Shown here piece by piece: positions 1 through 49,755 of a stretch of DNA of 49,755 nucleotides. The stretch lies in contig JAJYSM010000004.1 in NCBI GenBank assembly GCA_021793575.1, positions 33,778 to 83,532 on the forward strand. The letters are read 5' to 3'. The notes below the pieces were generated by a model. The model saw only the letters and a program-made list of their open reading frames with translations. It did no database searches and was not told the origin of the DNA. The DNA comes from Pseudomonadota bacterium (GTDB taxonomy: Bacteria; Pseudomonadota; Gammaproteobacteria; Xanthomonadales; Rhodanobacteraceae). The position numbers and the translations under genes were made by a program. The number at the start of each line of letters is the position of its first letter. Position 1 is the stretch's first letter.

Positions 1-7
1 CAGGCTT

Positions 8-1696
8 CTAGGGTTCCCAGATCACCTTCTGGCGCAGCGCATGCCACGCTTCGACGTTCGGCAGATAGCGGCTCTCGATCGCATCGCGCTTGATCTTCAG
101 GGTAGGTGTCAGCAGGCCGCTTTCGATCGTCCATGGCTGCTTGACCACAACCAGATAGTCGAGCCGCTCATGATCCTCCAGCGTGGCATTGACCTGCTCC
201 AACAGGTGTTCGAATGACGCTGCAAGTTCTGCGCGCGCAGCTGCCGTGCCGACCAGTTCCCGTTGCGCATCCTCGGACAGCATCAGCAGCGCGAATGGTT
301 GCGGCTGGCCGGGGCCGGTGACGCATGCGCTTTCCAGCTTCGGATGATTGCCCAGCTTGATCTCGATCGGCACGGGCGCGACGTACTTTCCGCGCGCGGT
401 CTTGAACAGCTCCTTGACCCGCCCGGTGATGCGCAACCGCCCCTGCGGGTCGACCTCGCCACGATCGCCGGTCCGGAAAAAACCGTCGGGCAAGGTGTCG
501 CGCGCGGTCAGCTCCGGCATCTTGTAATAGCCCAGCATCTGGCCCGGGCTCTTGACCAGCAGTTCGCCATTGGCATCGATACGCGCCTGCACGCCGAGCT
601 GGCAGGTGCCGACGTAACCGACCCGCACCTGCCCCGGCCGGCAACCATGCGAGAGCGCGAAGTTCTCCGACATGCCGTAGACATCGAGCAGTTCCAGTCC
701 GAGGCTGCGGTACCAGTCGATGATGTCCGACGGCAGTGGCGCCGATCCGGTGACGGCGACACGGGTCTGGTCAAGGCCCAAACCGCGCAGGATCCGGCGC
801 TTGAGCAGACGCGAAAGCAGCGGCACGGCGAACAACAGCTTCTGCTTCGACGACGGCAGTTTTTCGTTGACCGCCTGCTGGAACTTGGTCCACAGCCGCG
901 GCACGGAAAAGAAGATCGTCGGCCGCGCGCGCTGCACGTCGGCGACGAAGCTGGACTGGCTGTTGCTGAAGAACACCCGCAACCCGAAATAGAGTGAGTT
1001 CGTCTCGATCAGCGCGCGCTCGGCAATATGCGCCAGCGGCAGATACGACAGCAGGCGGTCGGCGCTGCTCATGCCGATGGCATCGGCTACCGCGAGGGCC
1101 GGTGACATCATGCTGCCGTAGCTGTGCATCACGCCCTTGGGCTGTCCGGTGCTGCCCGAGGTATAGACGATGGTGCACATCTCGTCGGGTTGCGCATCGT
1201 GTACCGGGTGCAGCGCAGCGTGTTGCGTGATGAGGGTGTCCCACTGCGGGATGTCCCGGCGCGGCCCCAGCGGGAGGCCGATCAGCGGCAACTCGGCAGG
1301 CAGCGCTGCCTCGATCCGCGGCCAGTTGTCGGTGGTGCCGTCCAGCTTGCCGACGAACAGCAGCCTGGCCTCGCAATGATCCAGGATGTAGCGTGCTGAT
1401 TCCGCGCCCAGCGTCGGGTACAGCGGCACGCTGACGTGCCCGGCCAGCATGATCGCCAGATCGGCGATGAGCCAATGGGCGCTGTTCTTTCCAAGCAGGG
1501 CAATCTGGCTGTGCGGCGGAAGCTGCAGCGCATGCAGGTGCGCCGCCATCCGGCGTGCCTGGTCGCCGGCCTGGGCCCAGCTGTAGTCGATCACGCCCCC
1601 GTCCGGTTGCGGCTGGGTCAGCCAGATCGCCTGTGGCTGTTCCTGCTCCCAGGCCAGAAAACGGTGCAACAGCGTCGGGGCAAGTGGGTCAGGCAT
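8..1696 (-). CDS. Long-chain acyl-CoA synthetase (AMP-forming), last gene of a beta-oxidation operon
   Basis: Activates fatty acids to acyl-CoA through an acyl-adenylate, feeding the beta-oxidation genes upstream on the same strand. About 562 residues. The AMP-binding loop YTSGSTGQPKGVMHS begins near residue 178, followed by the adenylation motifs VYGMSEN and FRTGDRGEVD. The C-terminal LTPTLKIKR carries the expected catalytic lysine and is typical of the ACSL (long-chain) branch rather than E. coli FadD. I chose the ATG at 1696. A GTG at 1720 in the same frame would add eight residues, but neither start has a strong ribosome binding site. The gene lies 76 bp after the SCP2 gene and is probably cotranscribed with it. 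The chain-length preference cannot be read from the sequence. Confidence 0.88.
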   Translation of the reverse strand: MPDPLAPTLLHRFLAWEQEQPQAIWLTQPQPDGGVIDYSWAQAGDQARRMAAHLHALQLPPHSQIALLGKNSAHWLIADLAIMLAGHVSVPLYPTLGAESARYILDHCEARLLFVGKLDGTTDNWPRIEAALPAELPLIGLPLGPRRDIPQWDTLITQHAALHPVHDAQPDEMCTIVYTSGSTGQPKGVMHSYGSMMSPALAVADAIGMSSADRLLSYLPLAHIAERALIETNSLYFGLRVFFSNSQSSFVADVQRARPTIFFSVPRLWTKFQQAVNEKLPSSKQKLLFAVPLLSRLLKRRILRGLGLDQTRVAVTGSAPLPSDIIDWYRSLGLELLDVYGMSENFALSHGCRPGQVRVGYVGTCQLGVQARIDANGELLVKSPGQMLGYYKMPELTARDTLPDGFFRTGDRGEVDPQGRLRITGRVKELFKTARGKYVAPVPIEIKLGNHPKLESACVTGPGQPQPFALLMLSEDAQRELVGTAAARAELAASFEHLLEQVNATLEDHERLDYLVVVKQPWTIESGLLTPTLKIKRDAIESRYLPNVEAWHALRQKVIWEP

Positions 1697-1772
1697 CGCG
1701 ATCCAGTCCGTGCGGCGCACATGTCGAGGGAGCTGCCGGTTCGTGCGCCAAGGCCACGCGAGTGCGCGCGGA

Positions 1773-2090
1773 TCAGCTCAACCGACTGGCATCGAAGTAA
1801 CGGCCCAACTGCTGCGCCAGCCCCAGGTCACCCTGCAGTTTCAGCTTTCCGGTCAGCACCGCCATCATGCCGTCGAGCTTGCCGGTCATCAAGCCGAGCA
1901 GATCCCCATCGGCCAGCGCCAGGGTCAGGTCGGCGGCTTCGGCGGTGCCCTGGGTGACGGTGCAGGTGCCATCGCGGATCATCACCCAGGCCGGCTGCGA
2001 GGTGTTGAACTGGAGCGTGCAGTTCAGGCCGGCGACGGCCTGCGGATTGATGGCGGCGGGCAGCTTGTTGAGCAATTCGAGTGCGGTCAT
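1773..2090 (-). CDS. SCP2 sterol-carrier-domain protein
   Basis: Stand-alone SCP2 (sterol carrier protein 2) domain of 105 residues, the usual size of the domain, with no signal peptide. The family binds acyl-CoAs and other lipids in a hydrophobic tunnel. The glycine-rich stretch DLTLALADGDLLGLMTGKLD followed by a helix ending in KLQGDLGLAQQL is characteristic. The ATG overlaps the stop of the upstream racemase/CoA-transferase gene by 4 bp (ATGA), so the two are probably translationally coupled. The context suggests that it presents a long or branched acyl-CoA to the operon's enzymes. That role is inference. Confidence 0.85.
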   Translation of the reverse strand: MTALELLNKLPAAINPQAVAGLNCTLQFNTSQPAWVMIRDGTCTVTQGTAEAADLTLALADGDLLGLMTGKLDGMMAVLTGKLKLQGDLGLAQQLGRYFDASRLS

Positions 2091-3169
2091 GGCGCTGGAT
2101 ACTCCGACACGGTGGGGGAGAACCCGACCACCGCCCACGGCTGTGCATGGGCTGCGTCGGCGAACAAGGGGTGGGCCTGCGCCTCTTCCAGAGTCAGCAC
2201 CGGCGTGACACAGGCGTCGACCTGCTCGAAGCGCCCGGTCCAGTACGCCAACGGCTGCGAAGCCACCAGCGCGGCCACTTCCTCGCGCAGGCCAGCGCAC
2301 TCGGGCGAACCGGGCAGCTGTCCGCGCTGCCAATGCCGGTCGACCCAGGCAGGGCGCTCGAACACGGCACAGGCGGCCTGCCAGAACTTGAATTCCAGCG
2401 CACCCACGGCCAGCTGGCGGCGATCGGCCGTGGCATACAGGTTGTAGCAAGGCAGGCCGCCGTTGAGCAGGTCTTCGCCGGCGCCCGGACGATGCCCCAG
2501 CAGCGGCGCCAGCAGGTTCGCGGTCGCCGTGGGCAAGAGCAGATGGGCATGCACGCCATGCGCCATGCTGACGTCGACATGACGGCCCTGGCCGCGCTTG
2601 TGCGCATCGAACACGGCCGCCAGGATGGCGGTGGCGGCCATCGCACTGCCGCCGGCCAGATCGCCCCACTGCACATTGGACAAGGCGATCTCGCCGGTGG
2701 GTGCGCGCGACTGGTCGAGCGCACCGGAGATGGCCATGAAGTTCAGGTCGTGCCCTGCCCGTTGCGACCACACGCCGTGCTGGCCATAGCCGGTGATCGA
2801 CACCATCACCAGTTTCGGATGGATCCGCTTGAGACGGTCGAAGTCCAGGCCCATCGCCGGCAGGCTGCCGGGGCGAAAGCTGTCGAGCATGACGTCGGCG
2901 TCGGCGAGCCAGCCGCGCAGCTGCTGCAGATCGGCGGGCCGGCGAAAATCGATGCGACGGCATTCCTTGCCGTGGTTCAACGCCTCGAACAACGGCCGGA
3001 GTGCCCGGCTGGGGTCGCCTTCGGGCGGCTCCACCTTGATGATTTCGGCGCCGAGGTCGGCCAGCATCCGCGTACAGAAGGGTCCCGGCAGGTTGCGGCT
3101 GAGGTCGATCACGCGCAGGCCGGCCAGCAGTCCGGACAGCGCCCCACCGTCGCCGGCCTGCGCTGTCAC
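2087..3169 (-). CDS. Class III CoA-transferase family protein, probably alpha-methylacyl-CoA racemase
   Basis: Family III CoA-transferase/racemase (CaiB/BaiF fold), 360 residues. The N-terminal LRVIDLSRNLPGPFCTRMLA and AEIIKVEPPEGDP are family signatures. His140 (in AGHDLNF) and Asp170 (in QWGDLAGGS) are 30 residues apart, the spacing of the catalytic His/Asp pair of alpha-methylacyl-CoA racemase, which fits epimerisation of 2-methylacyl-CoA better than CoA transfer. The start is a GTG whose GTGA overlaps the stop of the FadJ-like gene. An ATG exists only far inside (residue 35). The 3' end overlaps the SCP2 gene by 4 bp. A racemase would let the operon degrade both epimers of methyl-branched acyl chains. 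Transfer activity on another acyl-CoA cannot be excluded. Confidence 0.8.
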   Translation of the reverse strand: MTAQAGDGGALSGLLAGLRVIDLSRNLPGPFCTRMLADLGAEIIKVEPPEGDPSRALRPLFEALNHGKECRRIDFRRPADLQQLRGWLADADVMLDSFRPGSLPAMGLDFDRLKRIHPKLVMVSITGYGQHGVWSQRAGHDLNFMAISGALDQSRAPTGEIALSNVQWGDLAGGSAMAATAILAAVFDAHKRGQGRHVDVSMAHGVHAHLLLPTATANLLAPLLGHRPGAGEDLLNGGLPCYNLYATADRRQLAVGALEFKFWQAACAVFERPAWVDRHWQRGQLPGSPECAGLREEVAALVASQPLAYWTGRFEQVDACVTPVLTLEEAQAHPLFADAAHAQPWAVVGFSPTVSEYPAP

Positions 3170-5316
3170 GCGACGTCCTCGAAGCGACCACCTTCGAGCG
3201 CCTGCCGGAGCACGATCGCGGCGGGCTCGAAGCGGGGGCCGTGGAGTGCAGCCAGCTCGCGCGAGCGCTCGACGAAGCGCGCGGCCCCCATCGCATTGAT
3301 GAACTGCAAGGCGCCACCGTGGAACGGCGCGAAACCCCAGCCGAAGATCGAGCCGATGTTGCTGTCGGCGACCGAACGCACCACGTTTTCCTCGAAACAG
3401 CGGGCGGCCTCGTTCGCCTGCACGAACATCAGGCGGTCGATCAGTTCCTGCTGCGCTGGTTGCCCGGCCTGCGGCGGATACAGCCGGAGCAGCTCCGGCC
3501 ACAGCGTCTTGTCCTTGCCGTCGTAGTCGTAGAGGCCCTTGCCGATCTTCTTGCCGAGGCGACCGTGCTCGCCGCCCACCGTGCGCAGCACGGCCTCGCC
3601 AGGGTGCGCGGACAGCGGCTTGCCCTCGGCCGCCAGATCCTTGCGGGTCTGCTCCATGATATGCAGCGACAGGCCCAGCGAGACCTCGTCCTGCAGCGCC
3701 AGCGGTGGCATCGGCATGCCGGCCTTCACGCCGGCCACTTCGATCGAACGCGGATGCACGCCCTCGCCCAGCATGGCCAGGCCTTCCATCACATAGGTGG
3801 CGAACACCCGCGAGGTGTAGAAGCCGCGGCTGTCGTTGACCACGATCGGGGTCTTGCCGATCTGCAGCACGTAATCGAAACCGCGCGCCAGGGTTTCGTC
3901 GGAAGTCCGCGCGCCGACGATGATCTCGACCAGCGGCATCTTGTCCACGGGTGAGAAGAAATGCAGGCCGATGAAATTCGCCGGACGTACGCTGGCCTGG
4001 GCCAGACCGGTGATCGGCAGCGTGGAGGTATTGGAGGCGAACAGCGCATCGGCGGCAATCACCGCCTCGGCCTGCCGCGTGCACGCGGCCTTGATCGCGC
4101 GATCCTCGAACACCGCCTCGATCACCAGGTCGCATCCGGCAAGGTCTTCGTAACGCGTGGTGGGCCGGATGCGCGCCAGCAGCTGATCACGCTGCGCCGC
4201 GGTACTGCGGCCGCGCGTCACCGCCTGGTCGAGCAGACCTTGCGACCAGGCCTTGCCTCGTTCGGCGTTCTCGATCGCGGTATCGAGCAGCACCACCTCG
4301 ATGCCCGCCTTGGCCGACATGTAGGCAATGCCCGCCCCCATCATGCCGGCGCCGAGCACACCCACTTTCGCGACCTTGCCCACCGGCACGCCGCGCGGAC
4401 GCGACTGGCCTTTCCTGATCGCGTTGAGCTGGTACCAGAGCGTGCCGATCATGTTCTTCGACGATGGCGAAACCAGACAGGCGGCGAAGTAGCGCGACTC
4501 CACCTGCGAGGCGGCATCGAAATCCAGCAGGCCACCCTCGAACAGGCACGACATGATGTGGGTGACGGCCGGATAGTTGCCGTGCGACTTGGCGTTGGCG
4601 ATCGACGGCGCGATCGCCAGCAGTTGCACGATGCCCGGATGCCTGCTGTCGCCGCCGGGCATGCGAAAGCCCGATTGGTCCCACGGCTGCACTGCCCTGG
4701 GATGGGCCAGGCACCAGTCACGCGCCTTCTGCAACAAGTGCTCGTGGCTGCCGGCAAGCTCGTTGATCAGGCCCAGATCCCTGGCCTCGGTCGCGCGCAG
4801 TTCGCTACCCTGGGTGATCAACTCGAAGCTCTTCTGGATGCCGATCAGGCGCGGCAGGCGCTGGGTGCCACCGCCGCCCGGCAACAGACCCAGCTTGACC
4901 TCGGGCAGGCCCAACTTGAGTCCGGAATCGCCAAGCGCAAAGCGCGCGTGACAGGCCAGCGCAAGCTCCAGCCCGCCGCCCAGCGCAGTACCGTTGAGCG
5001 CAGCCACCACCGGCTTGCCGCAGGACTCCATGCGGCGCAGCACGCGTTTGAGGTCTTCGCACAATCGAAAGGCTTCACCGGCGGTGGTGATCATGGCGAG
5101 CTGGTCGATGTCGGCACCGACCACAAAGGTCGATTTGCCCGAGGTGAGCACCAACCCCCTGATGCCGTCTTCGCTTTCCAGTCGCGCGACGATCGCGGCA
5201 AACGGCTCGACCAGCGAGGGGTTGAGCACGTTCATCGCGCGGCCCGGCTGGTCGAAGGTGACCAGGCCGATGCCGTCGGCGTCGAGCTCGAACAGCACGG
5301 TGTTTTGCTCGGTCAT
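3166..5316 (-). CDS. fadJ: Fatty-oxidation fusion protein: enoyl-CoA hydratase / 3-hydroxyacyl-CoA dehydrogenase (FadJ-like)
   Basis: Bifunctional beta-oxidation enzyme of 716 residues, the length of FadJ/FadB alpha subunits. The N-terminal crotonase domain (about 1-200) has the oxyanion-hole segments [11 protein letters not shown] and [15 protein letters not shown], and the acid-bearing [20 protein letters not shown]. The central NAD-binding domain starts at [16 protein letters not shown]. The dehydrogenase part contains [18 protein letters not shown] and a C-terminal 3HCDH domain (KGLYDYDGK, then [16 protein letters not shown]). The ATG at 5316 has GAGGGG about seven bases upstream. It follows the thiolase stop by 11 bp, so the pair can form the usual alpha/beta complex. 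The fadJ name (rather than fadB) is based on size and overall look only. Confidence 0.9.
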
Positions 5317-5327
5317 GTCGTGGCCCC

Positions 5328-6533
5328 TCAAACGCGTTCGATGATGGTGGCGATGCCCATGCCGGCACCGATGCACAGGGTGGCCAGGGCCGTGGCTTTG
5401 CCGCTGCGCTCGAGTTCGTCCAGCGCGGTGCCGACGATAATGGCGCCGGTGGCCCCCAGCGGGTGGCCCATCGCGATGGCACCGCCGTTGACATTCACCC
5501 GATCCAGCGAAATGCCCAGATCGCGCGCCGTCTTCATCGGCACGGTGGCGAACGCTTCATTGATTTCCCACAGGTCGATGTCGCCCGCGACCATGCCTAG
5601 TTTCCCCAGCGCCTTGCGGCAGGCGTGCGTGGGACCGGTCAGCATGATGGTCGGTTCGGAGCCGATCACCGCGGCCATGCGCACGCGGGCCCGTGGCTTC
5701 AGGCCAGCCTTGATCCCGGCTTCGCGGCTGCCCAGCAAAATCAGCGCGGCACCGTCCACGATGCCTGACGAGTTGCCGGCATGGTGGCTGTGCCGGATCC
5801 TCTCGATGGTGGTGTATTTCTCCAGCGCGGTGGCGTCGAAACCCATCGCGCCCATCGCCTCGAACGACGGCGTCAGCCGGGACAGAGACTCGACCGAAGT
5901 GCCTGGACGGATGGTCTCGTCGCAATCCAGCAAGGTCATGCCGTTGAGGTCGGTAACCGGCACGATGGAACGGTTGAAGCGGCCTGCGTCCCGTGCCAGC
6001 ACTGCGCGGCGGTGCGACTCGGCGGCGAAAGCGTCCAGATCCTGGCGACTGAAACCTTCGAGCGTGGCGATCAGATCCGCGCTGATGCCCTGCGGCACGA
6101 ACGCCAGCGCACTGTTGATGCGCGGATCCATGATCCATGCCCCGCCGTCGCTGCCGATCGGCCAGCGGCTCATCGACTCCACGCCGCCGGCGACCACCAT
6201 CTCCTCCATGCCGGAGGCGATCTTGGCGGTAGCCATGTTCATCGCCTCCAGACCCGAAGCGCAGAAGCGCGACAAGGTCACGCCGGCCACGCTCTGCGCC
6301 CAGCCGGCATCCAGCACGGCAGTGCGCGCGATGTCCGCGCCCTGCTCACCCACGGGCGTCACGCAGCCCATGATGACGTCATCGACCAGCGCGGTGTCCA
6401 GCGCATTGCGCTGGCGCAGCGCCTGCAACAGCGTGCGCAACAGCCATACCGGCGTGGCCTGATGCAGGCTGCCGTCTTTCTTGCCCTTGCCGCGCGGAGT
6501 GCGCACGGCATCGTAGATGTAGGCCTCGGTCAT
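5328..6533 (-). CDS. Acetyl-CoA C-acyltransferase (3-ketoacyl-CoA thiolase)
   Basis: Thiolase of 401 residues that cleaves 3-ketoacyl-CoA to acetyl-CoA (propionyl-CoA from 2-methyl substrates) and a shortened acyl-CoA. Nucleophile Cys91 lies in LSRFCASGLEAMN. The C-terminal GGAIAMGHPLGATGA carries the conserved His, and CIGAGMG the second Cys. The first residues, TEAYIYDAVRTPRGKGKKDG, are typical. The ATG at 6533 has an AAGGAAA ribosome binding site immediately upstream. The reading frame continues further upstream without a good start. The gene lies 50 bp downstream of the acyl-CoA dehydrogenase gene and 11 bp upstream of the FadJ-like gene. Confidence 0.92.
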   Translation of the reverse strand: MTEAYIYDAVRTPRGKGKKDGSLHQATPVWLLRTLLQALRQRNALDTALVDDVIMGCVTPVGEQGADIARTAVLDAGWAQSVAGVTLSRFCASGLEAMNMATAKIASGMEEMVVAGGVESMSRWPIGSDGGAWIMDPRINSALAFVPQGISADLIATLEGFSRQDLDAFAAESHRRAVLARDAGRFNRSIVPVTDLNGMTLLDCDETIRPGTSVESLSRLTPSFEAMGAMGFDATALEKYTTIERIRHSHHAGNSSGIVDGAALILLGSREAGIKAGLKPRARVRMAAVIGSEPTIMLTGPTHACRKALGKLGMVAGDIDLWEINEAFATVPMKTARDLGISLDRVNVNGGAIAMGHPLGATGAIIVGTALDELERSGKATALATLCIGAGMGIATIIERV

Positions 6534-6583
6534 GGAATTTCCTTGCTGGGCGTCAGGGTTCGGCAGAGCAAAGGCGTGGCGCA

Positions 6584-7738
6584 TCACATGAAGCGCGACG
6601 CCAGCTCCTTCATGATTTCGTTGGTGCCGCCATAGATGCGCTGCGCCCGCGAGTCGGTCCACAGCCGGGCGATCGGGTATTCCTTCATGTAACCGTAGCC
6701 ACCGAACAGCTGCAGGCATTCGTCGATCAGCTTGCACTGGTTGTCAGTGACCCAGTATTTGATCAGCGCGGCGCGATCGACGCCGAGTTCACCCTTGAGG
6801 TGGGCGACCATCGCCGCATCCACCAGCGCGCGCGATGCCAGCAGCAGCGCCTGGCACTCGGCCAGCTTGAAGCGGGTGTTCTGGAACGCGAAGATCGGCT
6901 TGCCGAACGCCTTGCGTTCCTTGGTGTAGGCCAGCGTCGCGTGCATGGCCAGCTCCATCGCGGCGATACCGGCCATGGCCACGATCAGGCGCTCCTGCGG
7001 CAGCTCCTGCATCATCTGGAAAAAGCCCAGGCCTTCCTTGCCACCGAGCAGGTTGTCCGCCGGCACGATCAGGTCGTCGAAGAACAGCTCGGACGTGTCC
7101 TGCGCCTCCATGCCGACCTTCTCGAGGTTGCGGCCACGCCGGAAACCGGTGGCCGCATCGGTCTCCACCAGCAGCAGCGAGATGCCCTGCGCGCCCTGAT
7201 CCTTGGCGGTCTTGCAGGCCACGATGACCAGATTGGCCAGTTGGCCGTTGGTAATGAAGGTCTTGCTGCCGTTGATGCGGTAACTGTCGCCCTCCCTGAT
7301 CGCCAGCGTGCGCACACCCTGCAGGTCCGACCCGGTGCCCGGCTCGGTCATCGCGATGGCACCGATCAATTCGCCACTGGCCAATCGGGGCAACCAGCGC
7401 TGCTTCTGCTGCTCGGTGCCGCAGTGCAGGATGTACGGCGCGACGATGCCCGAATGCACCGAGCCGCCGAAGCCGGAGAGCCCGGCCTCGCCCTGCGCCA
7501 GAATCAATACGGCCTCGTGGCCGAAATCGCCGCCGCCGCCGCCGTACGCCTCCGGCATCGAAGCGCACAGGAAACCGTTGCCGCCGGCTTCCCGCCAGGC
7601 TTCACGATCCATCATGCCGACCTCGCGCCAGGCCGCGTCCCTGGGAACCCATTGTTCCCTGAAGAAACGGCTCGCGGACTCCAGCAGCATCCTGTGCTCA
7701 TCACCCATCCAACTGGCGGGGAAGTTTTGTATGGCCAC
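6584..7738 (-). CDS. Acyl-CoA dehydrogenase, long-chain-type active site
   Basis: FAD-dependent acyl-CoA dehydrogenase of 384 residues, the first gene of the leftward operon. FAD/substrate motifs AIAMTEPGTGSDLQGV and GSKTFITNG are present. The C-terminal motif reads YGGTNEIMKE, so the glutamate used as base in medium-chain enzymes is replaced by glycine. Glu249 in ELPQERLIVA instead matches the position used by long-chain and isovaleryl-CoA dehydrogenases. The start is taken as GTG at 7738 because AGGAGA lies six bases upstream. Upstream in-frame ATG codons lack a ribosome binding site. The promoter region holds a palindrome (7797-7814) shared with the divergent TetR gene, which suggests that TetR represses the operon. 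Confidence 0.9.
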   Translation of the reverse strand: MAIQNFPASWMGDEHRMLLESASRFFREQWVPRDAAWREVGMMDREAWREAGGNGFLCASMPEAYGGGGGDFGHEAVLILAQGEAGLSGFGGSVHSGIVAPYILHCGTEQQKQRWLPRLASGELIGAIAMTEPGTGSDLQGVRTLAIREGDSYRINGSKTFITNGQLANLVIVACKTAKDQGAQGISLLLVETDAATGFRRGRNLEKVGMEAQDTSELFFDDLIVPADNLLGGKEGLGFFQMMQELPQERLIVAMAGIAAMELAMHATLAYTKERKAFGKPIFAFQNTRFKLAECQALLLASRALVDAAMVAHLKGELGVDRAALIKYWVTDNQCKLIDECLQLFGGYGYMKEYPIARLWTDSRAQRIYGGTNEIMKELASRFM

Positions 7739-7796
7739 GTGGGTCTCCTGGAAATCAAGCTGCGGAACTGACATGTCGGTCCCGCAGCACGGTTGA

Positions 7797-7814
7797 CGGT
7801 AATGATGATTACCG
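7797..7814. promoter_or_regulatory. Candidate TetR operator, copy 1
   Basis: The 18-bp palindrome CGGTAATGATGATTACCG has 7-bp perfect arms around four bases. It lies 59 bp upstream of the GTG of the acyl-CoA dehydrogenase gene. It shares the layout YGGTAA-N6-TTACCR with a second copy at 7945-7962 beside the divergent tetR gene. Binding by that regulator is inferred from position and from the duplication. Confidence 0.6.
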
Positions 7815-7944
7815 CTCTTTGCCGCGCCTGCGGGCGCCGCTGGCTTGATCAGACAAAGAAAGCAAGGCCAGTGCTGTTCATGGTGTCCGCAGGAATCAGC
7901 GAAACGCAAGCAAAAAACCACTTTGTGAAGCCATTGGCTGCAAT

Positions 7945-7962
7945 TGGTAAGCCGAGTTACCA
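7945..7962. promoter_or_regulatory. Candidate TetR operator, copy 2
   Basis: The 18-bp palindrome TGGTAAGCCGAGTTACCA has 6-bp perfect arms and a 6-bp centre. It lies 32 bp upstream of the chosen tetR ATG, where a bound repressor would block tetR transcription. The arms and spacing are the same as the copy at 7797-7814. The central six bases differ, so the two are not a chance duplicated block. Confidence 0.6.
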
Positions 7963-7994
7963 TTGCGGCACACTTGGTTTCGGCGAATTTGCCC

Positions 7995-8636
7995 ATGCGT
8001 ACCCGAGCCACTGCGCCCGCTCGCGCCCCCGTCATCGACGACCGTCGCGCGATGCTCGGCTCGATGCGCGGTGACACACTCAACCGCATCGAAAAAGCGG
8101 TGCTGGAGTTGTTCTCGACGCAAGACTTCTACGAGGTGAGCCTGCTGGATGTAGCCAAATCAGCCAACGTATCGCTGCAGACCATCTACAAGTACTTCGG
8201 CAGCAAGGAGGTACTGGTCTACGCCATGCTCGACATCATGCTGGTTCGCCTGGCGGATCGCATGATCGACCACCTGCAGGGGATCGACGATGCGCGCGAA
8301 CGCCTGCGCAAGACCTGCTGGGTCACTTTGGACTACATGGACAAGCATCCGGCGGTGATGCTGCTGCTGTTCACCGCCGTGCCGATGTCCCGGCTGAAGA
8401 ACATCCGCATCTACGAAAGCCCTGAGTTGATGGGCGCCTTCCTGAGCGTGCTCAAGGATGGGCAGACGCGCGGCGTACTCAACGACCGCGTGTCCAGCAA
8501 GGTGCTGCTGGACGTGTTCATGGGTGTCATCGGCCGCGTGTCGCTGATGCACATCGTGCGCGCGGAAAAAATTCCGCTCACCGACCAGTTCGATGACCTG
8601 TTCGATATCCTCTGGCGAGCCATGTCGACGCCATAG
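7995..8636 (+). CDS. TetR/AcrR-family transcriptional regulator of the divergent beta-oxidation operon
   Basis: 213-residue TetR-family repressor. The N-terminal helix-turn-helix covers roughly residues 35-80: the segment FYEVSLLDVAKSANVSLQTI followed by YKYFGSKEVLVYAM is the classic TetR recognition region. The C-terminal ligand domain is helical and unassigned, and an acyl-CoA ligand is plausible from context. The ATG at 7995 begins MRTRATAPARAP. An in-frame GTG/ATG further upstream would run through the candidate operator and is unlikely. It is divergent from the acyl-CoA dehydrogenase operon, and two matching palindromes in the shared 256-bp intergenic region support joint autoregulation and operon control. 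Confidence 0.87.
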   Translation: MRTRATAPARAPVIDDRRAMLGSMRGDTLNRIEKAVLELFSTQDFYEVSLLDVAKSANVSLQTIYKYFGSKEVLVYAMLDIMLVRLADRMIDHLQGIDDARERLRKTCWVTLDYMDKHPAVMLLLFTAVPMSRLKNIRIYESPELMGAFLSVLKDGQTRGVLNDRVSSKVLLDVFMGVIGRVSLMHIVRAEKIPLTDQFDDLFDILWRAMSTP

Positions 8637-8640
8637 AGCG

Positions 8641-8715
8641 CACTTGTGGGAGCGGCTTCGGCCGCGATGCGCTTGCTGCAGAAAAGCATCGCGGCTGAAG
8701 CCGCTCCCACAGGTG
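8641..8715. repeat. REP-type palindrome, member 1
   Basis: Large imperfect hairpin: the arm TGTGGGAGCGGCTTCGGC... (8645-8670) pairs with ...GCCGCTCCCACA (8686-8711), with flanking CAC/GTG bases extending the stem. The loop begins with CTTGCTG. It resembles the dispersed REP elements of xanthomonads and pseudomonads and is related to the elements at 37143-37220 and 46693-46746. It follows tetR directly and may also act as its terminator. Confidence 0.8.
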
Positions 8716-8781
8716 CACTTCAAATCGGGGCTATTCGAGGGGTCCCTTCTGAAACCACGGGCAAGTTGTCACACAAGTCCG

Positions 8782-8787
8782 TATAAT
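8782..8787 (+). promoter_or_regulatory. Candidate -10 box of typA
   Basis: An exact TATAAT lies 61 bp upstream of the typA ATG. No good -35 hexamer sits 16-18 bp upstream of it. A TTGTCA is only 10 bp away and so is not usable with it. Support is limited to this single hexamer. Confidence 0.35.
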
Positions 8788-8848
8788 CCACAGGTTAATC
8801 CTTCTGATAACCCATGTGGTGGCTCCAAGCGCCACTCGAGTGCTTTTC

Positions 8849-10675
8849 ATGTCCATCGAAAAACTGCGCAATATCGCCATCGTCGCCCACGTCGATCACG
8901 GCAAGACCACGCTCGTCGATTGCCTGCTCAAGCAATCCGGCACGTTCTCCGAACGCACCGTGCTGGCCGAGCGCGTGATGGACTCCAACGACCAGGAGAA
9001 GGAGCGCGGCATCACCATCCTCGCCAAGAACACCGCGATCACCTGGAACGGCAACCGCATCAACATCGTCGACACCCCGGGCCATGCCGACTTCGGCGGC
9101 GAGGTGGAGCGCGTGCTGTCGATGGTCGATTCGGTGCTGATCCTGGTCGACGCGATGGACGGCCCGATGCCGCAGACCCGCTTCGTGACGCAGAAGGCGT
9201 TCGACATGGGCTTCAAGCCGATCGTGGTGATCAACAAGATCGACCGCCCCGGCGCGCGTCCGGACTGGGTGCTGGACCAGACCTTCGACCTGTTCGACCG
9301 CCTCGGCGCGACCAACGAGCAGCTCGACTTTCCGGTGGTCTACGCCTCTGCCCTGCACGGCTATGCCAGCCTCGACAGCAACGCGCGCGAAGGCGACATG
9401 ACACCGCTGTACGAAGCGATCATGCAGCACGTGAAGGCGCCGGACGTGGATCCCGACGGCCCGTTCCAGATGCGCATCAGCCAGCTCGACTACAACAGCT
9501 ACGTCGGCCTGATCGGCATCGGCCGCATCCAGCGCGGCAAGATCAAGACCAACCAGCCGGTTTCGGTGGTGGATCGCCACGGCAAGAAGCGCACCGGCAA
9601 GGTGCTGCAGGTGCTCGGCTTCATGGGTCTGGAGCGACGCGAGGTGCCCGAGGCCGAAGCCGGCGACATCATCGCGATTTCCGGCGTGGAAGGCCTCAGC
9701 ATTTCCGACACGGTGTGCCAGCTCGACACGCCCGAGGCGCTGGAACCGCTGACCGTCGACGAGCCGACCATCAGCATGACCTTCCAGGTCAACAATTCAC
9801 CGTTCGCCGGCAACAAGGACAAGAGCGGCGGCAAGTTCATCACCACGCGCCAGATCCGCGAGCGGCTCGAGCGCGAGACGCTGCACAACGTGGCGCTGAA
9901 GGTCGAGGAAGGTTCCGACCCCGACAAGTTCCTGGTCTCCGGCCGCGGCGAGCTGCACCTGTCGGTGCTGATCGAGAACATGCGCCGCGAAGGCTACGAG
10001 CTGGCCGTGTCGCGCCCGGAAGTCATCATCAAGGAAATCGACGGCAAGCAGATGGAGCCGATCGAGCAACTGGTGGTGGACGTCGAGGAAGTGCACCAGG
10101 GCGGCGTGATGGATCGCCTGGGCATGCGCAAGGGCCAGCTGAAGAACATGGAGTCGGACGGCCGCGGGCGCGTGCGCCTGGACTATGAAATCCCGGCGCG
10201 CGGCCTGATCGGCTTCCAGACCGAGTTCCGCACCCTGACCCAGGGCTCGGGTCTGCTGTTCCACGTGTTCGACCATTACGGCCCGAAGGCCGAAGGCGCC
10301 ATCGCCAAGCGCCAGAACGGCGTGATGATCGCCAACGCCAGCGGCAGCACGCCGGCCTATTCGCTCGGACCGCTGCAGGAGCGCGGCAAGCTGTTCGCCG
10401 CCGAGGGCGACGAGGTGTACGAGGGCCAGCTGGTCGGCATCCACTCCAAGGACAACGACCTCACCGTCAACGCGATCAAGCCCAAGCCGCTGACCAACAT
10501 GCGCGCCTCCGGCAAGGACGACGCGATCCAGCTGTCGCCGGCGATCAAGTTTTCGCTGGAGCAGGCGCTGGAGTTCATCGAGGACGACGAGCTGGTCGAA
10601 GTCACCCCGAAGGAGATCCGCCTGCGCAAGCGCCACCTCACCGAGAGCGATCGCAAGCGTTCCTCGCGCGGCTGA
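8849..10675 (+). CDS. typA: GTPase TypA/BipA
   Basis: Ribosome-associated translational GTPase of the EF-G-like family, 608 residues, the normal TypA length. GTPase motifs are in order: AHVDHGKTT (G1), ERGITI (G2), DTPGHADF (G3) and NKID (G4). The EF-G-like C-terminal domains carry [21 protein letters not shown] and a basic tail (IRLRKRHL near the end). The ATG beginning [18 protein letters not shown] is chosen. The frame is open 11 codons further upstream but without family similarity. The family acts in 50S assembly and in stress or low-temperature adaptation. It appears to be transcribed alone between a REP hairpin and a terminator. Confidence 0.97.
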
Positions 10676-10686
10676 GTTTTGGTTGA

Positions 10687-10714
10687 CAGAAGGCCGCCGC
10701 AAGGCGGCCTTCTG
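10687..10714. terminator. Terminator hairpin between convergent typA and lysR
   Basis: A perfect 12-bp stem CAGAAGGCCGCC / GGCGGCCTTCTG with a GCAA tetraloop lies just after the typA stop and before the lysR stop on the other strand. No long T-run follows on either side. A shared bidirectional terminator is the natural reading. Confidence 0.75.
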
Positions 10715-10721
10715 CTTATCC

Positions 10722-11654
10722 TTACGTCGCTTTAACCGTGGCATCGCTCACCCGCAGCCCCGGCCGCTGGCGCGCCAGCTTGCGCAGCAACTCGGCGAAG
10801 GCCTGCAGGTCGGTCTGCCACGGTGAGGCGTCGCGCCAGTACAGCGCGATGTCGCGACCGGGCGTGTGGCCCTTGAGCCTGGCCAGCACGATATGCGGCA
10901 TCGAGGCCAACCGCTCGTGCGCCAGCGCGGGCACCAGCGCATAGCCGCCGCGCAGGCTGACCAGCGCGGCGAGGCTTTCCAGGCTCACGTCCTGCACGTG
11001 ACCGTGCTCGCCGCCGGCGCCGTCCAGGCCATCGGCATGGCTCTCGGCCATCAGCGTGGCCTCGGCCGGATCGAGCTGATCCATGCCGATGCTGCGCTGA
11101 CCGGCGAGCGGATGATCGGCGCGCAGCATCAGCTCCCACGGCTCGGCGAACAGCGGACGCCGCGCGATGCCGCTGATGGCGGGCGCCGGCGGTGCCAGCA
11201 CCGCATCCAGTTCGCCCTCCTGCAGCCGGCGCAGCAGGCCGCGCGGCTTGCCCTCGGAGATGCCCAGCCGCGCGCCCGGAAAGTGCTGCGGAAACGGCGC
11301 GATCAGATGCGGCAGCAGGTACGGCCCGAGCGACGCCGGCAGGCCCAGCCGCAGCTCGCCGCCGAACGCCACCGCGCCGGCCCGGGCCACCTGCTGCAGG
11401 TGCTCGGCGGCCGCCAGCACGGCGTCGATCTGCTGCAGCAGCTGCTGGCCGCCGGCGGTCGGCACGATGTGGCGACCGCCGCGCTCGAACAGCGGCGCGC
11501 CCAGCGCCAGTTCCACCTTCTGCACCTGATGCGAGAGTCCCGATGGGCTGATGTGCATGGCCCGCGCGGCGCGGTTGAAGCTGCCCAGGCGATGCACCGC
11601 CTGCACCAGCGCCAGGTCGCGCAGCGAGACCGCCGCGAGGGTGGACGAAATCAT
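10722..11654 (-). CDS. LysR-family regulator, OxyR-like but without cysteine
   Basis: LysR-type regulator of about 310 residues (four more if the ATG at 11666 is used). The N-terminal winged helix-turn-helix includes LGSFNRAARAMHISPSGLSH and ALGAPLFERGGR. The effector domain resembles OxyR: LGPYLLPHLI, an SEGKPRGLLRRLQEGELDAV segment and VSLESLAALVSLRGGYALVP. At the position of the peroxide-sensing Cys of OxyR (context GHCLRDQ) this protein reads SHADGLDG. The whole protein contains no cysteine, so it cannot sense peroxide through a disulfide. It is divergent from acnA (245 bp apart), whose aconitase is oxidant-sensitive. Control of acnA is possible but not shown. Confidence 0.82.
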   Translation of the reverse strand: MISSTLAAVSLRDLALVQAVHRLGSFNRAARAMHISPSGLSHQVQKVELALGAPLFERGGRHIVPTAGGQQLLQQIDAVLAAAEHLQQVARAGAVAFGGELRLGLPASLGPYLLPHLIAPFPQHFPGARLGISEGKPRGLLRRLQEGELDAVLAPPAPAISGIARRPLFAEPWELMLRADHPLAGQRSIGMDQLDPAEATLMAESHADGLDGAGGEHGHVQDVSLESLAALVSLRGGYALVPALAHERLASMPHIVLARLKGHTPGRDIALYWRDASPWQTDLQAFAELLRKLARQRPGLRVSDATVKAT

Positions 11655-11898
11655 CGAATGCTGCATGTCATCAAAGGCGTTTGTGCGTGGCGGACATCGG
11701 GCTCATTCTGCGCGGTGAAGTACAAGCGAACGCGTCGCCGCAGTCTACTCGCCACCGCGCCCGCACACCGACGCGGCGCGCCGTCACGGTTCGCGGCCAC
11801 GTGGGGTTTGCGCGATAATTCCGTTTTTGCCGGGCCGGCGAACACCCCGTCGCCGCTGTTCCGCCATCCCAGCCGCAGGATTCGCCAGGAGCTCTCCG

Positions 11899-14649
<2,751 letters not shown>

Positions 14650-14682
14650 GCCCACGCGTTGTCTGCTGCCATGCACACGCCG

Positions 14683-14713
14683 AAGCCGCCCCGGATTCCG
14701 GGGCGGCTTTTTT
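14683..14713 (+). terminator. Intrinsic terminator of acnA
   Basis: GC-rich stem AAGCCGCCCCGG / CCGGGGCGGCTT with a 3-base loop, followed directly by a run of six T (14708-14713). It starts 33 bp after the acnA stop codon. Confidence 0.92.
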
Positions 14714-14886
14714 GTTGCGCGTCGTGTCCGGCACATCGCGGCCGCAACGACCGGAGGCGGCGACCGCGCAGCATTCCGCGCCGCACTGCAGCGCCTGCCT
14801 GCAGGTACCCGGGTAGCCACGCAGCGTCGCGACACTGCCATCGCGAACCTCGCAGTCGGCATCCGCCGATCGCCGGTTTTGCCCGT

Positions 14887-14941
14887 TCGATGCATCGACG
14901 AAACTCACTGCGGCGCGGCTTGCCGCTATACGCATGCGTAT
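14887..14941. promoter_or_regulatory. Two palindromes upstream of fadD
   Basis: TCGATGCATCGA (14887-14898, 12 bp, perfect) and ATACGCATGCGTAT (14928-14941, 14 bp, perfect) lie 98-152 bp before the fadD ATG. The second overlaps AT-rich bases that could serve as a -10 region (CTATAC). They do not match the YGGTAA-N6-TTACCR sites of the beta-oxidation operon. Apart from the acnA terminator, the rest of 14650-15038 holds no gene that I can support. Confidence 0.35.
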
Positions 14942-15038
14942 GCTCCAATGAACTCCACGCAGGGTGCATGCTGGACGATGCCTTCATCGCAAGGCATCAG
15001 CTACGCGCTGCCACCGACACGAACCAGGGAACCCAAGC

Positions 15039-16721
15039 ATGAGCAATGAACGTCCGTGGCTGGCGCAGTATCCGGCCGGCGTAGCCGAGCAGATTGACCT
15101 CCTTGCCTATGCCTCGGTACCCGCCGTATTGGAGGAAGCGTTCGAGCGTTTCCACGATCGGCCGGCCTTTGCCAATTTCGGCCGTCAGCTCAGCTACACA
15201 CAGATCGACACGATGAGCCGCCAGTTCGCCGGCTACCTCACCGGCGTGCTCAAGCTCGGCAAGGGCGACCGCATCGCGATCATGCTGCCCAACGTGCTGC
15301 AGTATCCGATCGCACTGTTCGGCGCGCTGCGCGCCGGCCTGGTGGTGGTCAACACCAACCCGATGTACACCGCGCGCGAACTGAAGCATCAGCTGGAAGA
15401 TGCTGGCGCCAAGGCCATCGTGGTGCTGGACAACTTCGCCGCAACGCTGCAGCAGGTGGTGGCCGAGACGCACGTCGAGCACATCATCACCACCGGCATC
15501 GGTGATCTGCTGGGCTTGACGAAGGGAACGCTAGTCAACTTCATGCTCAAGCATGTCAAGAAGCTGGTACCCGCATTCGATCTGCCGCACGCCGTGCGCT
15601 TTCGTGATGCGCTGTCACGCGGCGCGGCACACCCGCTGCCGGTGGTGACCCTGACGCATGACGACATCGCCTTCCTGCAATACACCGGCGGCACCACCGG
15701 TGTGGCCAAGGGCGCGATGCTGACGCATGGCAACATGGTGGCAAACATGCTGCAGGCCGGCTCCTGGATCGGCAAAAACGCGAGGCCCGGTGAGGAAGTC
15801 ATCATCACCGCGCTGCCGCTTTATCACATCTTTTCGCTGACCGCGAACGGGCTGGTGTTCACCCGCCTGGGCGGTCTGAACTGGCTGATCACCAATCCGC
15901 GCGACATGCCGGGGTTCGTCAATGAGCTGAAGCAATCCGGTTTCACCGCCCTCACCGGCGTCAACACGCTGTTCAATGGACTGCTCAACACGCCCGGATT
16001 TGCCGAGCTGGATTTCTCCCGGCTGCACCTGTCGCTGGGCGGCGGCATGGCGGTGCAACGCGCGGTCGCCGAACGCTGGAAGAAGGTGACCGGCTGCACC
16101 CTCGCCGAAGCCTACGGACTCACTGAAACTTCCCCGGCGGTGTGCATCAATCCGCTGGATCTGAAGGAGTACAACGGCTCGATCGGCCTGCCGCTGCCGT
16201 CCACCGAGGTGGCGATCTGGTCGGAGGATGGGCAGCCTTTGCCGGTCGGCGAGACCGGGGAGCTGATGGTGCGCGGACCGCAGGTGATGAAGGGCTACTG
16301 GCAGCGTTCGGACGAGACCATCAAGGTGCTTGGCGACGACGGCTGGCTGCATACCGGTGACATCGCCAAGATGGACCAGCTCGGTTATTTCTACATCGTC
16401 GACCGCAAGAAGGACATGATCCTGGTGTCAGGATTCAACGTCTATCCAAACGAAGTCGAGGATGCCGTGATGAAACACCCCGGCGTGCTCGAAGTGGCCG
16501 CAGTGGGTGTTCCCGATGAGCATTCCGGCGAGACGGTGAAACTCTACGTGGTGCGCAAGGATCCGGATCTCACCGAGGACGCGATCAGGCAGTTCTGCCG
16601 CGAGAACCTGACCGGCTACAAGCGGCCGAAGCTGATCGAGTTTCGTGACGCGTTACCGAAGAGCAATGTTGGCAAGATCCTACGCCGAGAACTGCGCGAC
16701 GAGGCAAAGACCCCGGTCTGA
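15039..16721 (+). CDS. fadD: Long-chain-fatty-acid--CoA ligase FadD
   Basis: AMP-forming acyl-CoA ligase of 560 residues, essentially the size of E. coli FadD (561). The P-loop [18 protein letters not shown] is followed by AYGLTETSP, the hinge region [14 protein letters not shown], and the FadD signature [20 protein letters not shown]. The catalytic Lys is in [14 protein letters not shown]. The ATG is chosen because AGGGA lies nine bases upstream and FadD-like sequence starts there. It is a second, independent acyl-CoA ligase relative to the ACSL-type gene at 8-1696. It activates exogenous long-chain fatty acids at the inner membrane. It appears monocistronic, convergent with the PilZ gene 16 bp away. 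Confidence 0.95.
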
Positions 16722-16737
16722 AACGAACGCGCCCGAC

Positions 16738-17109
16738 TCAGCCGTCTTTCCAGTACTCCAGAATATCGGCGTAGCCGCCCAGCAGGTTCCACAGCGGCAC
16801 TTGCTTGTCCTCGGGTATACGGCTGTAGGAGAAGCCGATGTGATGGTCGGAAATGCGCGCGACCACCGCTTCCAGGTGGATATGCAGGTTGTGGCCGAAG
16901 ATCATGTCTAGCACCCAGCTCTGCCCGGCTTCGCCAGACCAGCCCAGCGGGCGCCGCAGCATGGCGCCGGTAGCGGAAATATCGACGAGCTCGGTGGGGT
17001 GCGACTCGCCGTGATGGCTCATCAGCACGGTCGTCTCGATCTGCATGCGCGCCGGTCGCAGCTGTTCAGCCGTACCGCCACCGTGCCCGCCCTTTTCAGT
17101 TGTCATCAT
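16738..17109 (-). CDS. PilZ-domain protein (probable cyclic-di-GMP receptor)
   Basis: 123-residue single-domain protein. The PilZ signature D-x-S-x-x-G is present as VDISATGAML near residues 42-51, followed by strands ending in HIGFSYSRIPE. The arginine motif that normally precedes it is degenerate: RPAR gives R-x-x-R rather than the usual R-x-x-x-R, so c-di-GMP binding may be altered. The start is ATG 17109, with AAAGGA eight bases upstream. A second ATG follows at once. The frame is open for 43 more codons upstream, but without domain similarity. PilZ proteins act in motility, type IV pili or exopolysaccharide control. No neighbouring gene points to a specific pathway. Confidence 0.8.
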   Translation of the reverse strand: MMTTEKGGHGGGTAEQLRPARMQIETTVLMSHHGESHPTELVDISATGAMLRRPLGWSGEAGQSWVLDMIFGHNLHIHLEAVVARISDHHIGFSYSRIPEDKQVPLWNLLGGYADILEYWKDG

Positions 17110-18085
17110 TGTTGCCGTCCTTTCGGTTTTGCGCCGGCCATCGAGATGGCGCTGCCCACATCCTGAAACTGACTTTGTGCCGCATGCTTCCGCCCGCCAG
17201 CACTTCCCGGTATGCCGCAGGCCCGCGGCGACAACCACCAGAAGCTACACGCATCGACCCGCGAAAATCTGCCCGGAGCGTGTCGGCTGCAGATAGCAAA
17301 GCAATCGACGTGCCAGCGTTCATGCATCGCCTGCTGCAGCTGCGCCAGCTCCTTGTTCTGCCAATGGTTGCGCACAAGCAAGCATGGCCACCGTGAATCG
17401 GCGCCAGTGCAACCGATGGACTGCCGGGCCGCGCGCCGGGCCCGCACCCATCGCTGCCCGTCAGGGCTGACGTGACTGTGTACAAGATCGACAGATTCGG
17501 TCACATGGCTTCCGCAGATCGACCTGCACGCAAGCAGGCGCACTCCATCATTGTGCCCGCGGCACGAGGGAAGTTGAATTCCATCGTCCCGATCGGTGAT
17601 ACCGATCCTGGCAGCGCAAGTCCAGCCGCATGTCGTGCGGCATGCGGCTGGACTTGCGCACTGGCAACGGCTACTCTGCGCGTGTCGTGGTTCTGCCGAT
17701 AGCCGTGTGTTGGTCAACTTCGACAACCGGTGGCGACCACCGAATGCCCTCGATCCGACCGATCCGACCGTCACCGTCGCTGCATGATCGTGATATCTGA
17801 TGCTGCACATTGTGGCCGTGACTGACGATCCGGATGCTGTGCGCTACGGTCGATGCGACCCGCCTGACCGAACCACCATCGCGTGGCTTCATCATGCCTG
17901 TTGCGCAGCAGGCGCCCGATGAGCCATGTTTGAAGCTGTACGGACACCGTTTTACCCGGTAACGCCGCCTCACCGTCCCGTATTCCGCGCACGGAGATTC
18001 TCCCCGGGTTGCGCCGACCGAGCGAACGATCCGATCGTGTTGAACGCACTGCCAGCCGCTGAAGGCGGCCCAATGATATGCATTG
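17110..18085. other. Gene-poor stretch of about 975 bp with hairpins
   Basis: No open frame here has recognisable protein motifs, a good ribosome binding site, or the strong third-position G/C bias of the neighbouring genes. Base composition looks less G+C-rich than its surroundings. It contains a 17-bp palindrome at 17591-17607, a perfect 19-bp inverted repeat at 17614-17659, and a short tandem duplication (GATCCGACC twice, near 17753-17770). It could be a decayed gene or insertion, or a non-coding RNA locus. Nothing in the sequence decides between these. Confidence 0.5.
17591..17659. repeat. Adjacent palindromes with a perfect 19-bp stem
   Basis: GATCGGT-GAT-ACCGATC (17591-17607) is followed six bases later by the arm GCGCAAGTCCAGCCGCATG (17614-17632), an 8-base loop, and its perfect reverse complement (17641-17659). 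No T-run follows on either strand, so a simple intrinsic terminator is not obvious. It does not share the GGAGCG arms of the REP elements elsewhere in the window. Confidence 0.75.
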
Positions 18086-19018
18086 ATGAGCACTGAGCCA
18101 GTCGAGCCACCGAGCCTGGTCGCCGCACCGCAGGATGCCTTTGCGTCGGTACCGCAACAGCAGGAAATGCCGCTGGCCATCGTGCGCGGCCAACCGATGC
18201 TGCAGATGCCGCAGGATCTCTACATCCCGCCGGATGCGCTGGAAGTCATTCTGGAGGCGTTCGAGGGACCGCTGGATCTGCTGCTCTACCTGATTCGCCG
18301 GCAGAACCTCGACATCCTGGATATCCCGGTCGCCGAGATCACCCGGCAGTACATGACCTACATCGAGCTGATGCGTGATGTGATGCGGCTGGAACTGGCC
18401 GCCGAATACCTGCTGATGGCCGCGATCCTGGCCGAGATCAAGTCGCGGCTGCTGCTGCCGCGACTACCGATGGACGAAGGGCTGGAGGACGATCCGCGTG
18501 CCGAACTGGTGCGGCGCCTGCAGGAATACGAACGCTTCAAGCGGGCGGCCGAGGATATCGAGGCGCTGCCGCGGCTCGAACGCGACACCGCGGTGGCACA
18601 CGCCGAAGTGGGCGAGCGCAACGTCGTCAGGCTGCCGCCGCCGCTGGAGCTGAGCGAACTGCTGCTGGCGCTGAAGGACGTGATGCACCGGGCCGAGCTG
18701 TTCGGGCACCATGCGATCAAGCGCGAGGCGCTCAGCGTGCGCCAGCGCATGAGCGAGCTGCTGAGCCGGCTGGACGGCGGCGGTTTTCACCGCTTCGAGA
18801 CCGTGTTCGACCTCAGCGAAGGGCGCCCCGGCATCGTGGTGACGTTTCTGGCGATGCTCGAGCTGGCCAAGGAAATGCTGGTGGAAATCGTGCAGGAGGA
18901 ACCGCTCGGGCCGATCTACATCAAAGCCACGGCCAGCCACTCCGGCGCAGCGATCGAGTCCGCCGGCGACGAACCGGCCGCGCTGGAAGCCACCGCCGCA
19001 CCCGGCGGCCATTATTGA
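18086..19018 (+). CDS. scpA: Segregation and condensation protein A
   Basis: Kleisin subunit that joins SMC and ScpB in the chromosome-condensing complex. 310 residues, slightly longer than usual because of an N-terminal extension before EVILEAFEGPLDLLLYLIR (about residue 55), the canonical ScpA start. Helical N-terminal domain motifs LAAEYLLMAAILAEIKSRLL are clear, and the C-terminal winged-helix region covers FLAMLELAKEMLVEIVQEE. ATG at 18086, with a TTG codon immediately upstream in frame. The ribosome binding site is weak. It is followed by scpB after 23 bp. Confidence 0.95.
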   Translation: MSTEPVEPPSLVAAPQDAFASVPQQQEMPLAIVRGQPMLQMPQDLYIPPDALEVILEAFEGPLDLLLYLIRRQNLDILDIPVAEITRQYMTYIELMRDVMRLELAAEYLLMAAILAEIKSRLLLPRLPMDEGLEDDPRAELVRRLQEYERFKRAAEDIEALPRLERDTAVAHAEVGERNVVRLPPPLELSELLLALKDVMHRAELFGHHAIKREALSVRQRMSELLSRLDGGGFHRFETVFDLSEGRPGIVVTFLAMLELAKEMLVEIVQEEPLGPIYIKATASHSGAAIESAGDEPAALEATAAPGGHY

Positions 19019-19041
19019 GAATCGGCAACACATCCAAGGCC

Positions 19042-19806
19042 ATGCAGATCGAGCAACTCAAACCCATCATCGAGGCCGCCTTGCTGGCCTCCAGCCAGCC
19101 GATGACCGTGCATCAGCTGGGCGACCTGTTCAACGAAGCCGACGAGGTCGCGCACGAGCAGATCGCGCGGGCGCTGGAAGCGCTGGCCGCCGACTGCGCC
19201 GGGCGCGGCGTCGAGTTGCGCGAGGTGGCCTCCGGCTTCCGCTACCAGGTGACCCAGGACGTGCACCCGTGGATCACGCGGCTGTGGACCGAAAAGCCCA
19301 GCCGCTATTCGCGTGCGCTGCTGGAAACGCTGGCGCTGATCGCCTACCGCCAGCCGATCACCCGCCCGGAGATCGAACAGATCCGCGGCGTGGTGGTGTC
19401 CTCCAACATCATCAAGACAATGGAGGAGCGCGAGTGGATCCGCGTGGTCGGCTACCGCGACGTGCCCGGCAAGCCGGCGCTGTTCGGCACCACGCGGGCG
19501 TTTCTCGACTACTTCAACCTGAAATCGCTGGACCAGCTGCCGCCGCTGTCGGAAATCCGCGACATGGAAGACCCGCAGCTGCGCTTCGACCAGACCCCGC
19601 TGCCGGCACGCATCGTGCGTGACCTGCCGATCGATCCGGACGAGGAACTGCCGCTGGACAACGCCATCGACGACCGCGCCGAAAGCCTGCCCGACGCCGC
19701 CCTGCCCCACACCGAAATCACCCCAGACACTGCCGATGAGGCAGCGAACCGCGCCGACGTCGAACCCGACGTCGCCGAGCAAAATATCAAGGAGTACCGC
19801 GCATGA
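19042..19806 (+). CDS. scpB: Segregation and condensation protein B
   Basis: 254-residue ScpB, partner of ScpA and SMC. Tandem winged helices: LKPIIEAALLASSQPMTVHQ at the start, then ALLETLALIAYRQPITRPEI and IRGVVVSSNIIKTMEEREWI, the family hallmark. An acidic C-terminal tail of about 60 residues (DLPIDPDEELPLDN and onward) is probably disordered. The ATG at 19042 fits the family N-terminus. The stop overlaps the rluB start by 4 bp (ATGA), the usual scpA-scpB-rluB arrangement. Confidence 0.95.
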   Translation: MQIEQLKPIIEAALLASSQPMTVHQLGDLFNEADEVAHEQIARALEALAADCAGRGVELREVASGFRYQVTQDVHPWITRLWTEKPSRYSRALLETLALIAYRQPITRPEIEQIRGVVVSSNIIKTMEEREWIRVVGYRDVPGKPALFGTTRAFLDYFNLKSLDQLPPLSEIRDMEDPQLRFDQTPLPARIVRDLPIDPDEELPLDNAIDDRAESLPDAALPHTEITPDTADEAANRADVEPDVAEQNIKEYRA

Positions 19807-21359
19807 CTGCGCCGCAAAAATCCGTTCTGTCCCTGAAGCGCGACGTGCGCAACGACACCTCTGCCGCCCTGCTGGAGGAGCGCCTGCACAAGGTGCTGGC
19901 CAATGCGGGGCTGGGCTCCCGCCGCATGCTGGAACAGCGCATCCTGGCCGGCGAAGTCGAGCTCAATGGCAGCCCGGCCGGCATCGGCACCAGCGTGCAT
20001 GCCGGCGACCGCGTAGTGCTGGACGGCAAGCAGTTCGTCGTCGCCACCGACAGCCGTGACGAAACCGAAGTGCTGGTCTACCACAAGCCCGAGGGCGTGC
20101 TCACCACCCGCGACGATCCGGAAGGCCGCCCGACCGTGTTCGAGCAGCTGCCGCGCCTGAAGGGCGCGCGCTGGGTTGCGGTGGGCCGGCTCGACATCAA
20201 CACCACAGGCCTACTGCTGCTGACCACCGACGGCGAGCTGGCCAATGCGCTGATGCATCCGAAGAGCGGGCTGGAGCGCGAGTACCTGTGCCGCGTGCAC
20301 GGCGAAGTACCCGACGAGATCATCGAAAAGCTCAAGGCCGGGGTGGAACTGGAAGACGGCCCGGCGCGCTTCGACGAAATTGCCGTGATCAGCCGCGGTG
20401 GCAGCCACAGCTGGTTCCGCGTGGTGATCCGCGAAGGCCGCAACCGCGAAGTGCGCAGACTGTGGGATTCGCAGGGCTTCCTGGTCAGCCGCCTCAAGCG
20501 CATCCGCTACGGTCAGATCGAGCTGCCGCGTGCGCTGCGTCGCGGCGACTGCGAGCCGCTGGATGCGGAAACCATCAAGCAGCTGCGCCAGACCACGGGT
20601 CTCGGCGTGCCGCAGCCGGTGCTCACGCTGAGCGCGGTGCTGCACCAGCGCCGCGCCACGCGCGGTGTCACCGAATATCGTCCCGAACGCGGCAGCGGCA
20701 GCGGCACGGCGTGGACCGGCAGCCAGGACGAGGGGCGCGAGCTGCGCGCCTACGACCGCATCCGCGAGGAGCCGGTGCGCGGGCGCAAACCGCCACGCAG
20801 CCCCGGTCGAGAGGTCAATGGCAACGTGGCACGCCCGGAGCGCAGTGCCGGCGGGCCCAACCGTGGCGGCAAGGGCCGGCGCGTCGCACCGGGGCAGGAG
20901 CTGCCGTCGGTACGCACCTGGTTCGCCGGCGAAAGCCGCGAAGGTGCTGCTGGCCGTCCGGGCGGTGCGCCGCGCGGCAACGTCGCTGGCGGCGGCGCTG
21001 CCGCAGGCAATCGTCGTCCGGCCGGCGGCAAGCCGTTTGGCCCACGCGGCGGCGGCGAGCCGCGCAGTGGCGGCAACCCTTATGCCGGTTTCGGCAGCGA
21101 AGCGCGTGCGGCCGGCAACGGCAACCGCGCTCCCGGCGGGCGGCCAGCTGCCGGACGCCCGCAAGGCCAGGGCGCGCCGGTGCATGGCAACGCGCGGCCG
21201 TACGCCCAGGGCAATCCACGCCCGCAGGGCCAGGGTGGCAATCGGCCACAGGGTCAGGGCGGCAACCGGCCACAGGGTGGCAGCCGACCGCAGGGCCACG
21301 GCGGCCCCGGCGGCGGACGCCCGCAGGGTCGTGGCGGCAACCGGGGCGGCAACCGCTGA
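19803..21359 (+). CDS. rluB: 23S rRNA pseudouridine synthase RluB with long glycine/arginine-rich tail
   Basis: Converts a uridine of 23S rRNA (position 2605 in E. coli numbering) to pseudouridine. The S4 RNA-binding domain is at about 27-85 (RLHKVLANAGLGSRRMLEQR). The catalytic domain has GRLDINTTGLLLLTTDGEL with Asp131 as the nucleophile, then REGRNREVRRLWDSQG. After about residue 260 the protein continues for more than 250 residues as a low-complexity Gly/Arg/Pro/Asn/Gln tail ending in repeated RPQGQGGN units. This is roughly double the size of the enzyme core. The tail is basic and probably disordered and RNA-binding. The start overlaps scpB by 4 bp. Confidence 0.94.
   Translation: MTAPQKSVLSLKRDVRNDTSAALLEERLHKVLANAGLGSRRMLEQRILAGEVELNGSPAGIGTSVHAGDRVVLDGKQFVVATDSRDETEVLVYHKPEGVLTTRDDPEGRPTVFEQLPRLKGARWVAVGRLDINTTGLLLLTTDGELANALMHPKSGLEREYLCRVHGEVPDEIIEKLKAGVELEDGPARFDEIAVISRGGSHSWFRVVIREGRNREVRRLWDSQGFLVSRLKRIRYGQIELPRALRRGDCEPLDAETIKQLRQTTGLGVPQPVLTLSAVLHQRRATRGVTEYRPERGSGSGTAWTGSQDEGRELRAYDRIREEPVRGRKPPRSPGREVNGNVARPERSAGGPNRGGKGRRVAPGQELPSVRTWFAGESREGAAGRPGGAPRGNVAGGGAAAGNRRPAGGKPFGPRGGGEPRSGGNPYAGFGSEARAAGNGNRAPGGRPAAGRPQGQGAPVHGNARPYAQGNPRPQGQGGNRPQGQGGNRPQGGSRPQGHGGPGGGRPQGRGGNRGGNR
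21217..21356 (+). repeat. Tandem coding repeats in the rluB tail
   Basis: Degenerate units of about 24 bp encode RPQGQGGN / RPQGGS / RPQGHGG. The two central units (around 21242-21277) are nearly identical. Such repeats change copy number easily, so tail length may differ between strains. Confidence 0.75.
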
Positions 21360-21392
21360 GAGTGGGGGGGGGCGCGGTGGTTGCAGCGTGGC

Positions 21393-22199
21393 TCAGCCCG
21401 GATCGAGCGAAAACCCGTCGGCATCCATCCAGGCGGGAAAGCGTTCGCGATGCGCCAGCAGCGGCGCCGGATCCAGCGTCAGCGTCACCACCTGTTCCTG
21501 CGCGCCCAGCTCGATCAGCGGCTCGCCGAGCGGATCGATCGCCGCACTGTCGCCGGCATACGGCAACTCGTTGCCGTCCACGCCGATCCGGTTCACGCCG
21601 ATCACGTAGCTGAGATTTTCGATCGCCCGTGCGCGCAGCAGCGTGCGCCACGGCTGCCGGCGCGGCGCCGGCCAGTTGGCGACGAACAGCGCCAGGTCGT
21701 AGTCCATGCCGCCGCTGGCCGAGGCCAGCCGGCGATTGCGCAGCCACACCGGAAAGCGCAGGTCGTAGCAGACCTGCGGCAGGATGCGCCAGCCCTTCAG
21801 TTCCACGATCAGCCGCTCGCTGCCGCCGCCGTAGCGGGTGTGCTCGCCGGCCATGCGGAACAGGTGGCGCTTGTCGTACTGCGCATAGCTGCCATCCGGC
21901 TGCACCCACAGCAGGCGGTTGTAGACGGTATCGTTTTCGCGGATCGCCAGGCTGCCGCAGATCACCGCGCCCAACTCGACCGCCAGCGCGCGCAGCCACG
22001 CCACGCCCGCGCCGTCCATCGTCTCGGCGCTGGCGCGGGTGTCGTTGCTGAAGCCGGACAGGAAGGTCTCCGGCAGCACGATCAGATCGCTGCCGGCCGC
22101 CTGGCGCGCCAGCGCGCCGTAGTAGTCGCGATTCGCCGGCGCGTCGTGCCAGCGGGTGGCACCCTGCACCAGCGACACCCTGAGCGGCTGCAGACTCAC
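21393..22199 (-). CDS. Nitrilase-family omega-amidase (YafV-like)
   Basis: 268-residue carbon-nitrogen hydrolase. The catalytic triad is visible: Glu44 in VLPETFLSGF, Lys110 in YDKRHLF and Cys144 in PQVCYDLRFP, the last motif being characteristic of omega-amidase/YafV. It hydrolyses 2-oxoglutaramate or 2-oxosuccinamate to the 2-oxoacid and ammonia. The start is a GTG overlapping the stop of the aminotransferase gene by 4 bp (GTGA). The frame extends upstream into that gene without family sequence. Coupling to a glutamine/methionine-type aminotransferase matches the glutaminase II (transaminase plus omega-amidase) pathway, which salvages 2-oxoacids such as the methionine precursor. Confidence 0.9.
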   Translation of the reverse strand: MSLQPLRVSLVQGATRWHDAPANRDYYGALARQAAGSDLIVLPETFLSGFSNDTRASAETMDGAGVAWLRALAVELGAVICGSLAIRENDTVYNRLLWVQPDGSYAQYDKRHLFRMAGEHTRYGGGSERLIVELKGWRILPQVCYDLRFPVWLRNRRLASASGGMDYDLALFVANWPAPRRQPWRTLLRARAIENLSYVIGVNRIGVDGNELPYAGDSAAIDPLGEPLIELGAQEQVVTLTLDPAPLLAHRERFPAWMDADGFSLDPG

Positions 22200-23344
22200 A
22201 GCTTCACCAGCCGTTCGGCGGCCGCCTGCATGGTGGCGTCGCTCTTGGCGAAGCACAGCCGCAGCAGCCGTGTACCCGGCGCCGTCGCGCAGAATGGGGT
22301 CAGCGGTATCGCCGCCACACCACCCTCCTTCACCAGCCACTGGCTGAACGCCACGTCATCCAGCCCGCTGATCGAGGCGTAGTCGACCAGTTGGAAATAG
22401 CCGCCCGGCACATCCAGCAGCTTGAAGCGCGAAGGCGCCAGCAGGCTGCGGAAGCGATCGCGCTTGGCCTGATAGAACGCCGGCAGCTCGAGGTAATGCT
22501 GCGGCGTGCTGGCGAGAAACTCGGCAAACGCCACCTGCGCCGGATGGAACGAGCAGAACGTGAGGTACTGGTGCACCTTGCGGAACTCGGCCGAAAGCGC
22601 CACCGGCGCCACCGCGTAGCCGAGCTTCCAGCCGGTGCAGTGATAGGTCTTGCCGAACGAGGAGACCACGATGCTGCGCATGGCCAGCTCCGGGTGCCGC
22701 AGCACGCTCTCGTGCCGGGCGCCGTCGTAGACGATGTGCTCGTAGACCTCGTCAGCCAGCACTACGATGGCGGTGTCGCGCACGATCGCCGCCAGTTCAT
22801 CCAGATCGGCCGCCGACAGCACCGCGCCGGAGGGATTGTGCGGGCTGTTGACCAGGATCATCCGGGTCTTCGGCGTCAGCGCATCGCGCACGCGCTGCCA
22901 GTCGATGGCGAAATCCGGCAGGGTCAGCGGAATATGCACCGCGCGCGCGCCCTGCAGTTCGATCGCCGGCTCGTAGCAGTCGTAGGCCGGGTCGAACACG
23001 ATCACTTCCTCGCCCGCGCGCACCAGCGCGGCGATCGCCGCGAAGATCGCTTCGGTGGCACCGGAGGTGACTGAGACCTCGCTGTCAGGATCGACCTGGC
23101 AACCGTACAGCCGCCCGGTTTTCAGCGCGATCTGCTGGCGCAGCGCGGCGGTGCCGGCCATCGGCGCGTACTGGTTGCGACCGTCATTCATCGCGCGGCT
23201 GAGCGCATCGCGTAGCGCCGGCGGCGGTTCGAAATCCGGAAAACCCTGCCCCAGGTTCACCGCCTGGTGCTCGATCGCCAGCTGGCTCATCACGGTGAAG
23301 ATGGTGGTGCCGACTTTCGGAAGTTTGCTCTCGATGATCATCAT
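22196..23344 (-). CDS. PLP-dependent aminotransferase, YbdL/glutamine transaminase K type
   Basis: Fold-type I aminotransferase of 382 residues. AVNLGQGFPDFEPPPAL near the N-terminus, NSPHNPSGAVLS, VLADEVYEHIVYDG, and PLP-lysine Lys232 in SSFGKTYHCTGWKLGY match the YbdL/kynurenine aminotransferase-like group, which uses methionine, glutamine and aromatic amino acids. Two consecutive ATG codons (23344, 23341) are possible starts. The 3' end overlaps the omega-amidase start by 4 bp. The pair probably forms a two-gene operon for methionine/glutamine 2-oxoacid salvage. Confidence 0.9.
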   Translation of the reverse strand: MMIIESKLPKVGTTIFTVMSQLAIEHQAVNLGQGFPDFEPPPALRDALSRAMNDGRNQYAPMAGTAALRQQIALKTGRLYGCQVDPDSEVSVTSGATEAIFAAIAALVRAGEEVIVFDPAYDCYEPAIELQGARAVHIPLTLPDFAIDWQRVRDALTPKTRMILVNSPHNPSGAVLSAADLDELAAIVRDTAIVVLADEVYEHIVYDGARHESVLRHPELAMRSIVVSSFGKTYHCTGWKLGYAVAPVALSAEFRKVHQYLTFCSFHPAQVAFAEFLASTPQHYLELPAFYQAKRDRFRSLLAPSRFKLLDVPGGYFQLVDYASISGLDDVAFSQWLVKEGGVAAIPLTPFCATAPGTRLLRLCFAKSDATMQAAAERLVKL

Positions 23345-23370
23345 TCAGCCGTCTGGATGTCCATAAGGGT

Positions 23371-24390
23371 TTACCCGCGCGCCAGCGTAGCGCATGGCGC
23401 GTCCGCTGCCCATGAGTAGGCCGGCGGAAGATCGGCCAATGCGCGCTGCTTGCACTGCTCATGCTGCAGCAGCGTGGTCGCGGGCAGCCGCTCGGCCAGG
23501 AAATCGACCAACGCGCGCACCCCGGGCAGCATGCCGCGCCGGCTCGGATAGACGAAGTGCATGGTGCCCTGGGGCACGCTCCAGTCCGGCAGCACCAGCT
23601 CCAGTTCGCCGCGCGCGATCGCCGGTGCGCAGACGAACTCCGGCAGCAGGGCTACACCCATGCCGCGACGGGCAGACTCCAGCAGCACCGCAAAATCGCC
23701 GCTGATCAGCCGCGCCTGCACCTCGACGCTGACGCGTTCGCCGGCCGGCCCGATCAGCTCCCACAACTGGGCGCCCTCGTGCTCGCGCATCGACAGTGCC
23801 GGCAGCTTGGCCAGCGCATCGGGCGTGGCGGGACGCCCGCGATCCTGCAGCAGCGTTGGACTGGCTACCAACAGGGTACGCGTCTGGCCGAAGCTGCGGA
23901 TCACCAGGTTGCCGTCCTCGTCCAGCCTGGTACGTACACGGATCGCCACGTCATAGCCCTCGCCGATCACATCCACGCGGCGATTGCTGGACAGCAGGCG
24001 CACCTGCACCTTCGGGTACTGCGCGAGAAAATCCGGCAGCACATGGGCCAGCACCGTCTGCGCCAGCGATACCGGGCAGCTCAGGCGCACCACGCCGCGC
24101 GGTTCGGTGCGCAGCTCATCCACCGCATCCTGCGCGGCCTGCGCCTCTTCCAGCACGGCACGGCAATGTGCGTAGAAGCGCTCGCCGACCTCGGTCACCA
24201 CAAAACGCCGCGTGGTCCGCTGCAGCAGGCGCACGCCGAGGCGCTCCTCCAGCTGGGCCACGCGCTTGCTCAGCCGCGACTTGGGCACGCCAAGCGCGCG
24301 CCCGGCGGCGGAAAAGCCGGCGTGCTCGACCACCGCCGCGAAGAAATACAGATCGTTGAGATCCTGCAGGGCACCGCTCAGGACAGCCAT
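23371..24390 (-). CDS. LysR-family regulator divergent from azoR
   Basis: 339-residue LysR-type regulator. Winged helix-turn-helix: LYFFAAVVEHAGFSAAGRAL, then GVPKSRLSKRVAQLEERLGV. The effector-binding domain includes SCPVSLAQTVLAHVLPDFLA and the family-typical VRTRLDEDGNLVIRSFGQT. The ATG at 24390 gives the standard LysR N-terminus, whereas 18 upstream codons in frame have no similarity. It shares a 112-bp intergenic region with the azoreductase gene, which contains a T-N11-A type dyad (24397-24409). This is the usual arrangement of a LysR activator with its target. Confidence 0.9.
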   Translation of the reverse strand: MAVLSGALQDLNDLYFFAAVVEHAGFSAAGRALGVPKSRLSKRVAQLEERLGVRLLQRTTRRFVVTEVGERFYAHCRAVLEEAQAAQDAVDELRTEPRGVVRLSCPVSLAQTVLAHVLPDFLAQYPKVQVRLLSSNRRVDVIGEGYDVAIRVRTRLDEDGNLVIRSFGQTRTLLVASPTLLQDRGRPATPDALAKLPALSMREHEGAQLWELIGPAGERVSVEVQARLISGDFAVLLESARRGMGVALLPEFVCAPAIARGELELVLPDWSVPQGTMHFVYPSRRGMLPGVRALVDFLAERLPATTLLQHEQCKQRALADLPPAYSWAADAPCATLARG

Positions 24391-24396
24391 GGCTGT

Positions 24397-24409
24397 TTCC
24401 AATATGGAA
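24397..24409. promoter_or_regulatory. Candidate LysR box
   Basis: The 13-bp dyad TTCCAATATGGAA has a T-N11-A architecture and perfect 5-bp arms. It starts 6 bp upstream of the lysR ATG in the lysR-azoR intergenic region. A related half (TTCGGAA) occurs at 24449-24455. The position suits autorepression plus activation of azoR. Confidence 0.45.
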
Positions 24410-24502
24410 CTATAAGTCCGTATATTGCCATCTTCTCGCCTCATTGTTCGGAATATACCCTGATCACCTCGCCGATCTGTCGGCTCGATCAGGAGTTACT
24501 CC

Positions 24503-25087
24503 ATGAAACTGTTGCATATCGATTCCAGCGCCCTGGGCGGTTATTCGGTGTCGCGCCAGCTCAGCGCCGACATCGTAGCCGAGCTCAGGCGTCACGCCCC
24601 CAGCCTCGATGTGACTTATCGCGATCTCGCCGCGCAGCCGCTGCCGCACTGGACGCCGGTGGCGGATGCCAGCGATCCGGCGGCCGTGCTGGGCAGCCAG
24701 ATGCTGGAGGAATTCCTGGCGGCCGAAACCATCGTGATCGGCGCGCCGATGTACAACTTCGCCATCTCCAGCCAGCTCAAGGCGTGGATCGACCGCATCC
24801 TGGTCGCCGGCAAGACCTTCCAGTACACCGCCAACGGCCCGGCCGGCCTGGCCGGCGGCAAGCGCGTGATCATCGCCTCCAGCCGCGGCGGCTTCTACGG
24901 CCAGGACACCGCCGGTGCCGCCATGGATTTCCAGGAACCGTATCTGCGCGCCGCGCTGGGCTTCATCGGCATCACGGACGTGCAGTTCGTGCGCGCCGAG
25001 GGTGTGGCGGTCAGCGACGAGCACAAGATCGCCGCGCTGAAGGCGGCGCGCAGCAACATCGCGACGCTGGTGGCCAAGGCCGCCTGA
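24503..25087 (+). CDS. azoR: FMN-dependent NADH-azoreductase
   Basis: Flavodoxin-fold oxidoreductase of 194 residues that reduces azo compounds and quinones with NADH. FMN-site motifs are [20 protein letters not shown] at the start, [20 protein letters not shown] around residue 90, and [11 protein letters not shown]. The ATG at 24503 has AGGAG seven bases upstream. It is divergent from a LysR regulator that is likely to control it. It probably protects against quinone or electrophile stress. Confidence 0.94.
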
Positions 25088-25169
25088 TCCAGCCCACCGC
25101 GTTGGCCGCTGGAAAAAGCCGGCGCGGGCGGACACACTGCGGGCTGGTTTCGCCCCGGGGGATCCGTGC

Positions 25170-26843
25170 ATGAACCGCTCGCTGTGCGTATCACTGCTGC
25201 TTCTGCTTGGCATGTCCGCGTTCGTGCCGGCGGCCAGCGCCGCCGATCTGCTGCTGCGCCACGTCAACGGCTACACGCTTGATGGCAGCGGCAAGCTGCA
25301 GCGCTTCCAGGCGCTGCTGGTGAACCATGGCAAGGTCGTGGCGACCGGCACCGATGCGGCGCTGACCCTGCGGGCCGGCCACGCGCGTGTGATCGATGGC
25401 GGCGGCCGCACCCTGCTGCCGGGGCTGATCGATGCCCACGGTCACGTGATGGCCCTGGGTCAGGCGCTGAACCAGGCCGACCTCAGTACAACCACCACGC
25501 TGGCCGCTGCGCTGGCCACGGTGAAGCGCTTCGCGGCGGCTCATCCGGATGCGGCCTGGGTGCAGGGCGGCGGCTGGAACCAGGTGATCTGGAAGCTGGG
25601 CCGCTTCCCTACTGCCGGCGACCTGGACCAGGCGGTCGCCGACCGCCCGGTCTGGCTCAGCCGCGTCGATGGCCACGCCGGCTGGGCCAACAGCGCGGCG
25701 ATGAAGCTGGCCGGCATCACCCGCGACACCCGCGACCCGACCGGTGGCCGTATCGAGCGTGATGCCCAGGGCAACCCGACGGGCGTATTCGTCGATGGCG
25801 CCACCGCGCTGATCGAACGCCGGGTTCCTGCGTCCACCGCGCAGGAGTCGGCCGCCATGCTGGACAGCGCGCTGGCCGCACTGGCCAGCGTGGGCCTGAC
25901 CAGCGTGGACGATGCCGGCATTGATCTAACCACCTGGCAGCTCTATCGACGCTATGCCGACCAGCATCGGCTCACCGCGCGCATCTACGCGATGATCCAC
26001 GGCACCGGCAAGGACTTCGACATCATCAGCCGGCACGGCCCGCTGATTGGCTACGGCAACGATTTCCTCACTGTGCGCACGGTGAAACTGTATGCCGACG
26101 GCGCCTTGGGCAGCCGCGGCGCCTCACTGCTGGCGCCTTACTCCGACGATCCGGGCAACCGCGGCCTGCTGTTCCAGACCCCGTCCGCGCTCACCGCGAT
26201 GATCGGCAAGGCGCTGGGCAAGCACTATCAGGTCGCCGTGCATGCGATCGGCGACCGCGCCAACCGCGAGGTGCTGGACAGCTTCGCCGCCGCCTACCGA
26301 CTGCACGGCGGCCAGGAACTGCGCAACCGCGTCGAGCACGCACAGATCGTCGCACTGGACGACATTCCGCGCTTCGTGCCGCTGCAGCTGATCGCCTCGA
26401 TGCAGCCGACCCATGCCACTTCCGACATGAACATGGCCGAGGATCGCCTCGGCCATCAGCGCATGGCCGGCGCCTACGCCTGGCGGCGTTTCCTGCAACA
26501 GGGCACGGTGATCGCCGGTGGCTCCGATTTTCCGGTGGAGTCGCCCAACCCGTTCTTCGGACTGCACGCGGCGGTGACCCGCCAGGATCACCACGATCAG
26601 CCGCCTGGGGGCTGGTATCCACAGCAGCGGATGACGCTGATCGAGGCGTTTCGCGCCTTCACTCTCGATGCCGCCTATGCCGCGCATCAGGAGCACACCC
26701 TCGGCACGCTGGAGCCGGGCAAGTGGGCCGACTTCATCCTGGTCGACCACGATATTTTTGCCGACGCACCGGAACGCCTGTGGTCGACCCGGGTGCTGCA
26801 GACCTGGGTGACCGGCAAACAGGTATTTGCGCTGCCCGAGTAG
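25170..26843 (+). CDS. Secreted YtcJ-like metal-dependent amidohydrolase
   Basis: 557-residue amidohydrolase-superfamily protein (amidohydrolase 3/YtcJ group). An N-terminal signal peptide (MNRSLCVSLLLLLGMSAFVP then AASAAD) predicts export to the periplasm. The metal-binding HxH lies in LLPGLIDAHGHVMALG. Other family segments are VWLSRVDGHAGWANSAAM, RTVKLYADGALGSRGA, VAVHAIGDRANREVLD and VIAGGSDFPVESPNP. The C-terminal LGTLEPGKWADFILVD is the usual end of the composite barrel. The substrate is not predictable. A 6-base GGGGGA lies seven bases before the ATG. It stands alone between azoR and a terminator. Confidence 0.9.
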   Translation: MNRSLCVSLLLLLGMSAFVPAASAADLLLRHVNGYTLDGSGKLQRFQALLVNHGKVVATGTDAALTLRAGHARVIDGGGRTLLPGLIDAHGHVMALGQALNQADLSTTTTLAAALATVKRFAAAHPDAAWVQGGGWNQVIWKLGRFPTAGDLDQAVADRPVWLSRVDGHAGWANSAAMKLAGITRDTRDPTGGRIERDAQGNPTGVFVDGATALIERRVPASTAQESAAMLDSALAALASVGLTSVDDAGIDLTTWQLYRRYADQHRLTARIYAMIHGTGKDFDIISRHGPLIGYGNDFLTVRTVKLYADGALGSRGASLLAPYSDDPGNRGLLFQTPSALTAMIGKALGKHYQVAVHAIGDRANREVLDSFAAAYRLHGGQELRNRVEHAQIVALDDIPRFVPLQLIASMQPTHATSDMNMAEDRLGHQRMAGAYAWRRFLQQGTVIAGGSDFPVESPNPFFGLHAAVTRQDHHDQPPGGWYPQQRMTLIEAFRAFTLDAAYAAHQEHTLGTLEPGKWADFILVDHDIFADAPERLWSTRVLQTWVTGKQVFALPE

Positions 26844-26872
26844 TCCCGCCGGGCCATGCGTGCAGTGAAACG

Positions 26873-26896
26873 GGCCAGCCAGTGCGCTGGCCTTTT
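26873..26896 (+). terminator. Intrinsic terminator of the amidohydrolase gene
   Basis: Stem GGCCAGC / GCTGGCC with a 6-base loop, followed by TTTT. It starts 30 bp after the stop codon. Confidence 0.75.
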
Positions 26897-26978
26897 CATG
26901 TACGACCCATCGCGCCTGGCAGGCAGGCCGGTTGCCCCTATAGGCCATCAGTCATGTTGCGAAAGAACGTCTTGACTC

Positions 26979-27019
26979 TTGACGGTCTGAAATATGGTGT
27001 TATAGTTCACTACAACACC
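26979..27019 (+). promoter_or_regulatory. Promoter and overlapping GntR (YtrA-type) operator
   Basis: A -35 TTGACG (26979-26984) and a -10 TATAGT (27001-27006) are separated by 16 bp. The 24-bp dyad GGTGTTATAGT-TC-ACTACAACACC (26996-27019) has 10 of 11 paired positions and covers the -10 box. Its ends give GGTG-N16-CACC, which, from memory, is the consensus described for YtrA-type regulators in Xanthomonas. It sits 30 bp before the first gene of an operon that encodes a YtrA-type GntR regulator, so autorepression is expected. Confidence 0.75.
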
Positions 27020-27048
27020 GGTCAACAAGGTCACTAAGGAGGCCTGCC

Positions 27049-27393
27049 ATGAAAACGCCCAACCTGTTCGCCAGCGTCGCCGCCGTCCTGCTCACCGCCG
27101 CCAGCCTGAGCGCGGTCAATCACAACGTGCAAAGCCGGTCGGCGCCGGCCGCCGAAATCAACGGCAGCCGGGTGTTCAATCTGGCCCCGGTCGAGGTTCG
27201 TCCCGACGCCGACACCCTGCGCGAAGCCGCCCTGCTGGCGAATGAGGGTGCAGTCGGCCTGGCCACGATTCCCGCTCTGGGTCACGCCGGTACGGGCGGC
27301 GGCGGCGTGCAACAGTTCAGCCTGATCGGATCGCAGTTGGCCATGCCCTACTATTCGTTTGGCAACAAATTCGGTCGCAGCAGCAAGGACTAA
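27049..27393 (+). CDS. Small exported protein of unknown function heading the GntR-ABC operon
   Basis: 114 residues, not recognised. The first 25 residues (MKTPNLFASVAAVLLTAASL and following) look like a signal peptide or single membrane anchor. The mature part has RVFNLAPVEVRPDADTLREA, a glycine run (GHAGTGGGGVQQ) and an aromatic end (MPYYSFGNKFGRSS). No cysteine is present. AAGGAGG lies seven bases upstream of the ATG, among the strongest ribosome binding sites in the window, so it should be well expressed. It is the first gene after the operator-controlled promoter and is separated from gntR by 3 bp, which suggests a role with the transporter, for example as a periplasmic accessory or the signal/substrate side. 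Confidence 0.75.
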   Translation: MKTPNLFASVAAVLLTAASLSAVNHNVQSRSAPAAEINGSRVFNLAPVEVRPDADTLREAALLANEGAVGLATIPALGHAGTGGGGVQQFSLIGSQLAMPYYSFGNKFGRSSKD

Positions 27394-27396
27394 AAC

Positions 27397-27831
27397 ATGA
27401 CCATTACCTGGAACGACAGCGTCCCGATCTATCGCCAGCTGCACCAGCGTGTGGTGGCGATGATCCTGGACGGCGCCTTGAACGAAGGTGACCCGCTGCC
27501 GTCGGTACGCCAGGTGGCCGCGGATTTCCAGATCAACCCGCTGACCGTATCCAAGGCCTATCAGGAGCTGGTCGACGAACAACTGGTGGAAAAACGGAGG
27601 GGATTGGGCATGTTCGTCATCGAAGGCGCCCGCGCGGCGCTGCTGAAATCCGAACGCGAGCGGTTTCTGCGCGAAGAATGGCCGACCCTGTTTGCACGGC
27701 TGCAGCGACTGGGGCTGGATCTCAAGACGCTGCTGCGCGAGGCCCAATCCGACAAGGAGCGGGCCGACAAGGATCAGGCCGAAAAGAATCAGACCGAAAA
27801 CAATCAGCTCGACAAGGAGGGACAATCATGA
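27397..27831 (+). CDS. GntR-family regulator, YtrA subfamily
   Basis: 144-residue regulator with an N-terminal winged helix (PIYRQLHQRVVAMILDGAL, then LPSVRQVAADFQINPLTVSK) and a short helical C-terminal domain, the YtrA-type layout in which no large effector domain is present. The last 26 residues are a hydrophilic repeat-like tail (DKERADKDQAEKNQTENNQ). The gene sits directly in the operon it probably controls, 3 bp after the small exported protein and overlapping the ABC ATPase start by 4 bp (ATGA). The operator at 26996-27019 fits autorepression. YtrA regulators often respond to antibiotics or cell-envelope stress. Confidence 0.92.
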   Translation: MTITWNDSVPIYRQLHQRVVAMILDGALNEGDPLPSVRQVAADFQINPLTVSKAYQELVDEQLVEKRRGLGMFVIEGARAALLKSERERFLREEWPTLFARLQRLGLDLKTLLREAQSDKERADKDQAEKNQTENNQLDKEGQS

Positions 27832-28685
27832 GCGCGGTGATCACGGCCAGCGGCCTGAGCAAACGCTACAAGAACACGGCCGCACTGGACAACGTCAGCT
27901 TCCAGATCGCCGCCGGCCGCATCGTCGGCCTGATCGGCCCCAACGGCGCCGGCAAGACCACCGCCCTGAAGGCGATCCTGGGCCTCACCGATTTCAGTGG
28001 CGAGCTCAACGTGCTCGGGCTCGACCCGCGCACCCAGCGCGACAAGCTGATGGAACAGGTCTGCTTCATCGCCGACGTGGCGGTGCTGCCGCGCTGGCTG
28101 CGCGTGCGCGAGGCGGTGGACTTCGTCGCCAACGTGCATCCGCGCTTCAACCGCGCCAAGTGCGAGGCGTTTCTGGCGCGCACCAAGCTCACCCCCGAGC
28201 AGCGCGTGCGGCAGATGTCCAAGGGCATGATCGTGCAGCTGCACCTGGCGCTGGTGATGGCGATCGACGCCCGCCTGCTGGTGCTGGACGAACCCACGCT
28301 GGGGCTGGACATCCTCTACCGCAAGCAGTTCTACCAGAACCTGCTGGAGGATTACTTCGACGAGAACAAGACCATCATCGTCACCACCCATCAGGTGGAG
28401 GAAGTCGAACACATCCTCACCGACCTGATGTTCATCCGCGACGGCAGGATCATCCTCGACGCCGACATGGAGGCGATCGGCGAGCGCTTCATCGAGGTGA
28501 TGGTGAACGCCGACCGGGCCGGCGCCGCGCGCGCGCTGAAACCGCTGGACGAGCGCCAGGTGTTCGGCAAGAGCATCTTCCTGTTCGACGGCGTCGAGCG
28601 CGCGCAACTGGAAGCGCTGGGCGAAACCCGCCGCCCGTCCGTCAGCGACCTGTTCGTCGCCACCATGAAAGGAACCTACGCATGA
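27828..28685 (+). CDS. ABC transporter ATP-binding protein
   Basis: 285-residue ABC ATPase. Walker A GPNGAGKTT at residues 37-45, Walker B LLVLDEPTLGLD and the switch His in VTTHQVEEVEH. The signature segment reads RQMSKGMIVQL instead of LSGGQ, as in other YtrB-like ATPases. After residue 210 a C-terminal extension (IGERFIEVMVNADRAG and onward) is typical of exporters of this group. The start overlaps gntR and the end overlaps the permease gene, each by 4 bp, so stoichiometric synthesis is likely. With the permease it should form an exporter of unknown substrate. Confidence 0.93.
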   Translation: MSAVITASGLSKRYKNTAALDNVSFQIAAGRIVGLIGPNGAGKTTALKAILGLTDFSGELNVLGLDPRTQRDKLMEQVCFIADVAVLPRWLRVREAVDFVANVHPRFNRAKCEAFLARTKLTPEQRVRQMSKGMIVQLHLALVMAIDARLLVLDEPTLGLDILYRKQFYQNLLEDYFDENKTIIVTTHQVEEVEHILTDLMFIRDGRIILDADMEAIGERFIEVMVNADRAGAARALKPLDERQVFGKSIFLFDGVERAQLEALGETRRPSVSDLFVATMKGTYA

Positions 28686-29662
28686 AGACCCCGACTTTGA
28701 ACAACGTGTTCTGGCTGGTGAAACGCGAGTTCTGGGAACACCGCGGCGGCTTCTTCTGGGCGCCGGTGATCACCGGCGGCGTGTTTCTGCTGCTGAACAT
28801 CATGGGCATCATCACCGCCGAGGTGATTGGCGCGCGCCACGGCATCCGCATCGGAGCCAGTGGCGGCCTGCAACGCGTCATCGCCGACATGAACACGGGC
28901 GACCTGAGCAAGGTCGGGCTGGCGCTGGACGTGGCGATGTATTCGGCGATGGGACTGATCGCCGTGGTGCTCGGCTTCATGGTGCTGTTCTACTGCCTCG
29001 GCGCGCTCTACGACGAGCGGCGCGATCGCAGCGTGCTGTTCTGGAAATCGCTGCCGGTTTCCGACCGCGACACCGTGCTGTCCAAAGTGGTCAGCGCCAC
29101 CCTGGTGGCGCCCGCCATCGCCATCGTGGTCGGCATCGTGGTGGGCATGCTGCAGCTGCTGATCGTCACCGTGGTGCTGTCCTTCCACGGCGTCCACGTA
29201 TGGCAGCTGCTGACCCTGGCGCATCCGTTCCGGGTCACCGCCAACCTGCTCGGCTCCATTCCGCTGTATCTGCTGTGGGCGCTGCCGTCGGTGGGCTGGC
29301 TGCTGCTGTGCTCAGCCTGGGCGCGCAGCAAGCCGTTCCTGTGGGCGGTGGCGCTGCCGGTGGTCACCGGTGTGCTGGTCAGCTGGTTCGGCATCATGGG
29401 CCTGTTCAACCTGCCGACCGGCTGGTTCTGGGCGAATGTGGTCCAGCGCCTGCTGCTGAGCGTATTCCCCGGTGCCAGCATCCTTGCCGGCGCGCACGGC
29501 ATCAACGTCGGCCATGTCGGTACTGATCCGCGAATGAACTTCATGGATCTCAGCCAGACCTACCAGCTGCTGGGCGCACCCGATGTATGGATCGGCGTGG
29601 TCGTCGGCATGGGCCTGATCGCCGGCGCCATCTGGTTCCGCCGCTGGCGCGACGACAGCTGA
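28682..29662 (+). CDS. ABC transporter permease
   Basis: 326-residue ABC-2-like membrane protein. About six hydrophobic segments are visible, beginning with FFWAPVITGGVFLLLNIMGI, then MGLIAVVLGFMVLFYCLGAL, a long pair around ATLVAPAIAIVVGIVVGMLQ, LLGSIPLYLLWALPSVGWLL, a segment near VALPVVTGVLVSWFGIMGLF, and IGVVVGMGLIAGAIWF at the end. The cytoplasmic motif YDERRDRSVLFWKSLPVSD is the coupling region usual for ABC-2 permeases. It is translationally coupled to the ATPase gene. Confidence 0.92.
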   Translation: MKTPTLNNVFWLVKREFWEHRGGFFWAPVITGGVFLLLNIMGIITAEVIGARHGIRIGASGGLQRVIADMNTGDLSKVGLALDVAMYSAMGLIAVVLGFMVLFYCLGALYDERRDRSVLFWKSLPVSDRDTVLSKVVSATLVAPAIAIVVGIVVGMLQLLIVTVVLSFHGVHVWQLLTLAHPFRVTANLLGSIPLYLLWALPSVGWLLLCSAWARSKPFLWAVALPVVTGVLVSWFGIMGLFNLPTGWFWANVVQRLLLSVFPGASILAGAHGINVGHVGTDPRMNFMDLSQTYQLLGAPDVWIGVVVGMGLIAGAIWFRRWRDDS

Positions 29663-29749
29663 CCACCGGCCCGGAGCCGCGCCGCGCACGATCTGCACGG
29701 CTCCCGGCCTTCTCCATCAGCCGCATCACACGATCAACGGGGACGTCCA

Positions 29750-30304
29750 ATGCGCACCAACCTGCTGCTGCCCATCCTGCTGCTGGCCGCCACCGGTCTG
29801 ACCGCCTGCGATCACGGCGGCAACGACCACCACGGCAACATCGCCAACTACATCAGCATCCACACCGATCACATCGCGGTGCATGCGCCGGGGCGCGCCG
29901 ACGCCGACATCAACGCCGCAGGGGATCTGAGCATTGCCGACAAAAGCGTCACCGTGACGACCGCCGAGCACGACCTGCTGAAGCACTACTACGCCACCGC
30001 GCTGACGCTGCGCGATCACGGCATCGCCACCGGTGCGGCCGGCGCCGCCGTGGCGGGTCAGGCCCTGCGCAGCGTGGCCTCCGGCCTGGCCAGTGGCAAT
30101 CCCGACCGGATCGGCGCCGAGGTCAACGCCAGCGCCGCCAGGGTCGAAGCCAAGGTCGCGCTGATCTGCGACGACCTCGCCGAGATCCAGTCCACCCAGC
30201 AGACGCTGGCCAGCCAGCTGGAAGCCTTCCGCCCGTATGCCCTGATCAAGGCCGACGAGGCCGACAAGTGCCGGCGCGGCTTGAAAGACCACCAGCGCGA
30301 TTGA
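29750..30304 (+). CDS. Lipoprotein resembling the DUF2884 (YggN) family
   Basis: 184 residues with a signal peptide and lipobox ending LTAC (Cys20), followed by Asp-His. A His/Asp/Gly-rich segment (DHGGNDHHGN) comes next. The segment ADINAAGDLSIADKSVTVTT, then AEHDLLKHYYATALTLRDHG, recalls the core of DUF2884/YggN proteins, and a later CRRGL cysteine is also family-like. It lies 87 bp after the permease gene and is probably read from the same promoter. The Asp at the +2 position would classically favour retention in the inner membrane. The family name is a moderate-confidence call from pattern only. Confidence 0.7.
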   Translation: MRTNLLLPILLLAATGLTACDHGGNDHHGNIANYISIHTDHIAVHAPGRADADINAAGDLSIADKSVTVTTAEHDLLKHYYATALTLRDHGIATGAAGAAVAGQALRSVASGLASGNPDRIGAEVNASAARVEAKVALICDDLAEIQSTQQTLASQLEAFRPYALIKADEADKCRRGLKDHQRD

Positions 30305-30401
30305 GTGCCTCGGTTGATACGCGCTACTTGCTCGACAGTCACCGGCGAATTCAATTCTGAAGTGCACCACCCCCAGCGGTAGAGCGGCGCAGGTGCGGTA
30401 G

Positions 30402-30572
30402 CCGGCGCAGCCCTCCTGCTGGTTCGCGGATTTTCTGGCGTTTGCACAGGCGGTGCGGGAGTGGCATGAAACCGGCTCACCCGCCATTGCTGAGCTGGGC
30501 GGGCAACATCCGCTGGCGACCCCGGAATGGCAGTCGTCGCAAACCTCGGCACTCTTGTCGCAGTCAAGTTGA
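30402..30572 (+). other. Coding-like remnant without a start codon
   Basis: This frame is open between a TAG (30399) and a TGA (30570). It reads as plausible protein (for example FADFLAFAQAVREWHETGSP), but has no ATG or upstream ribosome binding site. The only GTG would give fewer than 45 residues. It may be the tail of a lost gene. The rest of the 281-bp gap between the lipoprotein and GNAT genes shows nothing else that I can support. Confidence 0.3.
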
Positions 30573-30585
30573 TGGAAACAGCACC

Positions 30586-31107
30586 ATGCCATTGATCCGC
30601 AAAGCTGAGCCACGCGACGCCGAAGCTCTATCAGCATTGATGGAGCGAACTTTCCGGGACACTTTCGAGGCAGTGAACTCGCCCGGGAATATGCTCATCC
30701 ACTGCCAAGCCTCCTACAGCCACGCCATGCAATCGCGCGAGATCCGTGACCCCACCATCGACACCCTGGTGAGCGAACACGACGGACAACTGGTTGGCTT
30801 CGCCCAACTGCGCGGCGCCCGTTGCAAGGCATCCACGGAGGCTGCAAGACCGTTCGAGATTCAGCGTCTGTATGTCACCAAGGCGTGGCATGGCAAAGGC
30901 GTGGCACAGGGGCTCATGCACGAAATCATCGGCTTGGCAACGAACTGCGGAGCCGACCTGATTTGGTTGGGTGTGTGGGAAAACAATCCGCGCGCCATCG
31001 CCTTCTACGAAAAGCACGGCTTCATGCAGGCGGGCGCGCATGTTTTTCTGCTGGGGCTGGACCCACAGCGGGATCTGCTGATGACGCGGGTGATCGATCC
31101 GGCTTGA
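30586..31107 (+). CDS. GNAT-family N-acetyltransferase
   Basis: 173-residue GCN5-related acetyltransferase. Residues 2-35 (PLIRKAEPRDAEALSALMER) form the usual first strand and helices. The acetyl-CoA site is FEIQRLYVTKAWHGKGVAQG, where the Q/R-x-x-G-x-G/A loop appears as WHGKGVAQG. The final helix-strand WLGVWENNPRAIAFYEKHGF is also typical. The ATG at 30586 starts the domain directly, and the frame extends 48 codons upstream without similarity. The substrate is unknown, and no neighbour suggests one. It appears to be a single gene. Confidence 0.9.
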   Translation: MPLIRKAEPRDAEALSALMERTFRDTFEAVNSPGNMLIHCQASYSHAMQSREIRDPTIDTLVSEHDGQLVGFAQLRGARCKASTEAARPFEIQRLYVTKAWHGKGVAQGLMHEIIGLATNCGADLIWLGVWENNPRAIAFYEKHGFMQAGAHVFLLGLDPQRDLLMTRVIDPA

Positions 31108-31183
31108 ATCTCGATCGTCTCGATCGTCGCGATCATCCCCCACTGCTCATCCGCCGCTTGATCCTGCATTCGCGCGACCCCGA

Positions 31184-31430
31184 TCAGAGTGCCCTCTCGA
31201 GCACTGCTTGAAACCGCTGCTGATGGGCGCCCTGATCCATCCATGTGCGGAATATGGCGCCCTGGCCGGGATCGCGCCGCTCGGTGAGCCGTACGCCGAT
31301 CTCCAGCTCCTGCACCGTGACCACGGGCAGATAGAGATCTTTGGCATTCACACCATCGGCCCAGCGCGCCACCTGCTTGTCGGCCTTCGCCGCGCGCCGT
31401 TGCGGCTTCCACTCGAGCAAGCCTCGAAAA
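31184..31430 (-). pseudogene. Decayed VapC-like PIN-domain toxin gene
   Basis: A leftward frame reads LLEWKPQRRAAKADKQVARW, then ADGVNAKDLYLPVVTVQELE and IGVRLTERRDPGQGAIFRTW, which resembles the middle of VapC PIN-domain ribonucleases. The N-terminal strand with the first catalytic Asp (normally L-x-D-T-N-V) is missing. After WMDQ the frame leaves the family. A segment reading REGTLIGVARMQ in a neighbouring frame recalls the lost part around the second acidic cluster. No intact antitoxin gene is upstream. The flanking 31108-31183 and 31431-31607 hold a short TCGATCGTC tandem and no gene that I can support. Confidence 0.6.
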
Positions 31431-31607
31431 ACTGCATCCGACGCCGCGCCCTCACCTTCCGGAGTGCAGGCACTGAGGGTGGCGCCAACTCCAGCAGCGA
31501 ACTCACGGTGCCATGCGTGCATGCCACCGCTTGCAGGCTGGCACGAACGCGTTGGCATGCGGCACACTGCGGGGGTTATCCGCTGATCCGACCCACAGGT
31601 GAGTCCC

Positions 31608-33389
31608 ATGCAAAAACTTCGTCCCCGCTGGCTTGCCGCGCCGCTGCTCCTCGCCATGCCGCTGGCATGGGCGGCGCAGACCGCGGCGGTCCAGGACAAC
31701 ATTCCCCAGCAGGCGCTGGATGCCACCGCTGCGCCCACCACCATGGCCATGCTGGCCACGGCGCAGCCGGTGACGGCGAAGCACGCGATGGTGGTATCCG
31801 ACCAGCATCTGGCCACCGAGGTCGGCGTGGACATCCTGAAGCAGGGCGGCAACGCGATCGACGCCGCGGTGGCGGTGGGCTACGCGCAGGCGGTGGTGAA
31901 TCCGTGCTGCGGCAACATCGGCGGCGGCGGCGGCGGCTTCATGCTGGTGCATCTGGCCGACGGCCAGAACGTGTTTCTGGACTTTCGCGAGAAGGCACCG
32001 CTGAAAGCCAGCCCCACGATGTACCAGGATGCCAGCGGCAACGTGGTGCCCGGGCGCAGCACCGGCACTTACCTGGGCGTGGGCGTGCCCGGCACGGTGA
32101 TGGGCCTGGATGCGGCGCTGAAGAAGTACGGCACGATGCCGCTGCACAAGGTGATTGCGCCGGCGATCAAGCTCGCGCGTGACGGCTTCGTGCTGCAACA
32201 GGGCGACATCAATGTGCTCAACCAGCGCGTGAAGGATTTCGCCAAGTATCCCAACGTGGCGGCGATCTTCCTCAACCACGGCAAGCCGTTCGTGGCCGGT
32301 GAGCGCCTGCGCCAGCCGCAGCTGGCGCACACGCTGGAGCTGATCGACAAGGGCGGCGAGAAGGCGTTCTACCACGGCGACATCGCGCGCAAGGTGGTGG
32401 CGGCCAGCCAGGCCAACGGCGGCCTGTTCACGATGCAGGATTTCGCCGACTACACGGTGCAATGGGACAAGCCGATCAGCTGCGGCTACCGCGGCTACAC
32501 CGTCGTATCGGATCCGCCGCCGAGCTCGGGTGGCATCACCATCTGCCAGATCCTGCAGATCCTGCAGCCGTACCCGCTGAGCAAGTGGGGCTACGGCTCG
32601 GTGAAGAGCATCCACTACATGGCCGAAGCCGAGCGCCGCGCGTTTGCCGACCGCAATACCGCGCTGGGCGACCCGGCCTTCGTGCACAACCCGATCGACC
32701 AGCTGCTGTCGCAGCATCACGCGGACACGCTTCGCGCCACGATCCAGCCGGACAAGGCCACACCGTCGTCCGAGATCAAGGGCGACCTGGGCCCGGTCGA
32801 GGGCACCAACACCACCCATTATTCGGTAGTGGACGAGCACGGCAATGCGGTGGCGGTGACCTACACCATCAACTACCTGTTCGGCGTGGGGCAGATCGCC
32901 GGCGACACCGGCTTCTTCCTCAACAACGAGATGGACGACTTCACCTCCAAGCCGGGCGTGCCCAACTCGTTCGGCCTGATCCAGGGCAAGGCCAACCAGA
33001 TCGAGCCGGGCAAGCGCCCGCTGAGCTCGATGTCGCCCACCATTGTGCTGCGCGACGGCAAGCTGTTCATGGTCACCGGCAGCCCGGGCGGCTCCACCAT
33101 CATCTCCACCACCATGGAGAGCTTCATCAACGTGGCTGCGTTCGGCATGAACATGCAGCAGGCGGTGGACGCGCCGCGGCTGCACCAGCAGTGGTACCCG
33201 GACACGGTGTTCGTGGAGCCCGGCCTGCTGACCGCCAAGACGCAGGCCGCGCTGGAAGCGATGGGCTACACCTTCAAGCTGGTGAAGTCGTGGGGCGCCG
33301 ACGAGGCGATCCTGGTCAATCCGCAGACCGGCCTGCTGGAAGGTGCCAACGACCGCCGCCGCCCGGCGGGACTCGCCGCCGGCTTCTGA
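31608..33389 (+). CDS. ggt: Gamma-glutamyltransferase
   Basis: 593-residue precursor that splits into two subunits. The signal peptide (PRWLAAPLLLAMPLAWAAQ) directs it to the periplasm. Thr402 in GTNTTHYSVVDEHGNAV is the autocatalytic nucleophile and the N-terminus of the small subunit. The large subunit has GGNAIDAAVAVGYAQAVVNP and the gamma-glutamyl carboxylate-binding Arg in FLDFREKAP. The C-terminal part has GSPGGSTIISTTMESFINVA. It hydrolyses glutathione and other gamma-glutamyl compounds. The ATG at 31608 follows AGGTGAG. A GTG nine bases upstream in frame is less likely. It is followed by a shared terminator hairpin with proA. Confidence 0.95.
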   Translation: MQKLRPRWLAAPLLLAMPLAWAAQTAAVQDNIPQQALDATAAPTTMAMLATAQPVTAKHAMVVSDQHLATEVGVDILKQGGNAIDAAVAVGYAQAVVNPCCGNIGGGGGGFMLVHLADGQNVFLDFREKAPLKASPTMYQDASGNVVPGRSTGTYLGVGVPGTVMGLDAALKKYGTMPLHKVIAPAIKLARDGFVLQQGDINVLNQRVKDFAKYPNVAAIFLNHGKPFVAGERLRQPQLAHTLELIDKGGEKAFYHGDIARKVVAASQANGGLFTMQDFADYTVQWDKPISCGYRGYTVVSDPPPSSGGITICQILQILQPYPLSKWGYGSVKSIHYMAEAERRAFADRNTALGDPAFVHNPIDQLLSQHHADTLRATIQPDKATPSSEIKGDLGPVEGTNTTHYSVVDEHGNAVAVTYTINYLFGVGQIAGDTGFFLNNEMDDFTSKPGVPNSFGLIQGKANQIEPGKRPLSSMSPTIVLRDGKLFMVTGSPGGSTIISTTMESFINVAAFGMNMQQAVDAPRLHQQWYPDTVFVEPGLLTAKTQAALEAMGYTFKLVKSWGADEAILVNPQTGLLEGANDRRRPAGLAAGF

Positions 33390-33402
33390 AACCGTGAGCG
33401 CA

Positions 33403-33429
33403 GGCCGCGGAGCAGCGCGCTCCGCGGCC
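33403..33429. terminator. Terminator hairpin between convergent ggt and proA
   Basis: Perfect 11-bp stem GGCCGCGGAGC / GCTCCGCGGCC with a 5-base loop, filling the gap between the ggt stop and the proA stop. It has no T-run, so termination may need Rho or may be only partial. Confidence 0.65.
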
Positions 33430-33430
33430 C

Positions 33431-34693
33431 TCACATGGCAGGCGGCGGATGGCGTACCTGCCCTTCGCCCCGCACCACGAAGCGCTCGACGGTGAGCGAC
33501 TCCGCGCCCATCGGGCCGTAGGCGTGCAGGCGCGTGGTGGAGATGCCGATCTCGGCGCCAAGGCCGAGCTGGCCGCCGTCGGAGAAGCGCGACGAGGCGT
33601 TGATCATCACCACGGCCGAGCGCAGCGCGTGCACGAACTTCTGCGCGGCGCCTTCGTCGGCGGTGGCGATCACTTCGGTGTGGTCGGAGCCGTAGCGCCG
33701 GATGTGCGCGATGGCCGCGTCGAGGTCGTCAACCACGCGCACGGCGAGGATCAGGTCGAGAAACTCGGCGGCGTAGTCGTCCTCGCTGGCCGCGATCATG
33801 GCGGGCACCAGCGCGCGGCTGCGCTCGTCGCCGCGCAGTTCGACGCCGCGCTGGCGCAGCGCGATGGCGGCCTGCGGCAGAAAATTCGCGGCGATATCCG
33901 CATGCACGAGCAGCGTCTCCAGCGCGTTGCACACGCCGGGGCGGGTGGTCTTGCCGTCGATCAGCAGGTTCAGCGCCAGCGCCGGATCGGCGGCGCGATC
34001 CACATACAGATGGCAAACGCCCTTGTAGTGCTTGATCACCGGCACGCGCGCGTGCTCGGCGACGAAGCGGATCAGCCCTTCGCCGCCGCGCGGAATCGCC
34101 AGATCGACGATGTCGGTGAGCTGCAGCAGCTCGACCATCGCCGCGCGGCTGAGGTCGTCGATCAGGGTCAGCGCGGCCGCCGGCAGGCCGCCGGCGCGCA
34201 GCGCGGACTGCAGCGCGGCGGCGATCGCGCGGTTGGAACCCAGCGCCTCCGAACCGCCGCGCAGGATCACGCCGTTGCCGGCGAACAGGCAGAGCGCGGC
34301 GGCATCGGCGGTGACGTTCGGACGCGCCTCGTAGATCATCGCGATCACCCCCAGCGGCACCCGCACGCGCTCGATCGTGAGGCCGTTCGGCCGCGTTTCG
34401 CGCCGCGTCACGCGGCCCACCGGATCGGGCAGGCCGGCCACCTCGCGCAGCGCATCGGCGATCGCCTGCACGCGCGGCACATCCAGCCACAGCCGATCGA
34501 GCAGCGCGCCCTGCACGCCCTTGGCCACGGCCTGCTGCATGTCCTGCGCGTTGGCGGCGAGCACGGCGTCCGCCTGCGCCTCCAGCGCGCCGGCCATGTC
34601 GTGCAGCAGCTTGCGCTTGGCTTCGCCATCGAGCGCCGCAATGGCTTGCGCCGCGTCGCGGCAGGCCAGCGCCTGTTCCCGTATCGCGCTCAT
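33431..34693 (-). CDS. proA: Glutamate-5-semialdehyde dehydrogenase (gamma-glutamyl phosphate reductase)
   Basis: Second enzyme of proline synthesis: reduces gamma-glutamyl phosphate with NADPH. 420 residues. Aldehyde-dehydrogenase-fold motifs are [39 protein letters not shown] and KGVCHLYVD. The catalytic Cys lies in [15 protein letters not shown], and the C-terminal region is [20 protein letters not shown]. The start ATG overlaps the proB stop by 4 bp (ATGA). It is the last gene of the ten-gene arginine/proline operon. Confidence 0.96.
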
Positions 34694-35838
34694 GCGCCGG
34701 TCTCCATGGGGGCCACGGTGGCCATGTCGTCGCGATGCACCACTTCGTCGCCGTAGCTGTAGCCAAGCAGGCTGTGGATGGCGCGGCTGTGCTGCCCGGC
34801 CAGCCGGCGCACCTCGGCGGCGCCGTACTGGCTGAGCCCGCGGGCGATCGCGTGGCCGTCGCCGGCGACGATCTCCACCATGTCGCCGCGATGGAACTCG
34901 CCCGTGACCTGGACGATGCCGCCCGGCAGCAGCGACGCGCGGCCGCCAGTCAGCGCGCGCACGGCGCCGGCGTCGACAACGATGTGCCCGGGCGCGGCCG
35001 GCGCATGGCGCAACCAGTATTTGCGCGCCTGCATGCGGCTGGCCGGCGCGTGCACCAGCGTGCCGCACAGCCGGCCTGTGCCCAGCGCCTGCACGGTGGC
35101 CGCGTCGCTGCCGCAGAACAGCGCGGTGGCGATGCCGGCCGCCGCCGCCTTGGCGGCCGCCTCCAGCTTGGTGCGCATGCCGCCAGTGCCCACCGCGCTG
35201 CCGCTGCCGCCGGCCATCGCGATGATCGCCGGGGTCAGCTCGGCGACCTGCGGGATCGGCACGGCCGCCGCGTCCACGCGCGGATCGGCGGTGTACAGCG
35301 CGTCGATGTCCGAGGCAATCAGCAGCAGGTCGGCGTCGACCAGCGCCGCCACGATCGCCGCCAGGTTGTCGTTGTCGCCGAGCTTCAATTCATCCACGGC
35401 CACCGTGTCGTTCTCGTTGATCACCGGCAGCACGTCCAGCGCCAGCAGCTCGCGCAGGGTAGCGCGCGCATTAAGATAGCGGCGGCGGTTGCGCAGGTCG
35501 TCGTGGGTCAGCAGCACCTGCGCCACCGGCCGCGGCGACAGCGATTGCCACAGCGCGATCATCGGCGCTTGGCCGAGCGCCGCCAGCGCCTGCCGCGCCA
35601 CCAGATCGCTGCCGCCACTCGCACGCTCGCGCAGCAGCGCGCGGCCGGCCGCCACTGCGCCGGACGATACCAGCACCACCTGCCGGCCCTGCGCGTGGCT
35701 GGCCGCGATGAACTGCGCCAGCGCGGCCGCGTGGCGAACCGTGAGCCCACCACCGTCGGCGGCCAGCAGGTTGCTGCCGACCTTGAGCACCGCACGCCGC
35801 CACGGCGGCAAGACCTGATCGGGCAGGCGCGCGTTCAT
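34690..35838 (-). CDS. proB: Glutamate 5-kinase with PUA domain
   Basis: First enzyme of proline synthesis: phosphorylates glutamate. 382 residues: an amino-acid-kinase domain ([54 protein letters not shown]) and a C-terminal PUA domain from about residue 285 ([20 protein letters not shown] onward), as in the E. coli enzyme. The ATG overlaps the argH stop by 4 bp and the stop overlaps proA by 4 bp. The placement downstream of argH makes glutamate-consuming arginine and proline branches part of one transcript. Confidence 0.96.
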
Positions 35839-37130
35839 GCGTCCAGCTGCGCGAGCCGCGCGGCGAGTTCGGGCAGGCGCAGGTCGTACCCCGCACCAGG
35901 CGAGGTGCGCGCCGCGAGGCTGCTCTCCGGCGTGCGCCCCGCCCCGGCCGCTGCCGCCGTCTCGGCCGCCGCGCGGTAGGCGTCACGGAACGGCACGCCG
36001 GCGGCGGCCTGCTCGATCGCCACGTCGGTGGCGTACATCGACGGCTCGATCGCCGCGCGCATCGGCGCCGCGTTCCACTGCAGCCGCGCCAGCAGATCCG
36101 GCACCAGCGCCAGCGCTCCCAGGCCGTGGCGGCAGCCGTGGAACAGCGAGCCCTTGGAAAACTGCAGATCGCGCTGGTAGCCCGATGGCAGCGACAGCAG
36201 CTGCTCGATCTCGCAGCGCGCGGCGGCCACGCTGGCGTAGCTGGCGCGCAGCAGTTCGACCACGTCCGGATTGCGCTTGTTCGGCATGATCGAGCTGCCG
36301 GTGGTGTACTCCGACGGCAGGCTGACAAAGTTGAATTCGGCGGTGGTGAACAGCGACAGATCCCATGCCAGCCGGCGCAGGTCGAGCAGCGCACTGGCGA
36401 TCGCCTCCAGCACCGCCATCTCGAACTTGCCGCGCGACAGCTGCGCGTAGATCGGCGAGATCTGCATCCGCGCGAAACCCAGCGCGGCGGTGGTGTGCGC
36501 GCGATCGAGCGGCAGGTTGACGCCGTAGCCGGCGGCGGTGCCGAGCGGGTTGGCGTCGATCCATTCAGCTGTCTGCTTGGCGCGCCATGCGTTGTCGATG
36601 AAGGCCTCGGCGAAGCCGGCGAACCACATCGCGGTGGACGACACCACCGCGCGCTGCAGATGGGTGTATCCCGGCAGCGGCAGCGCCGGCTGCGCGGCGC
36701 GATCCAGGCACACCTGCGCGATGGCGCGGCAGTGTGTCTGCAAGGTCGCCAGCTGCTGCTTCAGCCACAACCGCGTGGCGACCAGGATCTGGTCGTTGCG
36801 GCTGCGCCCGGTGTGCACGCGGCGGCCGGCATCGCCGAGTCGTTCGGTAAGGCGCGCCTCGATCGCCGAATGGCCGTCCTCGTGGCGCTCGTCCAGCACG
36901 AACGCACCGCTCTGAAAATCCGCGGCCAGCGCATCCAGCTCGCGCTTCAGCGCCACCGCCTCGTCGGCGCTGACCACGCCGATATTGGCCAGCCCTTCCA
37001 CATGCGCCTTGCTGGCGGTGATGTCGTGCAGGAAGAACTCGCGATCCAGCAGCACGTCGTCGCCGGCGAGGAACTGCATGATCTTCGCGTCGATCTGCAC
37101 GCCGGATTTTTGCCAGAGGGGCTGGGTCAT
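35835..37130 (-). CDS. argH: Argininosuccinate lyase
   Basis: Last enzyme of arginine synthesis: cleaves argininosuccinate to arginine and fumarate. 431 residues. Family motifs are [20 protein letters not shown] in the N-terminal third, [20 protein letters not shown], and the signature loop [19 protein letters not shown] with the catalytic Ser. The ATG at 37130 begins [10 protein letters not shown]. The ribosome binding site is weak (AGGATCT). An 85-bp gap to argC is filled by a REP palindrome, the largest intergenic gap in the operon. The 3' end overlaps proB by 4 bp. Confidence 0.96.
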
Positions 37131-37142
37131 GCCAAGAGATCC

Positions 37143-37220
37143 TGTAGGAGCGCACCCTGTGCGCGATGGCCTTGCTGGAAATTCGTGGAAGAACGATCGC
37201 GCACAGGGTGCGCTCCTACA
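37143..37220. repeat. REP-type palindrome, member 2, between argC and argH
   Basis: Perfect 25-bp arms TGTAGGAGCGCACCCTGTGC... (37143-37167) and its complement (37196-37220), with a 28-base loop containing CCTTGCTG. The stop codon of argC (TAG, 37216-37218) is part of the outer arm. The arms, the CGCGATG segment and the CTTGCTG loop show that it belongs to the same family as 8641-8715. It may lower expression of argH and the downstream genes or stabilise upstream mRNA. Confidence 0.88.
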
Positions 37221-38175
37221 ACACGGGAATCGCGGTGGTCTCGTCGACGCCGATGGCACGGTTGATGTTTTGCAGCGCCTGCGTCGCCGCACCCTTCAGC
37301 AGGTTGTCCAGCGTCGCCACGACCACCACGCGCTTGCCGTCGGCCGACATCGCGAAGCCGCCGATTTCGGCGTGATGCCGGTGCGCGATGCGGCTCACCC
37401 ACGGCGCCTCATCAACCACGTTGACCAGCGGCTCGGCGTCATAGGCATGGCGAAAGCGCTGCAAAACTTCTTCGCGCATCGTCTTGCGTGCCAGGTACAA
37501 ATTGGTGGTGACGGTGAGGCCGCGGAAGTGCGGCGCCACGTGCGGCATGAAGTCCACCGGCACGCCGAGATGGCGGCTGGCCTCCTTCTCGTGCAGGTGA
37601 CCGGTGAGCGCGTAGGGCATCAGGTTGTCGCGCAGCTTGTCCGGATCGTTCTTGTCCGACGGCGTGGTGCCGGCGCCGGAATAGCCCGACACGCCGAAGC
37701 ACACCGGCGGCGCGGCCAGCAGGTCTTTCAGCGGGGCGATCGAGAGCTGCATCGCGGTGGCGTAGCAGCCGGGGTTGCTGATGCGCCGCTGGCCATGCCA
37801 GCGCAGGCGGGTCAGTTCCGGCAGGCCGTAATACCAGCGCTCGTCGAAACGATGGTCGGCGGAGAGGTCGACGATCAATGGATCGACGCCGGCCTGATCG
37901 AACGCGGCCACGCAGTCGGCGGCCTTGCCGTTGGGCAGCGCCAGCACCACCACGTCGGCGCCCAGTTGCGGCAGCGCCTCGTGCGCGGGCGCGCTGTAGC
38001 GCAGCTCGCCGCGGTACTCGGCGACGTGCGCATCCACCCGCTGGCCGTCCAGCTCGCGCGAGGAGACGAACGCCAACTCCAGTGCCGGATGCGCCGCGAT
38101 CAGCCGGATCAGTTCGACGCCGGTGTGGCCGCGGGCGCCGACGATGCCGATGAGTTTTTTCTGTACGAAGGTCAT
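37216..38175 (-). CDS. argC: N-acetyl-gamma-glutamyl-phosphate reductase
   Basis: Reduces N-acetylglutamyl phosphate to the semialdehyde with NADPH. 319 residues. The nucleotide-binding start is [20 protein letters not shown]. The catalytic Cys is in [19 protein letters not shown], and the substrate region is [17 protein letters not shown]. The family His lies in a segment near [15 protein letters not shown]. It starts 4 bp after the argAB stop. Its last codons run into the REP element at 37143-37220, which supplies the TAG stop, so the C-terminus was probably altered slightly by the insertion. Confidence 0.95.
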
Positions 38176-38179
38176 GGCA

Positions 38180-39517
38180 TCAATCCAGCAGCGTGGGCTG
38201 GCGCGTGGCGCAGTGCGCGACGCAGCGCTCGATGGTGTGGAAATCGGGCAGGCCGTACCAGAACACCTTCCAGCGCGCCTGCTTGAGACAGCCGTCGGAT
38301 TCGGCGTAGTAGAAATGGTTGACCACGTTGCCGTGGCGCGAGCGCCAGAACAGCTGCGGGTTTTCCTCGCGCATCACCTGCCACACGGCGCGGCCCAGCC
38401 CTTCGCCCTGCGCATCGTCGAGCACCGCGAACTTGTCGAGGTAGGCCAGCCCCTGCTCCCCATCGAGGTGTTCCTCGGTGAGGATCATCGCGGCGCGGTA
38501 GTTTTCGCTGACGTAGACGCGCCGCGGCGTGGTGCGCTCGAAGTAATCCGGCACCAGCGCGCGGCCGAAGCTCGACTCGATCAGCGCGCGCATGCGCTCG
38601 CGGTCGACGCCGTCCCACGCGGTGAACGTGAGCACCTTTTCACCGCGCCGTACCAGCGTGCCCGAGCCCTTGTGGGTGAACAGCTCCTTGGCCAGCTCGG
38701 CCGGGCGGGTGATCGACACCGACGAGGTCAGCGGCAGATCGTTCAGCAGGTCGGCAATCTGCTCCAGCTTCAGGCGCATGCCGCCGTTGATCCACGGCTG
38801 CGCCATCAGGTGCTCGAACTCGGTGCTGAGGTTGATCGAGTCGATCACCCTGCCCTGGTCGTCGAGCAGCCCGCCGGTGCCGGTGAGAAACACGATCTTG
38901 TACGGCTGCAGCACGCGCACCAGCTCGTTGGCGGCGAAGTCGGCGTTGATGTTGAGGATCTGCCCCTCCTCGGTTTCGCCCAGGCTGGCGATCACCGGGA
39001 TCGAGCCGGCGCGCAGGCTGGCCTCGATCGGCGCCAGGTTGATGCGCTGAACCTTGCCGACCAGGCCGTAGACGTCGCGATCGAGATAGCTGGAGGTGAA
39101 CACGCCCGACGGCACCGAGGTGGCGCGCGTGTCCATCGACTGCAGCGCCTCGACCAGCCGCAGGTTCTGCTGCTGGAACACCTTGCGCACGATCGCCAGC
39201 GCCGCCGGCGAGGTGACGCGCAGGCCGTTGACGGTCTGCTTCTGGATGCCGGCGGCAGCCAGCTCCTCGTCCAGCTGCGGGCCGGCGCCGTGCAGCACGA
39301 TCGGCGTCAGCCCCACCTGTTGCAGGAAGGTCAGCGACGAGGTGAGTTCGGGCAGCTCGTCGCGCAGCACCGCGCCACCGACCTTGACCACGGCGAAGCG
39401 CTTCGCGTCGAGTTGCGAAAAGCGCTTGAGGTACTGCTGGATCTCCTTCGCGCTGCCCATGCTTTCCAGCAGGCGCACGATGGTCTGGCGGGTGTTCTTA
39501 TGCTCTGGCACGGTCAT
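38180..39517 (-). CDS. argB: Bifunctional N-acetylglutamate synthase/kinase (xanthomonad NAGS-K type)
   Basis: 445 residues in two parts: an amino-acid-kinase domain ([20 protein letters not shown] near residue 40, [33 protein letters not shown]) and a C-terminal GNAT-like acetyltransferase domain (from about 295, with [16 protein letters not shown] and [20 protein letters not shown]). Such fusions, known from Xanthomonas, make N-acetylglutamate and phosphorylate it, combining the first two arginine steps, with arginine feedback known in the family. Two ATG codons are adjacent (39520, 39517). AAAGG abuts the first, so the second is preferred. It follows the argE' stop by about 12 bp. Confidence 0.93.
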
Positions 39518-39529
39518 CATCCTTTGCGT

Positions 39530-40804
39530 TCATCCCTGGGCGCGAGCGTCAGAAAGCGGTCGTCCCTGGCCGCATTTCTCGACCATGCGATAGACGGTTT
39601 GCGCGTAGCCGGCGAGCTGATCCAGCGCCACCCACTCGTCGGCGCTGTGCGCCTGCGCGATGTCGCCAGGGCCGTAGACGAAGGCGGTATGACCGGCGGC
39701 GGAAAACAGCGCCGCCTCGGTCCAGAAGTCCACCGCATTGCCGACCGGGATCTCCAGCTCGTCGGCCAGATCGCGTGCGGCGAGGCGGCGGCTTTCCGCC
39801 GTGGCGGTGTCGCCGGCCGGCAGCGAGGCGCCGCGAAAGGTTTCGGCAAACTCGGCCGGCGGCGGTTGCACCAGCGTGCGCAGGCGTTCGAGCAGCCGAT
39901 CCGGATCCATCGTCGGCAGCGGGCGAAAGCCGAAGCGCACCTCGGCGTCGGACGCGATCATGTTGGCCTTGATGCCGCCCTCGACGCGGCCGATATTGAA
40001 GCGCAGGCCGGTCAGCCCACCGAAGCGCTCATGCGCCTGCGCCGCCACGAAATCCAGCGCGGCCGAACCCCAGCGCATCACCTGATGCAGCGCGCTGTCG
40101 CCCGGCTGCTGCTCGCCCGAGGCGTGCCCGGCGTGGCCGGCGAAACGCATCAGCACCGACTGGATGCCGCGATGCGCCAGCACCGCCTCGCCCTTGGTGG
40201 GTTCGGCCACGATCACCGCGTCGTACGGATAGCCCCTCTCCCGCTGGGAGAGGGGTTGGGGTGAGGGTTCGGGTGTGCCCGGAAGTCCCGCTTCGCCCGC
40301 ACCCTCATCCGCCCTGCGGGCACCTTCTCCCACAGGGAGAAGGGACTCAAGGAAGCCCGCGATGCAGCGCGGATCGTTCGCCTCTTCGTCGGTGGTGAAC
40401 AGCATCGCCATGTCGCCCTCGCCGGCATGCGCCACCGCGAGCAGCGCCGCCGCGGCGCCCTTGATGTCGCAGGCGCCGAGGCCGATCGCGCGATCGGCGG
40501 TGAGGCGCAGCGTGTGCGGGTCAGCGCTCCATCCCGGCGAATCGGGCACCGTGTCCAGATGCACGTTGAACAGGATCCTCGGCGCGCCGCGAACCGCGTG
40601 CAGGCTCACCGCGCCCGCGCCGTGATCGGTCAGCGTGAACGTGAAGTCGGGCAGCTGCGCGCGCAGGTAGTCGAAGATGCCGCCGGCGCCGATGGCGCGC
40701 GGCGGATTGCGCGTGTCGAAGCCGACCAGCGCGCGCAGGTGCGTCAGCGTGGCGTCGAGCAGCACGGACGAATCCCGGTTTCCCATGGCCGATTCCGCGC
40801 TCAC
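39530..40804 (-). CDS. argE': ArgE-type deacylase, probably N-acetyl-L-citrulline deacetylase, with an in-frame repeat insertion
   Basis: M20-family zinc deacylase of 424 residues. Metal ligands are visible: His82 and Asp84 in [10 protein letters not shown], Asp113 in [10 protein letters not shown], Glu140-Glu141 in TTDEEAND, Glu201 in VAEPTK, and a C-terminal His in AQAHSADEW. Because the operon encodes an acetylornithine carbamoyltransferase, the natural substrate should be N-acetylcitrulline, as in Xanthomonas. Residues 154-191 (between GFLE and [12 protein letters not shown]) are encoded by a palindromic repeat (40232-40345) and are absent from the family pattern as I know it. The start is a GTG overlapping the argG stop by 4 bp, with GGAGGT nine bases upstream. 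An ATG at 40786 is the alternative. Confidence 0.9.
40232..40345. repeat. Palindromic repeat element inserted in frame inside argE'
   Basis: 114 bp (38 codons). The ends are small perfect hairpins CCCCTCTCCC-GCT-GGGAGAGGGG (40233-40255) and CCTTCTCCC-ACA-GGGAGAAGG (40323-40343). Between them, GGGGTGAGGGTTCGGG and a near-complementary CGCACCCTCATCC give a long outer inverted repeat, so two inverted copies flank a short centre. The translation ([12 protein letters not shown]) is the kind of peptide produced when a common intergenic proteobacterial repeat is read through. No frameshift or stop results. Confidence 0.88.
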
Positions 40805-41994
40805 GAACGGTTGACCTCCGCCCACAGCGTGCTGCTCATGCCGAACAGCTTGATGAAGCCCTCGGCCTCGGCCACGCCCCAGTCGGCCGACTGCGCATAC
40901 ACCGCGCCCTTGGCGTGGAGGATATGCGGCGAACGCACTTCGACCGCGGTGACTTGCGCCCCGCTGGTTTCCAGCACCACCTCGCCGTTGACGCAGCGCT
41001 GGCTGGCGGCCAGAAAGGCTTCGAGGTCGGTCTTCAGCGGATCGTGGTAGAAGCCCTCGTACACCAGTTCCACCCACTTGCGCGCCACCTCGGGCTTGAA
41101 GCGGTTCTGCTGTTTGGTCAGCACGGCTTCCTCCAGTGCGCGATGCGCGGTGAGCAGCGCCACGATGCCGGGCGCCTCGTACACGATGCGGCCCTTCAGA
41201 CCGATGGTGGTGTCGCCGGTATACATGCCGCGACCGACGCCGTAGGCCGCGAACAGCTGGTTGAGCCGGACCAGCAGCTGCTCGCCGGCCATCTTTTCGC
41301 CATCGATCGACACCGCCTCGCCCTGTGCGAAGCCCAGCGTCACGCTGAGCTTTTCAGACGGCCATTCGGCACGCGGCTTGCACCATCCGCGCGCGCCCTC
41401 GCCCGGCGTCTTCCAGTGGTCGATCTCGCCACCGGACATGGTCACGCCCAGCACGTTCTCGTTGATGGTGTAACTCTTCTGCTTGGCCCGCACTTCAAAA
41501 CCGCGTGCTTCCAGATAGGCCTGCTCGTAGGCGCGTGTCTGGGTGTGCTCTTTCTGGATCTCGCGGATCGGCGCCACGATCTGGTAATCGCCGAGCGACT
41601 TCGCCGCCAGATCGAAGCGCACCTGGTCGTTGCCCATGCCGGTGCAGCCGTGCGCGATGACCCGGGTGCCCAGCTCGGCGGCGCGCTGCAGCGCGGCCTC
41701 CACGATCAGGTAGCGGTCGGACACCAGCAGCGGGTACTGGCCCTGGTAGCCCTCGCCCGCCCACACGAACGGCTTGACGAAGCCCTGCCAGATCGCCGGG
41801 CCGCCATCGACGGTGACATGCGATGCCACGCCCAGCTCGGCCGCGCGCTGCTCGATGAAGGCCCGCTCATCGGCGTCGACGCCGCCGGTATCGGCGAACA
41901 CGGTATGCACGGCCCAGCCACGCTTCTGCAGCCAGGGCACGCAGAAGCTGGTGTCGAGGCCGCCGGAAAAAGCGAGGACGATGTCTTGGCTCAT
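40801..41994 (-). CDS. argG: Argininosuccinate synthase
   Basis: Condenses citrulline and aspartate with ATP. 397 residues. The N-type ATP pyrophosphatase loop [20 protein letters not shown] is at residues 9-28. [20 protein letters not shown] and [19 protein letters not shown] follow, then the C-terminal multimerisation region. ATG at 41994. The ribosome binding site is poor, consistent with translation in an operon. A 41-bp gap separates it from osmC upstream, and its stop overlaps the argE' GTG by 4 bp. In this pathway it uses citrulline released by the ArgE'-type deacylase. Confidence 0.96.
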
Positions 41995-42035
41995 GGCTTG
42001 CGGATCCAGAAAGAGGAAGGAAAAGGCGGAAAGGG

Positions 42036-42515
42036 TCAGACCGATGCGACGACGATGTGCGGCTCGCAGCGCACGGGAAAATTCACGGAGTTGGCGATGA
42101 AGCAGGCATGGTGGGCATCGGCATGCAGCGCTTCGGCCCTGGCCGCATCGCCGGCGGCGCTCACCGTCACGCGTGGACGCAGCAGCACGTCGACGAAGTG
42201 GCCGCCGTGCGCGTCGGCCTCCATGCGGCCTTCGGCGGCATCGCTGTAAGCCGTCACCACCACGCCCGCCACCGCGGCCAGGTGCAGGTAGGCGAGCATG
42301 TGGCAACTCGACAGCGCCGCGACCAGCAGATCCTCCGGATTGTGCCGGCCGGCATCGCCTCGGAACGCCGGGTCGGAGGAGCCGGCCAGCACGGGCTTGC
42401 CCGCTACGCGGATCTCGTGGCTGCGCTCGTAGCCGCGGTAGCTCTGCGTGCCGCTGCCGCAGTTGCCGGTCCACTCCACGTCCACGCGGTAGTGGTGCCG
42501 ATGGGTGCCGGTCAT
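42036..42515 (-). CDS. OsmC/Ohr-family protein
   Basis: 159-residue OsmC-family protein. Two conserved cysteines are present, in [15 protein letters not shown] and [14 protein letters not shown], the redox pair used by OsmC/Ohr proteins to reduce organic hydroperoxides. The N-terminal [20 protein letters not shown] is family-like. The ATG overlaps the paiB-like stop by 4 bp (ATGA). It lies within the arginine operon without an obvious role in arginine synthesis. It may share regulation only. Confidence 0.88.
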
Positions 42516-43135
42516 GGGTGCGCGTCCTCCTGTCGGGCTATCAGCCGGGCCAGCTCCGCGTCGCCGTCGCCATCGCGTTCGCGCAGGCCGCGAATGACGC
42601 CGGCCCGATTGGCTGCGGGGTGGTTCTGGCTGAGCTTGAACTTGCCCTCGATGCGCTCGATCGCGATGGCGATGCCGACGATCGCGCGCAGCGACTTGTC
42701 GATGTGATCCGCCGGTGCATCGGACACCTTCCACGGCTGCGGCTGCCCCGCTTCGTGATGATCGGTGAGCGTCTCCAGCAGCCGGCGCAGCCATGCCGCG
42801 TCGTCGATCACGCGCAGCCGGCCATGCACGTGCACCACGGCGTAGTTCCAGGTCGGCACCTCGCGGCCGGTCTCGTGCTTGCTCGGGTACCAGTTCGGAG
42901 TGATATAGCCGTCCGGGCCACGGAAAACGAGCAGCACCTCGGCGCCGTCCATCCGCGCCAGCTCATTGCCCCGGGCGACATGCCCGTGCAGCACGCCGTC
43001 CACCAGTTCGAACGGCAGATGGTTCGCCGTCAGCCCGGCGGCGGTGTGGGTCACCAGGGTGGCGAAGGGGTATTCAAGCATCAAGCCGTGCAAGGCTTCG
43101 GTGCGCGTCTCGCGAAAATAGCTCGGCGTGTACAT
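42512..43135 (-). CDS. FMN-binding PaiB-family protein
   Basis: 207-residue protein of the PaiB/FMN-binding split-barrel family (some members called negative transcriptional regulators). Typical segments are [60 protein letters not shown] and the C-terminal [18 protein letters not shown]. It begins 13 bp after the argF' stop and overlaps the osmC-family gene by 4 bp, so it is part of the arginine operon. The molecular function of the family is not well defined. A direct role in arginine metabolism is not evident. Confidence 0.88.
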
Positions 43136-43148
43136 GGCGGCGTCTGGC

Positions 43149-44156
43149 TCAGCGACCGGCCAGCAGCGAGACCATCACCGCCTTCTGCACGTGCAGGCGG
43201 TTCTCGGCCTCGTCGATGGCGATGCAGGCGGGCGAATCCATCACCGCATCGGTGGCCTTGATGTTCCGCCGCAGCGGCAGGCAGTGGCTGAACAGGCCGT
43301 GGTGTGTCAGCGCCATCTTCGCTTCGTCGACGATGAAGTGCCGGTGCGCCTCGCGGATCGGCTTTTCCCGCTCCCACCGGCCGAAGTACGGCAGCGCACC
43401 CCAGCTCTTGGCGTAGACCACGTCGGCACCGCGATAGGCCTCCTCGATGTTGTGGCTGACCTTCAGCGAGCCGCCGTTCTGCTCCGCGTTCAGACGGCCG
43501 GACGCCATGTAGCGCTCGTCCAGCACGTAGTCGGGCGTGGGGCACAGCAGGGTCACGTCCATGCCGAGCTTGGTGGCGATCAGCAGCGCGGAGTTGGCCA
43601 CCGCGGTGTTCAGCGGCTTGGGGTGGTAGGTCCAGGTCAGCACGTACTTCCTGTTCTGCAGGCTGCCCAGATGCTCCTGCAGCGCCAGCGCGTGGGCCAG
43701 CTCCTGGCAGGGATGGGTGATCGTCTCCATGTTGATCACCGGCACCGTGGCGTGCGCGGCGAACGCCTTGATCACGCTGTCCTCGCGATCCACCGACCAG
43801 TCCTGGAACTTCGGAAACGCGCGCACCGCGATCAGGTCGACGTAGCGCGAGAGCACGCGCGCCACCTCGGCGATGTGCTCCTCGGTATCGCCGTCCATCA
43901 CCGAACCCAGCTCGAACTCGATTGGCCACGCGTCCTTGCCCGGCGCCAGCACGATCGCGTGGGCGCCGAGCTGGAACGCGCCCAGCTCGAAGCTGGTACG
44001 CGTGCGCATCGACGGGTTGAAGAACAGCAGCGCGATCGACTTGCCGGCCAGCTGCTGGCCGCGCGGCGAGCGCTTGAAGGCGGCGGCCTGCTGCAGCAGC
44101 GCGTCGATCTCGGCGCGGCTGTAATCCTGGGTCGTAATGAAATGCCGAAGGGTCAT
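43149..44156 (-). CDS. argF': N-acetylornithine carbamoyltransferase
   Basis: 335-residue carbamoyltransferase. The carbamoyl-phosphate motif NPSMRTRTSFELGAFQLGAH is followed by WPIEFELGSVMDGDTEEHIA, TWTYHPKPLNTAVANSAL and SHCLPLRRNIKATDAVMDSP. The extended DWSVDRED and TWTYHPKPLNTAV segments match the xanthomonad acetylornithine carbamoyltransferase (AOTCase) rather than ordinary ornithine carbamoyltransferase, so the product is N-acetylcitrulline. The frame is open further upstream, but the ATG at 44156 starts the family sequence. It is the first structural gene of the operon, preceded by a leader that looks like an attenuator (44241-44409). Confidence 0.94.
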   Translation of the reverse strand: MTLRHFITTQDYSRAEIDALLQQAAAFKRSPRGQQLAGKSIALLFFNPSMRTRTSFELGAFQLGAHAIVLAPGKDAWPIEFELGSVMDGDTEEHIAEVARVLSRYVDLIAVRAFPKFQDWSVDREDSVIKAFAAHATVPVINMETITHPCQELAHALALQEHLGSLQNRKYVLTWTYHPKPLNTAVANSALLIATKLGMDVTLLCPTPDYVLDERYMASGRLNAEQNGGSLKVSHNIEEAYRGADVVYAKSWGALPYFGRWEREKPIREAHRHFIVDEAKMALTHHGLFSHCLPLRRNIKATDAVMDSPACIAIDEAENRLHVQKAVMVSLLAGR

Positions 44157-44182
44157 GGGTGAAATCGCTCTTGGTGAATAGT

Positions 44183-44225
44183 CCGGCCATGGATGGCCGG
44201 TTTTGCCATCTGCGGATGGATCCGC
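44183..44225. promoter_or_regulatory. Two 2-base-loop palindromes in the argF' leader
   Basis: CCGGCCAT-GG-ATGGCCGG (44183-44200) and GCGGAT-GG-ATCCGC (44212-44225) are both perfect and both centred on GG. They lie 27-69 bp before the argF' ATG, downstream of the terminator. They could be protein-binding sites or mRNA hairpins near the ribosome binding site. They do not resemble the AT-rich ARG box of E. coli. Confidence 0.45.
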
Positions 44226-44240
44226 GTGAAATACAGCCCA

Positions 44241-44272
44241 AAACAAAAAACCCGGCACGCAGGCCGGGTTTT
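44241..44272 (-). terminator. Terminator hairpin of the argF' leader (attenuator)
   Basis: On the leftward transcript: AAAACCCGGC, 6-base loop, GCCGGGTTTT, then a U-rich tract (TTTTTTGTTTT). It ends about 85 bp before the argF' start. The gene upstream in the same direction has its own hairpin at 44495-44526, so this terminator acts inside the arg leader. Its 5' arm can instead pair with GGCCGGGT at 44307-44314. Confidence 0.82.
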
Positions 44273-44304
44273 GTCGTCGATTCACATGAAACGCGTGCGA
44301 CAGC

Positions 44305-44409
44305 CTACCCGGCCGAATGTCGATACAGCGGTCGGCGCGCACGCGACGTCATCCCGGCAGCCGCGCGGGCGCTGGTGAGTACGGTGGCGGTATAGACGGC
44401 TGCTGACAT
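44305..44409 (-). CDS. Candidate arginine leader peptide
   Basis: 34-codon open frame beginning MSAAVYTATVLTSARAAAGM and ending TSRARRPLYRHSAG. Arginine is at positions 15, 23, 25, 26 and 30, four of them in the last 12 residues (codons CGT, CGC, CGA, CGA). GGAA lies seven bases before the ATG. The stop codon is 33 bases before the terminator hairpin at 44241-44272. The arginine codons overlap CGCGTGCG (44338-44345), which pairs with CGCACGCG (44292-44299). The stop region overlaps GGCCGGGT, which pairs with the terminator arm. This is the layout of ribosome-mediated attenuation. Translation is inferred. Confidence 0.6.
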   Translation of the reverse strand: MSAAVYTATVLTSARAAAGMTSRARRPLYRHSAG

Positions 44410-44433
44410 GCAAAATTCCAGTGGCGAGCGCGC

Positions 44434-44462
44434 ATGATGGCGAGAATTGCGCTGCCATGCAA
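44434..44462 (-). promoter_or_regulatory. Weak candidate promoter of the arg operon
   Basis: Leftward TTGCAT (44457-44462), a 17-bp spacer, then CATCAT (44434-44439). Matches to consensus are only 3/6 and 4/6. The position would start transcription about 20 bases before the leader-peptide ATG. Confidence 0.25.
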
Positions 44463-44494
44463 CAGGCGGAAGGGCAGGCGGAAGGATGGGGGAC

Positions 44495-44526
44495 ACAGGA
44501 TCGCCGCCCGCAGGCGGCGATCCTGT
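44495..44526 (-). terminator. Terminator hairpin of the glycine-zipper gene
   Basis: Perfect 14-bp stem ACAGGATCGCCGCC / GGCGGCGATCCTGT with a CGCA loop, 35 bp after the stop codon at 44561. No clear T-run follows. Confidence 0.7.
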
Positions 44527-44560
44527 ATTGCGACGGATGACGGGTGGCGCGATCAGTTGC

Positions 44561-45088
44561 TCAGTCGGCTGGCAGCACCTGCACCCGCACGCGCAGGCGC
44601 TCGCCAGGGTCGTAGCTCAGCCGCGAGTTGTAGACCTCGCCGCGGTAGCGGTATTCCACGTCGTAGCCGACAATGCGGCGCTGCTCGTTCACTTGATCGA
44701 CCTGGCGACAGCGGGTCTGGGTGGATTCGTAGCTGCCGCCGTGGTCGGAGACGCGGTTGCCCACCGCGCCGCCGGCCACCGCGCCGACCACGGTGGCGGC
44801 CGTGCGGCCGTCGCCCTTGCCGACCGTGTGGCCCAGCACGCCGCCGATCACCGCGCCCAGCACGGTGCCCGCAGTGCTGTTGCCGGGGTCGCGACGGACC
44901 ACCGGCTGGTCGTAGCACTCCTGCTGCGGCACCTCGGTGCGCGTGACGCCCTGAACCGGGTCCACCCGCAGCACGTCGGCCCAGCCGTAATGGGCGTTGT
45001 CGTCACTGTTCGGGTAACGCATGCCTTGCGCACTGACGCCCGTGGCCGTCAGGGCCAGCACCAGCGCGGTAAGCCAAAACCTGGTCAT
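44561..45088 (-). CDS. Glycine-zipper (2TM) envelope protein
   Basis: 175 residues with a signal peptide (TRFWLTALVLALTATGVSAQ). The centre is a glycine-zipper 2TM segment, AGTVLGAVIGGVLGHTVG, then AATVVGAVAGGAVGNRVSD, as in Rickettsia 17-kDa surface antigen-like proteins. The C-terminal part is a beta-rich domain with CRQVDQVNEQRRIVGYDVEY and RYRGEVYNSRLSYDPGERLR. Two cysteines (in QECYDQP and TRCRQV) might form a disulfide. There is no lipobox. The ATG at 45088 has GGAGA five bases upstream. It is probably an outer-membrane or periplasmic protein of unknown role. Confidence 0.86.
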   Translation of the reverse strand: MTRFWLTALVLALTATGVSAQGMRYPNSDDNAHYGWADVLRVDPVQGVTRTEVPQQECYDQPVVRRDPGNSTAGTVLGAVIGGVLGHTVGKGDGRTAATVVGAVAGGAVGNRVSDHGGSYESTQTRCRQVDQVNEQRRIVGYDVEYRYRGEVYNSRLSYDPGERLRVRVQVLPAD

Positions 45089-45310
45089 TGCGATCTCCAC
45101 TCGTGATCATCGGTGCGCCAGCGCGCCTGCCGGTGCATTCCAGCAAATTGACGCTGAATACACGCTTAGAATTCGCTGAGGCACCGCGGTCCGCCGGCGT
45201 CCGCTCACGCGTGGTTTAGGAAGCCGGCCTTGTTAAGATGCCCGCCTCACTCAGGATGCCTGGCTGACCGTGCCGAGCCGGCGCACGGCCCCGGGCTGTG
45301 GACTGCCACG

Positions 45311-46684
45311 ATGTCGATCTCGCTCTACAACAGCCTCACCCGCCGCATCCAGCCATTCAGTCCGCTCGATCCCCGGCGCGTGACGATGTACCTGTGCGGC
45401 CCCACCGTCTACAACTACGTGCACATCGGCAATGCGCGCGGCCCGGTGGTGTTTGACGTGCTGGCGCGGCTGCTGCGCCGGCATTACCCGCAAGTGGTGT
45501 ACGCGCGCAACATCACCGACGTGGACGACAAGATCAACGCCGCTGCGCTCGGACAGGGCGTGCCAATCAGCACCGTCACCGATCGCTTCGCCGCCGCCTA
45601 TCGCGAGGACATGGCCGGCCTCGGCATCGCCCCGCCGGACATCGAGCCGCACGCCACCGCGCACATCGGCGAGATCATCGCGATGATCCAGAGCCTGATC
45701 GCCGGCGGCCACGCCTACGCCGCCGAGGGCCACGTGCTGTTCAGCGTCGACGCCTACCCGGCCTACGGCGCGCTGTCGGGCCGCGACACCGAGGAGCTGA
45801 TTGCCGGTGCCCGGGTGGAGATCGCGCCATACAAGCGCAACCCGGCCGACTTCGTGCTGTGGAAACCCTCCACGCCCGAGCTGCCCGGCTGGGACAGCCC
45901 GTGGGGCCGCGGCCGGCCGGGCTGGCACATCGAGTGCTCGGCGATGAGCGCCGCGCACCTGGGCGAGACGATCGACATCCACGCCGGCGGCGTCGATCTG
46001 CTGTTTCCGCATCACGAGAACGAGATCGCGCAGTCCACCTGCGCCCACGGCGGCAAGGTGTTTGCACGCTGGTGGATGCACAACGGCATGCTCACCTTCG
46101 ACGGCCGCAAGATGTCCAAGTCGCTGGGCAACGTGCTGCTGGTGCGCGAGCTGCTGCAACGGCACCCGCCGGAAGCGCTGCGCCTGCTGCTGCTGCGCGG
46201 TCATTACCGGCAGCCGCTGGACTGGTCGGACAGCGCCATCGCGCAGGCGATCAGCACGCTGGACGGCTGGTATCGCGTGCTGCGCGATCTGGCCGAGGTG
46301 GCGCTGCCGGCCGGGCCGCTGCCGGTGCCCGCACGGCTGGAAGCCGCCCTGTGCGACGACCTCAACACGCCACAGGCGCTGGCCGAGCTGGCCGTGCTGG
46401 CCGATGCCGCGCGCCAGAGCGGCAGCACCGCGGCCAAGGCCGGGCTGCTCGGTGGCGCCGCCCTGCTCGGCCTGCTGCAGCAGGATCCGCAAGCCTGGTT
46501 CCGGCGCGGCGGCGACACCCGCGTGGATGCCGCGCAGGTGGAGGCATTGCTGGAAGCGCGGCGCGCTGCACGTGCCGCCAAGGATTTCGCCCGCGCCGAT
46601 GCCATCCGGGCCGAACTGACCGCGATGGGCGTGCTGATCGAGGACGGCGCGCAAGGCACCCGCTGGAGCGTAGCAAAGGCGTGA
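45311..46684 (+). CDS. cysS: Cysteinyl-tRNA synthetase
   Basis: Charges tRNA-Cys. 457 residues, normal for the family. The class I motif HIGNARGP is at residues 38-45 and KMSKS at 267-271. Zinc ligands are conserved: Cys29 ([10 protein letters not shown]), Cys209 (WHIECSAMS), His234 and Glu238 (FPHHENE). The ATG at 45311 begins [10 protein letters not shown]. Open frame upstream lacks similarity. The 222-bp region before it, between divergent genes, contains possible AT-rich promoter bases (TTAAGAT near 45234) but no T-box or other riboswitch that I can recognise. Confidence 0.97.
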
Positions 46685-46692
46685 TCCCCGCA

Positions 46693-46746
46693 GAGCGCCC
46701 CTGTGCGCGAACGCTCCCACAAAAAGTCATCGCGCAGCGGGTGCTC
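46693..46746. repeat. Degenerate REP-type palindrome, member 3
   Basis: GAGCGCCCCTGTGCGCGA (46693-46710) faces TCGCGCAGCGGGTGCTC (46730-46746) with several mismatches, immediately after cysS. Sequence and layout are those of the element at 37143-37220 after decay. An internal CGCTCCCACA resembles the outer arm of member 1. Confidence 0.6.
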
Positions 46747-46804
46747 CTTCACATACACAAGGCCAGCAGGTCGCTTCTCGCCGTAGCGGGCGCGATAATG
46801 GGCA

Positions 46805-47233
46805 ATGATCGAGCCCACTACCACCGCCCACGACGCCCAGCAGCAGATCGCCGAGGAATTCGCCTTCTTCAGCGACTGGACCGAGCGCTACCAGTACCTG
46901 ATCGACCTCGGCAAGCAGCTGCCCACCTTCGACGAGGCGTGCAAGGTCGAGGACTACCGTGTGCATGGCTGCCAGTCGATGGTGTGGCTGGTGCCCGGCG
47001 GCGACGCGGCGAACATGCACTTCGCGGCGGTCAGCGATTCGGCCATCGTCTCGGGCCTGATCGCGCTGGTGCTGCGGGTGTATTCGGATCGCCCCGCGGC
47101 GGAAATCGTCGCCACCGAGCCGCAGTTCATCCACAGCATCGGGCTGGCCAAGCATCTGTCGCCGACCCGCTCGAACGGGTTGGCCGCCATGCTGGCCAAG
47201 CTGAAGGGCTACGCGGCCGCGACGCTGGCCTGA
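46805..47233 (+). CDS. sufE: SufE-family sulfur acceptor
   Basis: 142-residue SufE. The active-site Cys56 lies in YRVHGCQSMVWLVPG, the family motif. It accepts persulfide sulfur from a cysteine desulfurase (SufS) and stimulates it for Fe-S cluster assembly. The rest of the suf operon is not in this window. The gene stands 120 bp after cysS, separated by a decayed REP element. ATG at 46805 begins MIEPTTTAHD. No strong ribosome binding site is visible. Confidence 0.93.
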   Translation: MIEPTTTAHDAQQQIAEEFAFFSDWTERYQYLIDLGKQLPTFDEACKVEDYRVHGCQSMVWLVPGGDAANMHFAAVSDSAIVSGLIALVLRVYSDRPAAEIVATEPQFIHSIGLAKHLSPTRSNGLAAMLAKLKGYAAATLA

Positions 47234-47330
47234 CGGCTGCGAGCTGCGCTGGCTGCATCCTCGCGCGCGCGATCGCGATGTTGAAGGCTGCATCCGGCAC
47301 CGGCCGCTGCACCGCGCAGCGTTCCGGTCA

Positions 47331-47422
47331 GCCGCCGCCGCATGCGTCCCGCAGCAGCACGGCGAAGCGCACCAGCTCCGCCATCACGTCGAGATGCGGT
47401 CGTCGTAGGCCGGCGGCTTCAT
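47331..47422 (-). other. Vestige of a gene coupled to acr3
   Basis: An ATG at 47422 overlaps the acr3 stop by 4 bp, as in intact operons, but its frame ends after 12 codons. A neighbouring frame reads a plausible protein end (HLDVMAELVRFAVLLRDACG) up to a stop near 47331. This may be the remainder of a former fourth ars gene. The rest of 47234-47330 shows nothing. Confidence 0.25.
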
Positions 47423-48495
47423 GCGTTGTCCCTGGCCGGCGGCGCAGCCACGGCGGAAAAGCGCGGCTGCATGTAGCGCGCCGCATGCACCAGCAGAAGC
47501 AGCACCGGCACCTCGACCAGCGGCCCGATCACCGCCGCAAAGGCCACCTTCGAGGCCAGCCCGAACGTGGCAATCGCCACCGCGATGGCCAGCTCGAAAT
47601 TGTTGCCCGCAGCGGTGAACGCCACCGCCGCGGTGCGCGAATAGTTCGCGCCGAGCCAGCGCGCCATGATGAAACTCACACCGAACATCACGATGAAATA
47701 GATCACCAGCGGCAGCGCCACGCGCAGCACGTCAACTGGCAGCGCCAGCAGCTCGCCGCCCTTCAGGCTGAACATCGCCACGATGGTGAACAGCAGCGCC
47801 ACCAGCGTGATCGGCCCGATCCGCGGCAGGAAGCGCTCGGCATACCAGCGCTCGCCCTTCGCGCGAACCAGCACGCGGCGACTGAGCCAGCCGGCCGCGA
47901 ACGGAATGCCCAGATAGATCAGCACCGCGCCGGCGATGGTTGGAAACGATACCGACACCACCTGTCCGGCCAGTCCGAACAGCGGCGGCAGCACGCTCAG
48001 GAAAAACCACGCGTAGGCGCCGAAGGTAAGCAGCTGGAAGATCGCGTTGAACGCCACCAGCCCAGCCACGTACTGATTGTCGCCCCCCGCCAGCTGGTTC
48101 CACACCAGCACCATCGCGATGCAGCGCGCCAGCCCGATCAGGATCAGGCCGGTCATGTACTCGGGCTGGTCGCGCAGAAAGATCACCGCCAGCGCGAACA
48201 TCAGCAGCGGCCCGATCACCCAGTTCTGCAGCAGCGACAGCCACAGCAGCCGGCGGTCGGCAAACACCTGATGCAGCTCCTCGTAGCGCACCCTGGCCAG
48301 CGGTGGGTACATCATCAGCACCAGGCCGATCGCGATCGGCAGGTTGGTGCTGCCGATGCTGAGCCGATCGAGCGCGGCCGGCAGGCCGGTGAACAGCGTG
48401 CCCAGCAGCACGCCCAGCGCCATCGCGGCAAAGATCCACAGCGTCAGCCAACGATCCAGGAACGACAGGCGCAGGCGCGGCGCGGGCTCAGTCAT
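47419..48495 (-). CDS. acr3: Arsenite efflux transporter Acr3
   Basis: 358-residue Acr3-family arsenite/H+ antiporter with about ten membrane segments. The conserved Cys125 in [20 protein letters not shown] is the residue needed for arsenite transport in the family. Other motifs are [20 protein letters not shown] and [20 protein letters not shown]. The start overlaps the end of arsC by 8 bp. It expels As(III) produced by ArsC. It is the last intact gene of the arsR-arsC-acr3 operon. Confidence 0.95.
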
Positions 48496-49030
48496 GCCGG
48501 CTCTCCCGCTGATCCGCCACGCCGGCCGAGGCCCCGTCGCTGGCGCCGATCGCCACGAGTTGCGCGCGCAGTGCCTCCGGTTCCAGCCGCTGCAGCGGCA
48601 GCGCGATGAACACTGCAATGCGATGCCGCAGATAGCTCCATGCCTTCACGAACGCCGCCTTTTGCTCAAGCGCCGAACCCTGCACCGCTGCCGGATCCTC
48701 GATACCCCAATGTGCGCTGACCGGATGCCCGAGCCACACCGGGCAGGCCTCGCCGGCCGCGTTGTCGCAGACGGTGAAGATGAAGTCCATCGCCGGCGCA
48801 CCCGCCGCCTCGAACTCGTCCCAGCTTTTCGAGCGCAGGCCATCGGTCGGGAGATCCAGGCTGCGCAGCAGCTCCAGCGCCAGCGGATGCACCTCGCCCT
48901 TGGGCTGGCTGCCGGCCGAATAGGCGCGAAAGCGGCCGTTGCCGAGATGGTTGAGCAGGCTCTCGGCCAGGATCGAGCGGGCCGAATTGCCGGTGCACAG
49001 AAACAATACGTTGAACACCTGCGCGGCCAT
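48488..49030 (-). CDS. arsC: Arsenate reductase, thioredoxin-coupled low-molecular-weight phosphatase type
   Basis: 180 residues. The phosphatase loop [13 protein letters not shown] holds nucleophile Cys12 and Arg18 (C-x5-R). The second and third cysteines, Cys88 and Cys96 in [19 protein letters not shown], are those of the thioredoxin-linked ArsC mechanism. It reduces arsenate to arsenite. Two adjacent ATG codons occur (49033, 49030). AAGGTG is better spaced from the second. The C-terminal 40 residues beyond the usual end ([20 protein letters not shown] and after) are a modest extension. It overlaps arsR at its start and acr3 at its end. Confidence 0.94.
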
Positions 49031-49380
49031 CATTTCACCTTGGGTTTGCGAGAGCACGGTGTCAGCGCCTGCAGCAGCGGCTGGCACAGTTCGGGGCTGG
49101 CGCCACAGCAGTCCTTGACCAGAAACAGCATCAGGCGACGCAGATGATCGAGCTCGGCGCGATAGATGATCGAGCGTCCCTGCCGCTCCGCGCGCGCGAG
49201 CCCGGCGCGCGTGAGGATCGCCAGATGCGAGGACATGGTGTTCTGCGGCACCGCCAGCGCCGTCGCCACGTCGCCGGCGGCCAGGCCGAGCGGTTCGTGG
49301 GCAACCAGCAGGCGGAACGTGTCGAGTCGAGTGGCCTGGGCCAGCGCCGCGAGCGCGGTCAGCGCGGATAAATTATCCAT
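49030..49380 (-). CDS. arsR: ArsR-family arsenic-responsive repressor
   Basis: 116-residue winged-helix repressor. The recognition region is ATALAVPQNTMSSHLAILTR, followed by the wing AERQGRSIIYRAE. The classical ELCVC metal site is absent. Cysteines 91, 92 and 99 lie near the C-terminus in KDCCGASPELC, similar to the C-terminal As(III) site of Acidithiobacillus ArsR, although the spacing from the second to the third Cys is one residue longer than I recall there. The start codon sits at a dyad (49380-49401) that should be its operator. Confidence 0.93.
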   Translation of the reverse strand: MDNLSALTALAALAQATRLDTFRLLVAHEPLGLAAGDVATALAVPQNTMSSHLAILTRAGLARAERQGRSIIYRAELDHLRRLMLFLVKDCCGASPELCQPLLQALTPCSRKPKVK

Positions 49381-49401
49381 ATATCCAGAATAACAGATAT
49401 A
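49380..49401. promoter_or_regulatory. Candidate ArsR operator
   Basis: TATATC-N10-GATATA (22 bp, perfect 6-bp arms) begins at the arsR start codon and extends upstream, in an AT-rich patch that contrasts with the surroundings and probably contains the promoter. The position fits autorepression of arsR-arsC-acr3. Confidence 0.5.
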
Positions 49402-49428
49402 CAATCCTCACGCAAGCCCCGCAACGCA

Positions 49429-49453
49429 GAAGCCCCGCGCGGGGCGGGGCTTC
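49429..49453 (-). terminator. Terminator hairpin after dksA
   Basis: Perfect 10-bp stem GAAGCCCCGC / GCGGGGCTTC with a 5-base loop, 31 bp downstream of the dksA stop on the minus strand. There is no long T-run. Confidence 0.65.
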
Positions 49454-49483
49454 CGGTTCTCGCACGCAGTCGCGCTGACGCTA

Positions 49484-49755
49484 TCAGTCGCCCATCTGCT
49501 TCTGCAGATGCTCGCGGCGCTCCTGCGCATCCAGCGACAGCGTGGCGATCGGGCGCGCGTCCAGCCGGTCGACGCCGATTTCCTCGTCGGTCTCCTCGCA
49601 GAAACCGTAGCTGCCTTCCTCGATCCGACGCAGCGCCTTGTCGATCTTGGAGATCAGCTTGCGGTAGCGATCGCGGGTGCGCAGTTCCAGCGAGTTCTCG
49701 GTTTCGCGGGTGGCCCGCTCGGCCTCGTCGCCGACGTCACGCACCTCGTCGCGCA
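49484..49755 (-). CDS. dksA: DksA-family RNA polymerase-binding factor, 5' end beyond the window
   Basis: C-terminal 90 or so residues of DksA, which with ppGpp adjusts transcription initiation through the secondary channel. The frame stays open to the window edge, so the N-terminal coiled coil is mostly outside. ENSLELRTRDRYRKLISKID and ARPIATLSLDAQERREHLQK are clearly DksA. The zinc-finger positions read CEET and TLSLDAQ in place of C-x-x-C and C-x-x-C, so only one cysteine remains and no zinc can be held, as in zinc-independent DksA variants. It is the only member visible here. Confidence 0.9.
   Translation of the reverse strand, partial: RDEVRDVGDEAERATRETENSLELRTRDRYRKLISKIDKALRRIEEGSYGFCEETDEEIGVDRLDARPIATLSLDAQERREHLQKQMGD

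Follow-up and report, generated by a model that had tools for sequence, protein, structure and literature searches.

How are the arginine genes regulated in a bacterium whose genome yields no match to the arginine repressor family (ArgR, PF01316)? This question is raised by a stretch of 49,755 nucleotides (hereafter the window) from a member of the Rhodanobacteraceae, in which a same-strand cluster is headed by argF' (43149..44156, minus strand), encoding N-acetylornithine carbamoyltransferase (NF003384, 599 bits against a cut-off of 288). The remainder of the cluster (33434..43135, minus strand) comprises PaiB-like and OsmC/Ohr-like genes, argG, argE', an argA/B fusion, argC, argH, proB and proA, and argF' to proBA may be co-transcribed. 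NCBIfam profiles identified the fused acetylglutamate kinase (argA/B) together with argG, argE', argC and argH, the last of which scored just under its cut-off (279.3 versus 279.5). The second gene of the cluster (42512-43135, minus strand) had no match in NCBIfam and is taken by us to resemble PaiB; it is placed between argF' and argG together with the OsmC/Ohr-like gene, whose score was also under the cut-off. The argE' protein (39530-40768, minus strand) matched its family in two stretches, the best of which aligned residues 177-397 to profile positions 142-362, and about 35 extra residues precede this stretch, possibly an in-frame insertion for which a direct-repeat scan gave no explanation. 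A dispersed repeat that had also been suspected in the arg cluster was not borne out; only four short direct-repeat families were found there. The region of interest lies upstream, between argF' and a gene matching NF008437 ('hypothetical protein', 44561-45100). An Rfam scan of the window detected no riboswitch or T-box, with no family reaching its gathering score, and matches to rnk_pseudo and anti-hemB within the region were under their cut-offs and taken as chance. Comparison of the same region with phage records gave no match.

We propose, with a probability of about 0.88, that this region is a ribosome-mediated transcription attenuator of the leader-peptide type that controls the argF'-argG-argE'-argAB-argC-argH-proBA cluster. 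A preliminary description of the DNA had read it as an attenuator of the trp/his type, which is supported here, as Arg codons and a mutually exclusive antiterminator and terminator before the arg-pro operon were kept in relatives. The frame named in that description, 34 codons followed by TAG (44305..44409, minus strand; MSAAVYTATVLTSARAAAGMTSRARRPLYRHSAG), was confirmed, and its four Arg codons within the last 12 codons correspond to residues 23, 25, 26 and 30. The last of these had been counted as part of the sensor and is without conservation in relatives. The predicted sensor is instead RARR (44343-44332), located 20 nt 5' of the antiterminator arm within an invariant core, MTSRARR (44332..44352, minus strand), whose control Arg codons are CGT (44343-44341), CGC (44337-44335) and CGA (44334-44332).

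Frame, core, codon choice, spacing and both helices could each be followed through related genomes. Families of the order carry the labels f1 to f12 assigned by the search tool; f1 corresponds to Rhodanobacteraceae, as follows from its named loci (including Rhodanobacter, Dyella, Frateuria, Luteibacter and Tahibacter), and f2 was inferred to be Xanthomonadaceae from the Xoo5 matches described below. The window, the best 80 f1 relatives by ArgF' search, 20 f2 loci among the matches listed and nine f3/f4 loci together provided 110 loci, and MTSRARR was unchanged in the argF' upstream regions of all 110. Conservation of the Arg-rich short frame in relatives, which the preliminary description had put forward as a test, was thereby found. 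The C-terminal half of the leader was present in 80/80 f1 relatives, although some start with GTG, one (L021) has lost the upstream half to apparent adapter sequence, and five (L060, L064, L067, L071 and L078) have an altered N-terminal half yet keep AR[AM]A[AS]GMTSRARR. Pairwise comparison of the core codons across 100 distinct f1-f2 sequences, which are related so that events are not independent, gave 8955 synonymous and 0 nonsynonymous differences, and this restriction to synonymous change points to translation of the leader. When 398 genomes of the order were searched for the core as a DNA pattern, it was found in 263 of the 266 genomes of f1-f4 (not every match being confirmed to lie before argF'); it was missing from G055, G076 and G292, occurred twice in G199, G224, G260 and G282, and was present once in the genome of the window, at the leader described here. 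Outside f1-f4 it matched one genome of 132 (G114, on a contig other than that of its argF'), and the reversed control pattern matched two of the 398 genomes.

Upstream of the frame, a likely leader promoter consists of a -35-like TTGCAT (44457..44462, minus strand) and a -10-like CATCAT (44434..44439, minus strand) separated by a 17-nt spacer, and a GGAA (44416..44419, minus strand) 6 nt 5' of the leader ATG may serve as Shine-Dalgarno sequence. A strict consensus promoter scan of the window's leader found none. Of 80 distinct f1 sequences, 76 have an in-frame leader ATG, and 67 of these carry the pattern TTGnnn-16..18-nAYnnT 5' of it, with 24-25 nt between the end of the -10 element and the ATG in 59 of the 67.

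Downstream of the core, the pairing coordinates given in the preliminary description proved right, and all elements lie on the minus strand. Segment 2 (GGCCGGGT, 44307..44314), the 5' arm of the antiterminator, ends within the stop codon, and segment 4 (ACCCGGCC, 44262..44269) is common to the antiterminator and an intrinsic terminator with a U-tract (44245..44272), formed by a stem of 10 pairs (44272-44247, with segment 5, GCCGGGT, at 44256-44250) and a T-tract. This terminator appeared as two overlapping sites in a scan, where 0.3 were expected in shuffles of 44100-44700. The claim that antiterminator and terminator exclude each other holds in relatives, in which both are conserved with covariation. 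Pairing was counted in 44 sequences, a diverse selection from the 100 distinct ones of f1-f2 without the nine f3-f4 loci. The seven inner pairs of the 2:4 helix (antiterminator) were 97.4% paired, with both sides changed in 15 cells, and the 4:5 helix (terminator) was 98.4% paired with 22 such cells, compared with at most 56% pairing when the partners were slid by 1-3 columns as a control. The three arms change together, from GCCGGG/CCCGGC/GCCGGG in f1 to GCTGGG/CCCAGC/GCTGGG in f2. As this covariation is mostly one change shared by a clade, independent cases matter, and one is provided by the matched set GCCAGGT/ACCTGGT/GCCAGGT of an f9 locus (L140). Segments 2 and 4 fit in only 6/8 places in 3/3 f3 and 3/6 f4 loci, and likewise in two other f9 loci (L136 and L138).

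A further pairing in the preliminary description fared differently. The sequence over the core Arg codons, CGCGTGCG (44338-44345), can pair in the window with CGCACGCG (44292-44299, minus strand), named there as segment 3, but this helix is not conserved in relatives. Its aligned form was 72% paired, no better than shuffles (118/500). At least 8 contiguous pairs joining the core to the 30 nt that follow the stop codon were found in 39/80 f1 and 0/20 f2 loci, and pairing of this kind beat shuffles at p 0.05 in only 15 f1 loci and one f2 locus. A protector pairing of CGCGTGCG with CGCACGCG would thus be no more than a local trait within part of the family, and no conserved protector hairpin of the 1:2 type was found in the f1-f2 loci. 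Such a hairpin is not needed by every known attenuator, so its lack was not taken as excluding one here.

These elements suggest the following course of events, in which we infer leader translation, ribosome stalling, termination in vivo and the signal itself. A ribosome would translate the 34-codon frame as RNA polymerase is still transcribing the leader. A shortage of charged tRNA-Arg of the CGT/CGC/CGA isoacceptor would stall this ribosome at R-A-R-R, mostly at the slow CGA, with its front edge about 6-8 nt short of segment 2, an estimate based on the general size of the ribosome footprint. Segment 2 could then pair with freshly made segment 4, no terminator would form and the operon would be read. 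With plentiful arginine, the ribosome would reach the stop codon that overlaps segment 2 and mask this arm, segment 4 would pair with segment 5, and transcription would end at the U-tract. The spacing agrees with this course, as the antiterminator arm is free at the stall site and masked at the stop codon when the same footprint size is applied. Folds were computed for 9 sequences, and those of the window also agreed: covering the RARR codons and cutting the RNA after segment 4 gave the antiterminator (-24.1 kcal/mol), and the RNA beyond a ribosome placed at the stop codon gave the terminator. When no segment was covered, the terminator was within the window's minimum-energy fold, and the antiterminator must consequently form first and win kinetically. 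Two marks of an attenuator are present as well, namely cognate control codons before the first pathway gene and an intrinsic terminator between leader and argF'. A response to charged tRNA-Arg is suggested by this anatomy and by codon choice.

More distant families were examined in the argF' upstream regions of 40 of 42 f3-f12 genomes (all except G021 and G029; f5 and f8-f12 were sampled from genomes with an ArgF' match), and ten of the twelve sampled families showed the leader arrangement. In f5 and f7-f11, MTSRARR is gone and Arg-rich runs stand in its place. An ATG frame whose last Arg codon lies 10-30 nt before segment 2, just 5' of the antiterminator arm, was detected in 25 of 29 f5-f11 loci versus 1.3 ± 1.1 (maximum 5) in 200 dinucleotide shuffles. 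The same test applied to other amino acids gave at most 3 loci, the next best being Ala with 3. As its terminator pattern was derived from f1-f2 sequences, the test is not independent evidence for the terminator. Three of the four failing loci (L113, L121 and L137) have no such terminator, and in the fourth (L123) the Arg run lies in a frame with GTG rather than ATG start. Leader and terminator arrangement were absent from L113 (f6), L121 and L137 (f10), and L142 and L143 (f12), and in L104 (f4) and L134 (f10) the hairpin scan found no terminator and only looser patterns listed one. These results bear on the possibility that the terminator belongs to the upstream gene and merely adjoins an Arg-rich frame that arose by chance. 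GC-rich DNA does give Arg-rich frames, and the leader as a whole has an ordinary folding energy (z 0.41), but the Arg-run counts against shuffles, the covarying helices and the solely synonymous change of the core leave this explanation a negligible probability.

The distance between sensor and antiterminator arm was mostly kept as well. From the last control codon to segment 2 there are 20 nt in 67/81 f1 and 17/20 f2 loci, 21 nt in 3/3 f3 loci and 17-19 nt in 5/6 f4 loci. Among 26 distant leaders, 17 have 17-21 nt and the other nine 11-30 nt. This holds although segment 2 is read in different frames (as AG-stop or GWV) and the position of the stop codon varies.

Codon choice at the sensor is equally distinctive. 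The final Arg of the core is encoded by CGA in 107/110 f1-f4 loci, whereas the share of CGA among Arg codons is 1.6% in argF' of 80 f1 loci and 5.2% in nine genes of the window. In the 26 distant leaders, in which Arg codons were counted over the first ten residues of each tail, 105/110 were CGT, CGC or CGA compared with 238/367 in the argF' genes of 20 of the 26 genomes (p 6e-12), and CGA alone made up 34/110 versus 25/367 (p 7e-10). All three codons are read by one inosine-bearing tRNA. In Salmonella, according to the accessible part of the report, the same tRNA genes read CGT, CGC and CGA, and Arg-Arg pairs with CGA led to high de-attenuation in a his-leader assay (PMC4046918). Theory, in the part of the source available, expects control codons to come from the isoacceptor that is first to lose its charge (PMC1183508). 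Both would fit a sensor driven by codons. CGA could also act without any sensing of amino acids: the terminator might be coupled to translation such that any slowing of the ribosome, for instance under general stress, relieves termination, and CGA alone may set basal read-through, as the Salmonella his leader suggests (PMC4046918, accessible part). We consider this very improbable, as Arg is the sole amino acid enriched at the site and the genes make arginine.

The strict conservation of the core invites another explanation, in which the MTSRARR peptide, with or without a bound metabolite, arrests the ribosome from within the exit tunnel and is itself the sensor. In its favor, the non-Arg residues of the core (Met, Thr, Ser and Ala) are no less invariant across four families than its Arg codons. 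Distant families, however, keep Arg runs alone among unrelated neighbors, the enrichment of CGA acts at the codon level, and leaders of ilv genes in 5/5 f2 loci also have a strongly conserved core. Such conservation is therefore not unique to the arg leader, which weakens arrest as an explanation, and we judge it improbable. The ilv leaders came from a control set of 30 ilvC loci, with leaders in 5/5 f2 and 2/2 f7 loci and none in 5 f1 loci by a looser scan. Upstream of ilvC, the f2 loci L207, L211, L212, L213 and L219 and the f7 loci L194 and L195 have Ile/Leu/Val-rich leader frames with T-tracts downstream; the f2 core resembles LVLVLITxPTGAGR, and an ilv attenuator is likely. Around hisG, a His-run frame was found in 0/30 loci (L164-L193, some of which end at contig ends), so that this order may lack a classical his attenuator upstream of hisG.

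Part of this RNA already has a name. In a permissive Rfam scan, the window's leader matched RF02242 ('Xoo5, Xanthomonadaceae sRNA') with 25.2 bits (E 0.0031), under the cut-off of 50. When 20 loci were scanned, among them 13 of the 20 f2 loci, the cut-off was passed by 11/13 f2 loci (53-143 bits; L085 and L099 did not pass), all before argF', and 0/7 f1, f3 and f4 loci reached 50 bits. In all 11 matches, the first position of the model falls 2 nt 5' of the leader ATG and its last falls 19-21 nt past the stop codon, which leaves 33-42 nt to the end of the terminator. Judged by these matches, the 'sRNA Xoo5' of Rfam is the arg leader RNA. The main text of the original report describes sRNA-Xoo5 of X. 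oryzae as cloned twice, with its 5' end mapped by RACE and its 3' end taken from clones, as 124 nt in size, which equals the length of the Rfam model, and as one of five Hfq-independent sRNAs in the authors' count (PMC3039613). As the lengths agree, the start of the model is probably the mapped RACE start. Northern blots in the same text gave bands of about 130 and 100 nt, both in early growth and the short one alone later (PMC3039613). These bands are shorter than the leader of L095 would be if it ended at the U-tract (about 160 nt). Both they and the 3' end of Xoo5 before the terminator speak against the attenuator as proposed, although that end may reflect processing or truncation in cloning rather than the predicted termination point. 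Transcription start and a detectable short transcript of the Xanthomonas leader thus have experimental support via Xoo5. The Xanthomonas counterpart is already in print as sRNA-Xoo5 and not as a leader; the main text of that paper contains none of the words 'arginine', 'leader', 'argF' and 'ornithine' (PMC3039613). In f2 loci such as L083, L084 and L095, 2 nt separate the beginning of the Xoo5 model from the leader ATG, and translation there is probably nearly leaderless.

These records could be taken to mean that the RNA is a non-coding regulator acting in trans and that the frame is incidental: Xoo5 was detected by cloning, 5' RACE and Northern blotting in X. oryzae (PMC3039613, main text), and Rfam lists it as an sRNA. 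Against this, the core changes only synonymously, the model starts 2 nt before an ATG, the RNA is placed before argF' in all 110 f1-f4 loci, and Arg runs replace the core in distant families, so that we hold this explanation to be extremely improbable. A combination of functions is somewhat less remote and still unlikely: in the four families with the fixed core, nascent MTSRARR might prime a stop at the single CGA, which would report the supply of arginyl-tRNA, and released Xoo5 might act in trans.

The distribution of ArgR within the order complements that of the attenuator. PF01316 was matched in 8 of 200 genomes, all of them f12, and in three f12 genomes in which both places are known, the ArgR gene is encoded on the strand opposite to argF, at a distance of about 1.2 kb. 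ArgF of f12 is 39-41% identical to that of the window (three genomes), and no leader was found before argF in the two f12 loci read. ArgR confined to f12, together with two f12 loci without leader, would most simply mean that repressor and attenuator were exchanged for one another during the evolution of the order, in either direction. Within this order, the attenuator appears to stand in for ArgR. In one f6 genome (G005, locus L113), argF' has neither a leader nor an upstream terminator, and this genome, which may or may not have been among the 200 searched, is absent from the ArgR matches.

If correct, the proposed attenuator would place a classical leader-peptide mechanism for arginine in most sampled families of one gammaproteobacterial order, explain the control of arginine synthesis in genomes without detectable ArgR, and identify a 'non-coding sRNA' of unexplained function in Rfam as the arg operon's leader. 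The leaders that have been rewritten in nature, mostly with the same spacing and with CGA enrichment, would also offer material for finding out which codons render an attenuator sensitive. The mechanism as such is already known, whereas arginine specificity was not found in print among the open-licence papers in the matches listed, a scope outside which the 2004 survey of proteobacterial attenuators falls; we regard the attenuator as very probably real and widespread.

Leader-peptide attenuators of the trp, his, thr, ilv, leu and phe type exist in Proteobacteria, and the arg leader resembles them in its frame of control codons, an arm common to antiterminator and terminator, and a stop codon so placed that a ribosome there would mask the antiterminator arm. 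It differs from the trp/his type in its specificity for arginine, in an antiterminator arm that overlaps the stop codon (f1 and f2), in the lack of a conserved protector hairpin, and in a control run that is a fixed RARR in f1-f4 rather than a long run. sRNA-Xoo5 (RF02242) is the same RNA as the f2 arg leader but was described as a non-coding sRNA. ArgR also provides arginine-dependent control of arg genes and is, unlike the leader RNA, a DNA-binding protein. The SpeFL/ORF34 leader of enterobacterial speF is likewise a leader peptide before a gene of arginine-derived metabolism, in this case an ornithine-sensing arrest peptide that acts through Rho on a polyamine gene. The fungal arginine attenuator peptide, also a leader peptide controlling an arginine gene, is a eukaryotic arrest peptide that responds to high arginine and acts on translation. 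The carA leader of Pseudomonas, as presented in the accessible part of its report, similarly encodes a leader peptide and may act by attenuation upstream of an arginine/pyrimidine gene, but it concerns carAB, ties attenuation to pyrimidines and belongs to other genes and another group of bacteria (PMC4997734).
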